The position numbers and the translations under genes were made by a program. From assembly GCA_017445925.1 (NCBI GenBank), contig JAFSRW010000051.1, positions 39,063 to 103,062 on the forward strand: 64,000 nucleotides of DNA, given 5' to 3'. The notes beneath the pieces are model-generated. The model was not told the origin of the DNA. It saw only the letters and a program-made list of their open reading frames with translations, and did not search any database. Positions 1-64,000 of this stretch are shown in pieces. The stretch's first letter is position 1. Every line of letters starts with the position of its first letter. Origin of the DNA: Bacteroidaceae bacterium (lineage in GTDB: Bacteria > Bacteroidota > Bacteroidia > Bacteroidales > Bacteroidaceae).

Positions 1-2008
1 TCTGTGTAAGTCCATATCCCTTTTGAATCTCTATACGAGAAACTGGATCAAGATACCATTTGTTTGTCCAGAAGTTCGGCTCCCACCAACGGCGGGCACC
101 ATTTACGATCTGAGGCTTCTCATATTCGAACTTAGGCCAAGGTGTGCCGGCTACCCACGATTGATCACCTTCGGTCAGACGGTTGCCAGCAGCATCCAGA
201 CGATAAACCCTGATTTCATGGAGAGGTTTGGTAAAGAGATCCTGACGCTTACGACGAATCATATCATATACACGGTCGCCACACTCAGCTCCAATCTCAC
301 AGTTGCGTTCACGGAGAATCTCATTAATCAAGTTTTCCTTGTTAGTTGTCAACTGCAAACCTGGGTTCATTGCCTCAAGGCGTCCCAATCCTACTCTGCT
401 ACGTACAATGTGCAGATCATTGAGAGCACCTTGCAAATTGCCTGTTTCAGCAAGAGCCTCGGCACGTATCAGATACATTTCTGCCAGACGAATGTATGCT
501 ACACCGATATACTCATCATTCATTCTGTTGTCCTGGTAGTCTAACATCCATTTGAACTTCCTATAGTGGGATGCACAATCATCCGAACCGGCATCTCCGA
601 AGATATCCTTGTTGTAGAACATACCTCCTTGTTCCCAAGTGTCGGCATAGTTCTTACCGGCATAATCGAATCCAGCAGGTAGCGACTGTCTGGGAACCAA
701 CATCGTCTCGTACAAACGTGGGTCGCGATCGGCAAAGATATCTATGCCAGTAGGATTCTTACCAGGACCGTAGATTCCCTCGTATGGGAAGTTACGACCA
801 TCCTGCATACCAAAGCATTCCATTAACTCGTTTGTGGGAACGGCACCACCCTGACGATAGCAGTCCAGAGCGAAACCAGCCCATCCCCAGCCCCATGATC
901 TTTGCTGCTCGCCATTCACCACTTGGTCACTCAGGTACTGAGTAGGATGAACGTCGAAAATCTTCTCATGGCGTGTTTCATTATTACGATAGCGGTAAGC
1001 ACGGCGGTAGGCCATACGGTAACCAGCCTCGTCCTGAGTAGCAGGTTGTATCAATTGGTAGTAGTTCCCGTTGGCTTCATTGTCTGCAAAGAAATCATTG
1101 CAATACTGCAAGCAGCGATTCCATAGTGTGGGATCTTCCTTGCCGAACCATACATGCTCCACATTCTCCAGACCCGTAGGTGTCTTGGTGTACTCCATAT
1201 AAGGCTTGGAATTATTGAACAACGGCGATGCAGCAAACATCCAGACCTTAGCACGAAGGGCACGGGCCGAGGCTCTGGTAAGACGGCCTGACCACTGGCC
1301 AATATCAGCATCGGGAATGTTCCAGATGAATCCGGGTTCATCAATGGCGCACTGAATCAGTGAGTCTATGAACTCCACGGTCTCCAATGCAGTAGAACGG
1401 CCGCTAGTGAAAGCTTCTCCAACTTCATATGCCTTCTTCACCAAACACAGACCGCCGAAATTGCGGAATGCATCATAGTAACGGCTGGCCATAATCGTGT
1501 AAGCCTCACCGCGCAGACGACTCTTTTCACTTTCGCCCATGTCTGGTACACGCTGAATGTTCTCTATGAGCTGCCAGCACTTGCGTACTGTCTCATAAAT
1601 GGACACGCGGCCATCAGCATCATAGTCAGGAGATTTCGTTGAATAAGAGAATTTACCAACATAGTTACCATTGTCAGTATCTTGGGCATCCTCGGTCAAG
1701 CTACCGGGATAGTAGCTCTGCTTGGGACCACCCCAGCTTACATAGCACTGATAAGAATCGGAAAGAACGTCGATTGGCGCTCCATTCATCATATTTCCTG
1801 ATGTGTAAGTACAGTACAGTTGCCCGTATGCACTCCACAGGAAATTGCGGGTATATTCGGCCTTAGAGAAAACGGTGTCAATGGTTATGTCAACACCAGG
1901 GGCTTTCTCTAAGAAGGCATTACCAATAGCGACTTGGTCAACACATGATGTGAAGATGCCCGTCAACCCTATAGCCAGTATATAAATAAACTTTTTCATA
2001 TTCTTCAT
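1..2008 (-). CDS. SusD/RagB-family outer-membrane lipoprotein (3' end outside window)
   Basis: Glycan-binding surface lipoprotein that works as the lid of the adjacent SusC-type transporter. The frame is open from the ATG at 2008 to the window edge (669 codons), so the stop is outside. The last visible residues, GYGLTQ, resemble the usual end of SusD proteins, so little is probably missing. A hydrophobic leader is followed by the lipobox FTSC, with Cys at residue 22. The C-terminal part has the helical SusD signature (AEMYLIRAEALAETGN, then LNDLHIVRSRVGL). A second in-frame ATG at 1999 would give a slightly shorter leader. It starts 34 bp after the susC stop on the same strand, the standard susCD arrangement. 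The substrate cannot be deduced; no sulfatase, lyase or hybrid two-component sensor is visible beside it. Confidence 0.93.
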   Translation of the reverse strand, partial: MKNMKKFIYILAIGLTGIFTSCVDQVAIGNAFLEKAPGVDITIDTVFSKAEYTRNFLWSAYGQLYCTYTSGNMMNGAPIDVLSDSYQCYVSWGGPKQSYYPGSLTEDAQDTDNGNYVGKFSYSTKSPDYDADGRVSIYETVRKCWQLIENIQRVPDMGESEKSRLRGEAYTIMASRYYDAFRNFGGLCLVKKAYEVGEAFTSGRSTALETVEFIDSLIQCAIDEPGFIWNIPDADIGQWSGRLTRASARALRAKVWMFAASPLFNNSKPYMEYTKTPTGLENVEHVWFGKEDPTLWNRCLQYCNDFFADNEANGNYYQLIQPATQDEAGYRMAYRRAYRYRNNETRHEKIFDVHPTQYLSDQVVNGEQQRSWGWGWAGFALDCYRQGGAVPTNELMECFGMQDGRNFPYEGIYGPGKNPTGIDIFADRDPRLYETMLVPRQSLPAGFDYAGKNYADTWEQGGMFYNKDIFGDAGSDDCASHYRKFKWMLDYQDNRMNDEYIGVAYIRLAEMYLIRAEALAETGNLQGALNDLHIVRSRVGLGRLEAMNPGLQLTTNKENLINEILRERNCEIGAECGDRVYDMIRRKRQDLFTKPLHEIRVYRLDAAGNRLTEGDQSWVAGTPWPKFEYEKPQIVNGARRWWEPNFWTNKWYLDPVSRIEIQKGYGLTQ

Positions 2009-2042
2009 TTTTATAGTGGTAGCAATTAATACACTTTAAACT

Positions 2043-5000
2043 TTAGAAATTGACTTGCACACCAAAGTTATACACACGTGTCATGGGATAACGCATACCG
2101 AACCCATCCTTTCCGTATCCTGGAGCTTCGGGATCGTTGCCCTTGAAGTTAGCAAATGTCAGCAGGTTCTGACCTGAAACATAGAACCTCACGTAATTGA
2201 ACAATGGTATCCACTTCGGTTTGTTTATGGTATAACCAATCTCTACATTCTTTAAACGCGCATACTTAGCGTCTACAATCCACGCCTGCGAATCACGGTT
2301 GTTATGAACGCGGTTCTCAAACGAGATACGCGGCAAGCAAGCGTTGGGATTGTCCTCCGTCCATGAATTGTCAGCTACCCACTGTGCCAGTGCCGAAGTA
2401 TTTGTGGATCCGAACTGATCACGGAAATATCCGTTCAGCACGCGGCTGGTATTAGTGGCACCTACCCAGAGCATTGAGAAATCAAGACCCTTCCAGTTCA
2501 GACTGGCATTGACTGACCAGGTAAACTCAGGGTTTTCTGTATAGCCAAGGGGCTTTTGGTCATTCTGGTCGATTATACCGTCATTATTCAGGTCAACGTA
2601 TACAGCATCACCGTATTTCAGGTCAATCACCTGATCAGGCATCGGTTTGTTGTATTTTTCGAAGTAACGTTCCTCTGTACCTTCCTGATAGAACTCAAAG
2701 AGGTCATAGCCAAAGCGCTGTCCTACAGGGAGTCCGGTACGGCTCAGATAATCGTACATGGGTGGAACCTCCAGCATATCTATCACCTTGTTTCTGGCAA
2801 AGGCAATGCTTGGACTGATGCTATATCTGAAATCACCTACTTTATCACTCCATTTCAGCGTCAGCTCAAAACCATGATTCTTCACATGGCCCTCGTTGAC
2901 ATAGCCTGAAGGCAGACTGGTTACAGCAGGCAACAGGGCTGCATTCGAAACCAGAATATCCTTACGGTCTTCCCAGAAGAAGTCAAGGTTCATGCCTAAC
3001 CTGTCATTGAAGAAATAGGCATCCAAACCGATATTGAACTTGGAAGCTGTTTCCCATGTAATGTTCGGGTTACCAGTTGCCAACTCCCTGACAGCCTGCA
3101 GCCAGTTGCCGCTCGTACCGAAATTGGCACCACGCATCTGAGGATTTACTGTCATCGAACCCTGATAGAACTGCCAGGGACCCGGCAGATAGAGGAAACG
3201 ATTATAGGAACCATTGGCATTGTCGTTACCAACCTTACCCCAAGAACCACGAATTTTCAGGAAGCTGATAACATCCTTCACGGGCTCCCAGAACTTTTCG
3301 GCCGATGGAATCCAACCCACAGAGACTGATGGGAATATACCATAGCGGTGACCCGGGGCAAAGTTCTCAGATCCATTATAACCTATGTTGAAGTCCAGCA
3401 TGTAACGTGATAGGTAGTCGTAAGTAACACGACCTACGAGTCCCACATATCCCGAAGGAATATCTGTGTAGTAAGTGGGATAATATCTCTTCAACTGGTT
3501 ATAAAGGAACAAAGCACCTACATTGTGATCGCCGAACTTACGAGCGTAGTTGAAACTTGCCTCTCCATACCAGTTACGAGTTCCCCAGCGACTCTCTTCG
3601 TAGGGCAATGGCCACGTAATATTCTCCTTGCGGAGCACCTCCTGACCGTCAACGATAGTTGCCACGTATGTGACACCCGTACCGAATCCGTTCTGACGAT
3701 TCTTTTGTGCCGTATATTCGGAGTTATAAGAACCCTTAATTCTGAAATCCAGACCCGGTGTGAGGAAACTCATGTCGAGTTTGTACTGGAGGTCAAGGTT
3801 GAGCGTATTAGTGCTTGTCTTCGTATAACCTAAGTCATAAAAGTTTGAAAGAGCATCACGGTCGTAAGGACCTACGATGTTGGCATCTGCTACGATATGA
3901 CGGCCTTGGTCGTCAATGCCGATACCGGCGTATGGAGTGGCGCCCTGTAAATAGCGGAATAAGAATGACTCTCCACTACCCATCTCCGTACGGTTCCGGA
4001 CAATGCCTCCCAACGTAAGTGAAAGTTGGCTATACTTGGATATATCAATATCTAAGTTGGCACGATAGTTGAACCTGTTGAAATGGAAGGTCTCATCGTT
4101 ATTCAATGAGAAGGTCTTCAAGAGTGAACTCTGATTCAGGAATCCAGCAGAGATAAAATATCTCACCCTCTCTGAACCACCTTTTACATTCACGTTAACC
4201 TGCTCCTGCCATGCAGCCTTCCTCATCAGATAGTCAATCCAATTGGTATTGGGGAATGTAACAGGCATGTCACCTGTACGGAAATGCTCCATGACATCCT
4301 GGTTGAATCTGATACCAGTGTTAGCGTATGGCGTATAGTCAGAAATATTGGCAGTACCAGGCCACTGATCCACTGGCAAAGCATCTGTGATAGCAGCATA
4401 GTTCCACATCTTTCCGTATGTATAGGAATCAGCGAAGTCAACGAATTTAGAAACCTGCTGTACGGCTGCGCTTGCGGAAACAGAAACAGAGGCCTTGCCA
4501 GTCTCACCACGTTTTGTGGTAACAAGGATTACACCATTGGCACCTCGTACACCGAACACAGCTGTTGCCGAAGCATCTTTCAGAATGGAGATATCCTGAA
4601 TTTCGTTGGGGTCGAGCTGCGAGAAAGGACGCTCAACACCATCCACGAGTACCAGCGGTTCGGCACTGTTCAGGGTACCAATACCACGTACACGGATAGT
4701 AGGTTCATCGTCACCAGGCATACCTGAAGGCTGTACCACAGAAATTCCCGGCAGTTTTCCTTGCAAGGCATTTGCCACGTTAGCCACAGGCTGCTTTAAC
4801 AGCTCCTCTCCTCCCACGGCAGAAACTGCACCAGTAAGAGTCAGCTTCTTCTGTTGTCCGTAAGCGATTACCACGACCTCATCCATGATTTTCTGATCAG
4901 GTTGCAGACTAATGATTAAAGGTTTCCCATCAACCTTGTGTGTCTGCGTCTGGTAACCCATGTAGGAGATCTCCAGAGTTGCACCACGTTCTACCGACTG

Positions 5001-5198
5001 AAGGACAAAGTGGCCGTTGAGATCCGTGAGGGTACCCGCTCCACCGGGGCGCACCTTAACAGTCGCTCCGATAAGGGGTTCTCCCAGCTCGTCTTTCACT
5101 GTTCCCTCCACTGTTGAACTTTGGGCAAACACGACATTAGGTAGCAGGAATAAAATAACCAGCATACCTAACAAATAACTTTTCGTTGTCTTCTTCAT
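2043..5198 (-). CDS. SusC/RagA-family TonB-dependent outer-membrane transporter
   Basis: TonB-dependent beta-barrel porin that imports oligosaccharides (or other large nutrients) with its SusD partner. The 1051-residue protein has a signal peptide ending near VVFAQ (residue 26), then a carboxypeptidase-D-like domain (GTVKDELGEPLIGATVKV, about 30-115). The plug carries the SusC signature (DEVVVIAYGQQKKLTLTGAV, then ISILKDASATAVFGVRGANG), and the protein ends in a long barrel finishing VNF with a terminal aromatic residue. The open frame continues 51 bases further 5', but the ATG at 5198 directly precedes MKKTTKSYLL, a normal leader, so it was chosen. A TAACTTTG -7 element at 5335-5342 implies a leader of about 130 nt. 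There is no N-terminal STN domain, so it is not an obvious anti-sigma-signalling transducer. Confidence 0.95.
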   Translation of the reverse strand: MKKTTKSYLLGMLVILFLLPNVVFAQSSTVEGTVKDELGEPLIGATVKVRPGGAGTLTDLNGHFVLQSVERGATLEISYMGYQTQTHKVDGKPLIISLQPDQKIMDEVVVIAYGQQKKLTLTGAVSAVGGEELLKQPVANVANALQGKLPGISVVQPSGMPGDDEPTIRVRGIGTLNSAEPLVLVDGVERPFSQLDPNEIQDISILKDASATAVFGVRGANGVILVTTKRGETGKASVSVSASAAVQQVSKFVDFADSYTYGKMWNYAAITDALPVDQWPGTANISDYTPYANTGIRFNQDVMEHFRTGDMPVTFPNTNWIDYLMRKAAWQEQVNVNVKGGSERVRYFISAGFLNQSSLLKTFSLNNDETFHFNRFNYRANLDIDISKYSQLSLTLGGIVRNRTEMGSGESFLFRYLQGATPYAGIGIDDQGRHIVADANIVGPYDRDALSNFYDLGYTKTSTNTLNLDLQYKLDMSFLTPGLDFRIKGSYNSEYTAQKNRQNGFGTGVTYVATIVDGQEVLRKENITWPLPYEESRWGTRNWYGEASFNYARKFGDHNVGALFLYNQLKRYYPTYYTDIPSGYVGLVGRVTYDYLSRYMLDFNIGYNGSENFAPGHRYGIFPSVSVGWIPSAEKFWEPVKDVISFLKIRGSWGKVGNDNANGSYNRFLYLPGPWQFYQGSMTVNPQMRGANFGTSGNWLQAVRELATGNPNITWETASKFNIGLDAYFFNDRLGMNLDFFWEDRKDILVSNAALLPAVTSLPSGYVNEGHVKNHGFELTLKWSDKVGDFRYSISPSIAFARNKVIDMLEVPPMYDYLSRTGLPVGQRFGYDLFEFYQEGTEERYFEKYNKPMPDQVIDLKYGDAVYVDLNNDGIIDQNDQKPLGYTENPEFTWSVNASLNWKGLDFSMLWVGATNTSRVLNGYFRDQFGSTNTSALAQWVADNSWTEDNPNACLPRISFENRVHNNRDSQAWIVDAKYARLKNVEIGYTINKPKWIPLFNYVRFYVSGQNLLTFANFKGNDPEAPGYGKDGFGMRYPMTRVYNFGVQVNF

Positions 5199-5334
5199 CT
5201 GATCATGTTTTAATTTGGTATAGTTAAACAATGGGTTAAATTTTATCAATTGAATACTTCACAAAATCCGTTTATACATATTTTATTTAATACCATAATT
5301 AGGCATTTTTGAACAATTTTTAGGTCTTCCCATG

Positions 5335-5342
5335 CAAAGTTA
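5335..5342 (-). promoter_or_regulatory. Bacteroidetes-type -7 element of susCD
   Basis: Read on the minus strand this is TAACTTTG, a match to the Bacteroidetes -7 consensus TAnnTTTG, about 137 bp upstream of the susC ATG. No strong TTTG at -33 is obvious because the surrounding sequence is A/T rich. Confidence 0.5.
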
Positions 5343-5413
5343 AGTTTTTTTTTAAAACAACAATGTTTTTTTTACTTTTTTTTTCATTAAAAATGTTTCC
5401 ATGACAAATTTTA

Positions 5414-5479
5414 GGGCTTATGAGGCTTATGGGGCCCATGGGACTTATGGGGCCTATAGGGCTTATGGGGCTTATGGGA
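5414..5479. repeat. Degenerate tandem array, unit about GGCTTATGGG
   Basis: Six to seven 9-10-bp units such as GGGCTTATGA, GGCTTATGG and GGACTTATGG lie head to tail, with C/T and A/G variation. Similar arrays recur at 17299-17356, 21629-21659 and 26386-26420. Confidence 0.85.
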
Positions 5480-5598
5480 TGAGCCAATAGCCAACGGCCA
5501 ACAGCCAAAGTTCTTAATCGGTTAGCGGTTAGAGAGACTTTCTGGTCAGAAAAGAAAATAAAAAGTGGTTATTTAGCTACTCATTCAAAAATTTTATC

Positions 5599-5606
5599 TA
5601 CCTTTG
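5599..5606 (+). promoter_or_regulatory. -7 element of glyS
   Basis: TACCTTTG matches TAnnTTTG and lies 38 bp before the glyS ATG. No clear TTTG at -33. Confidence 0.55.
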
Positions 5607-5643
5607 CATGCGAAATCAAAAATAACAAAGGAAAAGAATTATT

Positions 5644-7197
5644 ATGGCACAGCAAGAAGATGTTTTCAAAAAGATAGTTTCTCACTGTAAAGAGTATGGT
5701 TTTGTATTCCCCAGCAGCGATATCTATGACGGTCTGGGCGCTGTTTATGACTACGGTCAGAATGGTGTGGAACTGAAGAACAACATTAAACAATACTGGT
5801 GGCAGAGCATGGTGCTGCTGCACGAGAATATAGTAGGTATAGATGCTGCTATCTTTATGCATCCTACCACTTGGAAGGCTTCCGGACACGTGGATGCCTT
5901 TAATGATCCCCTGATTGATAACCGCGACTCTAAGAAGCGTTACCGTGCCGATGTGCTCATTGAGGAGCAGATGGCGAAATACGAGGATAAAATTCAGAAG
6001 GAGATAGAGAAGGCGCAGAAGCGTTTCGGCGATGCCTTCGACGAGGCTCAGTTCCGTGCTACCAATCCTCGCGTTCTGGAAAATCAGGAGAAATTTGATG
6101 CCCTGCACAAGCGTTACCAAGATGTTATGAATGCAGAAGGCGGCATCGACCTGGAGGGTATGAAGCAGATTATCCTGGATGAGGGTATCGTCTGCCCCAT
6201 CAGCGGTACACGCAACTGGACGGATGTCCGTCAGTTCAACCTGATGTTCAAAACGGAGATGGGTAGCACAGCCGATGGCGCCAGCACCATCTATCTGCGT
6301 CCCGAGACGGCTCAGGGTATCTTTGTGAACTACCTGAATGTGCAGAAGACGGGTCGTATGAAGTTGCCCTTCGGTATCGCTCAGATAGGTAAGGCTTTCC
6401 GTAACGAGATTGTAGCCCGTCAGTTTATCTTCCGTATGCGTGAGTTCGAGCAGATGGAGATGCAGTTCTTTATCAAGCCCGGTACCGAACTGGACTGGTT
6501 TGCCAAGTGGAAGGAAACACGTATGAGATGGCACCAGAACTTGGGCTTCGGCGCAGAGAACTATCGTTTCCACGATCATGATAAGTTGGCTCACTACGCT
6601 AACGCTGCAACCGATATTGAATTCCACATGCCTTTCGGTTTCAAGGAGGTGGAGGGTATACACTCACGTACCAACTTCGACCTGAGTCAGCACGCTAAGT
6701 ACAGCGGCAAGAAGATTGAGTACTTCGATCCAGAGACCAACGAGAGCTATACTCCGTACGTTATAGAGACCTCTATCGGTGTGGACCGTATGTTCCTCTC
6801 TATCATGTGCCATAGCTATGAAGAGCAGCAGTTGCCCGACGGTCAGACACGTACCGTGCTGCACCTGCCCGCTGCCTTGGCTCCTGTAAAACTGGCTGTA
6901 TTCCCCCTGACCAAGAAGGACGGTATGCCTGAGAAGGCTCAAGAGATTATCAACGACCTGCGCTTCCACTTCAACTGCAAGTATGAGGAGAAGGACCAGA
7001 TAGGTAAGCGCTACCGTCGTATGGATGCCATTGGCTGTCCCTACTGCGTGACCGTTGACCAGCAGACGCTGGAGGACAATACCGTTACCCTGCGCGATCG
7101 CGACACAATGGAACAGCGCCGCGTTGCCATCAGCGACCTGCGTGGTATCATAGAAGATCAGGTTAGCATAACAAGTCTGCTGAAGAAACTGCTGTAA
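5644..7197 (+). CDS. glyS: Glycyl-tRNA synthetase (single-chain, dimeric class II type)
   Basis: Charges tRNA-Gly with glycine in the cytoplasm. At 517 residues it fits the eukaryote-like/alpha2 bacterial form rather than the two-subunit alpha/beta enzyme. The N-terminus (EYGFVFPSSDIYDGLGAVYDYG) is the family's class II motif 1 region. Motif 2 is visible as QIGKAFRNEIVARQFIFRMR with EFEQME following, and motif 3 as ETSIGVDRMFL. The C-terminal HGTP anticodon-binding domain starts around LAPVKLAVFPLTKK. The ATG at 5644 is the only good start and is preceded by A-rich sequence and a -7 element. It stands alone on its strand, and repeats follow the stop. Confidence 0.97.
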   Translation: MAQQEDVFKKIVSHCKEYGFVFPSSDIYDGLGAVYDYGQNGVELKNNIKQYWWQSMVLLHENIVGIDAAIFMHPTTWKASGHVDAFNDPLIDNRDSKKRYRADVLIEEQMAKYEDKIQKEIEKAQKRFGDAFDEAQFRATNPRVLENQEKFDALHKRYQDVMNAEGGIDLEGMKQIILDEGIVCPISGTRNWTDVRQFNLMFKTEMGSTADGASTIYLRPETAQGIFVNYLNVQKTGRMKLPFGIAQIGKAFRNEIVARQFIFRMREFEQMEMQFFIKPGTELDWFAKWKETRMRWHQNLGFGAENYRFHDHDKLAHYANAATDIEFHMPFGFKEVEGIHSRTNFDLSQHAKYSGKKIEYFDPETNESYTPYVIETSIGVDRMFLSIMCHSYEEQQLPDGQTRTVLHLPAALAPVKLAVFPLTKKDGMPEKAQEIINDLRFHFNCKYEEKDQIGKRYRRMDAIGCPYCVTVDQQTLEDNTVTLRDRDTMEQRRVAISDLRGIIEDQVSITSLLKKLL

Positions 7198-7200
7198 GCT

Positions 7201-7238
7201 AGGTTAGAGGTTATTGGTTATGGGTTATGGGTTAGAGG
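7201..7238. repeat. Degenerate tandem array, unit about GGTTATGGGTTAGA
   Basis: Head-to-tail variants of GGTTA(G/T)(A/T)(G) directly follow the glyS stop. The same family is seen at 26429-26460, 29147-29195 and 52257-52292 (as its complement). Confidence 0.7.
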
Positions 7239-7262
7239 CAGTACTCAAGTTTAAAGTTTAAA

Positions 7263-7946
7263 GTGAAAGTGAAAAAGATTCTAGTTTTACTAGTTGGACT
7301 AGTTACACTGGTTGGGCTAGCTTTTAGCGTGAGTTCCTGCTCGGAAAAGAGCAATGAGTGGGATCCCTATTACAGTTGGGAGAGCAGGAATGCCCTGTGG
7401 TTTGAGCAGGTGGTAGATTCTGCCCGTACCGCCATTGCTGAGGCTAAAGCCCTATACGGTGAGGACTGGGAGGCACACTGCTCCTGGCGAATGTTCAAGA
7501 GCCTTCAGCGCAGCGCAGATCTTCCCGGTGCTACGACAGACAGCATCGTATGTAAAATCATCACGAAAGGGAATGGTACACAGGAGGTGAATTATACCGA
7601 TTATGTACAAATCCACTTTCGGGGTTGGCTGATGCCTTCGGAATACATAATGTCTGACGGCGTAACGAAGGAAACGAAAAGCGTGGTCTTTGACCAGTCA
7701 TATTACGGCGAATTTAACCCTAAAACAGCAGCTCCTGTCACGATGTATGTGGGAGGAACCATCGAAGGCTTCCAAACGGCATTGCAGAATATGGTGGTAG
7801 GAGACATGTGGTACGTATATGTCCCACAGCAGTTGGCTTATAAAAGCGAATCAAACGGTACCGTTCCTGCCTATAGCACGCTGCGCTTCCTAATGAATCT
7901 GGTAGGTGTGTACGAGGATGTTGAGGATGTACCGGCGTGGAAGTGA
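7263..7946 (+). CDS. FKBP-type peptidyl-prolyl isomerase lipoprotein
   Basis: Predicted periplasmic or outer-membrane-attached prolyl isomerase/chaperone. The leader (VKKILVLLVGLVTLVGLAF) ends in a lipobox-like SVSSC. After a lineage-specific region of about 90 residues comes an FKBP fold: VNYTDYVQIHFRGWL, then VFDQSYYG, GTIEGFQTALQNMVVGDMWYVYVP and a C-terminal strand YSTLRFLMNLVGV. Some aromatic residues of the classical FKBP pocket are replaced, so catalytic activity is uncertain. The start codon is GTG (7263, or the next GTG at 7269). The upstream frame reaches a TAG at 7233 with no ATG between, so a non-ATG start is forced. It lies 65 bp after glyS with repeats between. Confidence 0.82.
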   Translation: MKVKKILVLLVGLVTLVGLAFSVSSCSEKSNEWDPYYSWESRNALWFEQVVDSARTAIAEAKALYGEDWEAHCSWRMFKSLQRSADLPGATTDSIVCKIITKGNGTQEVNYTDYVQIHFRGWLMPSEYIMSDGVTKETKSVVFDQSYYGEFNPKTAAPVTMYVGGTIEGFQTALQNMVVGDMWYVYVPQQLAYKSESNGTVPAYSTLRFLMNLVGVYEDVEDVPAWK

Positions 7947-7988
7947 TTTCAATTGAAAATTGAAACGCTAACGTTAACCTAACGTTAA

Positions 7989-8036
7989 CTAGTTCAAGGG
8001 GTTCAAGAAGTTCAAAGAGTTCAAGATTCAAGGGTT
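7989..8036. repeat. Degenerate tandem array, unit about AGTTCAAGG
   Basis: Five imperfect copies of (A)GTTCAA(G/A)(G/A). They are followed by TTGGCTATTGGCCGTTGGC-type units (8046-8074) and AACGTTATCG-type units (8122-8141), filling most of the 230-bp spacer before the GH43 gene. The same unit is seen at 21661-21698. Confidence 0.75.
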
Positions 8037-8176
8037 ATAGAGACTTTGGCTATTGGCCGTTGGCTATTGGCTTTTAACGAAAACGAAAACAAAGATAATT
8101 AACAAATAACAAAAAGTTAAGGTTAACGTTATCGTTATCGTTCTATAAGGCTACTAAACTATTAAGCTAAAAACAT

Positions 8177-9709
8177 ATGAAAACAACAATCAAGAGTCTG
8201 CTTCTGTTTGCTTTATTAGTATGTGCACAGACGTTGAGAGGACAGAACACCTTCACAAATCCTGTGATATGGTCTGACGTGCCCGATATGGATGCGGTAC
8301 GCGTTGGAAACGATTACTGGATGGTTTCAACCACCATGCATTTTTCGCCTGGAGCACCTATTATGCACTCCAAGGACCTTGTCCACTGGGAGACAGTGAA
8401 CTACATCTTCGATACACTGAACGACAGTCCGAAGAACAATCTTGAAGGTGGTAACGTGTATGGTCGTGGCCAGTGGGCTGCCTCACTGAAATACCACAAG
8501 GGAAAGTTCTACTGCTTCTTCGGCACAGGTGGAAGATCCTTCCTGTACAGCACGACAGACCCTCGCAAGAAGTGGGAGATTATCTGGCACAGCGACACCT
8601 ACTATCATGATGCTGCTTTCTTTATCGACGATGACGATCGTCCCTTCCTCTTCTTCAACGGCTCACATATACAGTTGCGTGAGTTTTATCCCGACTTCCG
8701 CCCCGGATTCAAGGAAGACGGTGTGAGTTGTGAGGTCATTCACGGTGAGCCAAGGGGCTTGTTGGAGGGTTCTCATGCCTACAAGCACGACGGCAAATAC
8801 TATCTTACCTGCATCTGGTGGCCACAAGGCGGCATCCGCACGCAGGTTTGCTTCCGTGCTGATAAGATTGACGGCGACTATGCCAATAATATGAAGGTCA
8901 TTCTCTCTGACGATGCCGGCATCCGCGGACGTGGCGTAGCCCAAGGATTCTTTATAGATACACCCAACGGTGAATGGTGGAGCATGATGTTCCAGGACCA
9001 CGATGCTGTGGGACGCATTCCTTACCTGATGCCTATGCAGTGGAAAGACAGCTGGCCCATGTTGGGCGACGAGAACGGCAAGGTAGGTAAAGTGCTGAAC
9101 ATGCCGGGCGGCGGCAAGAAATGCAAGGAACGCATCTCTGCCAGCGACGAATTCAAGAAGTCCAAGTTGGACATCGTATGGGAGTGGAACCACAATCCCG
9201 ATAACAGTCTGTGGTCACTGACAGAACGCAAGGGTTTCATGCGACTGAAGACCGGCAAGGTAGTCAATAATATCTTTGAGGCTCGTAACACCCTTACCCA
9301 AAGAACCTATGGCCCGAAGTCGGAAGCGAGCATACGCATGGATATCAGCCAGATGAAGGAAGGCGACCACGCCGGACTATCTACTTACTGCTCAAAGCCA
9401 GGTACCATAGAGGTTGTTGTAGAGAACGGACAACGCTATTTGCTTATGACGGATCGCACAGAGGAGAAAGCACGCGTTGCCTACAATGCAGACATTGTCT
9501 ATCTGCGTGCCGATGCCGACTTTACCACAGATAACGCTATCTTCCTCTATTCACAGGACGGAAAAGAGTGGAAGCCGTTAGGTGACAGCTTCCACATGGT
9601 CTTTAATCTGGAACACTTCGTGGGCAATCGCTTCGCCATCTTCAACTATGCTACCAAGCAGAGCGGAGGATGGGTGGATGTGGATTGGTTCCACTTCTTT
9701 AAACGCTAA
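8177..9709 (+). CDS. Glycoside hydrolase family 43 enzyme (beta-xylosidase/alpha-L-arabinofuranosidase-like)
   Basis: Secreted or periplasmic hydrolase of xylan or arabinan side-chain linkages. A signal peptide runs to about residue 22 (TLRGQ). The five-bladed propeller follows: VPDMDAVRVGNDYWMVSTT contains the catalytic base Asp37, YYHDAAFFID the pKa-modulating Asp, and LLEGSHAYKHDGKYYL the acid Glu. From about residue 330 a C-terminal beta-sandwich of the GH43_C2 type (SLTERKGFMRLKTG to the end) is recognisable. The 510-residue length suits this two-domain form. Position alone does not tie it to the susCD pair about 3 kb away, which is divergently transcribed with glyS between. Exact specificity cannot be read. 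Confidence 0.9.
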   Translation: MKTTIKSLLLFALLVCAQTLRGQNTFTNPVIWSDVPDMDAVRVGNDYWMVSTTMHFSPGAPIMHSKDLVHWETVNYIFDTLNDSPKNNLEGGNVYGRGQWAASLKYHKGKFYCFFGTGGRSFLYSTTDPRKKWEIIWHSDTYYHDAAFFIDDDDRPFLFFNGSHIQLREFYPDFRPGFKEDGVSCEVIHGEPRGLLEGSHAYKHDGKYYLTCIWWPQGGIRTQVCFRADKIDGDYANNMKVILSDDAGIRGRGVAQGFFIDTPNGEWWSMMFQDHDAVGRIPYLMPMQWKDSWPMLGDENGKVGKVLNMPGGGKKCKERISASDEFKKSKLDIVWEWNHNPDNSLWSLTERKGFMRLKTGKVVNNIFEARNTLTQRTYGPKSEASIRMDISQMKEGDHAGLSTYCSKPGTIEVVVENGQRYLLMTDRTEEKARVAYNADIVYLRADADFTTDNAIFLYSQDGKEWKPLGDSFHMVFNLEHFVGNRFAIFNYATKQSGGWVDVDWFHFFKR

Positions 9710-9815
9710 CGTTAACGTTAACGATAACTTTTAGGGTTAAGGTTAGGGTTAACGTTAACGTTTAAAGAGCCAATAGCCAAAGTTCTTCGGTTATCGTTGA
9801 CGTTAACGTTATCGT
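9709..9815. repeat. AACGTTAACG/GGGTTAAGG degenerate tandem arrays
   Basis: The spacer after the GH43 gene is mostly head-to-tail hexamer-like units: AACGTTAACGTTAACGATAAC, then TTAGGGTTAAGGTTAGGG, then AACGTTAACG, and again at 9789-9813. It resembles other spacers in this window (8122, 26341, 29100, 63694). Confidence 0.8.
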
Positions 9816-10894
9816 TTAATAAAGGCATTCATCTCTTCCTCATGCGCTTCTATGCTGAGTAAGAGGTGGAGTTGGTTGTTGGCACGGACAAAGTTGTGCT
9901 CTGGATATTGGCACTTCCAGTATTTGTCACCACTCAGATAATCCCATAGGAAACGTACGCACTGCATATAGGGGAAGAGTTTCACGGCGTAAGGCAGGTT
10001 CTCGATCTCCACTTGGGTGAGGAAACTGGAGGCACTGCTCAAATACCCTTCTGTAAAGGCCTTGAAGATCTCCACGTTGAACTGCACCTTATCCATATCA
10101 GGACAGTCCTCTGCTACCATATTGGCACCTGTACGCAGGAAATCGCCATAATCAGAGAAGATGAAGTTGGGCATCACGGTATCCAGGTCGATAACACAAA
10201 GCACATTGTCGTTCTTATCGAACATCATATTGTTCACCTTGGTATCGCAATGGCATACTCGTTTGGGCAGAATGCCTTCACGACCCATACGCTCTGCTTT
10301 GCACATCTCCTCGGCTCGGGCATCTATCTCCTTAAGCATATTCTGCACCTGGGGCTCACTGACACGTCCCACAGGATCGGCAGCTACCACCTCACGCAAC
10401 TGCTGCAGGCGGAATTCCATATTGTGGAAATCCTTGATGGTCTCACCCAACTGAACGGGAATGTCTGCCAACATAGCCTGGAAGTTGCCGAAAGCTTTAC
10501 CGGCAGCCCGACTGCTCTCAGGATTCACAGCCTGCTTGGTAATGGCATCAGGAATGAAAATCATGATACGCCAGTACTTACCATCGACCTTGGCATACAA
10601 CTTCTTGCTGTCCTCCTTTAAGGGAATGAAGGTCAGCACCTTACGGTCTATATCATCCTCCCCTTTCTCTTCCAGTTTCTTACGGATGTGGGTGGTCACG
10701 GCATCGATGTTACGCATCACCATATCCACATCGGGGAAGACAGCATCGTTCACGCGTTGCAGCACATAGTCGGGCTGGTAGGCCTCGGCTGTCTTTACCT
10801 TATAGGTATCATTGATAAGACCCTCGCCCAAAGGCTTTATCTCACTCACGTTGCCACGAATGGCAAATTTTGCAACAATGTTTTTTAAATCCAT
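9809..10894 (-). CDS. Aminoglycoside-phosphotransferase-fold sugar kinase (N-acetylhexosamine 1-kinase-like)
   Basis: Cytoplasmic small-molecule kinase of the APH/ChoK fold. In Bacteroidetes, relatives of this length (361 residues) are usually annotated as NahK-like, phosphorylating free N-acetylhexosamines at C1. N-terminal nucleotide-binding lobe: PLGEGLINDTYKV with YVLQRVND. Brenner motif HCDTKVNNMMFD contains the catalytic Asp and Asn, followed by VLCVIDLDTVMP with the metal-binding Asp. The substrate is inferred from family resemblance only, so no symbol is given. The last codons fall within the AACGTTAACG repeat zone, so the 3' end lies in repeat-derived sequence. It follows the MG2-type gene on the same strand, separated by a hairpin. 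Confidence 0.75.
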   Translation of the reverse strand: MDLKNIVAKFAIRGNVSEIKPLGEGLINDTYKVKTAEAYQPDYVLQRVNDAVFPDVDMVMRNIDAVTTHIRKKLEEKGEDDIDRKVLTFIPLKEDSKKLYAKVDGKYWRIMIFIPDAITKQAVNPESSRAAGKAFGNFQAMLADIPVQLGETIKDFHNMEFRLQQLREVVAADPVGRVSEPQVQNMLKEIDARAEEMCKAERMGREGILPKRVCHCDTKVNNMMFDKNDNVLCVIDLDTVMPNFIFSDYGDFLRTGANMVAEDCPDMDKVQFNVEIFKAFTEGYLSSASSFLTQVEIENLPYAVKLFPYMQCVRFLWDYLSGDKYWKCQYPEHNFVRANNQLHLLLSIEAHEEEMNAFIKR

Positions 10895-10963
10895 GCTATT
10901 TTAGTTTAGTAGGTTAGTAGTTTAGTCGTTTAGTAGATTGGGAATTTGGGAAATTGGGAAATT

Positions 10964-10984
10964 CCCGCCGACAAAATCGGCGGG
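10964..10984 (-). terminator. Terminator-like hairpin after the MG2-type gene
   Basis: A perfect 8-bp stem CCCGCCGA/TCGGCGGG with a 5-nt loop starts 9 bp beyond the stop at 10993. On the minus strand it is followed by AATTTCCCAATTTCCC, which is only moderately U-rich. It could end the MG2 transcript or attenuate read-through into the kinase gene. Confidence 0.5.
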
Positions 10985-10992
10985 CGCAGTAA

Positions 10993-13827
10993 CTATCTGT
11001 CTTCCGGCATACTTTTACCTGTCAGGAGGGTGCCGTCGGCTGCCATACCCTCTGCGCTAACGGCAATCTGAGTGGGCTTGCAGTTGTTGTAGAACTGTAT
11101 CTTTGCTGAGCCAGAGGCATCCAGTTTCAGGTTGGGATTCCAGTACAGGGTACGCCTGTAGTCCTTTGTGTCCGGCAGCGGTTTCTTGCTATAGTCGGGC
11201 TGATAGAAATCATCGGGGGCAGAGAATCCCGGCAGAATGAGGTAACGATCGCGCCGAACCAGACGCATGCTTTCATCGGAATACGTTCGCAGGTCAATGG
11301 TGACCTGTGGCTGGTTGCTCCCCTCAAAATGCTTGTCGCCCTCACGTCGCGGACTATAGTCGGTATAGATATATACCTTATCTATATTAGCGAACTGGTT
11401 GAATTTCTCCTGCTCCCGGGTAGAGATATTACTGGTCCAGGTAGGTACAGACCCGTTGGCATCCATGCCCGTACTCATCCTGTTCTGTTGCATCGCCGAC
11501 TCATCACTCAGCAGTTTTGTATTCATTCGGGTTACGATGTCATAGGGGCGCTCCATATTCATATCACCGATATAGGTGCGTGACACGTCGACCGTAAAAC
11601 GCTGCTGACCGATAAAGTAACCTGTACACAGACCAGCATCGATGGCCTCGTTCAGTGCCGTGTATGCATCTATCACAAAGGCTGGCTTGCTGGCATCGAA
11701 TTTCCTCAGCATGGTACGCTTGGCTCCGATGGTGACCTCATGAAGCGTTCGCGATCCATCGTTCAACCAGTCCTCTGCCATCACACTTCCCTTGGGGGCC
11801 TGTGCCAGATGTTCCTGGTACCAGTCATAAGGCTTTACAAATCGAGGATAGATGAGACGTAGGCGGACATAGAACTCCGGATAGTTTATGCCACCATATT
11901 TGGTGGTACCACCTTCGAACCAGGCATGTTTGCTCTGCTTCCATTTGGTGGTATCCGAGGCTGCCAGTTCCATGATACAGCCTTCATAGAAACGCGGGCT
12001 CTGAATGTTGAACTGCCCCTTCTGGGTGACCATTTCACCTATTACCCCGTCGGTCCCTTTATCTGAGGGCTTCGTGAATTTGGCATGCACCTTGACTTCG
12101 TTCTTCAGTGAACCCTCACTCTTATTGAAACGACCAAAGCCATCGTGCAACGTTGCCATCTCACTGTTGTCATCATTTACCGACATATCCTTCTCCGTGT
12201 AATTGGGCGTCGGTGTATTTTCCTCTTTAGATTCTTTTGCCTCAGGCATATCAGCATTAACAGCCTTCTCGCCAGCCTGGGCAAACAAATCCTCCATATG
12301 TTCCGACTGGTACTTGTTGACCTCGCCTGTCATCAGCGGTGTCATCTCAGGCATATGATTCAGGATAAAGGCACCCGGCGTGGCCATTGTATGCCAGTCG
12401 AACCGGCGCCAACCCTGTATCATAAGCAGGAGGTCGAGGGCACGCTGGTGCTCGGCATCGTCCTTCTCAAAGAAATACTCGGGTTGTTCCACAAAACCGC
12501 GTATCTGACTAGTCAGCAGCATTTCAGTAAGAATATTGCCTGAGTCGTAGATGTACTCCGTATGGGCCGCATCACGAACAGCGATGCTGACAGTCTCGTT
12601 GGGTGCATTGGACTGAACCCGCAAGCTGATAGGTTCAAAAGGCTTGGTAGGCGTATCGTCGATATCAGCAAAAGTTATGTTCTGTGCCTGAAAATCATTC
12701 TGGCGGATAAAGAACAGGCGGTCGGCATAGACTCGTCCCTCTACATTGAAGACAGTAACCTGACAGACACCCGTCTTCAACTTGTCTGGAGTCAGGGTAA
12801 CGGAGAAGGTGGCACCTGAGCCCAGTTCCTCAAAGGCTAACACCTGACCCTGGTTCATTACCGTCATACCCAGAGGCTCGTTAGCCGCTGTGCCGGCAAG
12901 GGCAAGATCAACTTTCGCCTCCCCATTCTGCTGAGTTAGCATCATGGCACATCCGTCTGCCTCTATCTTGGGCAGACTCGGTTTGCCTGCTTTATATTTC
13001 CAAGAAAACTCAGCTGTGTATTTGGTTCCGCTGGTAGGAATAAATTCTATACTTCCTCTGCCACGTTGCTCCGTTTTGGCTTCCGCCACTTTATTGCCAG
13101 ATCCGTCCATAATAGCCAAGGTACCCTCAATGTGCATACCCTCATCATCATTAGCCTCGAAAGCCACACGGTTCTTAACACCTGCTATCAGATGACCGCC
13201 TTCGGGGAAAAGTTGGACGACTGCCTTGGGCAACTCATTGTCGGCCTTGTACTGACGACGCAAGGGACGCAGGGTCATGAAATGCTCATACTCGCCTGGT
13301 GCCCTGGGTTTATCAAACACAGGGAAAACCTTGCTGTAAAGTTTTTCATAATCGCGATAGTACTCCTTCGCCATTTTCTTGTTGAAGAACCACTTCTCGG
13401 CATAATCGGTATGCGGATGCTGTGTCTCGCCCCAGTTCAACTGCCAACGGGTATAGGCACGTAACTCATAGTAACCACCATAAAGCGTATCGTTCAACAC
13501 AAAATCGCCGTGTGCCTCTCCCTTCTCCAGCTCCAGCAACTGGCGTTGCACGAGATAGCCGTCCTGGTTGAGCAGTTCGACGTACAGAACCTTGCTCACC
13601 CTGGAGGGTTTGCCGTCGCTTCTGCGGACATAGGCTTTATAATATAATGTATCGCCTAGGAAATAACAGGTATTATCGGTATGGATGAATATCTGCTCCT
13701 GCGGGATGCTTGCCCCAAATTTCTGCAGACGGTCTGCCCAACCATCCAAGGTAGACGGAAGGTTTGCCTGAGCCGTCAGGTTCAGGGAAATAAATGTGCA
13801 AATAATAAACGAAAGAAACTTATTCAT
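10993..13827 (-). CDS. Large secreted protein with MG2 (macroglobulin)-like N-terminal domain
   Basis: 944 residues, signal peptide MNKFLSFIICTFISLNLTAQ, so periplasmic or surface located. The N-terminal third has the alpha-2-macroglobulin MG2 pattern (QEQIFIHTDNTCYFLGDTLYYKAYV, then YGGYYELRAYTRW), as in a group of large Bacteroidetes proteins of unknown role found near TonB-dependent receptors. There is no thioester motif, so it is not a protease-trapping macroglobulin. The middle has several beta-sandwich-like stretches and an acidic low-complexity segment (AKESKEENTPTPN). The frame opens 30 bases upstream, but the ATG at 13827 starts the signal peptide. Its promoter is back-to-back with that of the helicase gene. 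Function unknown. Confidence 0.7.
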   Translation of the reverse strand: MNKFLSFIICTFISLNLTAQANLPSTLDGWADRLQKFGASIPQEQIFIHTDNTCYFLGDTLYYKAYVRRSDGKPSRVSKVLYVELLNQDGYLVQRQLLELEKGEAHGDFVLNDTLYGGYYELRAYTRWQLNWGETQHPHTDYAEKWFFNKKMAKEYYRDYEKLYSKVFPVFDKPRAPGEYEHFMTLRPLRRQYKADNELPKAVVQLFPEGGHLIAGVKNRVAFEANDDEGMHIEGTLAIMDGSGNKVAEAKTEQRGRGSIEFIPTSGTKYTAEFSWKYKAGKPSLPKIEADGCAMMLTQQNGEAKVDLALAGTAANEPLGMTVMNQGQVLAFEELGSGATFSVTLTPDKLKTGVCQVTVFNVEGRVYADRLFFIRQNDFQAQNITFADIDDTPTKPFEPISLRVQSNAPNETVSIAVRDAAHTEYIYDSGNILTEMLLTSQIRGFVEQPEYFFEKDDAEHQRALDLLLMIQGWRRFDWHTMATPGAFILNHMPEMTPLMTGEVNKYQSEHMEDLFAQAGEKAVNADMPEAKESKEENTPTPNYTEKDMSVNDDNSEMATLHDGFGRFNKSEGSLKNEVKVHAKFTKPSDKGTDGVIGEMVTQKGQFNIQSPRFYEGCIMELAASDTTKWKQSKHAWFEGGTTKYGGINYPEFYVRLRLIYPRFVKPYDWYQEHLAQAPKGSVMAEDWLNDGSRTLHEVTIGAKRTMLRKFDASKPAFVIDAYTALNEAIDAGLCTGYFIGQQRFTVDVSRTYIGDMNMERPYDIVTRMNTKLLSDESAMQQNRMSTGMDANGSVPTWTSNISTREQEKFNQFANIDKVYIYTDYSPRREGDKHFEGSNQPQVTIDLRTYSDESMRLVRRDRYLILPGFSAPDDFYQPDYSKKPLPDTKDYRRTLYWNPNLKLDASGSAKIQFYNNCKPTQIAVSAEGMAADGTLLTGKSMPEDR

Positions 13828-13854
13828 AATAGACGAATAGTTGTTTAACTCAGG

Positions 13855-13862
13855 CAAAGATA
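13855..13862 (-). promoter_or_regulatory. -7 element of the MG2-type gene
   Basis: Minus-strand TATCTTTG matches TAnnTTTG, 27 bp before the ATG at 13827. Confidence 0.55.
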
Positions 13863-13883
13863 ATACTTTTTCTTCACATTCTC

Positions 13884-13914
13884 TTGTGCAAGCCAGATTT
13901 TTCAGTTATTTTTG
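13884..13914 (+). promoter_or_regulatory. Promoter of the nuclease-helicase gene (-33 and -7)
   Basis: TTG at 13884-13886 and TATTTTTG at 13907-13914, separated by 20 bp, as in the Bacteroidetes consensus. The ATG is 30 bp downstream. Confidence 0.55.
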
Positions 13915-13943
13915 CGAAATAGATTGAAAGTTGATGGTTGAGG

Positions 13944-16900
13944 ATGGAAAGTAAAACGTTTGCAGCGGAGTTTTATGCCGATATCCGGGCTGTTCTGTTG
14001 AAACGGACGGGAGATAGTGACGCATACGTTCGTCTGAACAGACTGTTCTTACATCTGTTGGATGAACATACGGCACAGCTACCTGTTCATTTAGTGGGGC
14101 CATTTGCCAAGACCGACTACCTGCTGAAGGAGCACAATGCCCCCAAGAGGCTATGGCGTATGGTCAATGACCTGCGTGTACGTCTGAACCGCTTCAAGAA
14201 ACAGGAACTCCCCATGGAGGAACAGCAACGTATGCTTGCTGACGATGGGCAGGCCCTCAGCCTCTTTGTGAAGCATCTGTATGGCATTCCTGTACCGGAA
14301 GCCCTTGCCGCCCTCTTCCCTGCCAAGAGACAGCGCCGACCCAAAAAGATGCTGTTGGCAGAATGTGTAAGAATGATTGTGGACAGATGGGATGACGAGT
14401 CCATTTGGGGAAGGATAGAAACCGACGGCGTAGAGAACGTTAACGTCAACGTCAACGAGAACGGGAACGTTAACGGGAATGACTGGTCGTATCTTATTCC
14501 GCTTTTGAAGCCTGGTATGCAGTTGAATCTTATTAGGCCGCGTGTTGATGAAAAAGGGACACTCTTCCCGGAACTTATCATCTTAGAACCCGACTATCTG
14601 GTGGATATCTCGCAGATAGCACGGTGCATGGACATTTTCTCAGATTCACCCCTCGTCTATCTGCTGCACATGATAGAGCCGCCTGCCGAATCGGAGGCCA
14701 TCATGTTGGGTAACTTAGCCGGGCAGTTGTTGGATGAAACGCTTCATACTCAAGATGAGGAACATACATATAACATCTCTGCACGACGGTTCTTCGAGCA
14801 GAATGCCCTCAGTTTACTCTCTATTCCACCCAGTGCATGCTTTCATGCCAATGCACAGAATCAATTACAGAACATCCGTAAAGCCATCAGACAAGACCTG
14901 CCCACACAGATAGGAAGTTTCGATGCCACGAAAGTGATGGTGGAGCCTTCCTTCTTCTCGTCGATGTTGGGCTTGCAGGGACGTATGGATATGTTGCAAC
15001 TCGACCTCCGTGTACTGGTGGAACAGAAATCAGGCAGCGGTGCTTTTGTGGCAGGGGATGCCGATCCATCAACGCCCAAACCGCAACGGCCACATTACAT
15101 ACAACTCCTGCTCTACATGGCGCTGCTACGTTACAACTACCGCAAACAGTATGAGCAGAACAATCACCAGCTACACGCCTTCCTGCTGTACTCCAAGTAT
15201 GCACATCCACTCTTAGGTTTGGGCTTTGCACCTGAACTGCTTTTTCATGCCTTCCGCCTGCGTAACCAGTTGGTATGGCACCAATTCCGACTGGCCGAAG
15301 GAGGTTTCAATATATTGGGAACCCTTACGCCGGAACAACTGAACCGGAATGGCGTACAGAACCGCTTGTGGAAGGAGTTCCAACGACCCAAGATAGAGCA
15401 ACTTTTAGCTCCCATCCGACAAGCCAATCCTACGGAAAAAGCTTATTACTACCGCATGCTTACCTTCATAGCACGGGAACATCAGCTGAGCAAGTTGGGT
15501 AATCAGCAGAAGGAAAACTCCGGCTTCTCAAGCATATGGATAGACAGCTTGGAAGAGAAACTCTCTGCCGGCAACATCTACCACCAGTTACGCTTGGAAT
15601 CCCCTGCAGAAGGGGCAGAGGGACAGGTGGAACAGGTCGTGCTGCGCTTCCACAGAAAGGAACTGAACGATATGAGCAATTTCCGACCGGGCGATATCGT
15701 CATCCTTTATTCTTATGAGCCCGATACCCTCCCCGATGCCTGCAATACCATGGTGTTCCGCTGTAGCATTGTCAGTATCACGCCCGAGATGATTACCCTG
15801 AACCTACGCAAGACACAGGTGGATGCCTTTGTCTTTCTGCGACATAAAGATTATTTCTGGGCAGTGGAGCACGATTTCTTTGAGTCGTCCTACACCGCAT
15901 TATACCGAGGTATGCATGCCTTCCTTTCCGCGCCAAAGGAACGACGTGATCTGCTGATGGCTGCCCGTCGGCCTAAGGTGGATGAGAGCCTTTCCATAAA
16001 AGGAGAATACGGGGCGTTCAACGAGCTCACGTTGCGTGTCCGACAGGCTCGCGAACTCTTCCTGATTATCGGTCCGCCGGGAAGTGGAAAAACTTCATTC
16101 GGTATGCTCAACACCCTTCAGGAAGAACTAATGCACCCAGATACCCACGTGCTGCTGCTCTCGTATACCAATAGGGCCGTGGATGAGATTTGCAGCAAAC
16201 TACATGGTGCTCATGTTCCCTTCCTGCGCATCGGTAATGCTTTGGCCTGCCAACCACAATACCAACCTTACCTTTTTGACAATCAGGTCAGGAAGTGCGC
16301 AGATTTAGCGAGCTTGCAGGAACTGATTGTTCAAACACGAGTCATCGTAGGTACCGTCACAGCCATGAACAGCGCCCAAGCCATCTTCAAATACAAGCAG
16401 TTCTCTTTGGCCATCATAGATGAAGCGTCACAGATTCTGGAACCACACATTATTGGACTGCTCAGCGCTACGCATAAAACGGGACCTGCCATCAAACGCT
16501 TTGTGATGATAGGCGATCACAAACAGCTTCCGGCTGTCGTGCAACAGACCCAACAGGAGTCGGTTGTCAATGATCCTTTACTCCACAAGATAGGCTTGTA
16601 CAATTGCAGGTTCTCGCTCTTTGAACGACTCCTTTACCTGTATGGCGATGACCCAAGCGTAACCTATATGCTAACACGGCAAGGACGTATGCACCAAGAG
16701 ATTATGGAGTTGCCCAACCGCCTTTTCTATAAGGGAAAACTTCAGGTGGTTCCCCTACCCCACCAGATAGCACAACTGCCTACAGAAGGCGGAACAGAGG
16801 ATGCGCTAACCAACCAACTGCTGACACGCAGGGTGATGTTCCTGCCCAGCAAGACACCCAAGCATTCGCCTTCTGATAAGGTCAACCAACCCGAGGCCGA

Positions 16901-17297
16901 CATCATTGCCTCCTTAGTGGAACGCATATACAAGATAGAAAAGGAGCGCTTCAGTGCCCAAGATACCATAGGCATCATTGTGCCCTACCGCAACCAGATA
17001 GCTACCGTGCGCAATACCATAGCCCGATTAGGCATACCCGAACTGATGGATATTACCATAGATACGGTAGAGCGTTACCAAGGCAGCCAGCGAAGATACA
17101 TCATCTATGGATTTACCATCCTGAAATACTACCAACTACGCTTCCTGACCAACAACACATTTGTGGAAGACGGCCAACTCATTGACCGCAAACTGAATGT
17201 AGCCATGACAAGAGCACAGGAACACCTTATTATAATAGGGAATCCAGCTTTGCTCGAGAGCAATCCTCTTTTCAGAGAGATTACTCTCTTGGGCTAA
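13944..17297 (+). CDS. RecB-like nuclease fused to a superfamily 1 helicase
   Basis: 1117-residue DNA-processing enzyme. N-terminal half: PD-(D/E)XK nuclease of the RecB/Cas4 type, with GRMD (about 346-349), the EQK catalytic strand (360-362) and QLLLY (387-391, the QxxxY motif). C-terminal half: SF1 (Dna2/NAM7-like) helicase with Walker A GPPGSGKT (710-717), motif II IIDEAS, motif III IGDHKQLPAVV and motif VI NVAMTRAQEHLIIIG. The architecture recalls Dna2, an end-resection/flap enzyme, but the four iron-sulfur cysteines of Dna2/Cas4 are not evident. The ATG at 13944 is preferred over the TTG at 13938. Residues about 163-178 (NVNVNVNENGNVNGN) are encoded by an AACGTTAACG repeat identical in type to the intergenic arrays. 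It stands alone and does not form a typical defence island. Confidence 0.85.
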   Translation: MESKTFAAEFYADIRAVLLKRTGDSDAYVRLNRLFLHLLDEHTAQLPVHLVGPFAKTDYLLKEHNAPKRLWRMVNDLRVRLNRFKKQELPMEEQQRMLADDGQALSLFVKHLYGIPVPEALAALFPAKRQRRPKKMLLAECVRMIVDRWDDESIWGRIETDGVENVNVNVNENGNVNGNDWSYLIPLLKPGMQLNLIRPRVDEKGTLFPELIILEPDYLVDISQIARCMDIFSDSPLVYLLHMIEPPAESEAIMLGNLAGQLLDETLHTQDEEHTYNISARRFFEQNALSLLSIPPSACFHANAQNQLQNIRKAIRQDLPTQIGSFDATKVMVEPSFFSSMLGLQGRMDMLQLDLRVLVEQKSGSGAFVAGDADPSTPKPQRPHYIQLLLYMALLRYNYRKQYEQNNHQLHAFLLYSKYAHPLLGLGFAPELLFHAFRLRNQLVWHQFRLAEGGFNILGTLTPEQLNRNGVQNRLWKEFQRPKIEQLLAPIRQANPTEKAYYYRMLTFIAREHQLSKLGNQQKENSGFSSIWIDSLEEKLSAGNIYHQLRLESPAEGAEGQVEQVVLRFHRKELNDMSNFRPGDIVILYSYEPDTLPDACNTMVFRCSIVSITPEMITLNLRKTQVDAFVFLRHKDYFWAVEHDFFESSYTALYRGMHAFLSAPKERRDLLMAARRPKVDESLSIKGEYGAFNELTLRVRQARELFLIIGPPGSGKTSFGMLNTLQEELMHPDTHVLLLSYTNRAVDEICSKLHGAHVPFLRIGNALACQPQYQPYLFDNQVRKCADLASLQELIVQTRVIVGTVTAMNSAQAIFKYKQFSLAIIDEASQILEPHIIGLLSATHKTGPAIKRFVMIGDHKQLPAVVQQTQQESVVNDPLLHKIGLYNCRFSLFERLLYLYGDDPSVTYMLTRQGRMHQEIMELPNRLFYKGKLQVVPLPHQIAQLPTEGGTEDALTNQLLTRRVMFLPSKTPKHSPSDKVNQPEADIIASLVERIYKIEKERFSAQDTIGIIVPYRNQIATVRNTIARLGIPELMDITIDTVERYQGSQRRYIIYGFTILKYYQLRFLTNNTFVEDGQLIDRKLNVAMTRAQEHLIIIGNPALLESNPLFREITLLG
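14435..14478. repeat. In-frame AACGTTAACG-type array inside the helicase gene
   Basis: Seven 6-bp units (AACGTT, AACGTC, AACGTC, AACGAG, AACGGG, AACGTT, AACGGG) encode alternating Asn and Val/Glu/Gly. It interrupts the variable linker between the N-terminal region and the nuclease core. Confidence 0.85.
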
Positions 17298-17298
17298 G

Positions 17299-17356
17299 GC
17301 CCTATGGGACTTATAGGGCTTATGAGACCTATGGGGCTTATGAGGCCTATGAGGCT
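17299..17356. repeat. Degenerate tandem array, unit about GGCTTATGGG
   Basis: Units such as CCTATGGGA, CTTATAGGG and CTTATGAGA fill the 67-bp gap between the converging helicase and dehydrogenase genes. No terminator hairpin is visible there. Confidence 0.8.
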
Positions 17357-17364
17357 AATTAACC

Positions 17365-18327
17365 TTATGGGCCTACCACGTTTTGTGGTTTCCCTTCCAT
17401 GAATGCTTTCACATTTGCTACTGCTATGTTTATCAGGCGGGTTCTGGCTGCTTGGGTAGCCCATGCAATATGGGGGGTGATGAAGCAGTTGCGGGCACCG
17501 ATGAGGGGACTGCCCTTACGTGGGGGTTCCTGCAGCAAGACATCTACACCGGCTGCCATAATACGACCCTCGTTCAGGGCTTGAGCTAATGCTGTCTCGT
17601 CTATCAAAGGACCTCTTCCCGTGTTAATCAGTATGGCGGTGGACTTCATCCATGAAAGGCGTTCGGCATTCACCAGGTGGTGGGTTTCGTCGGTCAATGG
17701 ACAATGCAGACTCAGCACATCGGCCTCACGGAACAACTGTTCGTAACTCTCGGCTTTCTCAATGCCTTTTTCATTTAATACCTCCCGGCTCTTACTGCTG
17801 TATGCCAGCACCCGCATACCAAAGCTTTGGGCTATACGGGCGGTAGCTGTTCCTGTGTTGCCTAAGCCGACAATACCAAAGGTCTTGCCGTCCAACTCTA
17901 TCTGTGGAGTGAGCGTAAAGGAAAAATCTTTGCAGGTCTGCCACTTGCCCTCCTTTACGGCTTGACTGTGCAACGCTACCCGATTGGTGATGTTCAGCAA
18001 ATGCGCCATCACCATCTGAGCGACGGACATGGTACTATAAGCAGGGATATTGGTTACCACTATGCCATGCTTCCTTGCTGCAGGAATATCCACCACATTA
18101 TAGCCCGTAGCCAATACGCCTATGTAACGAAGTTCCGACAACTGATCCATCAGGTCGGCAGTAATAAGCACTTTGTTGGTCAGAATCACTTGTGCTCCCT
18201 GGGCACGTTCCAATACCTGCTCGGGAGATGTCCGTTCGTACACCGTCACCTCTCCCAATTCCCTTAGGCCATCCCACGACAAATCCCCTGGGTTAGCTGC
18301 ATATCCGTCTAAAACTACTATTTTCAC
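17365..18327 (-). CDS. D-2-hydroxyacid dehydrogenase (glycerate dehydrogenase-like)
   Basis: NAD-dependent reduction of a 2-ketoacid such as hydroxypyruvate. 320 residues with the start used here. Rossmann dinucleotide motif GLGNTGTATARIAQSFGM; catalytic Arg in LINTGRGPLIDETAL; catalytic His in TPHIAWATQAAR. The open frame extends to a TTG at 18342, but the GTG at 18327 forms a GTGA overlap with the upstream TrmH stop and gives the family-typical start KIVVLDGYAANPGDLSW, so translational coupling from that GTG is favoured. It is the last gene of the GH3-trmH-dehydrogenase operon. hprA is a reasonable symbol, but substrate specificity is not readable from motifs. Confidence 0.9.
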   Translation of the reverse strand: MKIVVLDGYAANPGDLSWDGLRELGEVTVYERTSPEQVLERAQGAQVILTNKVLITADLMDQLSELRYIGVLATGYNVVDIPAARKHGIVVTNIPAYSTMSVAQMVMAHLLNITNRVALHSQAVKEGKWQTCKDFSFTLTPQIELDGKTFGIVGLGNTGTATARIAQSFGMRVLAYSSKSREVLNEKGIEKAESYEQLFREADVLSLHCPLTDETHHLVNAERLSWMKSTAILINTGRGPLIDETALAQALNEGRIMAAGVDVLLQEPPRKGSPLIGARNCFITPHIAWATQAARTRLINIAVANVKAFMEGKPQNVVGP

Positions 18328-19133
18328 TTTCTTAGTTCCCAAAACGCGATGCTCGCTGCTGCTGCTACGTTCAGCGAGTCAACATTATTATACATAGGAA
18401 TGCGAACCACATAGTCGGCAGCATCGATAGTGACTTGCGGCAAACCCTCTCCCTCTGTCCCCATGATGATGGCTAAGCGGTCTGTTGCCTTCAACTTGGG
18501 GTCATCAATATCTATATTGTCGTCCCTGAGTGCCATAGCAGCGGTCTTGAAACCTAAGTCATTCAACTGGCACAAACCTTCCACACCCGTTGGTATCCAC
18601 GTCCATGGAACCAGGAAGACGCTTCCCATAGAAACCCTGACAGAACGACGGTTCAATGGGTCGCAGGCATCCTCCGTCGTCAACACGGCATCCATGCCGA
18701 GCGCAGCTGCTGCACGGAAAATCGCCCCTATGTTGGTGGTATCGCACACGCTATGCACCACTACTACCCTACGGGCTCCCTTCAGCACTTCGGAAAGCGG
18801 TCGGGGTGCTGGTCGGTGCATGGCACAGAGCACACCACGCGTCAGCGTATAACCAGTAAGGCTGGCGAGCAGATCGCGCGATCCGGTATAAACAGGAGTA
18901 TCCTCAGAAACGGTTCCCAGAATCTCCTTGGCATCGCCCTCGATATGTTTCTCTTCGCACAAAAACGACTGCGGCACATATCCCGCCTCCAGCGCCACCT
19001 TTATCACCTTTGGACTTTCGGCGATGAATATACCCTTTTCCGGCTCCAGTCTGTTACGCAACTGTGCCTCTGTCAGCGTAGCGTATGGCGCCAGCTCAGG
19101 TGCAGTTATGTCAGTTACATTTATTCTGTTCAA
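18324..19133 (-). CDS. TrmH/SpoU-family RNA 2'-O-methyltransferase
   Basis: SAM-dependent methylation of rRNA or tRNA ribose, by a knotted SPOUT enzyme. The 269 residues include an N-terminal substrate-binding domain (RNRLEPEKGIFIAESPKVI, L30e-like). The three SpoU motifs follow: DTTNIGAIFRAAAALG, then IIMGTEGEGL and IPMYNNVDSLNVAAAASIAF. The start ATG overlaps the GH3 stop by 4 bp (ATGA), and its own TGA overlaps the dehydrogenase GTG, so all three genes are coupled. The target nucleotide cannot be assigned. Confidence 0.93.
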   Translation of the reverse strand: MNRINVTDITAPELAPYATLTEAQLRNRLEPEKGIFIAESPKVIKVALEAGYVPQSFLCEEKHIEGDAKEILGTVSEDTPVYTGSRDLLASLTGYTLTRGVLCAMHRPAPRPLSEVLKGARRVVVVHSVCDTTNIGAIFRAAAALGMDAVLTTEDACDPLNRRSVRVSMGSVFLVPWTWIPTGVEGLCQLNDLGFKTAAMALRDDNIDIDDPKLKATDRLAIIMGTEGEGLPQVTIDAADYVVRIPMYNNVDSLNVAAAASIAFWELRK

Positions 19134-21370
19134 TTCTCAACTAAGGTGAATTTCAGCTTACAGGTCAGATTATCCGAGGCATCACCAGCCTGAGCGATAA
19201 ACTCACCCGGCTCTGCCTTCCAGTCGTTGGTCTCTTCATCCCAGAACGAAAGGGCACGCTTGTCGGTCTTCAGGGTTATGGTTCTCGTTTCACCGGGCTT
19301 CAGGGAAACCTTTTGGAATGCTTTCAGTTCCTTCACAGGACGATCCACACTGCATTTTACATCGCTGATGTAAAGCTGTACCACATCAGTTCCCGCTCTG
19401 TTTCCCGTATTGGTAACATCTACCATGAAAGTCATAATACCGGCAGCAGTAAACGTATTTGCTGCTCTGAGGTTGCTCACCTTGAAGGTGGTATAGCTCA
19501 AGCCATGACCAAAGGCAAAAGCAGGTTTCAGCTTCTGCTTGTCAGTCCAACGGTATCCTACATATATGCCTTCCTTGTACTCCTCGTCGATAATCTTTTT
19601 CTCACCGTTACGCCATACGCCTGGGAACGCCTCCTCACCAAAGGAGTGGGCCCCCACCTGCTTAAGGCTCTCGTACCAGGTAAAGGGTAATTTACCGCCA
19701 GGATTCGTATCGCCCACCAACACGGCAGCCAATGCCTTACCTGCCTCGCTACCTAAGAACCAACCTTGCATAATGGCAGGCACCTGCTTCTTCCAAGGCA
19801 TACTGACAGCATTTCCGCTAATGTTTACATAGACGGTATTTTTATTCACAGCAGCCAAAGACGTAATCAGCTTATCCTGTCCGTAAGGGAGATCCATGGT
19901 CTTGCGGTCGTGTCCCTCACAATCCTGATAGTCGCTCTTGTTCAGGCCACCGAAAATAATCACATAGTCAGCTGTCTTGGCTTTCTCCACGGCTTCTGTA
20001 ATGAGCACCTCGGGAGAACGGTCGTCCTTTAGGTTCTGGCCGGTGGTCACACCATTGTAGTTGCCGGTTACATCACCCACATAGCCACGTGCAAATTCAA
20101 TCTGGCAGTTACTGTCTTTCAGACGTTCCTGCAGACCCTGCAAGGGACTGATTTCGTGCTGCACCTTCAACGAGCTGGAGCCACCACCGACGGTCATCAT
20201 CTTGATGGCATTCTCTCCCACTATCAGAATCTTCTTGCCGACCGGGTCAATGGGTAGCACATTTCCTTCATTCTGCAGGAGTACGATGCCATCGGTAGCC
20301 ACTAAACGAGCTGTAACATAATGTTCCTCATTGCAGAGGAAACCATAAGGTTTCTGACGGTTCATCGTCGTACGGAAGAACGTACGGAGCACACGGCGAA
20401 CCTTCTCGTCCAGTTCATTCTCGGTATATTTACCTTCCAGAATAGCCTTCTGGTAAGGCTTAGAGAGGTAATACATGTCATAGGCATTCGTAGCACCCAT
20501 GGTCAGACCGTCTGTCCAGGTACCGAATTCCATATCCAGACCGTTCCTGACTGCCTGGTCCAAGTCGTGTGCTCCGCCCCAGTCGCTCACTACCACGCCG
20601 TCGAAGCCCCATTCCTGTTTCAGAATCTTGTTCAGTGTGATGCTGTTATGGCAGTTATGCTCATCCTTATACAAATTATATGCACCCATGATACCCCAGG
20701 CCTTTCCTTCCTTGATAGCCGCCTCGAAGCCAGGCAGGTAAATCTCACGCAGAGCACGGTCGGAAATCTTCACATTCACCTGATGACGGTATTCCTCATC
20801 GTTGTTCAGGCAGTAGTGTTTTACACAACTGGCCACACCCACGCTTTGCAAACCTTGAATATAAGGCACTACCATTTGCGAGGTAAGATAGGGATCCTCG
20901 CCCATATACTCGAAGTTACGTCCGCCCAGCGGTGTGCGGTATATGTTGATACCGGGGCCCAGAATCATACTCTTGCCGCGATACAATGCCTCCTCGCCCA
21001 AAGCATGACCGTACATATAAGAGAAAGTAGGATGCCAGGTAGCTGCAAGACAGGTCAGGGCTGGGAAAGCAACGCAGGAGTCGTTCGTCTGACCGGCCTG
21101 TTCCCACTCATCCCACAGAACATCCGGACGAACCCCATGAGGACCGTCATCCGTCCAGAAATCGGGCATTCCCAAGCGTTTCACACCAGCACTGGAGAAT
21201 TTACTCTGTGCATGAATTACACCAATTTTCTCAGCCAGCGTCATGCGTTTCAGTGCATCTTCCACGCGTTCCCCAATGTCTTTACTCTCGTCTAAATAGA
21301 TAGGTTTTGAAACTTGCCCATAGGATGTCAATCCCATGGCCATTAGGCATAAAAATAGAATCTTTTTCAT
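19130..21370 (-). CDS. Glycoside hydrolase family 3 beta-glucosidase-like enzyme
   Basis: Secreted exo-acting glycosidase (746 residues) releasing terminal beta-linked glucose, xylose or similar. Signal peptide MKKILFLCLMAMGLTSYGQ. The N-terminal TIM barrel includes TLAEKIGVIHAQS, the substrate loop DGPHGVRP, KHYCLNN and the nucleophile region GVVVSDWGGAHD (Asp of SDW). A GH3 C-terminal alpha/beta domain (KKILIVGENAIKMMTVGGGSS) and a fibronectin-III-like end domain (RAGTDVVQLYISD) follow. It is first in a three-gene overlapping operon with two housekeeping-type genes, which is odd company for a glycosidase. The -7 element at 21394-21401 lies inside a dispersed repeat. Confidence 0.92.
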   Translation of the reverse strand: MKKILFLCLMAMGLTSYGQVSKPIYLDESKDIGERVEDALKRMTLAEKIGVIHAQSKFSSAGVKRLGMPDFWTDDGPHGVRPDVLWDEWEQAGQTNDSCVAFPALTCLAATWHPTFSYMYGHALGEEALYRGKSMILGPGINIYRTPLGGRNFEYMGEDPYLTSQMVVPYIQGLQSVGVASCVKHYCLNNDEEYRHQVNVKISDRALREIYLPGFEAAIKEGKAWGIMGAYNLYKDEHNCHNSITLNKILKQEWGFDGVVVSDWGGAHDLDQAVRNGLDMEFGTWTDGLTMGATNAYDMYYLSKPYQKAILEGKYTENELDEKVRRVLRTFFRTTMNRQKPYGFLCNEEHYVTARLVATDGIVLLQNEGNVLPIDPVGKKILIVGENAIKMMTVGGGSSSLKVQHEISPLQGLQERLKDSNCQIEFARGYVGDVTGNYNGVTTGQNLKDDRSPEVLITEAVEKAKTADYVIIFGGLNKSDYQDCEGHDRKTMDLPYGQDKLITSLAAVNKNTVYVNISGNAVSMPWKKQVPAIMQGWFLGSEAGKALAAVLVGDTNPGGKLPFTWYESLKQVGAHSFGEEAFPGVWRNGEKKIIDEEYKEGIYVGYRWTDKQKLKPAFAFGHGLSYTTFKVSNLRAANTFTAAGIMTFMVDVTNTGNRAGTDVVQLYISDVKCSVDRPVKELKAFQKVSLKPGETRTITLKTDKRALSFWDEETNDWKAEPGEFIAQAGDASDNLTCKLKFTLVEN

Positions 21371-21393
21371 TTAGTTATACATATTTTTGCTGG

Positions 21394-21401
21394 CAAAGTT
21401 A
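21394..21401 (-). promoter_or_regulatory. -7 element of the GH3 operon
   Basis: Minus-strand TAACTTTG (TAnnTTTG), 24 bp before the GH3 ATG. It forms the edge of a dispersed repeat unit whose second copy carries the same element (AACTTTG at about 21479-21485). Confidence 0.5.
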
Positions 21402-21560
21402 CGATTAAGCGAGCGGAATACAAAATAAAACTGCTTTTATTTTTATTCCCGAGCGTGAGTAAGTTCGAGACAAAGTCTCAAAGTTACGATTAAGTGAGAG
21501 AAAAGCAAAAGAAAAGCGTTTTTCTTTTGCTTTTCCGAACGGGAGTAAGTTCGGCGATAG
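21394..21560. repeat. Two tandem copies of a dispersed ~84-bp repeat with hairpin core
   Basis: Both copies start AAGTTACGATTAAG(C/T)GAG, have an A-rich then T-rich inverted core, and end (C/A)G(T/G)GAGTAAGTTCG. In copy 2 the core is a 16-bp arm GAAAAGCAAAAGAAAA facing its exact complement. A third, diverged copy is at about 63616-63693. Confidence 0.75.
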
Positions 21561-21628
21561 CCAAATTTACGAAAAGTTGAGAGCAGGAAAAAAGAAACTG
21601 TTCTTTTTTTAGGCAATAGCCAAAGTCA

Positions 21629-21737
21629 TGGGGCTTATGGGGCTTATGGGACCTATGGGTTCAAGAGTTTAAGAGTTTAAGAGTTCAAGAGGTTCAAGTA
21701 CATTGGCTATTGGCTGTTGGCTATTGGCTGTTGGCTG
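21629..21737. repeat. Three adjacent degenerate tandem arrays
   Basis: 21629-21659 has GGCTTATGG/GACCTATGG units. 21661-21698 has AAGAGTTT/AAGAGTTC units. 21704-21737 has TTGGCTATTGGCTG units. Three motif families stand side by side in one spacer. Confidence 0.8.
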
Positions 21738-21804
21738 GCAAGGGGTTTAAGGGGGCAAAAAGGCTTTTTTCGCTTCCCGATTTGGCAGAATCAGGATTTT
21801 TTAC

Positions 21805-21812
21805 TACATTTG
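21805..21812 (+). promoter_or_regulatory. -7 element of the topoisomerase IV A operon
   Basis: TACATTTG (TAnnTTTG) 22 bp before the preferred ATG at 21835. This makes the GTG at 21823, only 10 bp downstream, an unlikely start. Confidence 0.5.
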
Positions 21813-21834
21813 TCGGCAAAATGTGAATTTTCTG

Positions 21835-24525
21835 ATGATAGAGAACGAAAACATGATGGATGGGATTACCCATCACCTTAACAAAATGTACCAAAGCTGG
21901 TTCCTGGATTACGCCTCGTATGTAATTCTGGAACGAGCAGTCCCCCATATCGGCGACGGATTCAAACCCGTTCAACGACGTATCATGCACTCCATGAAGC
22001 GCATGGATGACGGTCGTTACAATAAGGTAGCCAACATTGTGGGTCATACCATGCAATTCCATCCCCACGGCGATGCCAGCATCAAGGATGCATTGGTACA
22101 GTTGGGACAGAAAGACCTATTGATTGACTGCCAAGGAAACTGGGGTAACATCATCACGGGTGACGATGCTGCTGCGGGTCGTTATATCGAGGCACGCCTA
22201 AGCAAATTTGCCCTTGATGTAGTCTTTAATCCCAAGACCACCGAGTGGAAACTCTCTTACGATGGGCGTAACAAGGAGCCTATCGCCTTGCCCGTTAAGT
22301 TCCCCTTACTGTTGGCACAGGGAGCCGAGGGTATTGCCGTGGGTCTGAACTGTAAAATTCTGCCTCACAACCTGAATGAGATATGCGAAGCAGCCATCCA
22401 GTACCTGCATGGCGAGGAGTTTCATATCTATCCCGACTTCCCCACAGGTGGCAGCATAGACGTTTCCCGTTACAACGACGGGCAGCGAGGCGGTGTGGTT
22501 CGTGTTCGTGCCAAAATAGAAAAGCGTGATAATAAGACGTTGGCTATCACAGAGATTCCTTACGGCAAGACCACAGGAACAGCCAGCAAGCCCAGCACCT
22601 TCATAGAGAGCATCCTGAAGGCCAACGAGAAGGGCAAGATTAAGATAAGAAATGTAGAAGACCTGACAGCCGACAAGGCAGAGATTCTTATCCATCTGAC
22701 TCCCGGAGCCAGCAGCGACAAGACCATAGATGCCCTGTATGCCTGTACCGACTGCGAAATCAGTATCTCGCCCAACTGCTGCGTGATAGACGAGCGCAAG
22801 CCCGCTTTTCTTTCGGTCAGTGATGTGCTACGTAGGAATGTTGATACCACCCTGAACCTGCTGAAGCAGGAACGACTCATCCGCAGGGGCGAGTTGATGG
22901 AGGCATTGCATTTTGCATCCTTGGAGCAAATCTTCATTGAAGAGCGCATCTACAAAGACAAGCAATTCGAGAATGCCAAGACGATGGATGCCGCCTGCGA
23001 ATGGATTGACGAACGTCTGACCCCTTGGTACCCCAAAATGGTACGCGAGGTGACAAAGGATGATATCCTCCGTTTGATGGATATCAAGATGGCCCGAATC
23101 CTGAAATTCAACAAGGACAAGGCCGAGGAGAACATCGCCCGTATCAAGGATGAAGTAAAACAGATAGACAAGGAACTTGCCAACATGGTGGAAGTGACCT
23201 GCGATTGGTTCCGCTTCATACAAGAGAAATATGGTAAGGACCATCCACGTCTGACGGAGATCCGTAACTTTGATAATATCAGCGCTGCCAAGGTAGTTGA
23301 GGCCAACGAGAAGCTGTTCATCAACCGCGAGGAAGGTTTCATAGGAACATCCCTCAAGAAGGATGAGTTTGTTTGCAACTGCTCGGATATTGATGATGTG
23401 ATTGTCTTCTACAAGGACGGAACCTACAAGGTTGTGCGCATAGCCGAGAAAATCTTTGTGGGTGAAACGGAACGCAGCAAAGCTGAAAAGAAAAAGGCAG
23501 AAGTAATACACTTAGCCATCTTCCGCAAGAGCGATTCACGTACCATATATAATGTGGTCTATCGCGATGGCAAGAATGGCATCTGCTACATCAAACGCTT
23601 TAATGTGACCAGCGTGACACGCGACCGTGAGTACGACCTTACTCAGGGCAAGCCTGGCAGCAAGGTGCTGTACTTCACCGCCAATCCCAACGGCGAAGCA
23701 GAGGTAATTAAGGTCATCCTGAAACCAAACCCCAAACTGAAGCGAGTATTCTTTGACAAAGACTTTTCGGAACTGGCCATTAAGGGGCGTCAGAGTATGG
23801 GTAACATGCTGACCAAGTTGGATGTGAGCCGTATCACCCTGAAGAGTCATGGTGTGAGCACGTTGGGTGGTCGGAAAGTGTGGTACGACCCCGACGTGAA
23901 ACGTCTGAACTACGATGAGCAGGGCAACTACTTAGGCGAATTCAACAGCGACGATCAGATTCTGGTAATTCTGAAGAGCGGCGATTTCTATCTGACCAAC
24001 TTCGATCTGAACAACCACTTCGAAGATAACCTCTTGCGCATTGAGAAGTACGATGCCAGCAAGGTGTGGACTGTTGCCCTCTTTGACCAAGACCAAAGTG
24101 GATTCCTCTATGTGAAACGTTTTGGCATGGAGGCCACCACTCGCAGGCAGAACTTCCTAGGCGAGAATCCTGACAACCAGATGCTCATCCTTACAGATGT
24201 GGCATTCCCCCGACTGCTGGTAACCATGGGTGGCAACGACAGTTTCCGCGAACCCATAGAGGTAGATGCAGAGGAGTTTATCTCCGTTAAGAGTTTCAAG
24301 GCTCGCGGCAAACGCGTGACGACCAATAACGTGGCCAAAGTGGAGGAGTTGGAACCAATAAAGACCCTCTCCCCTACCCTCCCTCGTGAAGGGGAGGTAG
24401 AAGTCGAGGAGAAAGCAGAAGAAACATCTCCTGAGGTAGAGGATATAGACGACGACTTCGCAGGTAAGAGCCAGCAGGATGTGGCAGATGAGATGAACGG
24501 ACAGTTACATTTGTTTGATGATTAA
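21835..24525 (+). CDS. parC: DNA topoisomerase IV subunit A (ParC/GyrA family)
   Basis: Breakage-reunion subunit of the type IIA topoisomerase that decatenates chromosomes. 896 residues from the ATG at 21835. The winged-helix domain holds HPHGDASIKDALVQLG and the active-site Tyr117 in AAGRYIEARLS. A coiled-coil gate (RILKFNKDKAEENIARIKDEV) follows, then a C-terminal beta-pinwheel. This sequence type is the Bacteroidetes ParC-like paralogue rather than GyrA; the partner ParE is not in the window. Near the C-terminus a segment reading LSPTLPREGEVEVEE is encoded by a G/C-rich palindromic repeat inserted in frame, just before the acidic tail ending GQLHLFDD. It is the first gene of a three-gene overlapping operon. 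Confidence 0.92.
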   Translation: MIENENMMDGITHHLNKMYQSWFLDYASYVILERAVPHIGDGFKPVQRRIMHSMKRMDDGRYNKVANIVGHTMQFHPHGDASIKDALVQLGQKDLLIDCQGNWGNIITGDDAAAGRYIEARLSKFALDVVFNPKTTEWKLSYDGRNKEPIALPVKFPLLLAQGAEGIAVGLNCKILPHNLNEICEAAIQYLHGEEFHIYPDFPTGGSIDVSRYNDGQRGGVVRVRAKIEKRDNKTLAITEIPYGKTTGTASKPSTFIESILKANEKGKIKIRNVEDLTADKAEILIHLTPGASSDKTIDALYACTDCEISISPNCCVIDERKPAFLSVSDVLRRNVDTTLNLLKQERLIRRGELMEALHFASLEQIFIEERIYKDKQFENAKTMDAACEWIDERLTPWYPKMVREVTKDDILRLMDIKMARILKFNKDKAEENIARIKDEVKQIDKELANMVEVTCDWFRFIQEKYGKDHPRLTEIRNFDNISAAKVVEANEKLFINREEGFIGTSLKKDEFVCNCSDIDDVIVFYKDGTYKVVRIAEKIFVGETERSKAEKKKAEVIHLAIFRKSDSRTIYNVVYRDGKNGICYIKRFNVTSVTRDREYDLTQGKPGSKVLYFTANPNGEAEVIKVILKPNPKLKRVFFDKDFSELAIKGRQSMGNMLTKLDVSRITLKSHGVSTLGGRKVWYDPDVKRLNYDEQGNYLGEFNSDDQILVILKSGDFYLTNFDLNNHFEDNLLRIEKYDASKVWTVALFDQDQSGFLYVKRFGMEATTRRQNFLGENPDNQMLILTDVAFPRLLVTMGGNDSFREPIEVDAEEFISVKSFKARGKRVTTNNVAKVEELEPIKTLSPTLPREGEVEVEEKAEETSPEVEDIDDDFAGKSQQDVADEMNGQLHLFDD
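24364..24411. repeat. G/C-rich palindromic repeat inside parC
   Basis: A CCTCTCCCCTACCCTCCC arm faces GGGGAGG across a short spacer, matching the REP-like 'TPNPSPKGEG' repeats known in Bacteroidetes coding and intergenic DNA. It encodes LSPTLPREGEV in the variable C-terminal tail. Confidence 0.6.
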
Positions 24526-25309
24526 AAGGTTATTTCTCCTTCATAGCTTATGCCTGATAGCTATAGCAGGTTTGGCACAAGACTATACCAGATCTACGCT
24601 CTTTGGTGTGGGATTCAGCAATCAGCTTGATACCTATCTCTCTCCTATGGAGTACACGGGCTTTCAACTCAGTTTCCTTACAGCAAGGGAACGTATGACA
24701 CACTGGGCCGACGGCAACCTCTCCTTCCAGAGTCTGCTGCAAGGTGCCTTTTCGCATACCAAGAATCCTGCCCGTACAGCTACTGCATGGGGCGGACGTT
24801 TGGCCTATGATGCCGGTTGGCATTATCATTGGAAGCTTTCCGACAAGTTTTCCTTGAAGGCAGGTGGTCTGGTGGGTGCCGATCTGGGGTTCCTCTATAT
24901 AGCCCGCAACTCCAACAATCCCGCTCAGGGACGTTTTGGCATAGATATCTCTGCTTCAGCTGGTGGCAGCTACAGGTTTAAGATTCGTAAACTTCCTGTT
25001 CTGGTAAACTATCAGGCAGATTTGCCTTTGATGGGTTGTATGTTCAGTCCCCAGTTCGGACAAAGCTATTACGATATTTCCCAAGGGAGTCGCGACCACA
25101 ACGTATGTTTCTCGCATCCAGGCAATGCACTCTGTTTCAGACAGTTACTGACCTTCGACCTGGAGTTCAACCGTGCTTCCCTACGATTCGGATATATGGG
25201 AGATATACGCCAGAGTCATGTGAACAGCATCCGTATGCATGATCTCAACCATTCTTTTATGATTGGTTATGTCAGGTATCTAAAGATTATTAAGCGAAAT
25301 GAAAGATAA
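24518..25309 (+). CDS. Secreted outer-membrane-barrel-like protein (DUF3316-like)
   Basis: 263 residues with signal peptide MIKRLFLLHSLCLIAIAGLAQ. The rest alternates polar and hydrophobic strands with aromatic girdles (GGRLAYDAGWHYHWKL, FGIDISASAGGSYRF, RASLRFGYMGDIRQS), typical of a small outer-membrane beta-barrel. It ends with VRYLKIIKR rather than a clean C-terminal Phe. It resembles the DUF3316 family, whose function is unknown. The ATG overlaps the last 8 bp of parC, and its own end overlaps the S41 gene by 11 bp, so all three are probably co-translated. Its presence behind a topoisomerase gene may reflect only operon packing. Confidence 0.7.
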   Translation: MIKRLFLLHSLCLIAIAGLAQDYTRSTLFGVGFSNQLDTYLSPMEYTGFQLSFLTARERMTHWADGNLSFQSLLQGAFSHTKNPARTATAWGGRLAYDAGWHYHWKLSDKFSLKAGGLVGADLGFLYIARNSNNPAQGRFGIDISASAGGSYRFKIRKLPVLVNYQADLPLMGCMFSPQFGQSYYDISQGSRDHNVCFSHPGNALCFRQLLTFDLEFNRASLRFGYMGDIRQSHVNSIRMHDLNHSFMIGYVRYLKIIKRNER

Positions 25310-26315
25310 ACTGTTGTTGCTGCTTGTCCTTTTGCTGGGTCTATGCTCCTGCCAGAAAGGAGAATCGGAATATGATGATTCGCCTCAGGCCAACCTGGAT
25401 GCCTTGTGGACTCTCATTGACGAGCGTTACTGCTTTCTGGACTATAAAGAAAAGGAACTGGGCATCTCCTGGGCCGATATTCATGCCAAGTACAGTGCCC
25501 GCCTAAATCCCAAGATGACACGTTCGCAGCTTTTTGAGGTGCTGTGCCAAATGTTGGGCGAACTGAAAGACGGGCATGTGAACATTTCCACTAGTCTGGA
25601 TCTGGGCAGAAACTGGTCGTGGAAGGATGATTACCCGCTGAATCTGGACGAAGAGTTACGCAACGCCTATCTGCAAACTGATTATAACTTGGCTGCGGGA
25701 CTGAAATACCGCATCCTATCCGATAATATAGCCTATGTGGTGTACGAGAGTTTCCAGAATGCCATAGGCGAAGGTAATCTGGATGACATGTTTCTATCCC
25801 TACGTATGTGCAACGGCATGATTCTGGATATCAGAGGCAACGGAGGCGGGAACTTAGATAATGTGGAGATGTTAGCCAGCCATTTCACCAACGAGAAAGT
25901 ATTGGTGGGCTACCGGTCACACAAGACTGGAACAGGGCACAATGATTTCTCCCCCTTAGAACCTGAATACATAACGCCGAATAAAGGGGTTCGTTGGCAG
26001 AAACCCTGCGTAGTACTTACCAACCGTTCCTGCTATAGTGCCGCCAACACCTTTGTGCGCGACATGAAGGAAATGCCTCTGGTTACCATCATGGGCGACT
26101 ACACAGGTGGCGGTTCAGGACTTCCTTTCTCCAGCGAGATACCTATAGGATGGAGCGTTCGCTTTAGTGCCAGCCCCAGCTACGATGCACAGAAGCAGCA
26201 GATAGAGTTCGGCATAGCACCCGATATCCCCTGTGCATTAGATGCGGAGAAAGCAGCAAAAGGCATAGATTCTATGATTGAGGAAGCACGAGCCTTTATG
26301 GGAATTAAGAATTAA
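25299..26315 (+). CDS. S41-family C-terminal processing-like protease, lipoprotein
   Basis: Envelope serine protease anchored by lipid. Leader KLLLLLVLLLGLCSC with Cys at residue 18. An N-terminal helical domain (LDALWTLIDERYCFLDYKEKELGISW) and a GHVNIS segment typical of tail-specific/tricorn-type S41 enzymes precede the catalytic core. Core motifs: MILDIRGNGGGNLDN, the nucleophile region LTNRSCYSAANTFV (Ser of YSAA), and GDYTGGGSGLPFSSEIP. 338 residues with no clear PDZ domain, so it is shorter than classical Prc. It overlaps the upstream barrel-like gene by 11 bp and could process or recycle proteins at the outer membrane. The substrate is unknown. Confidence 0.85.
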   Translation: MKDKLLLLLVLLLGLCSCQKGESEYDDSPQANLDALWTLIDERYCFLDYKEKELGISWADIHAKYSARLNPKMTRSQLFEVLCQMLGELKDGHVNISTSLDLGRNWSWKDDYPLNLDEELRNAYLQTDYNLAAGLKYRILSDNIAYVVYESFQNAIGEGNLDDMFLSLRMCNGMILDIRGNGGGNLDNVEMLASHFTNEKVLVGYRSHKTGTGHNDFSPLEPEYITPNKGVRWQKPCVVLTNRSCYSAANTFVRDMKEMPLVTIMGDYTGGGSGLPFSSEIPIGWSVRFSASPSYDAQKQQIEFGIAPDIPCALDAEKAAKGIDSMIEEARAFMGIKN

Positions 26316-26340
26316 GAGTGAAGAATGAAAGAATTATTTA

Positions 26341-26460
26341 ACGATAACGTTAACGATAACGATAACTAGATCTGGGATTATAAGTCTTATGAGGCCCATA
26401 GGGCTTATGGGGCTTATGGGATAAGTCTATAACCTATAACCCTTAACCTATAACCCTTAA
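26341..26460. repeat. Three adjacent degenerate tandem arrays
   Basis: 26341-26366 is ACGATAACGTTAACG-type. 26386-26420 is CTTATGGGG-type. 26429-26460 is TATAACCTATAACCCTTAACC-type. They fill the spacer before the DUF4954 gene. Confidence 0.8.
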
Positions 26461-26487
26461 TAATAAAAGGTAAAATATTAACCATAT

Positions 26488-28284
26488 ATGAGAAAACTTA
26501 CAGAACAAGAGATTACCATTTTGTCACATCATGGATGTACGGCAGAGGATTGGTCAAGCATTCAAGTGGGGGAAGGATTCAGTCCCCAGTATATAAATAA
26601 TGTAGAGTTTTACGGCAACGTCACGTTAGGTGTATATGAGAAGGATGTAGAGGTGGCCCCTGGTTTTACCAAACACTCGGGCATCCGCTATGCCACTTTA
26701 CGCAATGTTGTGATCGGAAATGATTGTCTTATAGAGCATGTGGGTATTATCAACACCACAACAGATACCACTTTCGGACAGGGAAAAGTTATTGCAGTCC
26801 TGAATGAGGTAGGCGACGGTAATGTGATGATTTTCGATGGTCTGAACGCTCAGTTGGCCAGTCTGATGGTGAAATATGAACATGATGAGGTATTCACCAA
26901 CACTATCCGCACCATTATACAGAAGAGAATAGAGCAAACTAATCAGCCCATTACAACCATCGGAAACGATGTGCGTATCACACATACCACAGCTATCGTG
27001 AACTGCCACATCAGTGACGGATGCCAGATAGACGGAGCATTACGACTCCAAGACTGCACCCTCAAGAGCATGCCGGATGCAGTTGTCAAGGTGGGGGTAG
27101 GTGTTATCTGTGAAGACTCGGTAATATATAACGGATCTTCTGTGCTGAACAATGCCAAGTTGGAGAACTGTTTTGTGGGTGAAGCCTGCACCATTACCGA
27201 CGGATTTACGGCTGAAAGCAGTCTGTTCTTTGCCAACTGTTATATGAGCAACGGCGAGGCTTGTGCCGCTTTCTGCGGTCCCTTTTCTGCCAGCCACCAT
27301 AAGAGTTCATTACTTATTGGTGGTATGTTCAGTTTTTACAACGCAGGTTCGGCTACAAACTTTTCTAACCATGCCTATAAGATGGGACCTATGCACTGGG
27401 GGGTCTTGGATCGCGGTACCAAAACTGCCAGTGGCAGTTACATTCTTATGCCGGCTCATATTGGAACGTTCAGCGTATGTTTTGGTAAGTTGATGCACCA
27501 CCCTGATACCACAAAGTTACCCTTCTCGTACCTGATTGCTTACGGTGACGTGATGTACTTGGTTCCAGGTCGTAACTTGACAACAGTTGGTTTGTACAGA
27601 GATATCCGCAAGTGGCCCAAGCGCGACAAGCGTCCCGACGAAGCACGCAACTCAATCGTCAACTTCGACTGGCTCTCACCCTTCTCGGTAGGCGATATCA
27701 TGGTGGCCAAGCGAACTTTGGAGGGATTGCGTGAGATCTCGGGCGATGTGGCAACATACAATTTCCATGATTACGTCATTAAGAACTCTTCTCTTAAGAA
27801 AGGTATCAAGTACTATGATATAGCTTTGCGCATCTACATGGGTGCCGTTATGAAACGTCACATCTTAGAGGTGCCCCGTTCCAGTGTAGGTACCGGCAAG
27901 TGGAGCGACCTGAGCGGTCTGCTTATCCCCGTTACTGAGGAACAGCGCATCGTAGAAGCCATAAAGAGTGGTGAGTTGAACACCATAGGTGCCATTCGTG
28001 AAGAATTTATTAAGGCCAACAGGAACTATTCGGAATATCGTTGGGCATGGAGCTACCGTCTTATCCGCGAATACTACGGTATAGAAGGTGAGATAACACC
28101 AGAGATAGCTGAACGTGTGATGGAGGACTATATCACAGCCCGCAGAGCCTGGATTGCCGAGATACGTAAAGACGCAGTCAAGGAATTCGAACTGGGCGAC
28201 ATAGACGAGAGCGTCCTGAACGAATTCCTTGAAGTCTTAGACAAAGAGGTAGAGTACGAGCGCCTTATGAAATACGAGATGTAG
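26488..28284 (+). CDS. DUF4954 family protein with left-handed beta-helix (hexapeptide) region
   Basis: 598 residues, no signal peptide, so cytoplasmic. Residues about 45-330 show imperfect hexapeptide periodicity (RNVVIGNDCLIEHVGIIN, VRITHTTAIVNCHISDGCQIDGAL, CFVGEACTITDGFTAESSLFF), as in sugar-nucleotide acyl- and nucleotidyl-transferase helices. The C-terminal part is a conserved alpha-helical region (SPFSVGDIMVAKRTLEGL, EYRWAWSYRLIREYYG). It matches the Bacteroidetes-specific DUF4954 family, often loosely compared with GlmU-like proteins. No nucleotidyltransferase signature is seen, so a catalytic role is not supported. It stands alone, converging on the M16-like gene with an 11-bp gap and no terminator. 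Confidence 0.78.
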   Translation: MRKLTEQEITILSHHGCTAEDWSSIQVGEGFSPQYINNVEFYGNVTLGVYEKDVEVAPGFTKHSGIRYATLRNVVIGNDCLIEHVGIINTTTDTTFGQGKVIAVLNEVGDGNVMIFDGLNAQLASLMVKYEHDEVFTNTIRTIIQKRIEQTNQPITTIGNDVRITHTTAIVNCHISDGCQIDGALRLQDCTLKSMPDAVVKVGVGVICEDSVIYNGSSVLNNAKLENCFVGEACTITDGFTAESSLFFANCYMSNGEACAAFCGPFSASHHKSSLLIGGMFSFYNAGSATNFSNHAYKMGPMHWGVLDRGTKTASGSYILMPAHIGTFSVCFGKLMHHPDTTKLPFSYLIAYGDVMYLVPGRNLTTVGLYRDIRKWPKRDKRPDEARNSIVNFDWLSPFSVGDIMVAKRTLEGLREISGDVATYNFHDYVIKNSSLKKGIKYYDIALRIYMGAVMKRHILEVPRSSVGTGKWSDLSGLLIPVTEEQRIVEAIKSGELNTIGAIREEFIKANRNYSEYRWAWSYRLIREYYGIEGEITPEIAERVMEDYITARRAWIAEIRKDAVKEFELGDIDESVLNEFLEVLDKEVEYERLMKYEM

Positions 28285-28295
28285 GCGCAACCTTC

Positions 28296-29012
28296 TTAAC
28301 GTTTACTGAGGCTATAGCTGTCGTCGGCATCAAAGTTGGGCACCTCATACTTACCGTTTGTGTGGAGTGATGCAATATACTTGTTCAACAGTGGCATCAG
28401 TTCAGCCTCAGAAACATTACCTGTAATGACGAAGGTGAAGTCGCCAACATTGCTGAAACGCTGTGCAACCAGTTGCATTACCAAGTCGTAATTGATGGCA
28501 TCCAGATCGGCACCGGTCAGACCATGGGCAGCATTCTTGTCCTTGCTGTTAATCTCAGCACGCATACTGTCGCGCCATGAAGTGAAGGCATTCAGGTCGG
28601 TACGCAACGAAGTGAAGTAGAGGTTGTTCATACGGAACATCGTTTCCAGATTACCTGCTGAAGCATGTGAGGTAATATACTCTTCATAACGACCCACATG
28701 AGGAGTAACGCTGATGTTGTTCTCTTCCAATGTCTTCTGCAATTCCTTCTGACTGTATTCTGCCAGTCCGCTGACAGCCAGACACTCATTCATCACCTTC
28801 AAATTAGCAGGAATCACTTCAGGATAGAGAGAGGTGCCACCATTGCTGAGGGCATACATGGTAACGTCATCTGTGCAGTCGTTTGTCTGATTGAAAAGTA
28901 CCTTCACACCATTAGAAAGTGTGTACTGCTTAACATCGTTCTCGTTCTTAGCGGCTATTGTGGTGAGACCTGAGGTTAACATCACTGCCAAGCAAATCAT
29001 AATCTTTTTCAT
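28296..29012 (-). CDS. Short M16-peptidase-like protein lacking the zinc motif
   Basis: 238 residues: signal peptide (MKKIMICLAVMLTSGLTTIAA), then sequence resembling only the second half of PqqL-type M16 peptidases (YTLSNGVKVLFNQTNDCTDD, NGGTSLYPEV, GRYEEYITSHASAGNLETMF, then RFSNVGDFTFVITGNVSEAELMPLLNKYIASL). Full-length relatives are roughly 900 residues and carry HxxEH in the first domain. That domain is absent here, and the stretch between SWRDSMRAEI and the second beta-alpha unit looks shortened. The gene starts cleanly with its own leader, so it may be a stable non-catalytic derivative, or a decaying copy. The protein ends soon after the domain (DDSYSLSKR). Confidence 0.65.
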   Translation of the reverse strand: MKKIMICLAVMLTSGLTTIAAKNENDVKQYTLSNGVKVLFNQTNDCTDDVTMYALSNGGTSLYPEVIPANLKVMNECLAVSGLAEYSQKELQKTLEENNISVTPHVGRYEEYITSHASAGNLETMFRMNNLYFTSLRTDLNAFTSWRDSMRAEINSKDKNAAHGLTGADLDAINYDLVMQLVAQRFSNVGDFTFVITGNVSEAELMPLLNKYIASLHTNGKYEVPNFDADDSYSLSKR

Positions 29013-29052
29013 TGTGTAAAATGTTTAATTGTTTAACTTCTTTCTACACGTA

Positions 29053-29069
29053 TGTCGCAAGAAGCGACA
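29053..29069 (-). promoter_or_regulatory. Inverted repeat in the leader of the M16-like gene
   Basis: On the minus strand TGTCGC-TTCTT-GCGACA, a perfect 6-bp stem with a 5-nt loop, 41 bp upstream of the ATG. No U-tract follows, so it is more likely an operator or leader hairpin than a terminator. Confidence 0.3.
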
Positions 29070-29099
29070 AAAAACTACACAATTTCTGATTTTTTTTTC

Positions 29100-29195
29100 A
29101 ACGATAACGATAACGATAACGATAACTCTTTTTGTTTTTGTTTTAGTCTTCTATAACCTTTAACCAATAACCTTTAACCTTTAACCAATAACCAA
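29100..29195. repeat. ACGATA array followed by ACCTTTAACCAATA array
   Basis: 29100-29126 has four ACGATA units. 29150-29195 has repeated TAACCTTTAACCAA. They separate the M16-like and GH2 genes. Confidence 0.75.
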
Positions 29196-29198
29196 AAC

Positions 29199-31931
29199 CT
29201 ACCCTCCAATCTTGGGTTTCAGCTCATCTGGAGACTCGTTGGTGTACATATTTACCTTGGGGGCTTCGCGCTCAAAGAGGTGGCGGATGACATCAACATC
29301 AACCTTTGTGGCTGGCTTGAAATCCGCACTTGCCATATAGCGTAGGATAGAATAGCGCAGTTGACGAGCCACGGGCTGTTGGCTGTTGGCTATTAGCTTT
29401 TGGCTAATAGGCAAGGTGGTCAGCAGCAGACGACCGTTGAGCACGCGCACCTCTAACAGCATACCTAATTTGCGAGATACATGCCAAGTGTCAATGGGTT
29501 GTACAATGGGTTGGAAGTCCTTGGGAAACTCTGCCAGATTCATTACCTGCGTACGATTAGTCAGTTCCCACCAGTTGAGGTTCTGCCAGTCGTCAGTGGG
29601 GAAGTCATGGAACACAGGATGATTGTTCTGAATATACGCGCCCGTAGTATGAGGCGGACGCATCTTAAACCATGAGGTGTTCCAGAAAACAGGCAAGTAC
29701 GTGTGACGCACATCATTGCCGTATTTAATCTTACCGCCAGCTGTCAACAATACGTCGCCGCCTTGCTCTAAGACCTTAATGGCCTGATCATTGAGACTGT
29801 CTGTCTCAATAAAGTTGAGAGTTGAGAGTTGAGAGTTGAGAGAAGTATCGATTGTCTTGGGATAAACCCAAAAGTCCCAATGGTTTTTGATGTTGTCTGC
29901 AAGCTGAACCGTTAGCGTCAGCTTAGTGGGCTTTGTGAATTGTGCCAATGAAAGGTTCACCGAACCCAGTTGAGTGTTCTTGCCGATAGGAAGGTTTTCA
30001 ATAGTTGAGAGTTGAGAGTTGGCAGGTAACAGCTGATAGTTGACTGTTACGTTTTTAAGTGCTTGGTCCGAGGCATTATATACCTCTATGGGTACTTGCA
30101 GCGTTTCGTCATTTGTATAGACAAATTTGGGGAACTTGGCCAGTGGAACGATGGGGGAACAGAACTCCGTCCAGTCGTCCTTGGTGCAATAGCCTTTCTC
30201 GCGCCAATGCACATTCAATGGTCCTACCAACGCCGTACCCTGTCCGCTATAGTCGTTCAGTCCCAGTAGTTGGAAACCAGCGTAGTCCTTGGTGCGCAGA
30301 TTGCGTTCTATCTCATATTTATATGCTAAAACCTGCAGGTGTCCGCTGGCAATCAGGAATCGGCTTGCCTGTGATGCCATGCCATTGTCGCGCAGCAGGT
30401 CCTGGAATATCTCAAAGTTGCGAGCCTTGTACACTCCCGTATACTGCGAAATCTCTTTGAAGTCGGGGAAGGCACACCATTGCCCCTGTTCGTGGGCAAT
30501 GATGGGTTCGTTGTTGGGTTCTTTTCCTTTATAGTTGCGTGGGAAGAGAATTTGGTCATAATAGTCATCATCGCTGTGTGGTGCCACCTTGTCCCAATCC
30601 AGTCCACGTGCTCCGGCCTTGACATGATAATCCGAACCTTCGTCCCAAGCCCAACCGCCACCTACGGATGCTCCGCAGTAGAGTCGTGTTGGGTCGTATT
30701 CCCTCATGGTCTTCACCCAGTCCTGACAGTAGGGGACCCAGTCGCCAGCTGGCTCATTACCTGCCGCCATCATGCAGAAAGAGGGATGGTGCCCGTAGGT
30801 ATCAATCATACGCCGACCTTCATCCAGCAGATACTGGTCGATAAGCATGCCCCTACGCAACTTTACTCCGTGATTGGGCCACGACGGGCCCTCGGGCTGT
30901 AGGTACAATCCCAAACGGTCTGCGACATTGAAGGCTGCTTCTGGTGGGCAATAAGAATGGAAACGGATGAAATTAAGCCCATACTCCTTGCATTTACCGA
31001 AAACACGCTCCCACTCCGCTTCGTCGGTAGGCGGATAGCCCGTCTCAGGGAAGGTACAGTTTCCCACGGTGCCACGCATAAATACCGGGCGACCATTGAT
31101 GAGTATCTTGCTCCCCTCCACATGTATATCTCGCAGGCCGAAAGTCACGCTAACGGGCGTGCCCTGATAGTTTACGGTACGTGTATAGAGTTGGGGATGG
31201 AACTCATCCCATCGCATGGTGTCGGCACCTAAAGCCAGATGATAAGTTGAGTCGTTGACAACAATGTCTACAGTGTGGTCTTCCCAATGTGGAATCACCC
31301 GCTTGCGCCAGATAATGGGACCCGATTGTAACTCTATTTTGCCAATGATGCCATTCCAGTTGCCCTGCGTCTGGTCGGTGACAGAATGGGAGTCCTGTCC
31401 CACGCACACATTCTCTATACCATTATACACCTTAATGCTCAGTTTGTTCTTTCCCCCAAATAATATATAAGGTGTAAGATCGAACTGGTGAGGGGTCGAT
31501 AGCGACATCTGATGCCCTACCTCATGCCCGTTGACTGTCACTGTGGTTTCAATGTGCGGGCGTTCCAGATAGAGGGTAACCTGACGGCCTTTCCATTCCT
31601 TCGGCACATTGATTATGCGCTCGTACCACGCATGACCTATATAGTGGCGTTCAGGAGTCAGGAAGAAGGGAAACTTCATCTTACCTTCCACGCGGTACTT
31701 CTCCATATAGGGATTAAAGTAATAGCTGGAATCGTAGAGCGAGCCTGTCCATTTGGTATTTACGTTTACAGGATCGCCCTTACCGTTGGTCAACATAGAG
31801 CCCGGGAGCTTAACCGTGCCCTTCTCTCTTTCCGAACGGAACTGCCACGTGCCGCTCAGGTCTATTTTCTGGGAAAAAGCCACCAGCATGTTAATGGTAG
31901 CTAACGCCAGTACAAGAATTCGGTATTTCAT
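29199..31931 (-). CDS. Glycoside hydrolase family 2 enzyme (beta-galactosidase-like)
   Basis: Secreted retaining glycosidase of 910 residues. Signal peptide KYRILVLALATINMLVAFSQ, N-terminal jelly-roll (IDLSGTWQFRSE, VTLYLERPHIETTVTVNGHE) and TIM barrel. The acid/base Glu is in MAAGNEPAGDW and the nucleophile Glu in NEPIIAHEQGQWCAF. The open frame runs 132 bases further upstream, but that extension translates an AAGTTTGAG array into NFSNFSNFSN; the ATG at 31931 begins the true leader. Three intergenic-type repeats sit in frame in the C-terminal half (29374-29411, 29813-29844, 29996-30023), giving [18 protein letters not shown] and ANSQLSTIEN. Sugar specificity is not readable. Confidence 0.87.
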   Translation of the reverse strand: MKYRILVLALATINMLVAFSQKIDLSGTWQFRSEREKGTVKLPGSMLTNGKGDPVNVNTKWTGSLYDSSYYFNPYMEKYRVEGKMKFPFFLTPERHYIGHAWYERIINVPKEWKGRQVTLYLERPHIETTVTVNGHEVGHQMSLSTPHQFDLTPYILFGGKNKLSIKVYNGIENVCVGQDSHSVTDQTQGNWNGIIGKIELQSGPIIWRKRVIPHWEDHTVDIVVNDSTYHLALGADTMRWDEFHPQLYTRTVNYQGTPVSVTFGLRDIHVEGSKILINGRPVFMRGTVGNCTFPETGYPPTDEAEWERVFGKCKEYGLNFIRFHSYCPPEAAFNVADRLGLYLQPEGPSWPNHGVKLRRGMLIDQYLLDEGRRMIDTYGHHPSFCMMAAGNEPAGDWVPYCQDWVKTMREYDPTRLYCGASVGGGWAWDEGSDYHVKAGARGLDWDKVAPHSDDDYYDQILFPRNYKGKEPNNEPIIAHEQGQWCAFPDFKEISQYTGVYKARNFEIFQDLLRDNGMASQASRFLIASGHLQVLAYKYEIERNLRTKDYAGFQLLGLNDYSGQGTALVGPLNVHWREKGYCTKDDWTEFCSPIVPLAKFPKFVYTNDETLQVPIEVYNASDQALKNVTVNYQLLPANSQLSTIENLPIGKNTQLGSVNLSLAQFTKPTKLTLTVQLADNIKNHWDFWVYPKTIDTSLNSQLSTLNFIETDSLNDQAIKVLEQGGDVLLTAGGKIKYGNDVRHTYLPVFWNTSWFKMRPPHTTGAYIQNNHPVFHDFPTDDWQNLNWWELTNRTQVMNLAEFPKDFQPIVQPIDTWHVSRKLGMLLEVRVLNGRLLLTTLPISQKLIANSQQPVARQLRYSILRYMASADFKPATKVDVDVIRHLFEREAPKVNMYTNESPDELKPKIGG
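29374..29411. repeat. In-frame TTGGCTGTTGGCTATT array inside the GH2 gene
   Basis: Same unit family as the intergenic arrays at 8046-8074, 21704-21737 and (as its complement) 63588-63612. It encodes ISQKLIANSQQPVA on the minus strand. Confidence 0.75.
29813..29844. repeat. In-frame AGTTGAG array inside the GH2 gene
   Basis: Four AGTTGAG/AGAGTTG units encode LNSQLSTLN on the minus strand. A second, shorter copy is at 29996-30023 (ANSQLSTIE). The same unit is intergenic at 41426-41452. Confidence 0.8.
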
Positions 31932-31946
31932 CAATATTATCTTACT

Positions 31947-31979
31947 GAAGTTTGAGAAGTTTGAGAAGTTTGAGAAGTT
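31947..31979. repeat. AAGTTTGAG tandem array upstream of the GH2 gene
   Basis: Four near-identical 9-bp units GAAGTTTGA, 16-48 bp before the GH2 ATG, in the leader region. Confidence 0.85.
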
Positions 31980-32067
31980 ATCGCTTCGCTCGTCCATTCG
32001 GACAGGAGTTAAAGACGATACATTATACCTCTTGAGAATTAATTGAGAGCATGTGTAGGACAAACGT

Positions 32068-32155
32068 CTTAGCGGCTTTAGCCGCGATAACTCCTAAGGG
32101 CTGAAAGCCCGATAACTCCTTTAACTCCTTAGCGAAGCGATAACTCCTAAAACCT
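32068..32155. repeat. Repeat with units CGATAACTCCT separated by small hairpins
   Basis: Three CGATAACTCC(T) units follow the hairpin-like segments GCGGCTTTAGCCGC, GGGCTGAAAGCCC and AGCGAAGCG. A reverse-oriented relative (AGGAGTTATCG, then GGCCTTGCGGCC) is at 63878-63903. Confidence 0.65.
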
Positions 32156-32167
32156 CCGAAACTTAAA

Positions 32168-32854
32168 TTATCTTACTGTTGCCGTAACAAATTTCTTTCC
32201 GGCACCCAGTTTCTGGTCCTTATCGTAATGGGCACCATATTTGCCTTCGGGTAAATCACTCAGTACGTACACGGTACACTTTCGGCCAGCAACAATCTTG
32301 TCGGTAGCTGCCGTATTGATAGCAGTAGCAGCTATGTCTGCCAATGCGCCAAATAATCCTCCTCCTGTGGTATGGATGCTGGTATCTACACTAATCTTTC
32401 CTTCTCTCTGATAGAGGGTCTGACCCGTCTTGGTAGAACGCAAAATATATTCCACATCAGCTGTAAGGGAACCGCCAACTTGGCTTCTCTGCCACATTTT
32501 GATAATGGTAAACATAGCGGCATCGGCTCCCAGCACATTACGGAACTGGGAAAGGTCGGCCTCTAAGAACCGTTCTGCGTCATAGGCACTTTCCGTCTGG
32601 AACATCTCCATCGTCATCATGGGAGAATAAACGTAATAACCTTTCTCACAGAGAGGTGCATAAAGCGTGGTATAAAAGAAGTCTTTTGCCTCCACATGGT
32701 TGGTCTGGTTAATGGGCGGCATAACGACTATAGAGAGTGGCCTTTCCTGATACATGAGCGGATATTGGGACTCACGTGTAACAAGAGACTGCTGGGCACA
32801 CGATGAGACAAGCATCGCTACGAGGCCAAGGATGATATACTTCTTCATTTTCAT
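32168..32854 (-). CDS. GNA1162/DUF799-family lipoprotein
   Basis: 228-residue lipoprotein: leader YIILGLVAMLVSSC with the Cys following VSS. The mature part has the DUF799 pattern (PLSIVVMPPINQTNHVEAKDFFYTTLYAPLCEKGYYVYSP, VLGADAAMFTIIKMW, VEYILRSTKTGQTLYQREGKI), a TolB-N/GNA1162-like alpha/beta fold. It is last in a four-gene operon whose other members are CsgG-like, a small lipoprotein and DUF4810. The same gene set occurs in distant Gram-negatives (recalled for the Neisseria NMB1161-1164 region). Its ATG overlaps the DUF4810 stop by 4 bp. The family is thought to form an envelope transport or assembly complex, but its cargo is unknown. Confidence 0.85.
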   Translation of the reverse strand: MKMKKYIILGLVAMLVSSCAQQSLVTRESQYPLMYQERPLSIVVMPPINQTNHVEAKDFFYTTLYAPLCEKGYYVYSPMMTMEMFQTESAYDAERFLEADLSQFRNVLGADAAMFTIIKMWQRSQVGGSLTADVEYILRSTKTGQTLYQREGKISVDTSIHTTGGGLFGALADIAATAINTAATDKIVAGRKCTVYVLSDLPEGKYGAHYDKDQKLGAGKKFVTATVR

Positions 32855-33195
32855 TTTTCCAACTGGTTAATGATTCGCGAAATGAATTTCTCAGACTCCG
32901 GATAGGCCTGAATCTCAGCCCGTAACAGGGCAATTCCTTCTTCTTTCTTGCCGGCCTTGCAGAGCAGATAGCCGTATTCGGCATTTACACCAGGGGGAAC
33001 GGTCTTACGCAATCCGTTCTGCTTGGCAATAACCTTCTGATACTGGGCCATAGCCTTTTCGAGCGTCTCGTCTGTGGTACGCTTAGTGTATACGTAAGTG
33101 GCGTTCTCAGAGTCGTACCAACTATACAGCGTCTGCTGTGTATTGCACGAAGAGAGCGCAATTACGCCAAGGGCTGCGACGATTATCTTTTTCAT
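32851..33195 (-). CDS. DUF4810-family lipoprotein
   Basis: 114 residues, leader IIVAALGVIALSSC with the lipid-attachment Cys at residue 17, then the family signature LYSWYDSENATYVY near the mature N-terminus. The helical C-terminus (EYGYLLCKAGKKEEGIALLR, AYPESEKFISRII) looks like one or two TPR-type hairpins. The start ATG overlaps the stop of the upstream small lipoprotein by 4 bp (ATGA), and the stop overlaps the DUF799 start by 4 bp, so expression should be strictly coordinated. Likely a periplasmic partner of the CsgG-like ring protein. Confidence 0.85.
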   Translation of the reverse strand: MKKIIVAALGVIALSSCNTQQTLYSWYDSENATYVYTKRTTDETLEKAMAQYQKVIAKQNGLRKTVPPGVNAEYGYLLCKAGKKEEGIALLRAEIQAYPESEKFISRIINQLEK

Positions 33196-33539
33196 GGCAG
33201 ATTAATGATTTTAGTCTCCTGACTCGACAGGAAGAGCTGTTTCTGATAGATGGTTTTTCCTTCAAAGGTTACCGTGATATTTCTCCGACCCGTAGCTACG
33301 CCATACTGGGTTCCTTTGCGGTTAGCAGTCTTAGGTTTAACCACCTTAGCATCAAATTTGGTGCCGTCAATATCCACCTGAACGGGATATTTCCCGTTGC
33401 CGTATGTATCTTTAGGACCAACAAAAACCAGGTATGCCATATCTTCCTTCCCGCTTTGCTGCGCCACGGGATAGCTGACCTTGCATGCTGTCAAAAGGCA
33501 GGCAAGTGCCACAAATAAATATAAAGTTCTTGCTTTCAT
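33192..33539 (-). CDS. Small lipoprotein of the CsgG-DUF4810-DUF799 operon
   Basis: 115 residues: leader YLFVALACLLTAC with lipobox LTAC, then a compact beta-rich domain (MAYLVFVGPKDTYGNGKYPVQVDIDGTKFDAKVV, RNITVTFEGKTIYQKQLFLSSQETKIINLP). I do not recognise a named family. The pattern resembles a PEGA-like or small beta-sandwich domain. An alternative ATG at 33551 adds four residues and directly abuts the csgG-like stop; the ATG at 33539 gives the cleaner leader. It is second in a four-gene operon, and its position between the CsgG-like protein and DUF4810 suggests it belongs to the same envelope complex. Confidence 0.8.
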   Translation of the reverse strand: MKARTLYLFVALACLLTACKVSYPVAQQSGKEDMAYLVFVGPKDTYGNGKYPVQVDIDGTKFDAKVVKPKTANRKGTQYGVATGRRNITVTFEGKTIYQKQLFLSSQETKIINLP

Positions 33540-33551
33540 AGTAGGGAGCAT

Positions 33552-34487
33552 TTATTTGATTTCTTCAATGTAATAGTCTGTCAGATGGCTGGCATCCACG
33601 TTGCCTCCGTTAGAGATAAAGGTGACAAAGGAGTATTCCGTCTCAGGCGTATCACCTCCGGTAGCCGATACGGTAACAGAGCCTATCTGCTTGCCAGGCA
33701 ATTCTATCATAACGCCCGTCTGCGGATTCTTCACCTTTTTCCCTTTGGTCTTTACGGCAAAGGTATCTCCTACCTTAATACCTTGGCTGGCGCCGCCTGC
33801 AATCAGTTGTGCATCGTTGTCGTAAGAGAGGAAATAAGTACGCCAAGGCTTATCGGTACACTTGTTGATGATGTTCTCCACCAGTTGTCCTATAGCTTCC
33901 GAGATAGCTTTATCGCTAAGTGAAGCATCGTAGTCGGCTCTACCGCCCACACCCAGAGTTGTCTTGGTGGTGAGCTCTGCCATACCTTTGCCTTCGTCGG
34001 AATAAATAATAAGACCTGTGGCGACCTCCACCAGACGAACCGAAACGGCAGCTTCCACCACCTGTGATTTGGTGCTGGTAAAGGCACCCGACTTACCCAC
34101 ATTCTTACGACCAAACTCTGTGATAGAGCCAATAATCATGTAGTCGGCACCGATGGTGGCAAGGGCGTTATCACCCTTCTTAGCTTCCTCCAGCAGGGCA
34201 GCAAGGTCGCTACGCTCCAGAAGCATGAACTTGCCTGATGCAGCCAGCTTGGCCGAAAGGATGTCCAATGCCTGCTTTCCCATAGGGTCGTTCTCCTTGT
34301 CGTAGAATATACCCTTGGCATATTGGGTTTCGTTACTGAAGCGTCCAATAGCAACTTTACGTTTAATAACTCGCGCATTTGGATCAGCAAGGTTCTGCTG
34401 AACGGGTTCTGCTATCTCTACCTTCCGCTGCGCGTTGGTAAAGGTGCAAAGCAAAAGAAATGCTGTAAATAAAAGAATCTTCTTCAT
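33552..34487 (-). CDS. CsgG/HfaB-family outer-membrane assembly protein
   Basis: 311 residues related to CsgG, the ring-shaped outer-membrane channel of curli export. Family segments: RKVAIGRFSNETQYAKG, LAASGKFMLLERSDLAALLEE, IGADYMIIGSITEFGRKNVG, VSVRLVEVATGLIIYSDEGKG. A C-terminal extension of about 85 residues (GASQGIKVGDTFAVKTKG onward) looks like a FlgT/SH3-type beta domain. The leader ends CTFTNAQ, which suits signal peptidase I. There is no CsgG-type lipobox, so it may not be lipidated. No CsgA/CsgB-like amyloid subunit is present nearby. It is first of four genes with a -7 element at 34558-34565. Confidence 0.87.
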   Translation of the reverse strand: MKKILLFTAFLLLCTFTNAQRKVEIAEPVQQNLADPNARVIKRKVAIGRFSNETQYAKGIFYDKENDPMGKQALDILSAKLAASGKFMLLERSDLAALLEEAKKGDNALATIGADYMIIGSITEFGRKNVGKSGAFTSTKSQVVEAAVSVRLVEVATGLIIYSDEGKGMAELTTKTTLGVGGRADYDASLSDKAISEAIGQLVENIINKCTDKPWRTYFLSYDNDAQLIAGGASQGIKVGDTFAVKTKGKKVKNPQTGVMIELPGKQIGSVTVSATGGDTPETEYSFVTFISNGGNVDASHLTDYYIEEIK

Positions 34488-34557
34488 GTCTATAATATTC
34501 TTGAAAATTTTAACTTATTTTCATGGAAAAGGATATAACTTATCTATATGTTCGCCA

Positions 34558-34565
34558 CAAAAGTA
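34558..34565 (-). promoter_or_regulatory. -7 element of the CsgG-type operon
   Basis: Minus-strand TACTTTTG (TAnnTTTG), 71 bp before the CsgG-like ATG, within an A/T-rich spacer behind the AraC gene. Confidence 0.5.
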
Positions 34566-34605
34566 AGAAAAAAAACGTTCCCTTCATCAATTTTGGAACA
34601 AAAAA

Positions 34606-35460
34606 TCACAATTTCCCTTCTCTGTATTCCAGCGGCGTCTGTCCTGAGCGGCTTTTAAAGTAGTGAGCAAAAGATGTTTGGTCTGAGAACCCGAGTCGGT
34701 CGCTGATTTGCTGGATAGTCATATCACGATGATGGCGTAGCAGATGTTTGGCCTGCACCATAACATACAATGCTATCCATTCGCCTGCGCTAATACCCGT
34801 TGCCTGACGAACAATTGTCCCAAAATATTTAGGCGAGAGGCATAGCTTCTCTGCGTAGAACCTCACTTCCCGACTTTTACAATAATTCTCAGCAATGGCA
34901 ACATGGAATCGCAGAAGCAGTTGTTGTGTAGCACTCTTGTCATCAACGATATTATTGTTTTCTTTCAAATAGAATTCTGTGAGCTGAGCTGAAATATCAA
35001 CTTGCGCAGCAAGCAATTCCTTTTGTTCGGGATGTTCGAGTGTGCTGATAAGCTTGAGCTGCTTAAAACAAATATTTAACCCATCATACTGATCTTCATT
35101 AAGGTGAAAGATGTTGTGGAAATGGTACGAAAACTTGAAATGGTGAGGGTACATCTGGCGTAGGAAATCCAAAAAATCACGTGTAAAGACAATCAACGTT
35201 GCCAGGAAATCGTCACTCGACTCCAGGAAGGTTATAACATGATTGGGATAAATAAGAGTTAAATCATGCTCCTTGAATTCAAAAGGTTTAAAGTCATATT
35301 CCCATTTTAACCAGCCACGATGGTTGAGGATAATAAAGAAAAAGGGTGATAAGGAGGGCTCGCCATATAGGGGGAATCGGGTGAAATCATCAATTACCAC
35401 CAACCCCTTCTCATCTAACCTATCAGACGACTTTATTATAAAATGACTTTCATCCTTCAT
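34606..35460 (-). CDS. AraC-family transcriptional regulator
   Basis: 284 residues. The N-terminal half is a cupin-like ligand-sensing domain (FFFIILNHRGWLKWEYD, FKEHDLTLIYPNHVITFLES). The C-terminal half is the AraC double helix-turn-helix: REVRFYAEKLCLSPKYFGTIVRQATGISAGEWI, then MTIQQISDRLGFSDQTSFAHYFKSRSGQTPLEYR, the classical signature. The ATG at 35460 is preferred to the upstream GTG at 35478, which would lie inside the -7 element. The effector and target are not evident. It is followed by the CsgG operon on the same strand, but that operon has its own promoter. Confidence 0.93.
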   Translation of the reverse strand: MKDESHFIIKSSDRLDEKGLVVIDDFTRFPLYGEPSLSPFFFIILNHRGWLKWEYDFKPFEFKEHDLTLIYPNHVITFLESSDDFLATLIVFTRDFLDFLRQMYPHHFKFSYHFHNIFHLNEDQYDGLNICFKQLKLISTLEHPEQKELLAAQVDISAQLTEFYLKENNNIVDDKSATQQLLLRFHVAIAENYCKSREVRFYAEKLCLSPKYFGTIVRQATGISAGEWIALYVMVQAKHLLRHHRDMTIQQISDRLGFSDQTSFAHYFKSRSGQTPLEYREGKL

Positions 35461-35477
35461 TTTGCACTCTTTTTCCA

Positions 35478-35485
35478 CAAAAGTA
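35478..35485 (-). promoter_or_regulatory. -7 element of the AraC-family gene
   Basis: Minus-strand TACTTTTG, 17 bp before the ATG at 35460. Confidence 0.5.
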
Positions 35486-35587
35486 CGTATATCTGATTAA
35501 TAAAACAAACTAAATCCGACTTTTCTTCAAACTTTCCATACCTATACGCTATAGGGTTATGAGATAAACCCTGTATATTTGCAACCA

Positions 35588-35771
35588 GATTACAATAAAA
35601 GCAACCGAAAAATGAAAGATTGGTAAAATAATGCACACCATTATAGGTCATCATGCTGTTGACAGCAGTGTGACTTATATTATACTTTCATGATGGTTAG
35701 GTATAAAAAGCATGTTACTATTTTCTTAATCTAGTGACAAGAAAAGACTTGCCGTGAGGCTGGTCTTTTCT
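35588..35771 (+). ncRNA. Candidate small structured RNA
   Basis: A consensus TATATTTG -7 element (35574-35581) faces a strong hairpin ending at 35771, giving a possible transcript of about 180 nt. Inside it are nested inverted repeats: CATCATG (35649) with CATGATG (35689), CACAC (35634) with GTGTG (35668), and GCTGT-TG-ACAGC (35655-35666). One tiny frame of 20 codons (ATG at 35631) also fits between them. No -33 TTTG is apparent, and no known RNA family is recognised, so this is a hypothesis. Confidence 0.3.
35740..35771 (-). terminator. Strong hairpin terminator after the M28 peptidase gene
   Basis: Perfect 9-bp arms AGAAAAGAC/GTCTTTTCT, with an inner GCC-GTGA-GGC extension, lie 8 bp beyond the M28 stop at 35779. 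The U-rich arm makes it credible as a bidirectional terminator; on the plus strand it would end the candidate RNA. Confidence 0.7.
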
Positions 35772-35778
35772 CTTTATG

Positions 35779-37119
35779 TTAGTATCTATCTATAAAGTCG
35801 CGAACCAGACGAAAGACGGGTTCGTAGCTGTCAAACTTTACAGTCTCGTACGTATCGTAGATGGTGTGATAATACTGGAAAGCATCGCCTTTCTCGTTTT
35901 CCAAGAAGATACAAGGCACATGACGGGTGGCGAAGGGGTAATGGTCGCTATTGGCCGCCAAATCACCACGATGCAGACTAGTGAAGTAATGCTTCTGATT
36001 GTTTATCTGCTCAAAGAGTTGATAGCCACGCATACCCTCCTCGCTGCACTCGCAGTACTGAACTGGACTGTTATCCCCAATCATATCTATATTGAGAAGA
36101 TACTTTATCTGGCTCAAGGGCACAATGGGATTGTTGGCAAAGAATTCCGAGCCTCGCAGGTTGGCATCCTCGCCTGAGAAGGAGAGAAAATACATGTCGT
36201 ACTGGGGCTTGTGCTTGGCGTAATAAGCGGCCAGAGTAACGATGCAGGAGGTACCGGAAGCATTATCGTTGGCTCCGGCATAGAAGACCTTCTTGCCCAG
36301 GTTACCCAAGTGGTCATAGTGTGCCGTAAAGACGTAGCAGCTGTCGTGTCGTTGTCCCTCGACCTTGGCAATGACATTGAAGCACTCATAGTCCTTCAGG
36401 AACTCATTATCCACGTTCAGACGGACGCGCTGCACATCCTTTATAGCTTCGGGTGTTACCCAAATGATGGGCTTATCCACTACACGATGGCCGTATGCCT
36501 TGAAGAACTTGATGGGAGCGGGCCATGTGAATATAAGTCCGGCATTGTTGCACTCACCTGCTTTTTGCAGCCGTTGGAAATCCTTGCTGTGACGATAGGT
36601 GAACCAGAACTCGCAAGCCACTAGGGCATTAGCGTACTCAGGCTTGGCAAGGTCGGCAAACATACGGTCGGCATCGTAGTTGAGCGTATCCACATGGTAA
36701 ACGGGGAATTCGCCATGCACACCAGGTGAATACTCTCGCATAGAGAAATCAACGCCAGGGCGAAGTGTTTCCCAACCTTTCCCCTCGCCTTTTGGAGAGG
36801 GGTTAGGGGTAAGGCTTTCCATCTCCATCTTTCCGCTGAAGGTGTTGATGTCCAGTTTGAAGGGTTGCCGCGTGACTTCATCCACGCCTGCCTTCTGGTA
36901 TTCCTTCTGCAGGAATTTCCCAGCCTTGTTGGCACCGCCCTTGGCGTAGCCACGACCCTGATACCTGGCACTGGCCAGTTCCTTAATCACTCTCTTATAC
37001 TGCGCCAAATCCTGCGCGCTCACCGGCATGACGAATACTGCCAGCAGGATAATAAGGAGCCCCCTCCCCGCTCCCCCTTTAGGGGAGTGCTTTAGATTTG
37101 AAAAAAACATGCTCTTCAT
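35779..37119 (-). CDS. M28-family zinc metallopeptidase
   Basis: Secreted aminopeptidase-like enzyme, 446 residues. The zinc ligands and catalytic residues of M28 are all visible: His/Asp in FTAHYDHLG and AGANDNASG, Glu pair in LSFSGEDANLRGSEF, Asp in LLNIDMIGD, and the terminal His in YYHTIYDTYETV. The leader is odd. MKSMFFSNLK is followed by HSPKGGAGRGL, encoded by a 34-bp G/C-rich repeat, and only then by the hydrophobic stretch LIILLAVFVMPVSAQ, suggesting the repeat was inserted into the signal peptide. A second repeat gives SLTPNPSPKGEGKG near residue 105. The gene is 21 bp downstream of the CDF stop. Confidence 0.9.
   Translation of the reverse strand: MKSMFFSNLKHSPKGGAGRGLLIILLAVFVMPVSAQDLAQYKRVIKELASARYQGRGYAKGGANKAGKFLQKEYQKAGVDEVTRQPFKLDINTFSGKMEMESLTPNPSPKGEGKGWETLRPGVDFSMREYSPGVHGEFPVYHVDTLNYDADRMFADLAKPEYANALVACEFWFTYRHSKDFQRLQKAGECNNAGLIFTWPAPIKFFKAYGHRVVDKPIIWVTPEAIKDVQRVRLNVDNEFLKDYECFNVIAKVEGQRHDSCYVFTAHYDHLGNLGKKVFYAGANDNASGTSCIVTLAAYYAKHKPQYDMYFLSFSGEDANLRGSEFFANNPIVPLSQIKYLLNIDMIGDNSPVQYCECSEEGMRGYQLFEQINNQKHYFTSLHRGDLAANSDHYPFATRHVPCIFLENEKGDAFQYYHTIYDTYETVKFDSYEPVFRLVRDFIDRY
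36774..36822. repeat. In-frame REP-like repeat inside the M28 gene
   Basis: Read on the minus strand, CCCCTCTCC-AAAA-GGCGAGGGG forms a near-perfect hairpin. It encodes LTPNPSPKGEG, a peptide that recurs in many unrelated Bacteroidetes proteins because of this mobile repeat. Confidence 0.75.
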
Positions 37120-37195
37120 TTTATATAGTTTTTGTTATTTTTATCCTAGGCCCTCTCTTAGGCACTCCCCTAAAGGGGGAGCGGGGAGGGGGCTC
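37057..37195. repeat. Perfect 34-bp inverted repeat (37057-37090 / 37162-37195) flanking 71 bp
   Basis: The left copy begins GAGCCCCCTCCCCGCTCC and the right copy is its exact reverse complement. The left copy lies in the M28 leader codons and the right copy in the last codons of the CDF gene. The 71-bp spacer holds the CDF stop, the intergenic gap and the M28 start codon. Each copy is itself hairpin-prone (CTCCCC-TAAA-GGGGGAG). Confidence 0.9.
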
Positions 37196-38076
37196 TCCAT
37201 CGGTTCCACATGCACAGCAATGTGTGTGTCCTCGCCATAATGGCTGCGTAGCAAGTCCTCCACCTCTGAAGCTTTATCATGCGCCTCACGAAGCGGCATA
37301 TTGCCATCCATAAGGATGTGCAACTCGATGGCATAGTGGTTGCCTATCCTGCGTGTACGCAGGTCGTGCGGCTCAGCCACACCCTGGACAGAAGCCGTCA
37401 ACTGAAGAATCTCGTTCTCCACTTCATCGGGCAGGGAGTGTTCCATCAAATCGCCAATGCCGTCGCGTAACAAAAAAACGGCAACCTTTATGATAAACAG
37501 ACCCACTATGACGGATGCTATAGGGTCGAGCACCGTCCACTTTTGTCCCAAGAATATGGCGCCGCCAATACCAATGGCCGTACCGACGGATGAAAGAGCA
37601 TCGCTCCTGTGATGCCATGCATTGGCTTCTATCGCCTGCGAGTGAAGCTTTCGGGCCTCGACCATAGAATAACGGAACGTGCTCTCTTTGAGGACAATTG
37701 ACAACACTGCCGCCCACAAAGCTAACAATCCGGGTGCCTGCAACTGCGCCCCTCCGACCCAAGCAACAACCTTTGTGGCACCTCCATAAACAATGCCAAT
37801 GGCCACCAACAACAAGGCAATGCCAATGATAGTCATGGCCAGCGTCTCGTATTTGCCATGGCCGTAATCGTGCGACTTATCCTGAGGCTTTCCACTGATA
37901 TGAACAAAGAAAATGACAATGACGTCCGTCACAAAATCGCTGAGCGAATGGATGGCATCAGCCACCATTGCAGCACTGTGGCCCATGATTCCGGCAACAA
38001 ACTTGAAAACCAGCAGAACCACGTTTACTACGCCTCCAACCAGCGTAACTTTGTATATTTGACGGCTCCTTTCCAT
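37141..38076 (-). CDS. Cation diffusion facilitator (CDF) metal transporter
   Basis: Inner-membrane Zn/Fe/Mn-type efflux antiporter. 311 residues from the ATG at 38076 (MERSRQIYKV). Six membrane segments; metal site motifs MVADAIHSLSDFVTD (HxxxD) and ANAWHHRSDALSSVG (HHRSD). The basic His-rich loop SHDYGHGKYET and the cytoplasmic ferredoxin-like domain (ELHILMDGNMPLREAHDKASEVE) follow. The frame extends 54 bases upstream only to a TTG. The C-terminal tail MESPLPAPPLGECLREGLG is encoded by the 34-bp repeat and its flank, so the native C-terminus, which should end soon after HIAVHVEP, has been replaced. It is divergent from alkaline phosphatase. Confidence 0.92.
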   Translation of the reverse strand: MERSRQIYKVTLVGGVVNVVLLVFKFVAGIMGHSAAMVADAIHSLSDFVTDVIVIFFVHISGKPQDKSHDYGHGKYETLAMTIIGIALLLVAIGIVYGGATKVVAWVGGAQLQAPGLLALWAAVLSIVLKESTFRYSMVEARKLHSQAIEANAWHHRSDALSSVGTAIGIGGAIFLGQKWTVLDPIASVIVGLFIIKVAVFLLRDGIGDLMEHSLPDEVENEILQLTASVQGVAEPHDLRTRRIGNHYAIELHILMDGNMPLREAHDKASEVEDLLRSHYGEDTHIAVHVEPMESPLPAPPLGECLREGLG

Positions 38077-38097
38077 AGGAAAATGCGATTTTGCCAA

Positions 38098-38105
38098 CAA
38101 AATTA
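38098..38105 (-). promoter_or_regulatory. -7 element of the CDF transporter gene
   Basis: Minus-strand TAATTTTG (TAnnTTTG), 21 bp before the ATG at 38076, back to back with the phosphatase promoter. Confidence 0.5.
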
Positions 38106-38148
38106 CCACTTTATTCTCAGAATCGGCCAAAAAATGCAGAAAAAGTGC

Positions 38149-38156
38149 TAAATTTG
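38149..38156 (+). promoter_or_regulatory. -7 element of the alkaline phosphatase gene
   Basis: TAAATTTG (TAnnTTTG), 49 bp before the ATG at 38206. No Pho box is recognisable. Confidence 0.5.
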
Positions 38157-38205
38157 TGCCGCAAATAGAATCTTTATCAAAAATAACATAAAAAACGATA
38201 CTATT

Positions 38206-39615
38206 ATGAAACAGCGAATCCTCGGCTGCCTGTTGGCAGTTCTTATGAGTCTTAGCGCTATGGCAGAAGTAAAGTACGTATTCTACTTCATTGGCGATGG
38301 CATGGGTGTGAACCAGATTAACGTTACAGAAACCTATCAGGCTGCCTTGAAGGGCAAGATAGGTTTTGAACCCCTCTTGATGTCGAGTCTCCCCGTTGTG
38401 GGTATGGTGAATACCTATTCTGCAACGAATGGTGTCACCGACTCAGCTGCCGGTGGCACAGCCTTAGCTACCGGAAAGAAGACCAAGAACGGCGCCATTG
38501 GCGTATTGAAGGATTTGCAGACTCCCTGCTATAGCATTGCTCAGTGGGCTAAGAACTCTGGCAAGGCCGTAGGTGTGGCTACCTCGGTAGCTGTTACCCA
38601 TGCAACCCCCGCCTCCTTCTTTGGCCATCAGCCCGACCGTAACATGTACTATGAATTGGGTAAAGACTTGTGCAAGAGCGGATTCGACTTCTTTGGTGGT
38701 TCCGATTTCCATCGCCCCTATACCAAGGAGGGTGAGCCCTCACTGCACGAGCAGGCTAAGGCTGCCGGCTACACCATTGTTAAGGGTTATAAGGAGTATA
38801 TGAAGAAGGGCCGTCAGGCAGAGAAACTCTGTCTCTTTCAGAGCGATAAGGCAAACGAGAAGCTGGCCAGCGACCAGATTCCTTACGCACTGGACCGGAC
38901 AAAGGATGACCTGACACTAGAGGAGATTGTACGCGCCGGTATCAACTTCCTGAGCTCAAAGAACACCGACGGTTTCTTCTTCGAAGTAGAAGGCGGTATG
39001 ATTGACTGGGCTTGCCACAGCAACGATATCGGTAACTGTATCAATGAGGTTATTGACTTTGATAAGGCCATTAAGGTAGCTTATGAGTTCTATGAGCAGC
39101 ACCCCGATGAGACTATCATCGTGATCAGCGCCGACCACGAGACTGGCGGTCTGGTAATGGGTGTTGGACCTTATGAGATTCATACCGACCTATTGAAGTA
39201 CCAGCGTAAGAGCATCAATGAGTTGAAGTGGATGCTGAGAGAGCAGTACAAGAAGGCTCCCAAGAAGTTTACATGGGAAGCAGTAGATAAGGTGCTGAAG
39301 GAAGAGATGGGCTTTGGCGCAGGTATCGACCTGAACGACAAGCAGAAAGAACGTATTCAGAACCGTTGGAAGGAAATAGAGAAAGCTATAAAGGAAGATA
39401 AGAAAGTGAACGACCGCATTGGTGACCTGTGCGAGACCACCAAGCACATCCTAAGTGAGGTGGCTATGATCAGTTGGGCCAGCGGTGGCCATTCAAACGG
39501 CTATGTACCCATCTATGCTATCGGACCTGGTACAGAAATATTCCAGGGACGTATCGACAATATAGAAATAGCTCCGGGTATGGCCAAAATTGCCGGCTAT
39601 AAGGTAAAACAATAA
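38206..39615 (+). CDS. Alkaline phosphatase (PhoA superfamily)
   Basis: Periplasmic phosphomonoesterase, 469 residues, signal peptide ending SLSAMA. Active-site features: metal-binding Asp in FIGDGMGVNQ, nucleophile Ser in VTDSAAGGTALATG, ATSVAVTHATPASFF, the metal ligands in EVEGGMIDWACHSND and ISADHETGGLVMG, and the late His in GGHSNGYVPI. A charged helical insert (about residues 340-410: ELKWMLREQYKKAPKKF, EKAIKEDKKVNDRIG) precedes the last motif, as in other Bacteroidetes homologues. It probably supplies phosphate from organic phosphates. typA begins 8 bp after its stop, so the two may be co-transcribed. Confidence 0.93.
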   Translation: MKQRILGCLLAVLMSLSAMAEVKYVFYFIGDGMGVNQINVTETYQAALKGKIGFEPLLMSSLPVVGMVNTYSATNGVTDSAAGGTALATGKKTKNGAIGVLKDLQTPCYSIAQWAKNSGKAVGVATSVAVTHATPASFFGHQPDRNMYYELGKDLCKSGFDFFGGSDFHRPYTKEGEPSLHEQAKAAGYTIVKGYKEYMKKGRQAEKLCLFQSDKANEKLASDQIPYALDRTKDDLTLEEIVRAGINFLSSKNTDGFFFEVEGGMIDWACHSNDIGNCINEVIDFDKAIKVAYEFYEQHPDETIIVISADHETGGLVMGVGPYEIHTDLLKYQRKSINELKWMLREQYKKAPKKFTWEAVDKVLKEEMGFGAGIDLNDKQKERIQNRWKEIEKAIKEDKKVNDRIGDLCETTKHILSEVAMISWASGGHSNGYVPIYAIGPGTEIFQGRIDNIEIAPGMAKIAGYKVKQ

Positions 39616-39622
39616 ACAATAT

Positions 39623-41422
39623 ATGCAGAGTATTAGAAACATAGCAATCATTGCCCACGTAGACCACGGTAAGACTACGTTGGTGGACAAGATGTTGCTG
39701 GCTGGTAACCTTTTCCGCGAGAACCAGCAGACAGGTGAATTGATGTTGGATAACAATGAGTTGGAGCGTGAACGCGGAATCACCATCCTCTCGAAGAACG
39801 TTAGTATTAACTACAAGAACACTAAGATAAACATCATTGACACGCCGGGACACAGCGACTTTGGCGGCGAGGTGGAGCGTGTGCTGAATATGGCCGACGG
39901 ATGCCTTCTGTTGGTGGATGCTTTCGAGGGTCCCATGCCTCAGACTCGCTTTGTGTTACAGAAGGCGTTGCAGATTGGCCTGAAGCCTGTGGTGGTTATC
40001 AATAAGGTGGATAAACCGAACTGCCGACCCGAAGAGGTGTATGAAATGGTGTTCGACCTGATGTGTGACCTGGATGCAACAGAGGACCAGTTGGACTTCC
40101 CCGTTATCTACGGTTCTGCCAAGCAGGGCTGGATGGGAGAGGACTGGAGCAAGCCAACAGATAACATTACTTATCTGCTGGATAGCATTCTGGAATACAT
40201 CCCTGCTCCCGAAGTGCTGGAGGGAACGCCCCAGATGCTTATCACTAGTCTGGACTACAGCAACTATACGGGTCGTATAGCCGTAGGACGTGTACATCGT
40301 GGCACGCTGAAGGAAGGCATGAACATTACCATCGTTCATCGCGATGGCAGTAAGGAGAAAACAAAAATCAAGGAGTTGCATACGTTTACAGGCATGGGGC
40401 GCCAAAAAATCGCAGAGGTTTCAAGTGGTGACATCTGTGCCATTGTGGGTTTGGAAAACTTTGAGATTGGAGACACCATCTGCGATTTTGAGAACCCAGA
40501 GCCGCTGCCTCCCATCAGCATTGACGAGCCTACCATGAGTATGCTCTTCACCATTAACGACTCTCCCTTCTTTGGCAAGGAAGGTAAGTACTGTACCAGT
40601 AGGCACATAGGCGAGCGCCTGGAACGTGAGCTGGAGAAGAACTTGGCCTTGCGTGTGGAAGTGCCAGAAGGTTATACCGACCGCTGGATTGTAAGTGGCC
40701 GCGGTGTGCTGCACCTAAGTGTGCTCATAGAGACCATGCGCCGTGAAGGTTATGAGTTGCAGGTGGGTCAGCCCCAAGTAATTTACAAGGAGATTGACGG
40801 TGTGAAGTGTGAACCCATTGAGGAGATGACCATCAATGTTCCAGAGGAGTTTGCCAGCAAAATGATAGATATGGTAACCCGACGTAAGGGTGAGATGACC
40901 AGTATGGAGAGTCAGGGCGAACGCGTGAACATTGAATTCAATATTCCCAGTCGTGGTATCATTGGTCTGCGCACCAACATGCTGACAGCCAGTCAGGGTG
41001 AGGCTATCATCGCCCATCGATTCAAGGAGTATCAGCCTTTCAAGGGTGAAATAACCCGTAGAGTTAACGGTTCGCTCATCGCCTTAGAGGGTGGTAACGC
41101 CTACGCCTATGCCATAGACCATCTGCAGGATAGAGGTCGCTTCTTTATTGAACCCCAAGACCAGGTATATGCCGGTCAGGTGGTGGGTGAGCATGTGCAC
41201 GACAACGACATTGTGATAAACGTATGCAAAGCCAAGCAGTTGACCAATGTTCGTGCCAGCGGAACAGATGAGAAGGCTCATATTATCCCTGCTACCATCT
41301 TCTCGCTGGAGGAAGCTCTGGAGTACATCAAGGAGGATGAGTACGTGGAGGTAACTCCCAAGAGCATGCGTATGCGCAAGGTAATCTTGGATCATCTGGA
41401 AAGAAAAAGAGCTAATAAATAG
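39623..41422 (+). CDS. typA: Ribosome-associated GTPase TypA/BipA
   Basis: Translation-factor-type GTPase that binds 70S ribosomes and assists large-subunit assembly and stress growth. 599 residues. G1 [10 protein letters not shown]2 ERERGITI, G3 [13 protein letters not shown]4 NKVDKP, then EF-Tu-like domain II ([18 protein letters not shown]), EF-G-like domains III and V, and the BipA-specific C-terminal domain ([36 protein letters not shown]). Full length with no anomalies. It lies between the phosphatase and the antiporter genes. Confidence 0.97.
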
Positions 41423-41425
41423 TTT

Positions 41426-41475
41426 AGAGTTGAGAGTTGAGAGTTGAGAGTTACGATAACCAATAACCGATAAAC
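41426..41475. repeat. AGAGTTG array plus ACGATAACCAATAACC units
   Basis: Four AGAGTTG units followed by degenerate ATAACC units fill the 60-bp gap between typA and the antiporter gene. The first family also occurs in frame inside the GH2 gene. Confidence 0.8.
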
Positions 41476-41482
41476 GTTAGAA

Positions 41483-42781
41483 ATGGAACATATAATACCT
41501 ATGTGGATGCTGATACCTTTTGTGTGTCAGCTTCTGTGCATAGCAATATTCCCGCTTACAAAAGTGGAACACTGGTGGGAAAAGAATATCCATAAACTGA
41601 TGGTATCTTTCCTGCTGGGTGTCCCCGTTGCAGTATGGCTCTGTATGCATGGATTATCGCATGAGCTGGAGCATCAGATGATTTATGACTATGTGCCGTT
41701 TATCCTGCTGCTGATGGCGCTGTATGTGACCACGGGCGGCATTTGTATACAAGGTGACCTGAGGGCTACGCCACGGGTCAACTGCACCATTCTGGCGATA
41801 GGTTATCTGTTTGCTTCCTTTATGGGAACAACGGGTGCAGCCATGCTGCTTATCCGTTTGCTGCTGCAGACCAATAGCCAGCGTAAATACACCACCCACA
41901 CGGTACTGTTCTTTATAGCTATGGTAGCCAACTGCGGCGGTATTCTTACTCCGTTAGGCGATCCCCCATTGTTCCTGCTCTTCCAGAAGGGAACACCCTT
42001 TGGCTGGTTCTTGGGAATGACCCCAGAGTGGTTGGCAACAGGACTGATGATGCTGGCCGTTTACTATACAATGGACAGCAAATTCTACAAGAAAGAATCG
42101 GAGGAGAGGATACAAGCGGATAAAGAAGAAGTGGAGAGGGTAACTTATACGGGTCTTATTAACCTGATATGGTTGGCATGCGTGGTTCTAAGCACCATGT
42201 TCATCAACAAGACCTACATCCCAGCTATGGGAGAGCCTGATGCTCCCTTCTATCTGAAATTACTCAGAGAGTGGACCTTTGTATTGATTATCATTCTATC
42301 CCTTGTGACAACAAAGAAGAAAGTCAGGAAGGACAATAATTATAATTGGACACCCATTCTGGAGGTTGCCTGTGTATTCTGCGGCATCTTTGCGACTATG
42401 ATTCCTGCACTGATGTATCTAAAGCAGAATCCGTTGCCCATTACAGAACCCTGGCAGTTTGTTTATTGTACAGGATTCCTGTCGGCCTTCCTGGATAATG
42501 CACCCACGGCAATGGTGTTCCATACCACTGCCACCACGCTTGCAGACCCAGGATCCGCCAATCTGGTGGCAGGCGTAGCAGAGCCTTTGCTGCGAGCCAT
42601 ATCCATGGGCGCTGTATTCTTCGGTTCTTTGACATACATTGGCAACGGACCTAACTTTATGGTTAAGAGCATGGCCGAGCAGAGCGGTGTACGCATGCCC
42701 AGTTTCTTTACCTATATGTTTAAGTTCTCGCTTATTATCTGTCTGCCCATTTACATTCTGGTACAACTGATCTTCCTGTAG
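41483..42781 (+). CDS. Sodium:proton antiporter / citrate-transporter-superfamily permease (NhaD-like)
   Basis: Inner-membrane ion-transporter superfamily protein, 432 residues with about eleven hydrophobic segments. Typical features are MVANCGGILTPLGDPPLFLLF (the re-entrant loop with GxxTPxGDPP) and LSAFLDNAPTAMVFHTTA with SLTYIGNGPNFMVKSMAE in the second half. This is the type annotated as sodium:proton antiporter in Bacteroidetes. The transported ion is not provable from sequence. It is followed 6 bp later by metF on the same strand, with no promoter visible between. Confidence 0.87.
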   Translation: MEHIIPMWMLIPFVCQLLCIAIFPLTKVEHWWEKNIHKLMVSFLLGVPVAVWLCMHGLSHELEHQMIYDYVPFILLLMALYVTTGGICIQGDLRATPRVNCTILAIGYLFASFMGTTGAAMLLIRLLLQTNSQRKYTTHTVLFFIAMVANCGGILTPLGDPPLFLLFQKGTPFGWFLGMTPEWLATGLMMLAVYYTMDSKFYKKESEERIQADKEEVERVTYTGLINLIWLACVVLSTMFINKTYIPAMGEPDAPFYLKLLREWTFVLIIILSLVTTKKKVRKDNNYNWTPILEVACVFCGIFATMIPALMYLKQNPLPITEPWQFVYCTGFLSAFLDNAPTAMVFHTTATTLADPGSANLVAGVAEPLLRAISMGAVFFGSLTYIGNGPNFMVKSMAEQSGVRMPSFFTYMFKFSLIICLPIYILVQLIFL

Positions 42782-42787
42782 ACAAAC

Positions 42788-43741
42788 ATGAATGTTATAG
42801 ACATTATTAATAAAAGACAAGGTACGGCTTTCTCCTTTGAGGTGCTTCCACCGCTGAAGGGGACAGGAACACAGAATCTGTTCAGCACGATAGAGCAACT
42901 GCTGGAGTTTGATCCCCGATATGTGAACATTACCACGCATAGAAGCGAGTACGTATATTACGAGGTGGGCAACGGGTTGATGCAGCGTCAGCGTATCCGT
43001 CGCAGGCCTGGTACCATTGCCATTGCTGCATCCATCCAACAGAAATACGGGTTACATGTGGTACCTCATATCGTGTGCAGCGGAAATAACAGGGAAGATC
43101 TGGAGTATATGCTGCTGGACCTTCAGTTCCTGGGTGTAAACGATTTACTAGTGCTTAGAGGCGACAAAGCCAAAGAGGATGCCAGTTTTCAGCCAACAGG
43201 TGACGGCCCTTCTCATGCGACAGAACTGATAGAGCAGATTAACAAGTATAATGCCGGCCGGTTCTGGGATGGTTCTGTTATCAAGGTTCCAGGTGTTCCG
43301 TTCCAATACGGAGTAGCCTGCTACCCCGAGAAGCATGAGGAGGCCGCCAACCTGGAGGCCGACCTTCAGGTACTAAAGAAGAAAGCAGATATGGGTGCTC
43401 AGTATGCGGTAACGCAGCTTTTCTTCGACAACGAGAAGTATTTCCGTTTTGTGGAGATGGCGCGTGAGGCAGGCATCAATATACCTATCATACCAGGATT
43501 AAAACCATTGGCTAAGTTGAGCCAGCTTTCTGTTATCCCCAAGACATTTCATTGCGATCTGCCTTCCGACCTTTATGCTGAAGCTGTAAAATGCAAGACG
43601 GATGAGGAGATTAAGCAGGTGGGTATTGAATGGTGCGTAAAGCAATGCCGGGAGTTAATGCAGAAGGGGGCTCCCAGTCTGCACTTCTATACGGTAAGCG
43701 CCGTTGACAGCATAGCTCAGATTGCCAAACAGATATACTAA
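42788..43741 (+). CDS. metF: 5,10-methylenetetrahydrofolate reductase
   Basis: FAD-dependent reduction of methylene-THF to methyl-THF for methionine synthesis. 317 residues, TIM barrel. FSFEVLPPLKGTG contains the catalytic Glu region; then FDPRYVNITTHRSEY, VPHIVCSGNNREDLEYMLLDLQFLGVNDLLVLRGDK (FAD-binding Asp), FQYGVACYPEKHEEA and ITQLFF-like AVTQLFFDNEKYF. Complete. The first gene of the metF-holB-PSP1-gldH order that recurs in Bacteroidales. Confidence 0.96.
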   Translation: MNVIDIINKRQGTAFSFEVLPPLKGTGTQNLFSTIEQLLEFDPRYVNITTHRSEYVYYEVGNGLMQRQRIRRRPGTIAIAASIQQKYGLHVVPHIVCSGNNREDLEYMLLDLQFLGVNDLLVLRGDKAKEDASFQPTGDGPSHATELIEQINKYNAGRFWDGSVIKVPGVPFQYGVACYPEKHEEAANLEADLQVLKKKADMGAQYAVTQLFFDNEKYFRFVEMAREAGINIPIIPGLKPLAKLSQLSVIPKTFHCDLPSDLYAEAVKCKTDEEIKQVGIEWCVKQCRELMQKGAPSLHFYTVSAVDSIAQIAKQIY

Positions 43742-43750
43742 GGAACAAAA

Positions 43751-44881
43751 ATGGCATACGGATTTCAGCAGGTAATAGCACAGCAGGGCGTTAAGGAGCA
43801 TCTCTTGCAGATGGTGAGAGAGAATCAACTGCCTCATGCCCTTATGTTCTGTGGTCCTATGGGGGCAGGCAAGTTGCCCTTGGCATTGGCCTTTGCCCGT
43901 TATCTGCTGTGTACAGAACCTGCAGACGAGGATGCCTGTGGTGAGTGTACGGGATGTCGTATGCTGGACAACTGGGCTCATCCCGACCTACATTTTTCCT
44001 TCCCTGTATACAAGGGAAAGTCTTCAGACCATCCCATTTCTGATGATTTCCTGGAGGCATGGCGCAAACAGCTTTTGGAGAATCCGTATTTTGATACAGA
44101 AATATGGCTGAACGATATAAAAGCAGAAAACCAGCAGATAACTTTCTACGTACAGGAAAGTGATGCGCTTCAAAGAAAACTGGCACTGAAATCCAGTCAG
44201 GGAGGCAGAAAGGTGGTACTGATGTGGTTACCTGAGAAGATGAGTCAGGAAGTTGCCAACAAATTATTGAAACTGATAGAGGAACCACCCTTGCATACCT
44301 ATTTCCTATTGGTAAGCGAAGACCCTGATATGGTGTTGGGCACCATACAGAGCAGGGTGCAGCGTATCAATGTGCCGTCGCTTACGGAGGAGGAAATAGC
44401 CAATGCACTGATGTCACTACATGCCGTACCAGAAGAGCTGGCTCAAAACATTGCTCATATTTCGCGAGGCAATTATACAGAAGCACTGAAACGCTTGGAA
44501 GCTGGTAATGAGCAACAGCAGTTCTTTGAACTTTTTGTTCAGTTGATGCGAAGCAGCTACATGAGAAACCTAAAGGAACTGCAGGCATGGACACAGAGCG
44601 TGAGAGAGTTGGGACGTGAACGCCAGAAGCGAATGCTGGAGTACTTCCAGCGTCTGCTGCGTGAGAATTTTATGTACAACTTCCACAAGGAAGAAATGAG
44701 CTATATGACAAAAGAAGAGGAGCAGTTCAGCCAGAAATTCTCTCCCTTCATAAACGAGACAAATGTAATAGGAATTATGGACGAGCTCTCTGATGCGCAG
44801 CGCGACATAGAACAGAACGTAAATGCGCAAATGGTATTCTTTGACTTCGCCCTTAAAATGATAATACTGTTAAAGAAATAA
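43751..44881 (+). CDS. holB: DNA polymerase III delta-prime subunit
   Basis: Clamp-loader subunit of the replicative polymerase. 376 residues, AAA+ fold: GVKEHLLQMVRENQLPHALMFCGPMGAGK, with GPMGAGKL in place of a canonical Walker A ending GKT/S, in line with the non-ATP-binding role of delta-prime. The zinc module is CTEPADEDACGECTGC, and a sensor-like region KVVLMWLPEKMSQEVANKLLKLIEEPP is followed by LLVSEDPDMVLGTIQSRVQ. The C-terminal helical collar domain follows. Its TAA overlaps the next gene's ATG (TAATG). Confidence 0.9.
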   Translation: MAYGFQQVIAQQGVKEHLLQMVRENQLPHALMFCGPMGAGKLPLALAFARYLLCTEPADEDACGECTGCRMLDNWAHPDLHFSFPVYKGKSSDHPISDDFLEAWRKQLLENPYFDTEIWLNDIKAENQQITFYVQESDALQRKLALKSSQGGRKVVLMWLPEKMSQEVANKLLKLIEEPPLHTYFLLVSEDPDMVLGTIQSRVQRINVPSLTEEEIANALMSLHAVPEELAQNIAHISRGNYTEALKRLEAGNEQQQFFELFVQLMRSSYMRNLKELQAWTQSVRELGRERQKRMLEYFQRLLRENFMYNFHKEEMSYMTKEEEQFSQKFSPFINETNVIGIMDELSDAQRDIEQNVNAQMVFFDFALKMIILLKK

Positions 44882-46041
44882 TGGAATACAACTATAAATG
44901 CGGATGCAAGGGACGTGGTCTCTGCGCCAAAGGCAGCAATACGGGTCACTATGGACAGTTGAACACTTTCAACTATCTTGCTGACATCCCAGACAATCAA
45001 GAGGTTACAGACTTGGTGGAAGTCCAGTTTAAGAATACACGTAAGGGATACTTCCACAATGTCAACAACCTACCTTTGCAGAATGGCGACCTTGTGGCAG
45101 TAGAAGCAACAGCCGGCCATGATATAGGAACGGTGACTCTAACGGGTAAGCTGGTAGCTTTGCAGATTAAGAAGGCCAACCTGAAGAGTAACGAAGAAAT
45201 AAGACGAATCTATCGTGTTGCACGTCCAAACGACTTAGAACGCTATGAGGCAGCCAAAGCTCGTGAGCATGAGACCATGATTAAGAGCCGTCAGATTGCC
45301 AAAGACCTGGGTTTGGAGATGAAGATTGGTGATGTAGAATATCAGGGTGACGGCAACAAAGCTATCTTCTATTACATTGCTGACGGACGTGTGGATTTCC
45401 GCCAACTCATCAAGGTACTGGCCGAAGAATTCCGTGTCCGCATAGAGATGAAGCAGATTGGTGCCCGTCAGGAAGCAGGACGTATTGGTGGATTCGGCCC
45501 TTGTGGCAGAGAACTCTGTTGTGCTACCTGGATGAAAAACTTTATAAGCGTTGGGACAGGCTCTGCCCGCTTCCAATACCTAAGCCTGAACCCCCAAAAG
45601 TTAGCTGGTCAGTGTGCCAAACTGAAATGCTGTATGAACTATGAGGTTGATCAGTATATAGAAGCAGGCCAAAAACTGCCGCAACGCGATGCAATACTAA
45701 TTAGTGAAGAAGGCGAGCATTATCTCTTTAAGGCTGATGTGTTAAGTGGCATGGTAACCTATTCTACCGACAAACGATTGGCTGCAAATCTGGTTACTAT
45801 TCCCGCAGAACGTGCCCTTGAGGTTTTAGCAATGAACCAAAAGGGGGAGAAACCCGTTACACTGGAAGAAGGTGGACATAAGGAAATAGAACGACCGGTT
45901 GACCTTGCCACCCAGGACGACTTGAATCGTTTCGACAAAAAGAAAAAGAAGAAAAAGAAGAAAAAATCATCTCACCGTAACAACGATGGTGAAGACAAAG
46001 CAGAATCTCCCTCATCTGAAAAAGAACCGCAGAATGCATAG
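44881..46041 (+). CDS. PSP1 domain protein (RicT/YaaT-like)
   Basis: 386 residues. Cysteine-rich start (YKCGCKGRGLCAKG), then the PSP1 C-terminal domain with its conserved motifs IGARQEAGRIGGFGPCGRELCC and LAGQCAKLKCCMNYE, whose cysteines bind an iron-sulfur cluster in the B. subtilis RicT complex. In Firmicutes, relatives act in RNA maturation and sporulation phosphorelay. In Bacteroidetes the role is unknown, although the holB-PSP1-gldH neighbourhood is conserved. The C-terminus has an uninterrupted run of about ten lysines (near residue 358) followed by an acidic tail, which may bind nucleic acid. The A-rich run is a slippage-prone spot. Confidence 0.88.
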   Translation: MEYNYKCGCKGRGLCAKGSNTGHYGQLNTFNYLADIPDNQEVTDLVEVQFKNTRKGYFHNVNNLPLQNGDLVAVEATAGHDIGTVTLTGKLVALQIKKANLKSNEEIRRIYRVARPNDLERYEAAKAREHETMIKSRQIAKDLGLEMKIGDVEYQGDGNKAIFYYIADGRVDFRQLIKVLAEEFRVRIEMKQIGARQEAGRIGGFGPCGRELCCATWMKNFISVGTGSARFQYLSLNPQKLAGQCAKLKCCMNYEVDQYIEAGQKLPQRDAILISEEGEHYLFKADVLSGMVTYSTDKRLAANLVTIPAERALEVLAMNQKGEKPVTLEEGGHKEIERPVDLATQDDLNRFDKKKKKKKKKKSSHRNNDGEDKAESPSSEKEPQNA

Positions 46042-46489
46042 GTGGGTAGGTTTTATTCTCATATATATACTTTTACTAGCCAGTTGCGACAGGAACACTT
46101 TGATGCATACCTACCAACCAGTAAAAGGGAATTGTTGGGATAGAACAGATACTTTGACCTTTAATCTTCCTGACCTAACCACAGATGACAACTGCAGTGT
46201 ATTAGTGGGTCTAAGGGTTACGAACAGTTTCCCCTATGAGATGCTGATAATGGAAGTGGAACAAAATTATCAGAACCCTATGGGACACAGAGTGGACACC
46301 ATAAGATACCATCTGGCTGATGAGAGTGGCGACTTCACTGAAAATGGCATCAATTATTTCCAATACGAGACACAGGGCCTACCCTTGGATTTGAAGAAAG
46401 GACAGACAGGCGAAATAAAAATACGCCATCTGATGCATAGAGAAATACTACCCGGCATCATGGATGTGGGCATTCATGTTATCCGTTAA
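46034..46489 (+). CDS. gldH: Gliding-motility-type lipoprotein GldH
   Basis: 151-residue lipoprotein from the ATG at 46034, overlapping the PSP1 stop by 8 bp. Leader WVGFILIYILLLASC with lipobox LASC. The mature domain shows the GldH pattern (WDRTDTLTFNLPDL, GLRVTNSFPYEMLIMEVEQNY, DTIRYHLADESGDFTENG, EIKIRHLMHREILPGIMDVGIHVI). GldH is linked to gliding/T9SS function in Flavobacterium, but its homologues are widespread in non-gliding Bacteroidales. The open frame extends 48 bases upstream into PSP1, but the ATG chosen begins the leader. It converges on rodA with a 4-bp overlap. Confidence 0.85.
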   Translation: MHRWVGFILIYILLLASCDRNTLMHTYQPVKGNCWDRTDTLTFNLPDLTTDDNCSVLVGLRVTNSFPYEMLIMEVEQNYQNPMGHRVDTIRYHLADESGDFTENGINYFQYETQGLPLDLKKGQTGEIKIRHLMHREILPGIMDVGIHVIR

Positions 46490-47970
46490 CGTTTCATTCT
46501 GTTGCGCCCTGCATCTATTCTCAGGAACACAAATAGCAGGATAGTGAAGCCCCACAGCGAGGAACCTCCATAACTGAAGAAGGGTAAAGGAATTCCTATC
46601 ACGGGTGTCAGACCTAGTACCATTCCAACATTAATAAATACATGAAAGAGGAATACACTCATGACGCAGTAGCCATACACGCGACCAAAGGTATAGGGTT
46701 GTCGCTCCGCCAGATGAATCAGCCTTAATATTAGAACCAAGAAAAGAATCAACACCGCAGCGCACCCTACGAAACCTTCCTCCTCGCCTACAGTGCAGAA
46801 GATGAAGTCTGTATCCTGTTCTGGCACATACTTTAGCTTTGTCTGGGTACCATTAAGGAAGCCTTTCCCCTCCAAACCGCCAGAACCGATAGCGATTTTA
46901 GCCTGAATAACGTTGTAGCCGGCTCCTCTGGGATCGTCTTCCAAACCTAAAAGCACACGGATACGAGTCTGTTGGTGTGTCTTCATCACATTGTTCAACA
47001 CAAAGTTGGCAGAATAGAAGAATGCAAGACTCCCCAAGGCAAACATAGCAATGTAGAAGTAGCGAATCATGTTGTCGCGCACGGCACGGTAAAGCAAGTA
47101 TAGGATAGAAATCGCGCAAACACCCTGTAGAACCCACATCACATTGCACGGCATGATATAACGTGTGAATAAAAAGGCCAAGGTTGTGGCTAATGTCCCC
47201 CACCCCAGGATGTGCCATCCTTCTGCCTTGTTCTTGGTATATACCCACACCATTCCTACTGTGAAGAGTTGAACAAGTATGAGCACCAGCGTCTGTCCTA
47301 ACGTCATCTGGGGTACTCCCATCAACGCTTCTTCCGAAAAACGCACACCAACCACAAAATATATTACAGCCGCAACACCTGAGAAAAGAATACTGCCAGG
47401 CATTCCTTCGCGATAAAGCATCAAGAAGAATGCACTATAAACCAGGGCACTTCCCGTCTCACGTTGTAATATTATCAGCACCATGGGCGTAACAATTAGG
47501 GCAACGCTTATAACGAAATCTTTCCATCGGCTCACATCAAACTCGTACGTACTCATCACTTTGGCCACACATAATGCTGTTCCAAACTTGGCAAACTCAG
47601 CTGGCTGGATGCTGAAACTACCTATTTTAATCCACGACATAGAACCTTTTATGTCATGGGCAAGGAAAGGCGTAACCGCCAACAACACGAGAAACCCTAA
47701 ATAAATAATGTATGAGAGAGATTCTATCAGACGATCGTCAGTCATAAGTATCAGCGTACCCAAAATGAGCGATGTGCCAATCCATACAATCTGCATACCG
47801 CTTCGGGTGGAGAAATCGACAATGCTACCACCCTGATCCAGATCATAACTGGCACCGCATACGCTCATCCAACCCATAGCCAGTAGCATAAGGTAAATAA
47901 GTATAGTGAGCCAATCGATGGAGCTCAATAGGTTAGGTCCTTGGTTCTTTCTATTCAGATTCCGTTGCAT
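46486..47970 (-). CDS. rodA: Rod-shape peptidoglycan polymerase RodA (SEDS)
   Basis: Inner-membrane glycosyltransferase that polymerises lipid II for sidewall growth with PBP2. 494 residues with about ten membrane segments. SEDS motifs: SFSIQPAEFAKFGTALCVAK and the C-terminal DTDFIFCTVGEEEGFVGC plus GIPLPFFSYGGSSLWG. The Bacteroidetes form is longer than E. coli RodA (about 370), owing to extra central segments. It overlaps the mrdA stop by 20 bp and is last in the purH-mreBCD-mrdA-rodA cluster. Confidence 0.95.
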   Translation of the reverse strand: MQRNLNRKNQGPNLLSSIDWLTILIYLMLLAMGWMSVCGASYDLDQGGSIVDFSTRSGMQIVWIGTSLILGTLILMTDDRLIESLSYIIYLGFLVLLAVTPFLAHDIKGSMSWIKIGSFSIQPAEFAKFGTALCVAKVMSTYEFDVSRWKDFVISVALIVTPMVLIILQRETGSALVYSAFFLMLYREGMPGSILFSGVAAVIYFVVGVRFSEEALMGVPQMTLGQTLVLILVQLFTVGMVWVYTKNKAEGWHILGWGTLATTLAFLFTRYIMPCNVMWVLQGVCAISILYLLYRAVRDNMIRYFYIAMFALGSLAFFYSANFVLNNVMKTHQQTRIRVLLGLEDDPRGAGYNVIQAKIAIGSGGLEGKGFLNGTQTKLKYVPEQDTDFIFCTVGEEEGFVGCAAVLILFLVLILRLIHLAERQPYTFGRVYGYCVMSVFLFHVFINVGMVLGLTPVIGIPLPFFSYGGSSLWGFTILLFVFLRIDAGRNRMKR

Positions 47971-49819
47971 TGTAATCTATTGGGGTAAAAAGATATTTAT
48001 GTTCAAAGGCGCTTGCCTTCTGCATACTACTCTCCGAAAGGTGCCCGTTAATGTACTGTTCCATCATCAAAGCACCAATAGGAACACCGTATGTGGCTCC
48101 CCATGTTCCGTTCTCTACATAAACGCAAATAGCTATCTTGGGATTCTCACGAGGAGCGAATCCCATGAAAACGCTATGGTCTTGTCCGTGCGGATTCTGT
48201 GCCGTTCCCGTCTTTCCACATATTTCATACATACTGGTATTGGCGGTATGACAGGTTCCACCTAATACGGCCTGACGCATACCCTGCACCACATACTCGT
48301 AGTTCTTGCGCTCAACTTTTGTATAATGCTTTTTTGTAAACGTGGTATCAAGCGGCTGTCCCTGCACCTCTTTCACCACATGTGGAATAATATAGTATCC
48401 TCTGTTAGCTATGGTAGCGCCTAAATTGGCAATCTGGAGAGGAGTAAGATTAACCTCGCCCTGACCGATGGAAATACTGATAACGGTTAGTCCGGTCCAG
48501 TCGCCACGATAAGCCTTGTCGTAATAGGGCGCATTGGGTATCATACCTCTTTTCTCGCCAGGAAGGTCAATGCCCAACGTATAGCCAAATCCCATGGAAA
48601 CCATGTAATCCTTCCAGGTAGTCATGGCATCCTGAACCGTTGAGTATTTCTTTCTATTCCCGAACATATGATACAGCCCCCAACAGAAATATCCGTTGCA
48701 GGATGTTGCTATAGCAGGAATTAGCGGAAGCGGTGACCCGTGTCCGTGACAACCAACAGTAAGGCCTCTGTTATGGAATCCGTGACTGCAAGGGTAAGCC
48801 GTTCCCGGATTTATAACACCTTCCTGAAGAAAAGTCAGTGCCTGACTGGTTTTGAAAGTTGAGCCAGGAGGATATTGTCCCATGATAGCTCGGTTCAGCA
48901 GAGGCTTATGCGGATCTTGACTTAGGAGTTTATGGCTCTTGCCACGCTGCCGGCCAACCATCATCTTAGGATCGAAGGTGGGACTTGATACCATGCAGAG
49001 GACCTCGCCCGTAGAAGGTTCTATGGCGACAATACTGCCCAACTTACCTTTCATTAATCTTTCGCCCAGCGCCTGTAACTTAATGTCGATGCTTAGTTTC
49101 AAGTTTCGTCCGGGCACAGGAGCTAAATCGAATTTCCCGTTCTGGTAATGTCCCTTGATACGACCTCGGGCATCCCTCAGCAGAATCTCAATGCCTTTCT
49201 CGCCACGCAAATCCTTCTCATAGCTACGTTCTACCCCCAATTTGCCGATATAGTCACCGCTTTGGTAGTAACTGTCGTTTTCTATATCCTGAGGATTCAC
49301 CTCGCCCACATCACCCAGAATATGAGCAGCATAAGGGTGACGATACTGGCGTATGCTACGTTTCTGTATATAGAAGCCAGGGAAACGGAAAAGTTTCTCC
49401 TGGAAGCGGCTGAACTCCTCGGTAGAGAGCTGGCTCATAAAGAGTTGTTGGGTGAAACGGCTATATCCAGGGTTGCGCCAATGGTCTTTAATCTCCTCCA
49501 TACGACGATCATACCACTCTCTGGTGATATGCAGACTCTGACATAAATCAAGCGTATCTACACCTATCTGTTCATTCATTATCACCATCACATCATAAGC
49601 GGGTTGGTTAAATACCAACAATTCTCCGTTACGATCGGTGATAACACCACGGGCAGGATATTGAATGCGACGCAGGAAAGCATTACTATCAGCATTCTTC
49701 TTGAAATCGTCACTTAGCAGTTGCAGCGTGAAGAGACGAATCAGATAAATCAGAATGATGAGGAATGCCACACCACCCAATATGTATTTCCTTTTTTCTA
49801 AGTCGTAATTGGCTGCCAT
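47951..49819 (-). CDS. mrdA: Penicillin-binding protein 2 (transpeptidase)
   Basis: Class B PBP that crosslinks peptidoglycan during elongation with RodA. 622 residues: single N-terminal membrane anchor (YILGGVAFLIILIYLIRLFTLQLL), pedestal domain (RGVITDRNGELLVFNQPAYDV; GKLGVERSYEKDLRG), then the transpeptidase domain with SxxK in PGSTFKTSQ, SxN in ATSCNGYF and KTG in ICGKTGTAQNPHG. Complete. It starts 18 bp after mreD. Confidence 0.96.
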   Translation of the reverse strand: MAANYDLEKRKYILGGVAFLIILIYLIRLFTLQLLSDDFKKNADSNAFLRRIQYPARGVITDRNGELLVFNQPAYDVMVIMNEQIGVDTLDLCQSLHITREWYDRRMEEIKDHWRNPGYSRFTQQLFMSQLSTEEFSRFQEKLFRFPGFYIQKRSIRQYRHPYAAHILGDVGEVNPQDIENDSYYQSGDYIGKLGVERSYEKDLRGEKGIEILLRDARGRIKGHYQNGKFDLAPVPGRNLKLSIDIKLQALGERLMKGKLGSIVAIEPSTGEVLCMVSSPTFDPKMMVGRQRGKSHKLLSQDPHKPLLNRAIMGQYPPGSTFKTSQALTFLQEGVINPGTAYPCSHGFHNRGLTVGCHGHGSPLPLIPAIATSCNGYFCWGLYHMFGNRKKYSTVQDAMTTWKDYMVSMGFGYTLGIDLPGEKRGMIPNAPYYDKAYRGDWTGLTVISISIGQGEVNLTPLQIANLGATIANRGYYIIPHVVKEVQGQPLDTTFTKKHYTKVERKNYEYVVQGMRQAVLGGTCHTANTSMYEICGKTGTAQNPHGQDHSVFMGFAPRENPKIAICVYVENGTWGATYGVPIGALMMEQYINGHLSESSMQKASAFEHKYLFTPIDYNATESE

Positions 49820-49836
49820 ATTGAGAGGGGGGCTGA

Positions 49837-50340
49837 TTATTTCTTATTACGGAAAGATTCGAGGAAAAGGGCAAGCAGAACGCTGCTACCCCAACTTGCC
49901 ACCATCAGCAAGGCGGCATCCGACATGTGGTAGAGAGAGAAACATTCCAAACCGAAATATACCAGATGGTGCATCAGGAAGATAATCATCACATACTTTA
50001 CATAATTCCACGTCCCCATAGTCTGCATGGTAGGTGTGATATCCTCCGCAGCATCCCTGGGTGCCATTAAATTTAATAAAGTTGGCTGAATAAGAGCGGC
50101 AAATGTCATAGCACCGCTTGCTACTCCCGGGGTATTGGTAAAGATGTCAACCAGCATACCCGTACAGAAACCCCATAGCAGAACCGTTGCCTTTATGGTT
50201 CCCATGGGCATATAGAGCAATAAGACCACAAAGATAAGCGGAGTTCCGTAACCCATGATTTGCAGATGGTTGAACACCAACACCTGAAATGCCACTAACA
50301 GCAGCATAAGGACGAACCGTTTTAGTTGTGTAACTATCAT
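49837..50340 (-). CDS. mreD: Rod-shape-determining protein MreD
   Basis: 167-residue inner-membrane component of the elongasome with about five hydrophobic segments (FVLMLLLVAFQVLVFNHLQIMG, TPLIFVVLLLYMPM, WGFCTGMLVDIFTNTPGVASGAM, VMIIFLMHHLVYFGLECF). GMLVDIFTNTPG is the family hallmark. The frame is open 51 bases further upstream inside mreC, but the ATG at 50340 overlaps the mreC stop by 4 bp (ATGA), the expected coupled start. Confidence 0.9.
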   Translation of the reverse strand: MIVTQLKRFVLMLLLVAFQVLVFNHLQIMGYGTPLIFVVLLLYMPMGTIKATVLLWGFCTGMLVDIFTNTPGVASGAMTFAALIQPTLLNLMAPRDAAEDITPTMQTMGTWNYVKYVMIIFLMHHLVYFGLECFSLYHMSDAALLMVASWGSSVLLALFLESFRNKK

Positions 50341-51170
50341 TCCCTTCTGAGTGTATCTAATTCTTCCTTCATCTGATGCTTCAGCACACAAACGTTCTGT
50401 ACATGGGCGATATCTGTGCTCATCTGTATTTCCAGCGAATAAGCCAGACCATCACCACTATTGTGTACCTGGGCCACTCTACCCAAAAAAATACCCGCAG
50501 GAAAAAGACTACTGAAGCCGCTCGTCTCCACTATATCACCGATTCGTGGATTTGCATGACGGGGTACATCATCCATTGAAACCTGTAACGGATTGCCTCC
50601 GTTCCATTTCATGTAACCAAAGTACTCTGTCCCCCTAAGTCGGCAACTAATACTGCTCCTGCTATTGAGGACAGATAACACGAGGGCATAGTGGGGAGTA
50701 ACCTTGCTGACAATTCCCACCACACCGGTTCCGCTGATTACTCCCATCTCGGGCTCCACACCATCGTTGCTTCCCACATTGATAGTAATCAGATTATCAC
50801 GCTGTTTGACACTATTCGAGATAACTTGTGCAGGTATCATCTCCATGTCTTTCAGCAAATCCAGTTGATATCGCTGGGTTACAGACGTATCCTTTTTTAA
50901 CTCAGCAAGCTCATGGCGCAAAACATTCAGGTTGTTCTGTAATAATACGTTCTGGCGAACAAGATAGGCATTCTCTTTACCCAGATTCATATATTGCAGT
51001 CCCTTGGCTTCCCATTCCAGAACCTTCCCGGCAACAGTGTTGGCTTGAGTGAACCATACGCTACCCTGGTAGTGGTTGAACTTGAAAAGCATGAATCCAC
51101 TGAGTACCTCCAAAAGCAGGAAAATAACCCAGTGGACATTTTGTGATATTCTGTCAAGTAGTTCTCGCAA
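50337..51170 (-). CDS. mreC: Rod-shape-determining protein MreC
   Basis: Periplasmic scaffold linking MreB to the cell-wall synthases. 277 residues: one membrane anchor (WVIFLLLEVLSGFMLFKFNH), a coiled-coil (NVLRHELAELKKDTSVTQRYQ), then two beta-barrel subdomains with the family signature VISNSVKQRDNLITINVGSNDGVEPEMGVIS and GTGVVGIVSKVTPHYALVLSVLN. It starts 2 bp after the mreB stop. Confidence 0.94.
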   Translation of the reverse strand: MRELLDRISQNVHWVIFLLLEVLSGFMLFKFNHYQGSVWFTQANTVAGKVLEWEAKGLQYMNLGKENAYLVRQNVLLQNNLNVLRHELAELKKDTSVTQRYQLDLLKDMEMIPAQVISNSVKQRDNLITINVGSNDGVEPEMGVISGTGVVGIVSKVTPHYALVLSVLNSRSSISCRLRGTEYFGYMKWNGGNPLQVSMDDVPRHANPRIGDIVETSGFSSLFPAGIFLGRVAQVHNSGDGLAYSLEIQMSTDIAHVQNVCVLKHQMKEELDTLRRE

Positions 51171-51171
51171 A

Positions 51172-52191
51172 TTACATTAAGAATGGGAATTCGTGAATAT
51201 TCTTCAACGCAACGCCAGTACCCTTTGCCACACAATGCAGAGGGTCTTCTGCCACATGGAAGGGGATGTTTATCTTGTCAGTCAGACGTTTTGCAAGACC
51301 ACGCAGGAGGGCACCTCCACCAGCCAGATAGATACCGTTCTTAACAATGTCGGCATAAAGTTCAGGCGGTGTCTCTTCCAAAGCACTCAGGATGGCAGCC
51401 TCTATCTTGGCAATGGTCTTCTCCAGACAATGAGCTATTTCCTGATAGCATACAGGAACCTCCATAGGCAGCGCTGTAATGCGGTTAGGGCCGTGAACTA
51501 CATAATCTTCAGGAGCATCGTCGCCCAAATCGGCAAGAGCGGCACCCACGTGAATCTTAATACGTTCAGCCATGCGCTCACTTACCTTAACGTTGTGTTG
51601 GCGACCCATATATTCCTGAATATCAGCTGTCAGCACATCACCGGCAACACGCAGGCTCTTGTCGGCAACAATACCGCCAAGGCTGATCACCGCAATCTCA
51701 GTACTTCCGCCGCCTATATCCACAATCATATTTCCTTCAGGAGCCAGTACGTCAAGTCCGATACCAATAGCAGCAGCCATAGGTTCATAAATCAGGTAAA
51801 CCTCACGACCGCCTGCATGCTCTGCGCTGTCTCTTACGGCACGCAGTTCCACCTCAGTACTGCCGCTGGGTACACCTATAACCATTCTCATGCTGGGCGA
51901 GAACAGACGATTTCCTGAATGTACCATCTTTATCAAACCACGCATCATCTGCTCACAAGCATTAAAGTTTGCTATCACGCCGTCACGCAGCGGGCGGATG
52001 GTCTGAATTTCCGGATTTGTTTTCTCGTACATCATTTTAGCCCTATCACCCACGGCAATCATACGCTCACTACGGCGATCCAAGGCTACTACACTGGGCT
52101 CGTCCACCACTATTCGGCCATCACTGATAATGATGGTGTTGGCGGTACCTAAGTCCATTGCAAGTTCTTTGCTAAGTGAAAACCACTTCAT
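51172..52191 (-). CDS. mreB: Actin-like cell-shape protein MreB
   Basis: Cytoskeletal ATPase that orients sidewall synthesis. 339 residues. Phosphate-1 motif MDLGTANTIIISDG, connect and phosphate-2 region GNMIVDIGGGSTEIAVISLGG, adenosine motif GIYLAGGGALLRGLAKRL. An amphipathic N-terminal segment (KWFSLSKELA) is present. It heads the mreB-C-D-mrdA-rodA cluster. The 94-bp gap from purH is filled with degenerate repeats and has no clear -7 element, so transcription may come from the purH promoter. Confidence 0.97.
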   Translation of the reverse strand: MKWFSLSKELAMDLGTANTIIISDGRIVVDEPSVVALDRRSERMIAVGDRAKMMYEKTNPEIQTIRPLRDGVIANFNACEQMMRGLIKMVHSGNRLFSPSMRMVIGVPSGSTEVELRAVRDSAEHAGGREVYLIYEPMAAAIGIGLDVLAPEGNMIVDIGGGSTEIAVISLGGIVADKSLRVAGDVLTADIQEYMGRQHNVKVSERMAERIKIHVGAALADLGDDAPEDYVVHGPNRITALPMEVPVCYQEIAHCLEKTIAKIEAAILSALEETPPELYADIVKNGIYLAGGGALLRGLAKRLTDKINIPFHVAEDPLHCVAKGTGVALKNIHEFPFLM

Positions 52192-52204
52192 GTGTTATAA
52201 TAGA

Positions 52205-52292
52205 AAATTGAGAATTGAAAATTGATAATTGGGCTTTAGGCTGATAGACTTTACTCAATAACCTATAACCTCTAACCTTTAATCTCTAACCA
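52205..52292. repeat. AATTGA array and AACCTATAACC array abutting the purH stop
   Basis: 52205-52234 contains AATTGAGAATTGAAAATTGA-type units. 52257-52292 contains AATAACCTATAACCTCTAACC-type units. The TAG stop of the one-domain purH (52286-52288) lies inside the second array. Confidence 0.8.
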
Positions 52293-52879
52293 ACAAACCA
52301 ACTGTGGATGGCAGTATCATAATGGCTGCTTACGCCAAAGGCACGGGTAGCAAACCACTTGCGGTCTTCAATCTCACTCTGGGCACCCTTTTTCTGCAAT
52401 AAATCCAACAATGGCTTGTATTCCGCCTTCGAAGGAACAATAATAACATCACGGAAGTTCTTGGCTGCAGCACGAATCAGGCTAATACCACCTATGTCAA
52501 TCTTCTCGATGATATCTTCTGCACTTGCACCACTGGCAACCGTGTCCTCAAAGGGGTAGAGGTCAACTATTACCAGGTCAATGGCTGGGATTTCATACTG
52601 CTTCATCTGCTGCTGGTCGGACTCCAGTTCCCTGCGACCCAGAATACCACCGAATACCTTGGGATGAAGTGTCTTTACTCTACCACCCAATATGCTGGGG
52701 TATGTGGTTACATCCTCAACCTTCTGACATGGTATACCCAGGCTCTCAATGAAGGTCTGAGTACCACCGGTGCTCAACAATTCAACACCTTGCGCATTCA
52801 GAGTGCGCAGAATTTCCTCCAATCCGTCTTTGTGAAATACGGATACCAGAGCTCGCTGGATTTTTCTCGTTTCTGCCAT
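52286..52879 (-). CDS. purH: IMP cyclohydrolase domain only (PurH N-terminal half)
   Basis: Final purine-synthesis step, FAICAR to IMP. 197 residues from the ATG at 52879 (MAETRKIQRALVSVF). The MGS-like IMPCH domain is complete: LLSTGGTQTFIESLGIP, LGGRVKTLHPKVFGGIL, IVDLYPFEDTV and KIDIGGISLIRAAAKNFRDV. The frame ends right at the domain boundary (HYDTAIHSWFVG, then stop), so the AICAR formyltransferase half of normal bifunctional PurH (about 500 residues) is missing. The stop codon is inside a tandem array (see 52205-52292). It heads the mre cluster and has a -7 element at 52922-52929. Either the partner domain is encoded elsewhere or this is a truncation. Confidence 0.88.
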   Translation of the reverse strand: MAETRKIQRALVSVFHKDGLEEILRTLNAQGVELLSTGGTQTFIESLGIPCQKVEDVTTYPSILGGRVKTLHPKVFGGILGRRELESDQQQMKQYEIPAIDLVIVDLYPFEDTVASGASAEDIIEKIDIGGISLIRAAAKNFRDVIIVPSKAEYKPLLDLLQKKGAQSEIEDRKWFATRAFGVSSHYDTAIHSWFVG

Positions 52880-52921
52880 ATATAATGTTTGTTTATGCGT
52901 ACGTGTATATAAAATGGAGTG

Positions 52922-52929
52922 CAAAAGTA
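52922..52929 (-). promoter_or_regulatory. -7 element of purH and the mre cluster
   Basis: Minus-strand TACTTTTG (TAnnTTTG), 43 bp before the purH ATG. It is the only good promoter seen ahead of mreB. Confidence 0.5.
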
Positions 52930-52992
52930 CATATTTTCTATCAATGAGCCACATTTTTCACCTCATTTTTTATTAAAAAACAGATTTTTTTA

Positions 52993-53000
52993 TAACTTTG
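52993..53000 (+). promoter_or_regulatory. -7 element of the GH43-sigma-FecR operon
   Basis: TAACTTTG (TAnnTTTG). An RNA start about 7 nt downstream would fall at or just before the ATG at 53010 and leave about 27 nt of leader for the ATG at 53034. It resembles housekeeping promoters and is not obviously an ECF-type site. Confidence 0.5.
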
Positions 53001-53009
53001 TCCCCCGTA

Positions 53010-54014
53010 ATGAAAAAAACCATAGAAACAATAATGACCCGAAATTGCCGCTTATTCATTTTTTTTCCCATTTTCTTGATGTCACTTTTAGTATGTGCTC
53101 AGGAGGTAAAAAATCCCGTTTGGCCCCGCAATTGGCCCGACCCAACTATATGGAAGGCAGATGATGGACGCTATTATTGTATAGCTACCAATCCGCGACG
53201 CTGTTTGGTAAGCGACGATTTGTTTCAATGGCAAATTTCTGAGATCTCACCTATTGATAATTCCTCTTGGGAGACTATATCTGGTATTTCACGTAATTAT
53301 TGGGCTCCCGATGTGGCAACAGTTAACGGCAAACGTCTCATGTACCTCACCTTATATAATAGTGCCGAGGACAGTAACATTGCCGTCCTGCAAGAAGTAG
53401 AACCATGCCAATTCCAATTCAAAGGAATCATTACCCGAGGAAAAGAAACGGGCATTGAGGATACTATTGATCCTGAAGTTATTACAGACCCCAAGACAGG
53501 AAAAGTGTGGCTCTTCTTTGGGTCAGTTGGTGGCATTCACCGTATTGAGCTTGCTGCAGACGGTCTTTCCCTGAAAGAAGGAGCCAAATATGAGCATGTA
53601 GCCGGCCTGACCGTTCATCAGTGCCCTGACCGTTCAAAAGTTTTTGAAGGCTCCTACCTTCATTACCACAAGGGGTACTGGTATCTGTTCGTCAGCTCAG
53701 GCTTCTTCGGTAATCATACTTACCAGTTACAGGTAGGGCGTAGCAAAAAACTTACAGGCAAATTTGTGAACAAGGAAGGCAAACCCATGGTAGAGGGTTA
53801 TGCCACACCTGTCATACATAGTGATGAAGGGGATAATTTCTTTGGACCTGGCCATTGTGGCGAGATATTTACGGCATCTGACGGCAACGAATACATCTTC
53901 TATCACTGTCATGTACGTGAAAGCCGTCGTCCGGAACAACGTCCAATGTTTATGTCTCGCATCCAGTGGGGCAAAGACGGATGGCCTTATGTTGAAGGAG
54001 GTAAACCAGAGTAA
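53010..54014 (+). CDS. Glycoside hydrolase family 43 enzyme (arabinanase/xylosidase-like)
   Basis: Secreted five-bladed propeller hydrolase, 334 residues from the ATG at 53010. A second ATG at 53034 gives a tighter leader (TRNCRLFIFFPIFLMSLLVCAQ) and suits the promoter position better, so either start is possible. Catalytic residues: base Asp in NWPDPTIWKADDGRYYCIA, pKa-modulating Asp in EDTIDPEVITD, acid Glu in KVFEGSYLHYHKGYWYLFVS; a metal-site His lies in FFGPGHCGEIFTASDG. No accessory domain, unlike the GH43 at 8177. Its stop overlaps the sigma-factor ATG (TAATG), so a glycosidase is translationally coupled to its putative regulator. Confidence 0.9.
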   Translation: MKKTIETIMTRNCRLFIFFPIFLMSLLVCAQEVKNPVWPRNWPDPTIWKADDGRYYCIATNPRRCLVSDDLFQWQISEISPIDNSSWETISGISRNYWAPDVATVNGKRLMYLTLYNSAEDSNIAVLQEVEPCQFQFKGIITRGKETGIEDTIDPEVITDPKTGKVWLFFGSVGGIHRIELAADGLSLKEGAKYEHVAGLTVHQCPDRSKVFEGSYLHYHKGYWYLFVSSGFFGNHTYQLQVGRSKKLTGKFVNKEGKPMVEGYATPVIHSDEGDNFFGPGHCGEIFTASDGNEYIFYHCHVRESRRPEQRPMFMSRIQWGKDGWPYVEGGKPE

Positions 54015-54607
54015 TGCAGACTGACGAGAAATCCATTATTCGTGGCCTTGTAGAAGGCACTGAGGATGCATACAGGTATGTGTTCAAGGTGTACTATGGA
54101 CCTATGTGTATCCTGGCAGAGAGCATTCTCCTTGATGAATTTCTGGCGCAGGCTGCCGTTTCCGACGTTATCAGTCATCTTTATGAGGTGCGCAACGAGA
54201 TTGTTATTCATTCCAATCTCAGAAGTTATCTGATGATGAGTACGCGTAACCACTGCCTTAACCTGCTTAACTCCAAGACTGTTCGCTCCGTACAAACTTT
54301 CAGTACGTTAGGCGAACAGGATGCACGCGAGGTTCTTTCTGGGCTCGACACAGTTACACCGCAAGGAAAACTGCTCGACAATGAATTGGAAGGGTTGATG
54401 CGCGATTGCATTGAGAATCTTCCCGAGCCTGTTAAAACAACTTTTATCAAGAGCCGTTTTCAGGACATGACCTATCGTCAGATAGGTGCTGAAGATGGTG
54501 TCAGTGCCAATACTGTTAAGGTTCGTATTCAGCAAGCGCTCAAGCTGATTGAACAGAGATTTTCAAAGTATTTAACCTTTTTAACAATTTTTATGGTATT
54601 GACCTGA
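54014..54607 (+). CDS. ECF RNA polymerase sigma factor (Bacteroidetes expansion type)
   Basis: 197-residue extracytoplasmic-function sigma factor. Region 2: DAYRYVFKVYYGPMCILAESIL through VSDVISHLYEVRNEI and LRSYLMMSTRNHCLNLL. Region 4: IENLPEPVKTTFIKSRFQDMTYRQIGAEDGVSANTVKVRIQQALK, a complete helix-turn-helix. It is coupled to the GH43 gene in front and followed 29 bp later by its probable FecR-type anti-sigma. In Bacteroidetes such pairs usually control a SusC/SusD transporter that carries an STN domain. None is present here, so the signal input must differ or lie elsewhere. Confidence 0.92.
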   Translation: MQTDEKSIIRGLVEGTEDAYRYVFKVYYGPMCILAESILLDEFLAQAAVSDVISHLYEVRNEIVIHSNLRSYLMMSTRNHCLNLLNSKTVRSVQTFSTLGEQDAREVLSGLDTVTPQGKLLDNELEGLMRDCIENLPEPVKTTFIKSRFQDMTYRQIGAEDGVSANTVKVRIQQALKLIEQRFSKYLTFLTIFMVLT

Positions 54608-54636
54608 CACAGAAAGGTAATTAATTTGTCATATCT

Positions 54637-56508
54637 ATGAAGTCATACATGAAAAATAGAATGAAAGACAAAAAAGATATATCATTACATATCATTGATT
54701 ATCTTACGGGAGAAATCTCGCAAGAGGATGCTGATGCCCTCGCGCAATGGGTTAAGGAATCCGAAGAGAATGCCCGCCAGTTTGTACGCATGAAAGAGGT
54801 ATGGATGGGTTCTTCTATCATTGAGAAAGCCTACGATGGAGAAGCCGCTTTCCTGCGTTTCAAAAGGCGTGTGCTTAATCGGTCTATTATACCTTATACT
54901 ACATGGATGCAGCGTCACCAGTCAACAGTTCGCAATGCCATGTTGTGGGCTGCTGCTATTCTGTTCCCCATCCTGCTCACCTGCACAACCATCATGTACT
55001 ACAATATTAGCAATTTGACTGATGGAGAGATGGTTGCTTCTACAGTAGCTGGTGAAACATCAACGCTGCAACTGCCCGACGGGACAAAGGTGATATTAAA
55101 GGAAAACTCCGAGCTATCCTATTCAACAAGCGACTTCGTACGTGGAAACCGTAATATAAAATTCCAGGGCTCTGCCTATTTCAGTGTTACGTCAGATGCC
55201 AGCCATCCTTTCCTGATTTCAACAGAGAAAGAGCAGGTACGCGTATTAGGAACTGAATTCTATCTGGTCAGCGAGAAAGGCAGTCACAAGGACCTCCTAT
55301 CACTCGACAAAGGAATTGTGGAATTTACTGACAATAAGACTGGCGAAGTAGTACACATGAAAGCCGGCGATGAACTTGTTTACAACACGCTTACAGGCAA
55401 CACCTATTGCAGAGCACGTACCGAGGACGAAGTTAAGTTGGCCCAGGAGACCAATAGGAGCAACTCCGTTTCCAAAGCTGTTTATGCCGAATTGGAACAG
55501 TTGGTAAGTGACCGTGGTGGAAATCATACTATTCAACTGAATGTAAGCAAGGGGCTTAAGGCAGGTCTTTATCAGGTGGAGATTGATTCTAACAATGAGA
55601 TGGCTCGTTTTACACCAGCCAGAGATGCTGCTAAATTCTCTGGTGGAGACGGTAGTAAAGAACATCCGTATCTCATCAGCAACTCACGCCAGATGTGTAA
55701 TATGAAGTCGGCTCTTACTCCTTATAAGATGACTTATTTTGCACTTACCAGCGATATCGACCTACAGAGTGTTGAGTGGATGCCTTTGAACGACAGAGCT
55801 GACGAATATTCTCTTTGGGTAACATTTGATGGTAATGGGCATGTAATCCGTAACCTTACTACTGCACGTACCTGTTATTATGGAAGCTTCTTTGGCGTAT
55901 TATGTGGTGCTTGCAAGAATGTAGGTTTCGAGAATGTCAATATCTTCTGTACCGGCTACGGTGCTGGCGCGATAGCTGGCTATCTGGGACATTCAGCATA
56001 TCCCAACGTATCTGTTATAGAAAACTGCTATGCTACAGGTAGAGTTAGCGGACAGGGTTATGCTGGAGGTCTTGTTGGCAACGTGGGCAGCAAGTCTATC
56101 CTCAACAATTGTTATTCCTCTGTAGATGTGAATAGCATCAGCAGCTATGCCGGAGGATTGGTTGGAAAGGTACGAGCCCCATTTGTTATGGAAGGCTGCT
56201 ACAGCACCGGAAATGTATCCGGCCAGTATGCAGGAGGAGTAGTAGCTGGTGGTCAACTCAAGAGCACACCCCATGCCCGTTACCATAACGTTATTGCTCT
56301 CAATCCCAGTGTATATGGTTCGCTCCAGTCTTATGCCGTTATGCCTATTATTGATGGTGACACGCTGAATCATGTGTCACACTCATCCAACCTCTATCTC
56401 AACGGCAAGCGTCTGAGGAACGGCTTGTCAGACAGAGAGATAAAAGAACGGCTAAACGACATACGCAACGTTTGGTACAGTTCCAAAGTTAGGCAAACTG
56501 CCGAATAA
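54637..56508 (+). CDS. FecR-type anti-sigma factor fused to a GLUG-repeat periplasmic domain
   Basis: 623 residues; ordinary Bacteroidetes FecR proteins have about 330. Residues 1-95 form the cytoplasmic sigma-binding helix region (DYLTGEISQEDADALAQWV). One membrane helix spans about 101-121 (LWAAAILFPILLTCTTIMYY). The FecR domain is about 138-235 (TVAGETSTLQLPDGTKVILKENSELSY, GSAYFSVTSDASHPF, VRVLGTEFYL). In place of the usual C-terminal STN-like domain, residues about 332-600 read as a GLUG/beta-helix region: SGGDGSKEHPYLISN, FDGNGHVIRNLT, YAGGLVGNVGSKSILNNCYS, YAGGLVGK, YAGGVVAGG. These repeats are common in surface adhesins. The domain would lie in the periplasm. Last in the GH43-sigma operon. 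Confidence 0.87.
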   Translation: MKSYMKNRMKDKKDISLHIIDYLTGEISQEDADALAQWVKESEENARQFVRMKEVWMGSSIIEKAYDGEAAFLRFKRRVLNRSIIPYTTWMQRHQSTVRNAMLWAAAILFPILLTCTTIMYYNISNLTDGEMVASTVAGETSTLQLPDGTKVILKENSELSYSTSDFVRGNRNIKFQGSAYFSVTSDASHPFLISTEKEQVRVLGTEFYLVSEKGSHKDLLSLDKGIVEFTDNKTGEVVHMKAGDELVYNTLTGNTYCRARTEDEVKLAQETNRSNSVSKAVYAELEQLVSDRGGNHTIQLNVSKGLKAGLYQVEIDSNNEMARFTPARDAAKFSGGDGSKEHPYLISNSRQMCNMKSALTPYKMTYFALTSDIDLQSVEWMPLNDRADEYSLWVTFDGNGHVIRNLTTARTCYYGSFFGVLCGACKNVGFENVNIFCTGYGAGAIAGYLGHSAYPNVSVIENCYATGRVSGQGYAGGLVGNVGSKSILNNCYSSVDVNSISSYAGGLVGKVRAPFVMEGCYSTGNVSGQYAGGVVAGGQLKSTPHARYHNVIALNPSVYGSLQSYAVMPIIDGDTLNHVSHSSNLYLNGKRLRNGLSDREIKERLNDIRNVWYSSKVRQTAE

Positions 56509-56541
56509 AATCAATTTCATTTCTTTTTTTCTGCCCAAAAG

Positions 56542-56573
56542 TTTGGTGGAAAGCAGAAAAAGCCATACCTTTG
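56542..56573 (+). promoter_or_regulatory. Promoter of the tRNA gene
   Basis: TTTG (56542-56545) and TACCTTTG (56566-56573) with a 20-bp spacer: a full match to the Bacteroidetes -33/-7 consensus, 19 bp before the tRNA. Confidence 0.75.
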
Positions 56574-56592
56574 CAACCGCAAACGCAAAAAT

Positions 56593-56666
56593 GGCGGGAT
56601 AGCTCAGCTGGTTAGAGCGTCGGATTCATAATCCGGAGGTCGTGGGATCGTGACCCACTCCCGCTA
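56593..56666 (+). tRNA. tRNA with anticodon CAT (Met elongator or lysidine-type Ile)
   Basis: A 74-nt cloverleaf folds by eye. The acceptor stem is GGCGGGA with TCCCGCT (first pair G-T), discriminator A, no encoded CCA. D-arm GCTC-AGCTGGTTA-GAGC; anticodon loop TTCATAA; T-arm GTGGG/CCCAC. It lacks the initiator's three G-C anticodon-stem pairs. Met versus Ile2 cannot be decided by eye. It sits between the FecR-GLUG gene and the surface-protein gene with its own promoter and terminator. Confidence 0.92.
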
Positions 56667-56669
56667 CAG

Positions 56670-56705
56670 AAAAGAGATTTACGAGTAATCGCAAATCTCT
56701 TTTTT
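56670..56705 (+). terminator. Rho-independent terminator of the tRNA
   Basis: 11-bp perfect arms AAAAGAGATTT/AAATCTCTTTT around a 12-nt loop, running into TTTTTT. Confidence 0.85.
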
Positions 56706-56750
56706 GTTGAATAAAAATCTATTGTTTTTTTTCATTTCAGAAAAAAATCA

Positions 56751-56758
56751 TATCTTTG
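56751..56758 (+). promoter_or_regulatory. -7 element of the 1564-residue surface-protein gene
   Basis: TATCTTTG (TAnnTTTG) 47 bp before the ATG at 56806, after the tRNA terminator. The two-gene unit with GH127 therefore seems to be transcribed separately from the sigma operon. Confidence 0.5.
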
Positions 56759-56805
56759 CCAACGTAAAAGCATAAATAACTGTGTTAACTAAATAATCAA
56801 GTAAG

Positions 56806-59800
56806 ATGAGAAAGAGAATTACTTCCGTTTTCCTTACTACACTGCTAAGCATGGTAGGAATTAGTGCTTGGGCACAAGAGAGTGACCGGCTCTCGTTTGG
56901 CGTCATCTCCGATGTCCACTTCGAGAACAATGTTGGTGAGGGAGCTATGGTAAAGGTACCACAGGCTCTGAGAAACCTCACCTCTCATGGGGCGCTCGAT
57001 GCCTTGGCTGTTGTTGGCGACCTTGCCAATGCTGGAAAAACTTCTGAATACCAGATGCTCACAAGTGTCTTTTCTGACAAGACTAACTTCACTAACCCCG
57101 TAGGAACGTTCCTTTTCCTGATGGGTAACCATGATAATATGGATGCCAACGGAACAGCGAACTACCAGAATGGACTGAAATCCTTCAATAACAATGAGTC
57201 TTATCCCTTGCATCAATACAAGGTTATCAAGGGCTATCCCTTCATCACCATCAGTATGCGCACCAGTTCCAGCAACGATACCAGTAGTGCCGCCACTGGC
57301 ACTGCCGCCTATCCTCAGGATGTGGTAAATCAGTTGGAAGCTTGGTTGGAGCAGGCAAGCAAGGAATGCCCGGGCAAACCCATCTTTGTATTCACCCATG
57401 TTCCTCCACGCTGGTCGGTCTATGGTTCATGGCCGGAATATGAGTCGGGAAGCGCATGGGGTATGAAGGTGCTGAACCCTGTGCTCAACAAATACCCACA
57501 GGCAGTAGTGTTTGCCGGACACAGCCATTATCCTCTGGGCGACCCGCGAAGCATTCACCAGGGTGCCAACCCCAACTCAGAACGCAACAACTATTATACC
57601 GTTATCAATACGGCCAGCACTACCTATTCCGAGGTTAACCCAGGAGCCGTCAACGCAGGTATACATCCCGAAGGTTACGCCTATGTTACCGAAGGCTTGA
57701 TTGTAAGCGAGCTGGAGAATGGCGATATCGATATCACCCGCTACGACACCTATCGCAACCTTGAAATCGGTGCTGAGCACTGGGTACTGAAGGCTCCCTT
57801 CGACGGTTCAAAGTTCGAATATGCCGACATCCGCGATGCCGATGACAATCCCAACAACAATCCCCTGAGGAAAGGTAAGTCGGCTCCCGTATTCACCAAG
57901 AGTGCTGAGATAACAGTAAAGCCTCTGGCCTACGAAGTCACCGCCTCGTTCCCGCAGGCTACGGATGACGAGTGCGTGTTCCGCTATCGCATCCGTCTCA
58001 GCAAGGACGGATTGGTGCTTTCCGAGAAATTCGTATTCTCACAATTCTACCTGAATCCTGATGCGCCCAAGACATTAAGCATTAATCTATCTAATCTTAC
58101 TGCCGAAACAAAATACGAACTGGAAGTTGTGGCCCTCGACTCTTACGACAATGCCTCCGTACCACTTACCACAACCTTCAAGACCCTTGAAGCTACCGAA
58201 GGCAATACCGTTCCCGATGCGGACGGCCAATGGCAGTTCCAGGATACTGAGAACCTGCTAAAACCCACAACAGGCAACCTGTCCTTAACGCCTTGCATTG
58301 TTGGCAGCAAGAAGGTCGAAGTGGCTGAGAGCCTGGAAGATGCCGACATTCAGCCAACCGAAGGCCCCACCGCTGAGAACAAAGCCATTCTGGTCCCCAA
58401 AAACTCCGCTTTGAGGGTGAATCGTATTGCCGGCACTGCCACTCAGAACTACACCATTCTGATGGACATAAAAATGAAGGATGCCGTTTCTTACAACGGA
58501 TTGCTCCAGACCAATCAAGGCAATACTAACGACGGCGACCTGTTTATTCACAATAACACCATCGGCATAAATGCCATGGGAGGATATTTTGGTGAAATCA
58601 AGGACGACACCTGGTATCGCATCGTCATGCTGAACCGCGACGATAAGGTCTTCGTCTATGTAGATGGAGAGAAAGTCATTGAAAAGGCAACCACAGATTT
58701 ACGTTGGGAACTTGACCCATGGGGATTCTATCTCTTCTGCGACGAAGACGGCGAGATGACCGCTACCGAAGTGTCCGAGATAGCCTTCTGGGAGAAAGCT
58801 CTCTCAGAAAATCAGGTGAGAAGCCTCTCCGGACTTGACCCATACGACGATGGGCAGCAAGACCCCTACCTCACCGTTAAGACCCCAAGCGTCAGACTGG
58901 TAAACGAGCAGGACTTCTCCATCACAATAGATGCCAATGTCCCTTTTACATTCGAGCTCCCCGATTGGATTGAGCCCGTCGATGTAACACCTTTCCTGGG
59001 TGTGAGAGCATATACCTTCCGCGCAAAGACCGATGTGCAGAACGAACGTTGCGAGGGCACCATTAAGGTCGTAAGCGAAGAGGCTGGCACACACGATGTT
59101 GAGGTTGTGGTATTCATGGGCGATGATATCCCCGAAGTACTGGGTTCCTGGACTTTCGACGATGCAAATAATCTTCTGGACGGAGGCACCTTTCCCTCTA
59201 TACTACAGGGAGCTTTTAAGGGCAGCGAAGGCCCGGAGAAGAACTCCGACCTCGCATCCATCGGGATTAACCCCGTAGCAGGTCCTGTGGAGGATAACGG
59301 AGCCATCAGCGTCCCTAAGGATGCCTATCTCTGGTTTACGCCCAATGCCGACACAGATGTCCTTCAAGACTACACCTTTCTCATCGATATAAAGCCCGCC
59401 GACCTGACCGGCTACAAGGCCATCTTTCAACACGACGTTACAAATCAGGAAGATGCCGGACTTTTTATCAAGAATAACCAAGTAGGACGTGGTGGTTCTA
59501 TCGGATATGTAGGTAACCTGCAACTCGACAAGTGGTATCGTTTGCTGTTTGTGGTTAAGAACAACCGTGCCACCCTTTATCTCGACGGCGAAAAAGTAGG
59601 CGAGTCCTCCTCCCAACAAGAGTATTGGACCATCACCAACGAAGCCCTCCTCTTTGCCGATGAAAACGGCGAGGAGGGATTGGTCGATATCGCCGGAATG
59701 CGTTTCTGGGACCTTCCCCTTTCCCCTACTCAGGCCAAGAGGCTCGGTGATGTCTATAAGGATGTAGAGGAATACTTCGCAGTACAGACCTCTGGTGTGC

Positions 59801-61500
59801 GCCTCCTTGAGAAAACCGACTTTACCATCTCTGTCAACTCCAATGTTCCCTTTACCTTCGACTTTCCCGAATGGATAGAGCCCGTCGATACCGCATTCGT
59901 CAGTGGCGAAAAGGAATACAAGTTCCGTGCCACACCTCTGGAAGAGGCTGGTCGCCGAAGCGCCATCATCGAGGTCAATGCAGAATACTTCCCCCTACAG
60001 GAAGTGAATGTTCTACAAATCAAGGTGGGCGAGGAACTGCCCGAGAGTACAGGTAACTGGACGTTCGACGATCCCTCTCACCTCATGGACGGCACAGGTT
60101 CCGCAACCATAAAGGCAGCATTTAAGACCGAGAACGGTCCGCAGACCACCGAAGACCCCTCAGAGGCTGGAATAGAAACCGTAGAAGGACCTACAGACGA
60201 TAATAAAGCCATAACCATGCCTGTACCAGGTTACCTCATGCTAACCAATAATACAGGCTTCGCCGAGCTTACAGACTACAGCATTATGTTTGATGTAAGA
60301 CCCCTGACGCTGGATGGCTATCGTGCACTCTTACAGACCAATCCGCTTAATACCACCGACGGATGCTTGTTTATTAAGAATGGAGCTGTTGGCCTGAACA
60401 ACAATGGATTAGGCTATCATGGCATCATGCAAGACGGTAAATGGCACCGCATCGTCTTTGTTGTTAAGGAAGGCTTTGCCTTTACCTATCTGGACGGGAA
60501 GAGAGTGGGCCAAAGCACCGTGGCCGACCTCACCCTATGGACCCTACGCCCCGATGCGCTTCTTTTTGCCGACGATAACGACGAGGACGGCTATAACGAA
60601 GTTGCCGAGGTAGGCTTCTGGGATGTTCCTCTAACCGACGAGCACGTAGCACTTCTAGGCGATGTACAGCAGGGTTGGATTGACGACCCCATGGAAGACC
60701 CCATTAGCGTATGGACCTTCGATGATAAGACCGACCTTCTGGCAGGCACAGGAACCGCCACCCTGCGAGGTGCAGTCAAAGGCGAAGACGGTTACCCTGT
60801 AGCCACAGATGACCTTGCTGCAGCCGGCATTGTTCCTACAGCAGGACCTACAGACGACAATAAAGCCATTACCGTTCCTGTCGACACCTATCTGCAGTTC
60901 TTGCACAATCAGGAGGACGATCAGTCAACCTTCACCTTTATGATGGACATCCATCCCAAGGACGTTACCATTTACAATGCACTCTTCCAGAGCCAAGCCC
61001 TGAACAATAAGGATGCCAGCCTCTTCATCAGCCCGCAGCAGAAACTGGGCATCAACTCAAGCGGATTGGGCTATGGCGGAACCATAGTCGAAGGAAAATG
61101 GCACCGCATCGTCTTTGTCGTTGATAACTACAGCATTTCCACTTATCTCGACGGAGACAGGATTGGCACCTCCTCCTCAGGCAATTCCGACAAGTGGGTA
61201 CTTCACGATGTGGCCTATTTCTTTGCCGACGATAATGGCGAGGAAGGAATTGTGGACATTGCCGAGCTCCGTTATTGGGATGTAGCTCTTGCCGCCATAC
61301 ACGTTGAGAAACTGGGTACCATAGAGGAAGACCCCGATGCCATTAGGACTATTGATAGTGCTTCAACCTCCATGTTCAATGGTCAATCAGACAACATCTA
61401 CGACCTCACAGGCCGCAAACTCAATGTTCAATGTTCAATGTTCAATGGATTAAAGAAAGGTCTTTATATCGTTAACGGTAAAAAAGTGCTTGTGAAGTAA
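56806..61500 (+). CDS. Multidomain surface protein: metallophosphoesterase, four LamG-like and two BACON-like domains, T9SS-like tail
   Basis: 1564 residues. Signal peptide to about residue 24. Calcineurin-like phosphoesterase about 30-290 with all metal motifs: SDVH (Asp36/His38), GDLANAG (Asp72), GNHD (Asn108/His109), FTHVPP (His198), GHSH (His239/His241). Fibronectin-III-like segment about 375-460. Four LamG/concanavalin-like domains begin near 476, 782, 1085 and 1300 (each opens with a W(Q/T)F(Q/D)D-type strand and ends FADxNGE(E/D)G...WDVxL). BACON-like segments at about 690-775 and 986-1080 (FSITIDANVPFTFELPDWIEPV; FTISVNSNVPFTFDFPEWIEPV). The last 40 residues (IYDLTGRKL, then KGLYIVNGKKVLVK) resemble a type IX secretion sorting tail. 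A GTTCAAT array lies within that tail. The substrate is unknown; probably a glycan- or nucleotide-linked phosphate. Confidence 0.85.
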   Translation: MRKRITSVFLTTLLSMVGISAWAQESDRLSFGVISDVHFENNVGEGAMVKVPQALRNLTSHGALDALAVVGDLANAGKTSEYQMLTSVFSDKTNFTNPVGTFLFLMGNHDNMDANGTANYQNGLKSFNNNESYPLHQYKVIKGYPFITISMRTSSSNDTSSAATGTAAYPQDVVNQLEAWLEQASKECPGKPIFVFTHVPPRWSVYGSWPEYESGSAWGMKVLNPVLNKYPQAVVFAGHSHYPLGDPRSIHQGANPNSERNNYYTVINTASTTYSEVNPGAVNAGIHPEGYAYVTEGLIVSELENGDIDITRYDTYRNLEIGAEHWVLKAPFDGSKFEYADIRDADDNPNNNPLRKGKSAPVFTKSAEITVKPLAYEVTASFPQATDDECVFRYRIRLSKDGLVLSEKFVFSQFYLNPDAPKTLSINLSNLTAETKYELEVVALDSYDNASVPLTTTFKTLEATEGNTVPDADGQWQFQDTENLLKPTTGNLSLTPCIVGSKKVEVAESLEDADIQPTEGPTAENKAILVPKNSALRVNRIAGTATQNYTILMDIKMKDAVSYNGLLQTNQGNTNDGDLFIHNNTIGINAMGGYFGEIKDDTWYRIVMLNRDDKVFVYVDGEKVIEKATTDLRWELDPWGFYLFCDEDGEMTATEVSEIAFWEKALSENQVRSLSGLDPYDDGQQDPYLTVKTPSVRLVNEQDFSITIDANVPFTFELPDWIEPVDVTPFLGVRAYTFRAKTDVQNERCEGTIKVVSEEAGTHDVEVVVFMGDDIPEVLGSWTFDDANNLLDGGTFPSILQGAFKGSEGPEKNSDLASIGINPVAGPVEDNGAISVPKDAYLWFTPNADTDVLQDYTFLIDIKPADLTGYKAIFQHDVTNQEDAGLFIKNNQVGRGGSIGYVGNLQLDKWYRLLFVVKNNRATLYLDGEKVGESSSQQEYWTITNEALLFADENGEEGLVDIAGMRFWDLPLSPTQAKRLGDVYKDVEEYFAVQTSGVRLLEKTDFTISVNSNVPFTFDFPEWIEPVDTAFVSGEKEYKFRATPLEEAGRRSAIIEVNAEYFPLQEVNVLQIKVGEELPESTGNWTFDDPSHLMDGTGSATIKAAFKTENGPQTTEDPSEAGIETVEGPTDDNKAITMPVPGYLMLTNNTGFAELTDYSIMFDVRPLTLDGYRALLQTNPLNTTDGCLFIKNGAVGLNNNGLGYHGIMQDGKWHRIVFVVKEGFAFTYLDGKRVGQSTVADLTLWTLRPDALLFADDNDEDGYNEVAEVGFWDVPLTDEHVALLGDVQQGWIDDPMEDPISVWTFDDKTDLLAGTGTATLRGAVKGEDGYPVATDDLAAAGIVPTAGPTDDNKAITVPVDTYLQFLHNQEDDQSTFTFMMDIHPKDVTIYNALFQSQALNNKDASLFISPQQKLGINSSGLGYGGTIVEGKWHRIVFVVDNYSISTYLDGDRIGTSSSGNSDKWVLHDVAYFFADDNGEEGIVDIAELRYWDVALAAIHVEKLGTIEEDPDAIRTIDSASTSMFNGQSDNIYDLTGRKLNVQCSMFNGLKKGLYIVNGKKVLVK
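61408..61447. repeat. In-frame ATGTTCA array in the sorting-tail codons
   Basis: Three to four copies of AATGTTC, encoding LNVQCSMFNG between the two conserved parts of the C-terminal tail. A single related unit (ATGTTCAATGGTCAA) lies at 61373-61387. Confidence 0.75.
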
Positions 61501-61515
61501 CGCCTGTAATCATTA

Positions 61516-63378
61516 ATGAAAAGAAGTCTGATTTTCTTGGGTTTGATTGCGGTCTTCTATGCAGTCTTTCCCCTCAGCTTGTGTGCCGAAAAACCATTCG
61601 TGCAAAGGGTTAATTCCGTTCTTTTGGATGGTTACATCGGGCAAAAATACAACCAATGTCTGGAACGACGTGTCAAGACGGAGAATCTGGACACCCTGAT
61701 TAGTGTGTTCCGTGTACAGGACGAGGTAAACAATGCCTGGGGCTCAGAGTTCTGGGGGAAATGGGTGCAGGGCGCTATAGGAATGTACCGTTATACACAT
61801 GACGAACAGCTGTACAACATTATTCAGCAGGCACAGGAAAGACTGATAGCTTGTCAACTGCCCAACGGATATATAGGAGATTATGATGAAGAGCATCAGT
61901 TGGCAGGCTGGGATGTATGGGGCCGTAAATATACCATCTTGGGATTGCTGAAGTGGTACCACGAGACGGGGTATAAGCCTTCGCTGCAGGCTGCCATACG
62001 ATTGCTTGACTACACCCTCACACAGATAGGGCCGGGCAAGAAGAGCATTATTCAGTGTGGGTACTACATGGGAATGCCTCCATGTAGCATATTGGAGCCA
62101 GTGATGATGATGTATCAGACAACGCACAATGAACGCTATCTGCAGTTTGCCAAGTATATAGTGGAAGAAATTGAGAGCCCACACGGTCCACGCCTTATTG
62201 CCAAAGCCGATGAGCCGGTTGGGAAGCGCTTCCCACTCTCAAGTCTTAGCGATTGGTGGAGCGCCAAGAATGGACAGAAGGCATACGAGATGATGTCGTG
62301 CTACATAGGTATGCTGGAGCTTTTCCGCGAAACAGGTGACAATCAGTTGCTCCAAGCGGCCCAGAAAGCCTACCAACACATCGCTGCAGAAGAAATAAAC
62401 ATCTGTGGCTCAGGGGCCTCTTATGAATGCTGGTATGGTGGCAAGTCACAGCAAGAACGAGTGGCCATGCATACGATGGAAACGTGCGTCACCTTTACTT
62501 GGATGCAGTTCTGCGAACGCCTGCTGGAGTTTACGGGCGACCCTATTTATGTTGATCAGATAGAACGTACCCTATATAATGCTCTCTTGGCAAGCATGAA
62601 GGTGGACGGTTCTCAGATTGTGAAATACACGCCCTTAGAGGGTTATCGGCATGAGGGAGAACACCAATGCAACTTGCCTATTAACTGCTGCAATGCCAAC
62701 GGGACACGTGCCTTCGCTATGATTCCACGTGTGCAGTATCGTCTGCCGAAGAAAGGCCGGTTAGATGTAAACCTGTACATTCCATCTACCGCTCAGGTAC
62801 AAATGGGCAAAAATCTTGTTACCATAGAACAGGAAACCTCATACCCTCGTCAGGATTACGTAAATATCACCATCCAACCCACACGGCAGGAAGCATTTAC
62901 CTTGGCACTCCGCATTCCTGCATGGAGTCAGCACAACACAGTGGAGATAAACGGGGAACCTGTTATGGGTATTAAGAGCGGAAGCTATCAGCTGATTAAC
63001 CGCACGTGGAAAGCAGGCGACCGCGTGACCTTGCATCTTGATCTGACAGCCCGTCTACAAAAGCTTAACAACATGCAGGCTATAGAGCGTGGACCCATTG
63101 TTTTAGCTCGCGACAGCCGTTTCCGCGACGGATACGTGGATGAGAACTGCGTCATTCCCACACACGACGGGAATATTGTAGACTTGGAACCCATAGATGC
63201 TCCTAAGGACATTTGGATGGCATTCCGTCTAAAGATGCTACGGGGAGCATACGCCGAGCAGGAGATAGACAAGGAAGTTACACACTTCTGCGATTTTGCC
63301 TCAGCAGGAAACACGTGGGACAAGAACGAACGTTACCGGGTCTGGCTGCCTCGCACCCTAAATGTCCGCTTTGATTAA
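61516..63378 (+). CDS. Glycoside hydrolase family 127 (DUF1680) beta-L-arabinofuranosidase-like enzyme
   Basis: 620 residues, signal peptide ending SLCAE. An (alpha/alpha)6 barrel is followed by beta-sandwich domains (LRIPAWSQHNTVEINGEPV). The zinc/nucleophile cluster known from HypBA1 is conserved as Glu322 and Cys324 (HTMETCVTF) and the Cys391-Cys392 pair (PINCCNANGTR), so a cysteine-nucleophile retaining mechanism is likely. Family members act on beta-L-arabinofuranosides or related plant sugars. It begins 16 bp after the surface-protein stop, so the two are probably co-transcribed. With the GH43 at 53010 this points to arabinose-containing glycans. Confidence 0.92.
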   Translation: MKRSLIFLGLIAVFYAVFPLSLCAEKPFVQRVNSVLLDGYIGQKYNQCLERRVKTENLDTLISVFRVQDEVNNAWGSEFWGKWVQGAIGMYRYTHDEQLYNIIQQAQERLIACQLPNGYIGDYDEEHQLAGWDVWGRKYTILGLLKWYHETGYKPSLQAAIRLLDYTLTQIGPGKKSIIQCGYYMGMPPCSILEPVMMMYQTTHNERYLQFAKYIVEEIESPHGPRLIAKADEPVGKRFPLSSLSDWWSAKNGQKAYEMMSCYIGMLELFRETGDNQLLQAAQKAYQHIAAEEINICGSGASYECWYGGKSQQERVAMHTMETCVTFTWMQFCERLLEFTGDPIYVDQIERTLYNALLASMKVDGSQIVKYTPLEGYRHEGEHQCNLPINCCNANGTRAFAMIPRVQYRLPKKGRLDVNLYIPSTAQVQMGKNLVTIEQETSYPRQDYVNITIQPTRQEAFTLALRIPAWSQHNTVEINGEPVMGIKSGSYQLINRTWKAGDRVTLHLDLTARLQKLNNMQAIERGPIVLARDSRFRDGYVDENCVIPTHDGNIVDLEPIDAPKDIWMAFRLKMLRGAYAEQEIDKEVTHFCDFASAGNTWDKNERYRVWLPRTLNVRFD

Positions 63379-63729
63379 ACAGCAAAATGATTTCATGAAT
63401 CAGATACACCAGCACTTAAAGCGTGCTCTTTGACCCCCGTTTCATAGTTCTCTTGTTTCCAAGCAGAAAGTTTCTGGTGTGAAAGGTTTTAGTCCGTCTC
63501 ATAGTTCTCAATACATTTTTGGGGATAAAAAAGAGGATGTGCCCATTATTTGAGCACACCCTCTTCTTTGGGTTAGCGGTTAGCGAAGCCAAAGGCCAAC
63601 AGCCAACAGCCAAGGCTGCGATTAAGCGAGAGCAAAATGATGCTTGCATCAATTATGCTGAGTGTGAGCAGGCTCGACCGAAGGTCAAAGTTCTTAAACG
63701 GTTAACGTTAGGGTTAGCGTTAAGGTTGA
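63379..63729. other. 351-bp spacer with terminator and repeats
   Basis: No gene. Contains the duplicated 11-mer TCATAGTTCTC (63442 and 63499), the hairpin at 63525-63565, GGTTAGC and CCAACAGCCAA arrays (63572-63615), a diverged copy of the ~84-bp repeat (about 63616-63693), and an AACGTTAGGG array (63694-63727). Confidence 0.7.
63525..63565 (-). terminator. Hairpin terminator for the minus-strand smalltalk transcript
   Basis: AAGAGGATGTGC faces GCACACCCTCTT (12-bp arms, one mismatch). On the minus strand the stem runs into TTTTTTATCC, a usable U-tract; on the plus strand the tail is weaker. Confidence 0.65.
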
Positions 63730-63825
63730 TTACCTCATACAGCTGGTTGTACCCAGTGCGGTAATGATAGAAGCAATAATGCTTGCTACAAGGTGAAGTA
63801 TAGTCTTCCAAGTCTCTTTTTTCAT
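63730..63825 (-). CDS. Smalltalk protein (31 residues)
   Basis: A 31-codon gene. The product begins MKKETWKTILHLVAS, has a hydrophobic middle (IIASIITALG) and ends TTSCMR. This matches the short 'smalltalk protein' family of Bacteroidales (Lys/Thr/Trp start, one hydrophobic helix, terminal TSC). The GTTSC end looks like a minimal lipobox, so a lipidated or membrane micro-peptide is possible. In relatives it usually sits between an HU-type DNA-binding protein gene and an N-acetylmuramoyl-L-alanine amidase gene. Here a repeat-filled region replaces the amidase side, and the HU side lies beyond the window. No function is established. Confidence 0.75.
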   Translation of the reverse strand: MKKETWKTILHLVASIIASIITALGTTSCMR

Positions 63826-63849
63826 ATAGCTTAGTAGTTTAATAGGTTA

Positions 63850-63925
63850 ATAGCTTTTTTTGAGAAGTTAAAGAAGTTAAAGGAGTTATCGGCCTTGCGG
63901 CCTGAGAAGTTAAAGCCGATAGTTA
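63850..63925. repeat. AGAAGTTAAAG array around a GGCCTTGCGGCC hairpin
   Basis: Units GAGAAGTTAAA/GAAGTTAAAG flank AGGAGTTATCGGCCTTGCGGCC. It is the same family, in opposite orientation, as 32068-32155. Confidence 0.65.
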
Positions 63926-64000
63926 TACACGTGTAATGGTAATGGCTTAACTACTTAACTTCCGAATTCTTAACTACTGAAATTAATTTTCAACTTTCAA

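Follow-up and report, generated by a model that had tools for sequence, protein, structure and literature searches.

FecR-type regulators are viewed as relays dependent on an outer-membrane receptor. In the known regulators, the signal enters at the C-terminal part of the anti-sigma factor and is passed to the N-terminus by a cascade of proteolytic steps, with self-cleavage of FoxR reported as not essential (PMC9249621). PupR is described as having a juxta-membrane domain and then an STN domain beyond the membrane, both of which are required for receptor binding (PMC7186176). Clostridium thermocellum RsgI proteins bind cellulose, xylan or pectin through outer CBM, PA14 or GH10 domains (PMC4711584), and some ECF52/53 proteins are described in a review as having predicted carbohydrate-binding and hydrolase domains that await experimental validation (PMC10766802).

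We analyzed a 64,000-nucleotide stretch of a Bacteroidaceae genome, here called the window, in which a FecR domain and a GLUG domain are encoded in one chain next to genes for a GH43 enzyme and an ECF sigma factor. The features of this locus, all on the forward (+) strand, are as follows:

52993..53000, +, TAACTTTG element upstream of the operon, from aligned upstream regions
53034..54014, +, GH43 enzyme, arabinanase-like; open reading frame from 52998, with the ATG at 53034 aligned in 9/9 loci
54014-54607, +, ECF sigma factor; Sigma70_r4_2, 43.5 bits
54637-56508, +, FecR/GLUG open reading frame; 623 aa, ATG start, single open chain
54637..54936, +, cytoplasmic putative anti-sigma region of the FecR/GLUG protein, residues 1-100; DUF4880, 17.7 bits, sub-threshold
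54937..54999, +, single membrane helix, residues ~101-121; hydropathy maximum 2.03
55039..55422, +, FecR domain, residues 135-262; Pfam match to 135-216 and alignment with E. coli FecR
55423..55635, +, spacer, residues 263-333, occupying the FecR_C position; mostly absent from the divergent homolog in genome G096
55636..56508, +, GLUG domain and C-terminal tail, residues 334-623; Pfam Glug, PDB 3n6z and GH43-enzyme domains

Like FecR, PupR and FoxR, the protein has a cytoplasmic N-terminus, one membrane helix, a juxta-membrane FecR domain, an adjacent ECF sigma factor and the conserved Gly-Thr bond, but it is without a C-terminal STN-like module or a nearby TonB receptor and carries a GLUG domain of about 290 residues instead. 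It shares a FecR domain, a sigma factor and carbohydrate genes alongside with the ECF/anti-sigma regulators of Bacteroidetes SusC/SusD loci, yet it has neither FecR_C nor SusC/SusD, and its conserved partner is a GH43 enzyme. With RsgI it shares the layout of a transmembrane anti-sigma factor whose outer domain is of a type also present on secreted enzymes (CBM3, PA14 and GH10 in RsgI). However, the anti-sigma domain and the sigma factor are different (RsgI is paired with SigI), and the outer domain would face the periplasm rather than being displayed on a Gram-positive surface. Polysaccharide binding has been shown for RsgI, whereas for the FecR/GLUG protein glycan binding is a prediction. 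Neither the RsgI N-terminal domain nor a SigI-type sigma factor was among the matches listed by Pfam or NCBIfam, and the sigma factor of the window is Bacteroidetes ECF-like.

Both halves of the protein scored above their Pfam cut-offs, with FecR (PF04773) at 51 bits over residues 135-216 (cut-off of 24) and Glug (PF07581) at 35.9 bits in three stretches (cut-off of 20.5), so the single-chain combination called in the first-pass annotation held. The FecR part matched two putative anti-sigma structures in the PDB, 4m0n and 4m0h. Residues 334-512 of the GLUG half matched 3n6z (E = 6.9e-34), a 'putative immunoglobulin A1 protease' with a GLUG-type domain to which the FecR part had no match. The hydropathy peak (windows beginning at residues 98-103) placed one membrane helix after an N-terminal cytoplasmic region, as that annotation had also proposed, and DUF4880 matched residues 25-54 of this region below threshold (17.7 bits compared to a cut-off of 25). 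Gly205-Thr206 (55249-55254) aligned with the self-cleavage bond Gly181-Thr182 of E. coli FecR, and both residues were invariant in 10/10 FecR/GLUG copies. FecR_C (PF16344) was not found in the protein among Pfam matches up to E = 0.1, bearing out the suggested absence of an STN-docking module. The idea that the spacer is a remnant of FecR_C found no support, with no match in Pfam and no visible likeness in the alignment.

Among 139 genomes of the genus, full-length copies of the protein were found in nine, including its own (70-100% identity), with the eight orthologs in other genomes being 70-95% identical to the window protein and no internal stop in any full-length copy. A ninth other genome, G096, contained a divergent copy of 563 residues (37% identity) in which Glug scored 31.2 bits in Pfam. 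A frame error or assembly join at about 55600-55640, raised earlier as a possible source of the fusion, was ruled out by the same uninterrupted chain in eight other genomes, with low dN/dS. Nor did close relatives have a FecR gene separate from a GLUG gene, another refuting case raised earlier: the 15 FecR matches in the 139 genomes consisted of 10 fusions and 5 proteins with FecR_C. Median dN/dS was 0.059 for FecR and 0.054 for GLUG, compared with higher medians in the cytoplasmic part (0.120), the surroundings of the membrane helix (0.145), the spacer (0.137) and the tail (0.099); because synonymous sites were near saturation and few pairs were usable (21/36 for FecR and 12/36 for GLUG), these values indicate strong constraint and nothing finer. 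We conclude that the open reading frame is a real, conserved and selected gene encoding an unusual member of the FecR family.

These data also bear on a view in which GLUG binds no ligand and has a passive, structural role as a stabilizer or protease shield, while the signal comes from proteolysis or envelope stress. It is in keeping with such a role that GLUG repeats also occur in long proteins and that GLUG is without a known ligand. Against it, the median dN/dS of GLUG was like that of FecR and below those of the spacer and the tail, and the FecR/GLUG copies, conserved over their full length, group in a single clade, so we regard a purely structural role as unlikely.

The association with a GH43 gene and a sigma gene proved to be conserved, with the order GH43, sigma, FecR/GLUG intact in 8/8 orthologous loci and the sigma gene adjoining FecR/GLUG in the window, in these eight loci and in G096. 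The three genes run in the same direction in the window, where the GH43 end and the sigma start overlap by one base. The same base sharing was observed in L035, L036 and L038, and the length of the GH43-sigma gap varies among loci, being filled with short repeats like GAGTTTAAGA in L033 and L034 (about 7220-7378). The operon GH43 scored 140.7 bits in Pfam, had endo-1,5-alpha-L-arabinanases as its best PDB matches and, on direct reading of the sequence, has a signal peptide and no sorting tail; the Asp/Asp/Glu motifs of GH43 were kept in 9/9 operon enzymes. The sigma factor was without a Pfam match to Sigma70_r2 and scored 111.9 bits for TIGR02985 (below the cut-off of 126.4) and 64.9 bits for TIGR02937 (above the cut-off of 42.9). 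On the 14-kb contig of G096, the neighborhood consisted of GH43, GH31, sigma (42% identity), FecR/GLUG, aldose epimerase and GH43.

Genes downstream of FecR/GLUG did not hold up as conserved partners, as their content changes among the eight orthologous loci. The window contains at 56806-61500 a gene for a 1,564-residue protein with a metallophosphoesterase and several LamG-type domains; it was rejected as a conserved partner, being present in 2/8 orthologous loci, on the opposite strand in one of them (L033), and not found in the examined flank of six other relatives. GH127 was rejected as well, occurring in none of the examined flanks of the eight orthologous loci, some of which were short.

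In 9/9 genomes with the orthologous unit, the unit was adjoined by an opposite-direction block of purH-like and mreB-mreC-mreD-PBP2-rodA-like genes, named by direct reading of the frames (mreB was masked by a longer overlapping frame in two loci). This neighborhood would suit a GLUG domain that monitors the state of the cell wall or envelope by binding peptidoglycan or some other envelope component. GLUG domains, moreover, occur in surface proteins. However, the mreBCD block runs opposite to the unit, whose operon partner is GH43, and the G096 copy keeps GH43 neighbors on a contig without the mreBCD block; we consider a wall or envelope sensor improbable.

The C-terminal half had initially been described as a GLUG region of the adhesin type. 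Its identity as a GLUG domain stood, but it is not simply an adhesin-derived segment: within the genus, and fusions aside, it matched best the C-terminal domains of arabinanase-like GH43 proteins of ~1,000 residues. GH43 and GLUG lay in one frame in 43/43 of these genes, one per genome, with 36-43% identity in GLUG (in the L016 gene, just the final part of the GH43 domain is inside the frame). Two of the enzymes were scanned with Pfam and scored 167.5 and 178.4 bits for GH43 and 20.8 and 18.3 bits for Glug; because the latter scores are at or below the cut-off of 20.5, the link between the enzymes and GLUG rests on pairwise similarity. The GLUG-bearing GH43 of the window's own genome had endo-1,5-alpha-L-arabinanases as its best PDB matches and, on direct reading, a signal-peptide-like start and an apparent secretion-sorting tail at its end. 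Divergent from this GH43-GLUG gene (L043:1-2497; G000:C15:19000-21496) lies an ECF sigma gene, accompanied by an overlapping protein that is possibly another unusual anti-sigma factor: its N-terminus has a segment resembling a membrane helix, and it matched the TonB-receptor Plug domain at 33.7 bits.

In a tree of 48 GLUG domains, the ten FecR/GLUG copies formed one clade (support of 97/95) and 22 GH43 copies another (100/99), both inside a larger group that also contained the GLUG domains of long repeat proteins (without an enzyme domain in Pfam in the four scanned). Neither the GH43 group nor the long repeat proteins were supported as nearer kin of the FecR/GLUG clade, and the G096 domain was a long branch whose placement was flagged as unsure by the tree program. 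A GH43-GLUG enzyme was found in at least 8/10 genomes with FecR/GLUG compared to at least 35/129 others (Fisher p = 0.0013, kinship ignored), these counts being lower bounds from the matches listed after scoring at most the nine best candidates per genome. The GLUG protein examined in G101 had no GH43, and in G096 its fusion was alone among the matches listed. This co-occurrence is confounded because the unit occupies the same locus in 9/10 genomes, which probably represent one lineage, and the presence of the enzyme without the FecR/GLUG protein in at least 35 genomes counts against the reading favored below. The similarity of the GLUG half to domains of GH43 enzymes favors a glycan ligand over the cell-wall state that had first been offered as a possible input.

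FecR itself is rare in the genus, with a single match in each of 15/139 genomes, ten of them GLUG fusions and five conventional. Many sampled genomes of the family, unlike those of the genus, have several FecR domains. The conventional proteins, from five other species, all had FecR_C (5/5) and a SusC-like gene beside them (5/5); two of these SusCs were scanned with Pfam (E = 0.001) without an STN match, although the N-terminal stretch of each is of a length that would fit one. For the FecR/GLUG protein, the SusC-like (2043-5249) and SusD-like (1-2008) genes found in the window lie about 49 kb away, and no SusC-like gene was detected in the examined flanks of the eight orthologs or G096 (L032-L040; four SusC and two SusD queries), in line with the first-pass annotation. 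FecR_C (PF16344) was not found anywhere in the window's own assembly, which is 83.7% complete, and such absences are provisional because the relatives are mostly incomplete as well. Given the absence of an STN-docking module, the conserved GH43 and sigma genes and the lack of an adjacent SusC/SusD pair, the signaling layout is unlike the SusC relay, as had been proposed.

An alternative is that the signal still comes from an outer-membrane receptor and that the GLUG domain, rather than sensing a ligand, is a different kind of arm by which the protein docks to a TonB receptor or some other protein of the envelope. Because PupR needs both its juxta-membrane and its STN subdomain for receptor binding (PMC7186176) and the FecR domain is retained here, part of a docking surface may remain. 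The window's own genome also has one STN-domain SusC (L114:2-4791; G000:C10), followed by a SusD-like gene, at the start of a contig, so that its upstream neighbors, any regulator included, are off the contig. But the absence of FecR_C from the protein, the failure to find it in the assembly, the examined flanks without a SusC-like gene and the fact that the GLUG domain is common to GH43 enzymes all weigh against docking, to which we assign little likelihood.

The TAACTTTG element was present in 8/9 aligned regions upstream of the operon, with TATCTTTG in the ninth (L034), and it fits what we take to be the Bacteroidales housekeeping -7 consensus, TAnnTTTG. A sigma-specific promoter motif was not identified in the nine aligned regions, which contained the housekeeping-like element only. 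Since the operon promoter looks housekeeping, some sensor and GH43 would be made constantly, ahead of any induction.

Among the matches listed, no FecR/GLUG fusion was seen outside the genus in 399 genomes of the family (longest FecR frame, 441 aa) or 384 genomes of the order (404 aa), in searches that took at most the best five to six candidates per genome and may have missed fusions. On this basis, the fusion looks confined to one genus. A search of 393 genomes of the order with the GLUG half matched nine, the window's own included, with 15 matches outside that genome; the eight loci read among these had no FecR similarity in the part examined. Of six named records, two mention sheep rumen and yak reticulum, and the remaining four have RUG or RUI isolate names, which presumably denote ruminant samples. 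A literature search, which covered few subscription journals, found no paper on a FecR-GLUG protein among those listed; one paper has a GLUG protein in a list of Bacillus surface anchors.

On balance, we lean toward reading the protein as a FecR-family transmembrane anti-sigma factor in which the docking FecR_C has probably been replaced by a GH43-type GLUG domain that senses a periplasmic oligosaccharide and releases the sigma factor. Sugar sensing by the protein is plausible. With no signal present, the N-terminal region would hold the co-encoded ECF sigma factor. The FecR juxta-membrane domain is kept and the STN module is replaced. On the simplest reading, the GLUG domain would be the new signal receiver, with a sugar that the GH43 system releases as its partner; it would bind a periplasmic oligosaccharide, for which an arabinan type is the best guess. 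Binding may alter the FecR domain, perhaps already self-cleaved at Gly205-Thr206, so that proteases in the periplasm and within the membrane can attack it. The freed sigma factor, with or without the N-terminal fragment, would then switch on carbohydrate genes.

A broader interpretation, which we hold more tentatively and would stop short of calling probable, is that the protein represents a direct-sensing branch of the FecR family in which an arabinanase's accessory domain took the place of the docking module. A single protein would then read what its own enzyme system produces in the periplasm, with no TonB receptor, as a Gram-negative parallel to RsgI that arose independently in one genus. 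If direct sensing is correct, a FecR domain could be driven by a ligand with no docking module, providing a compact module for the coupling of signal input to sigma release. It would also hint at what the GLUG domain does in GH43 enzymes of Bacteroidales.
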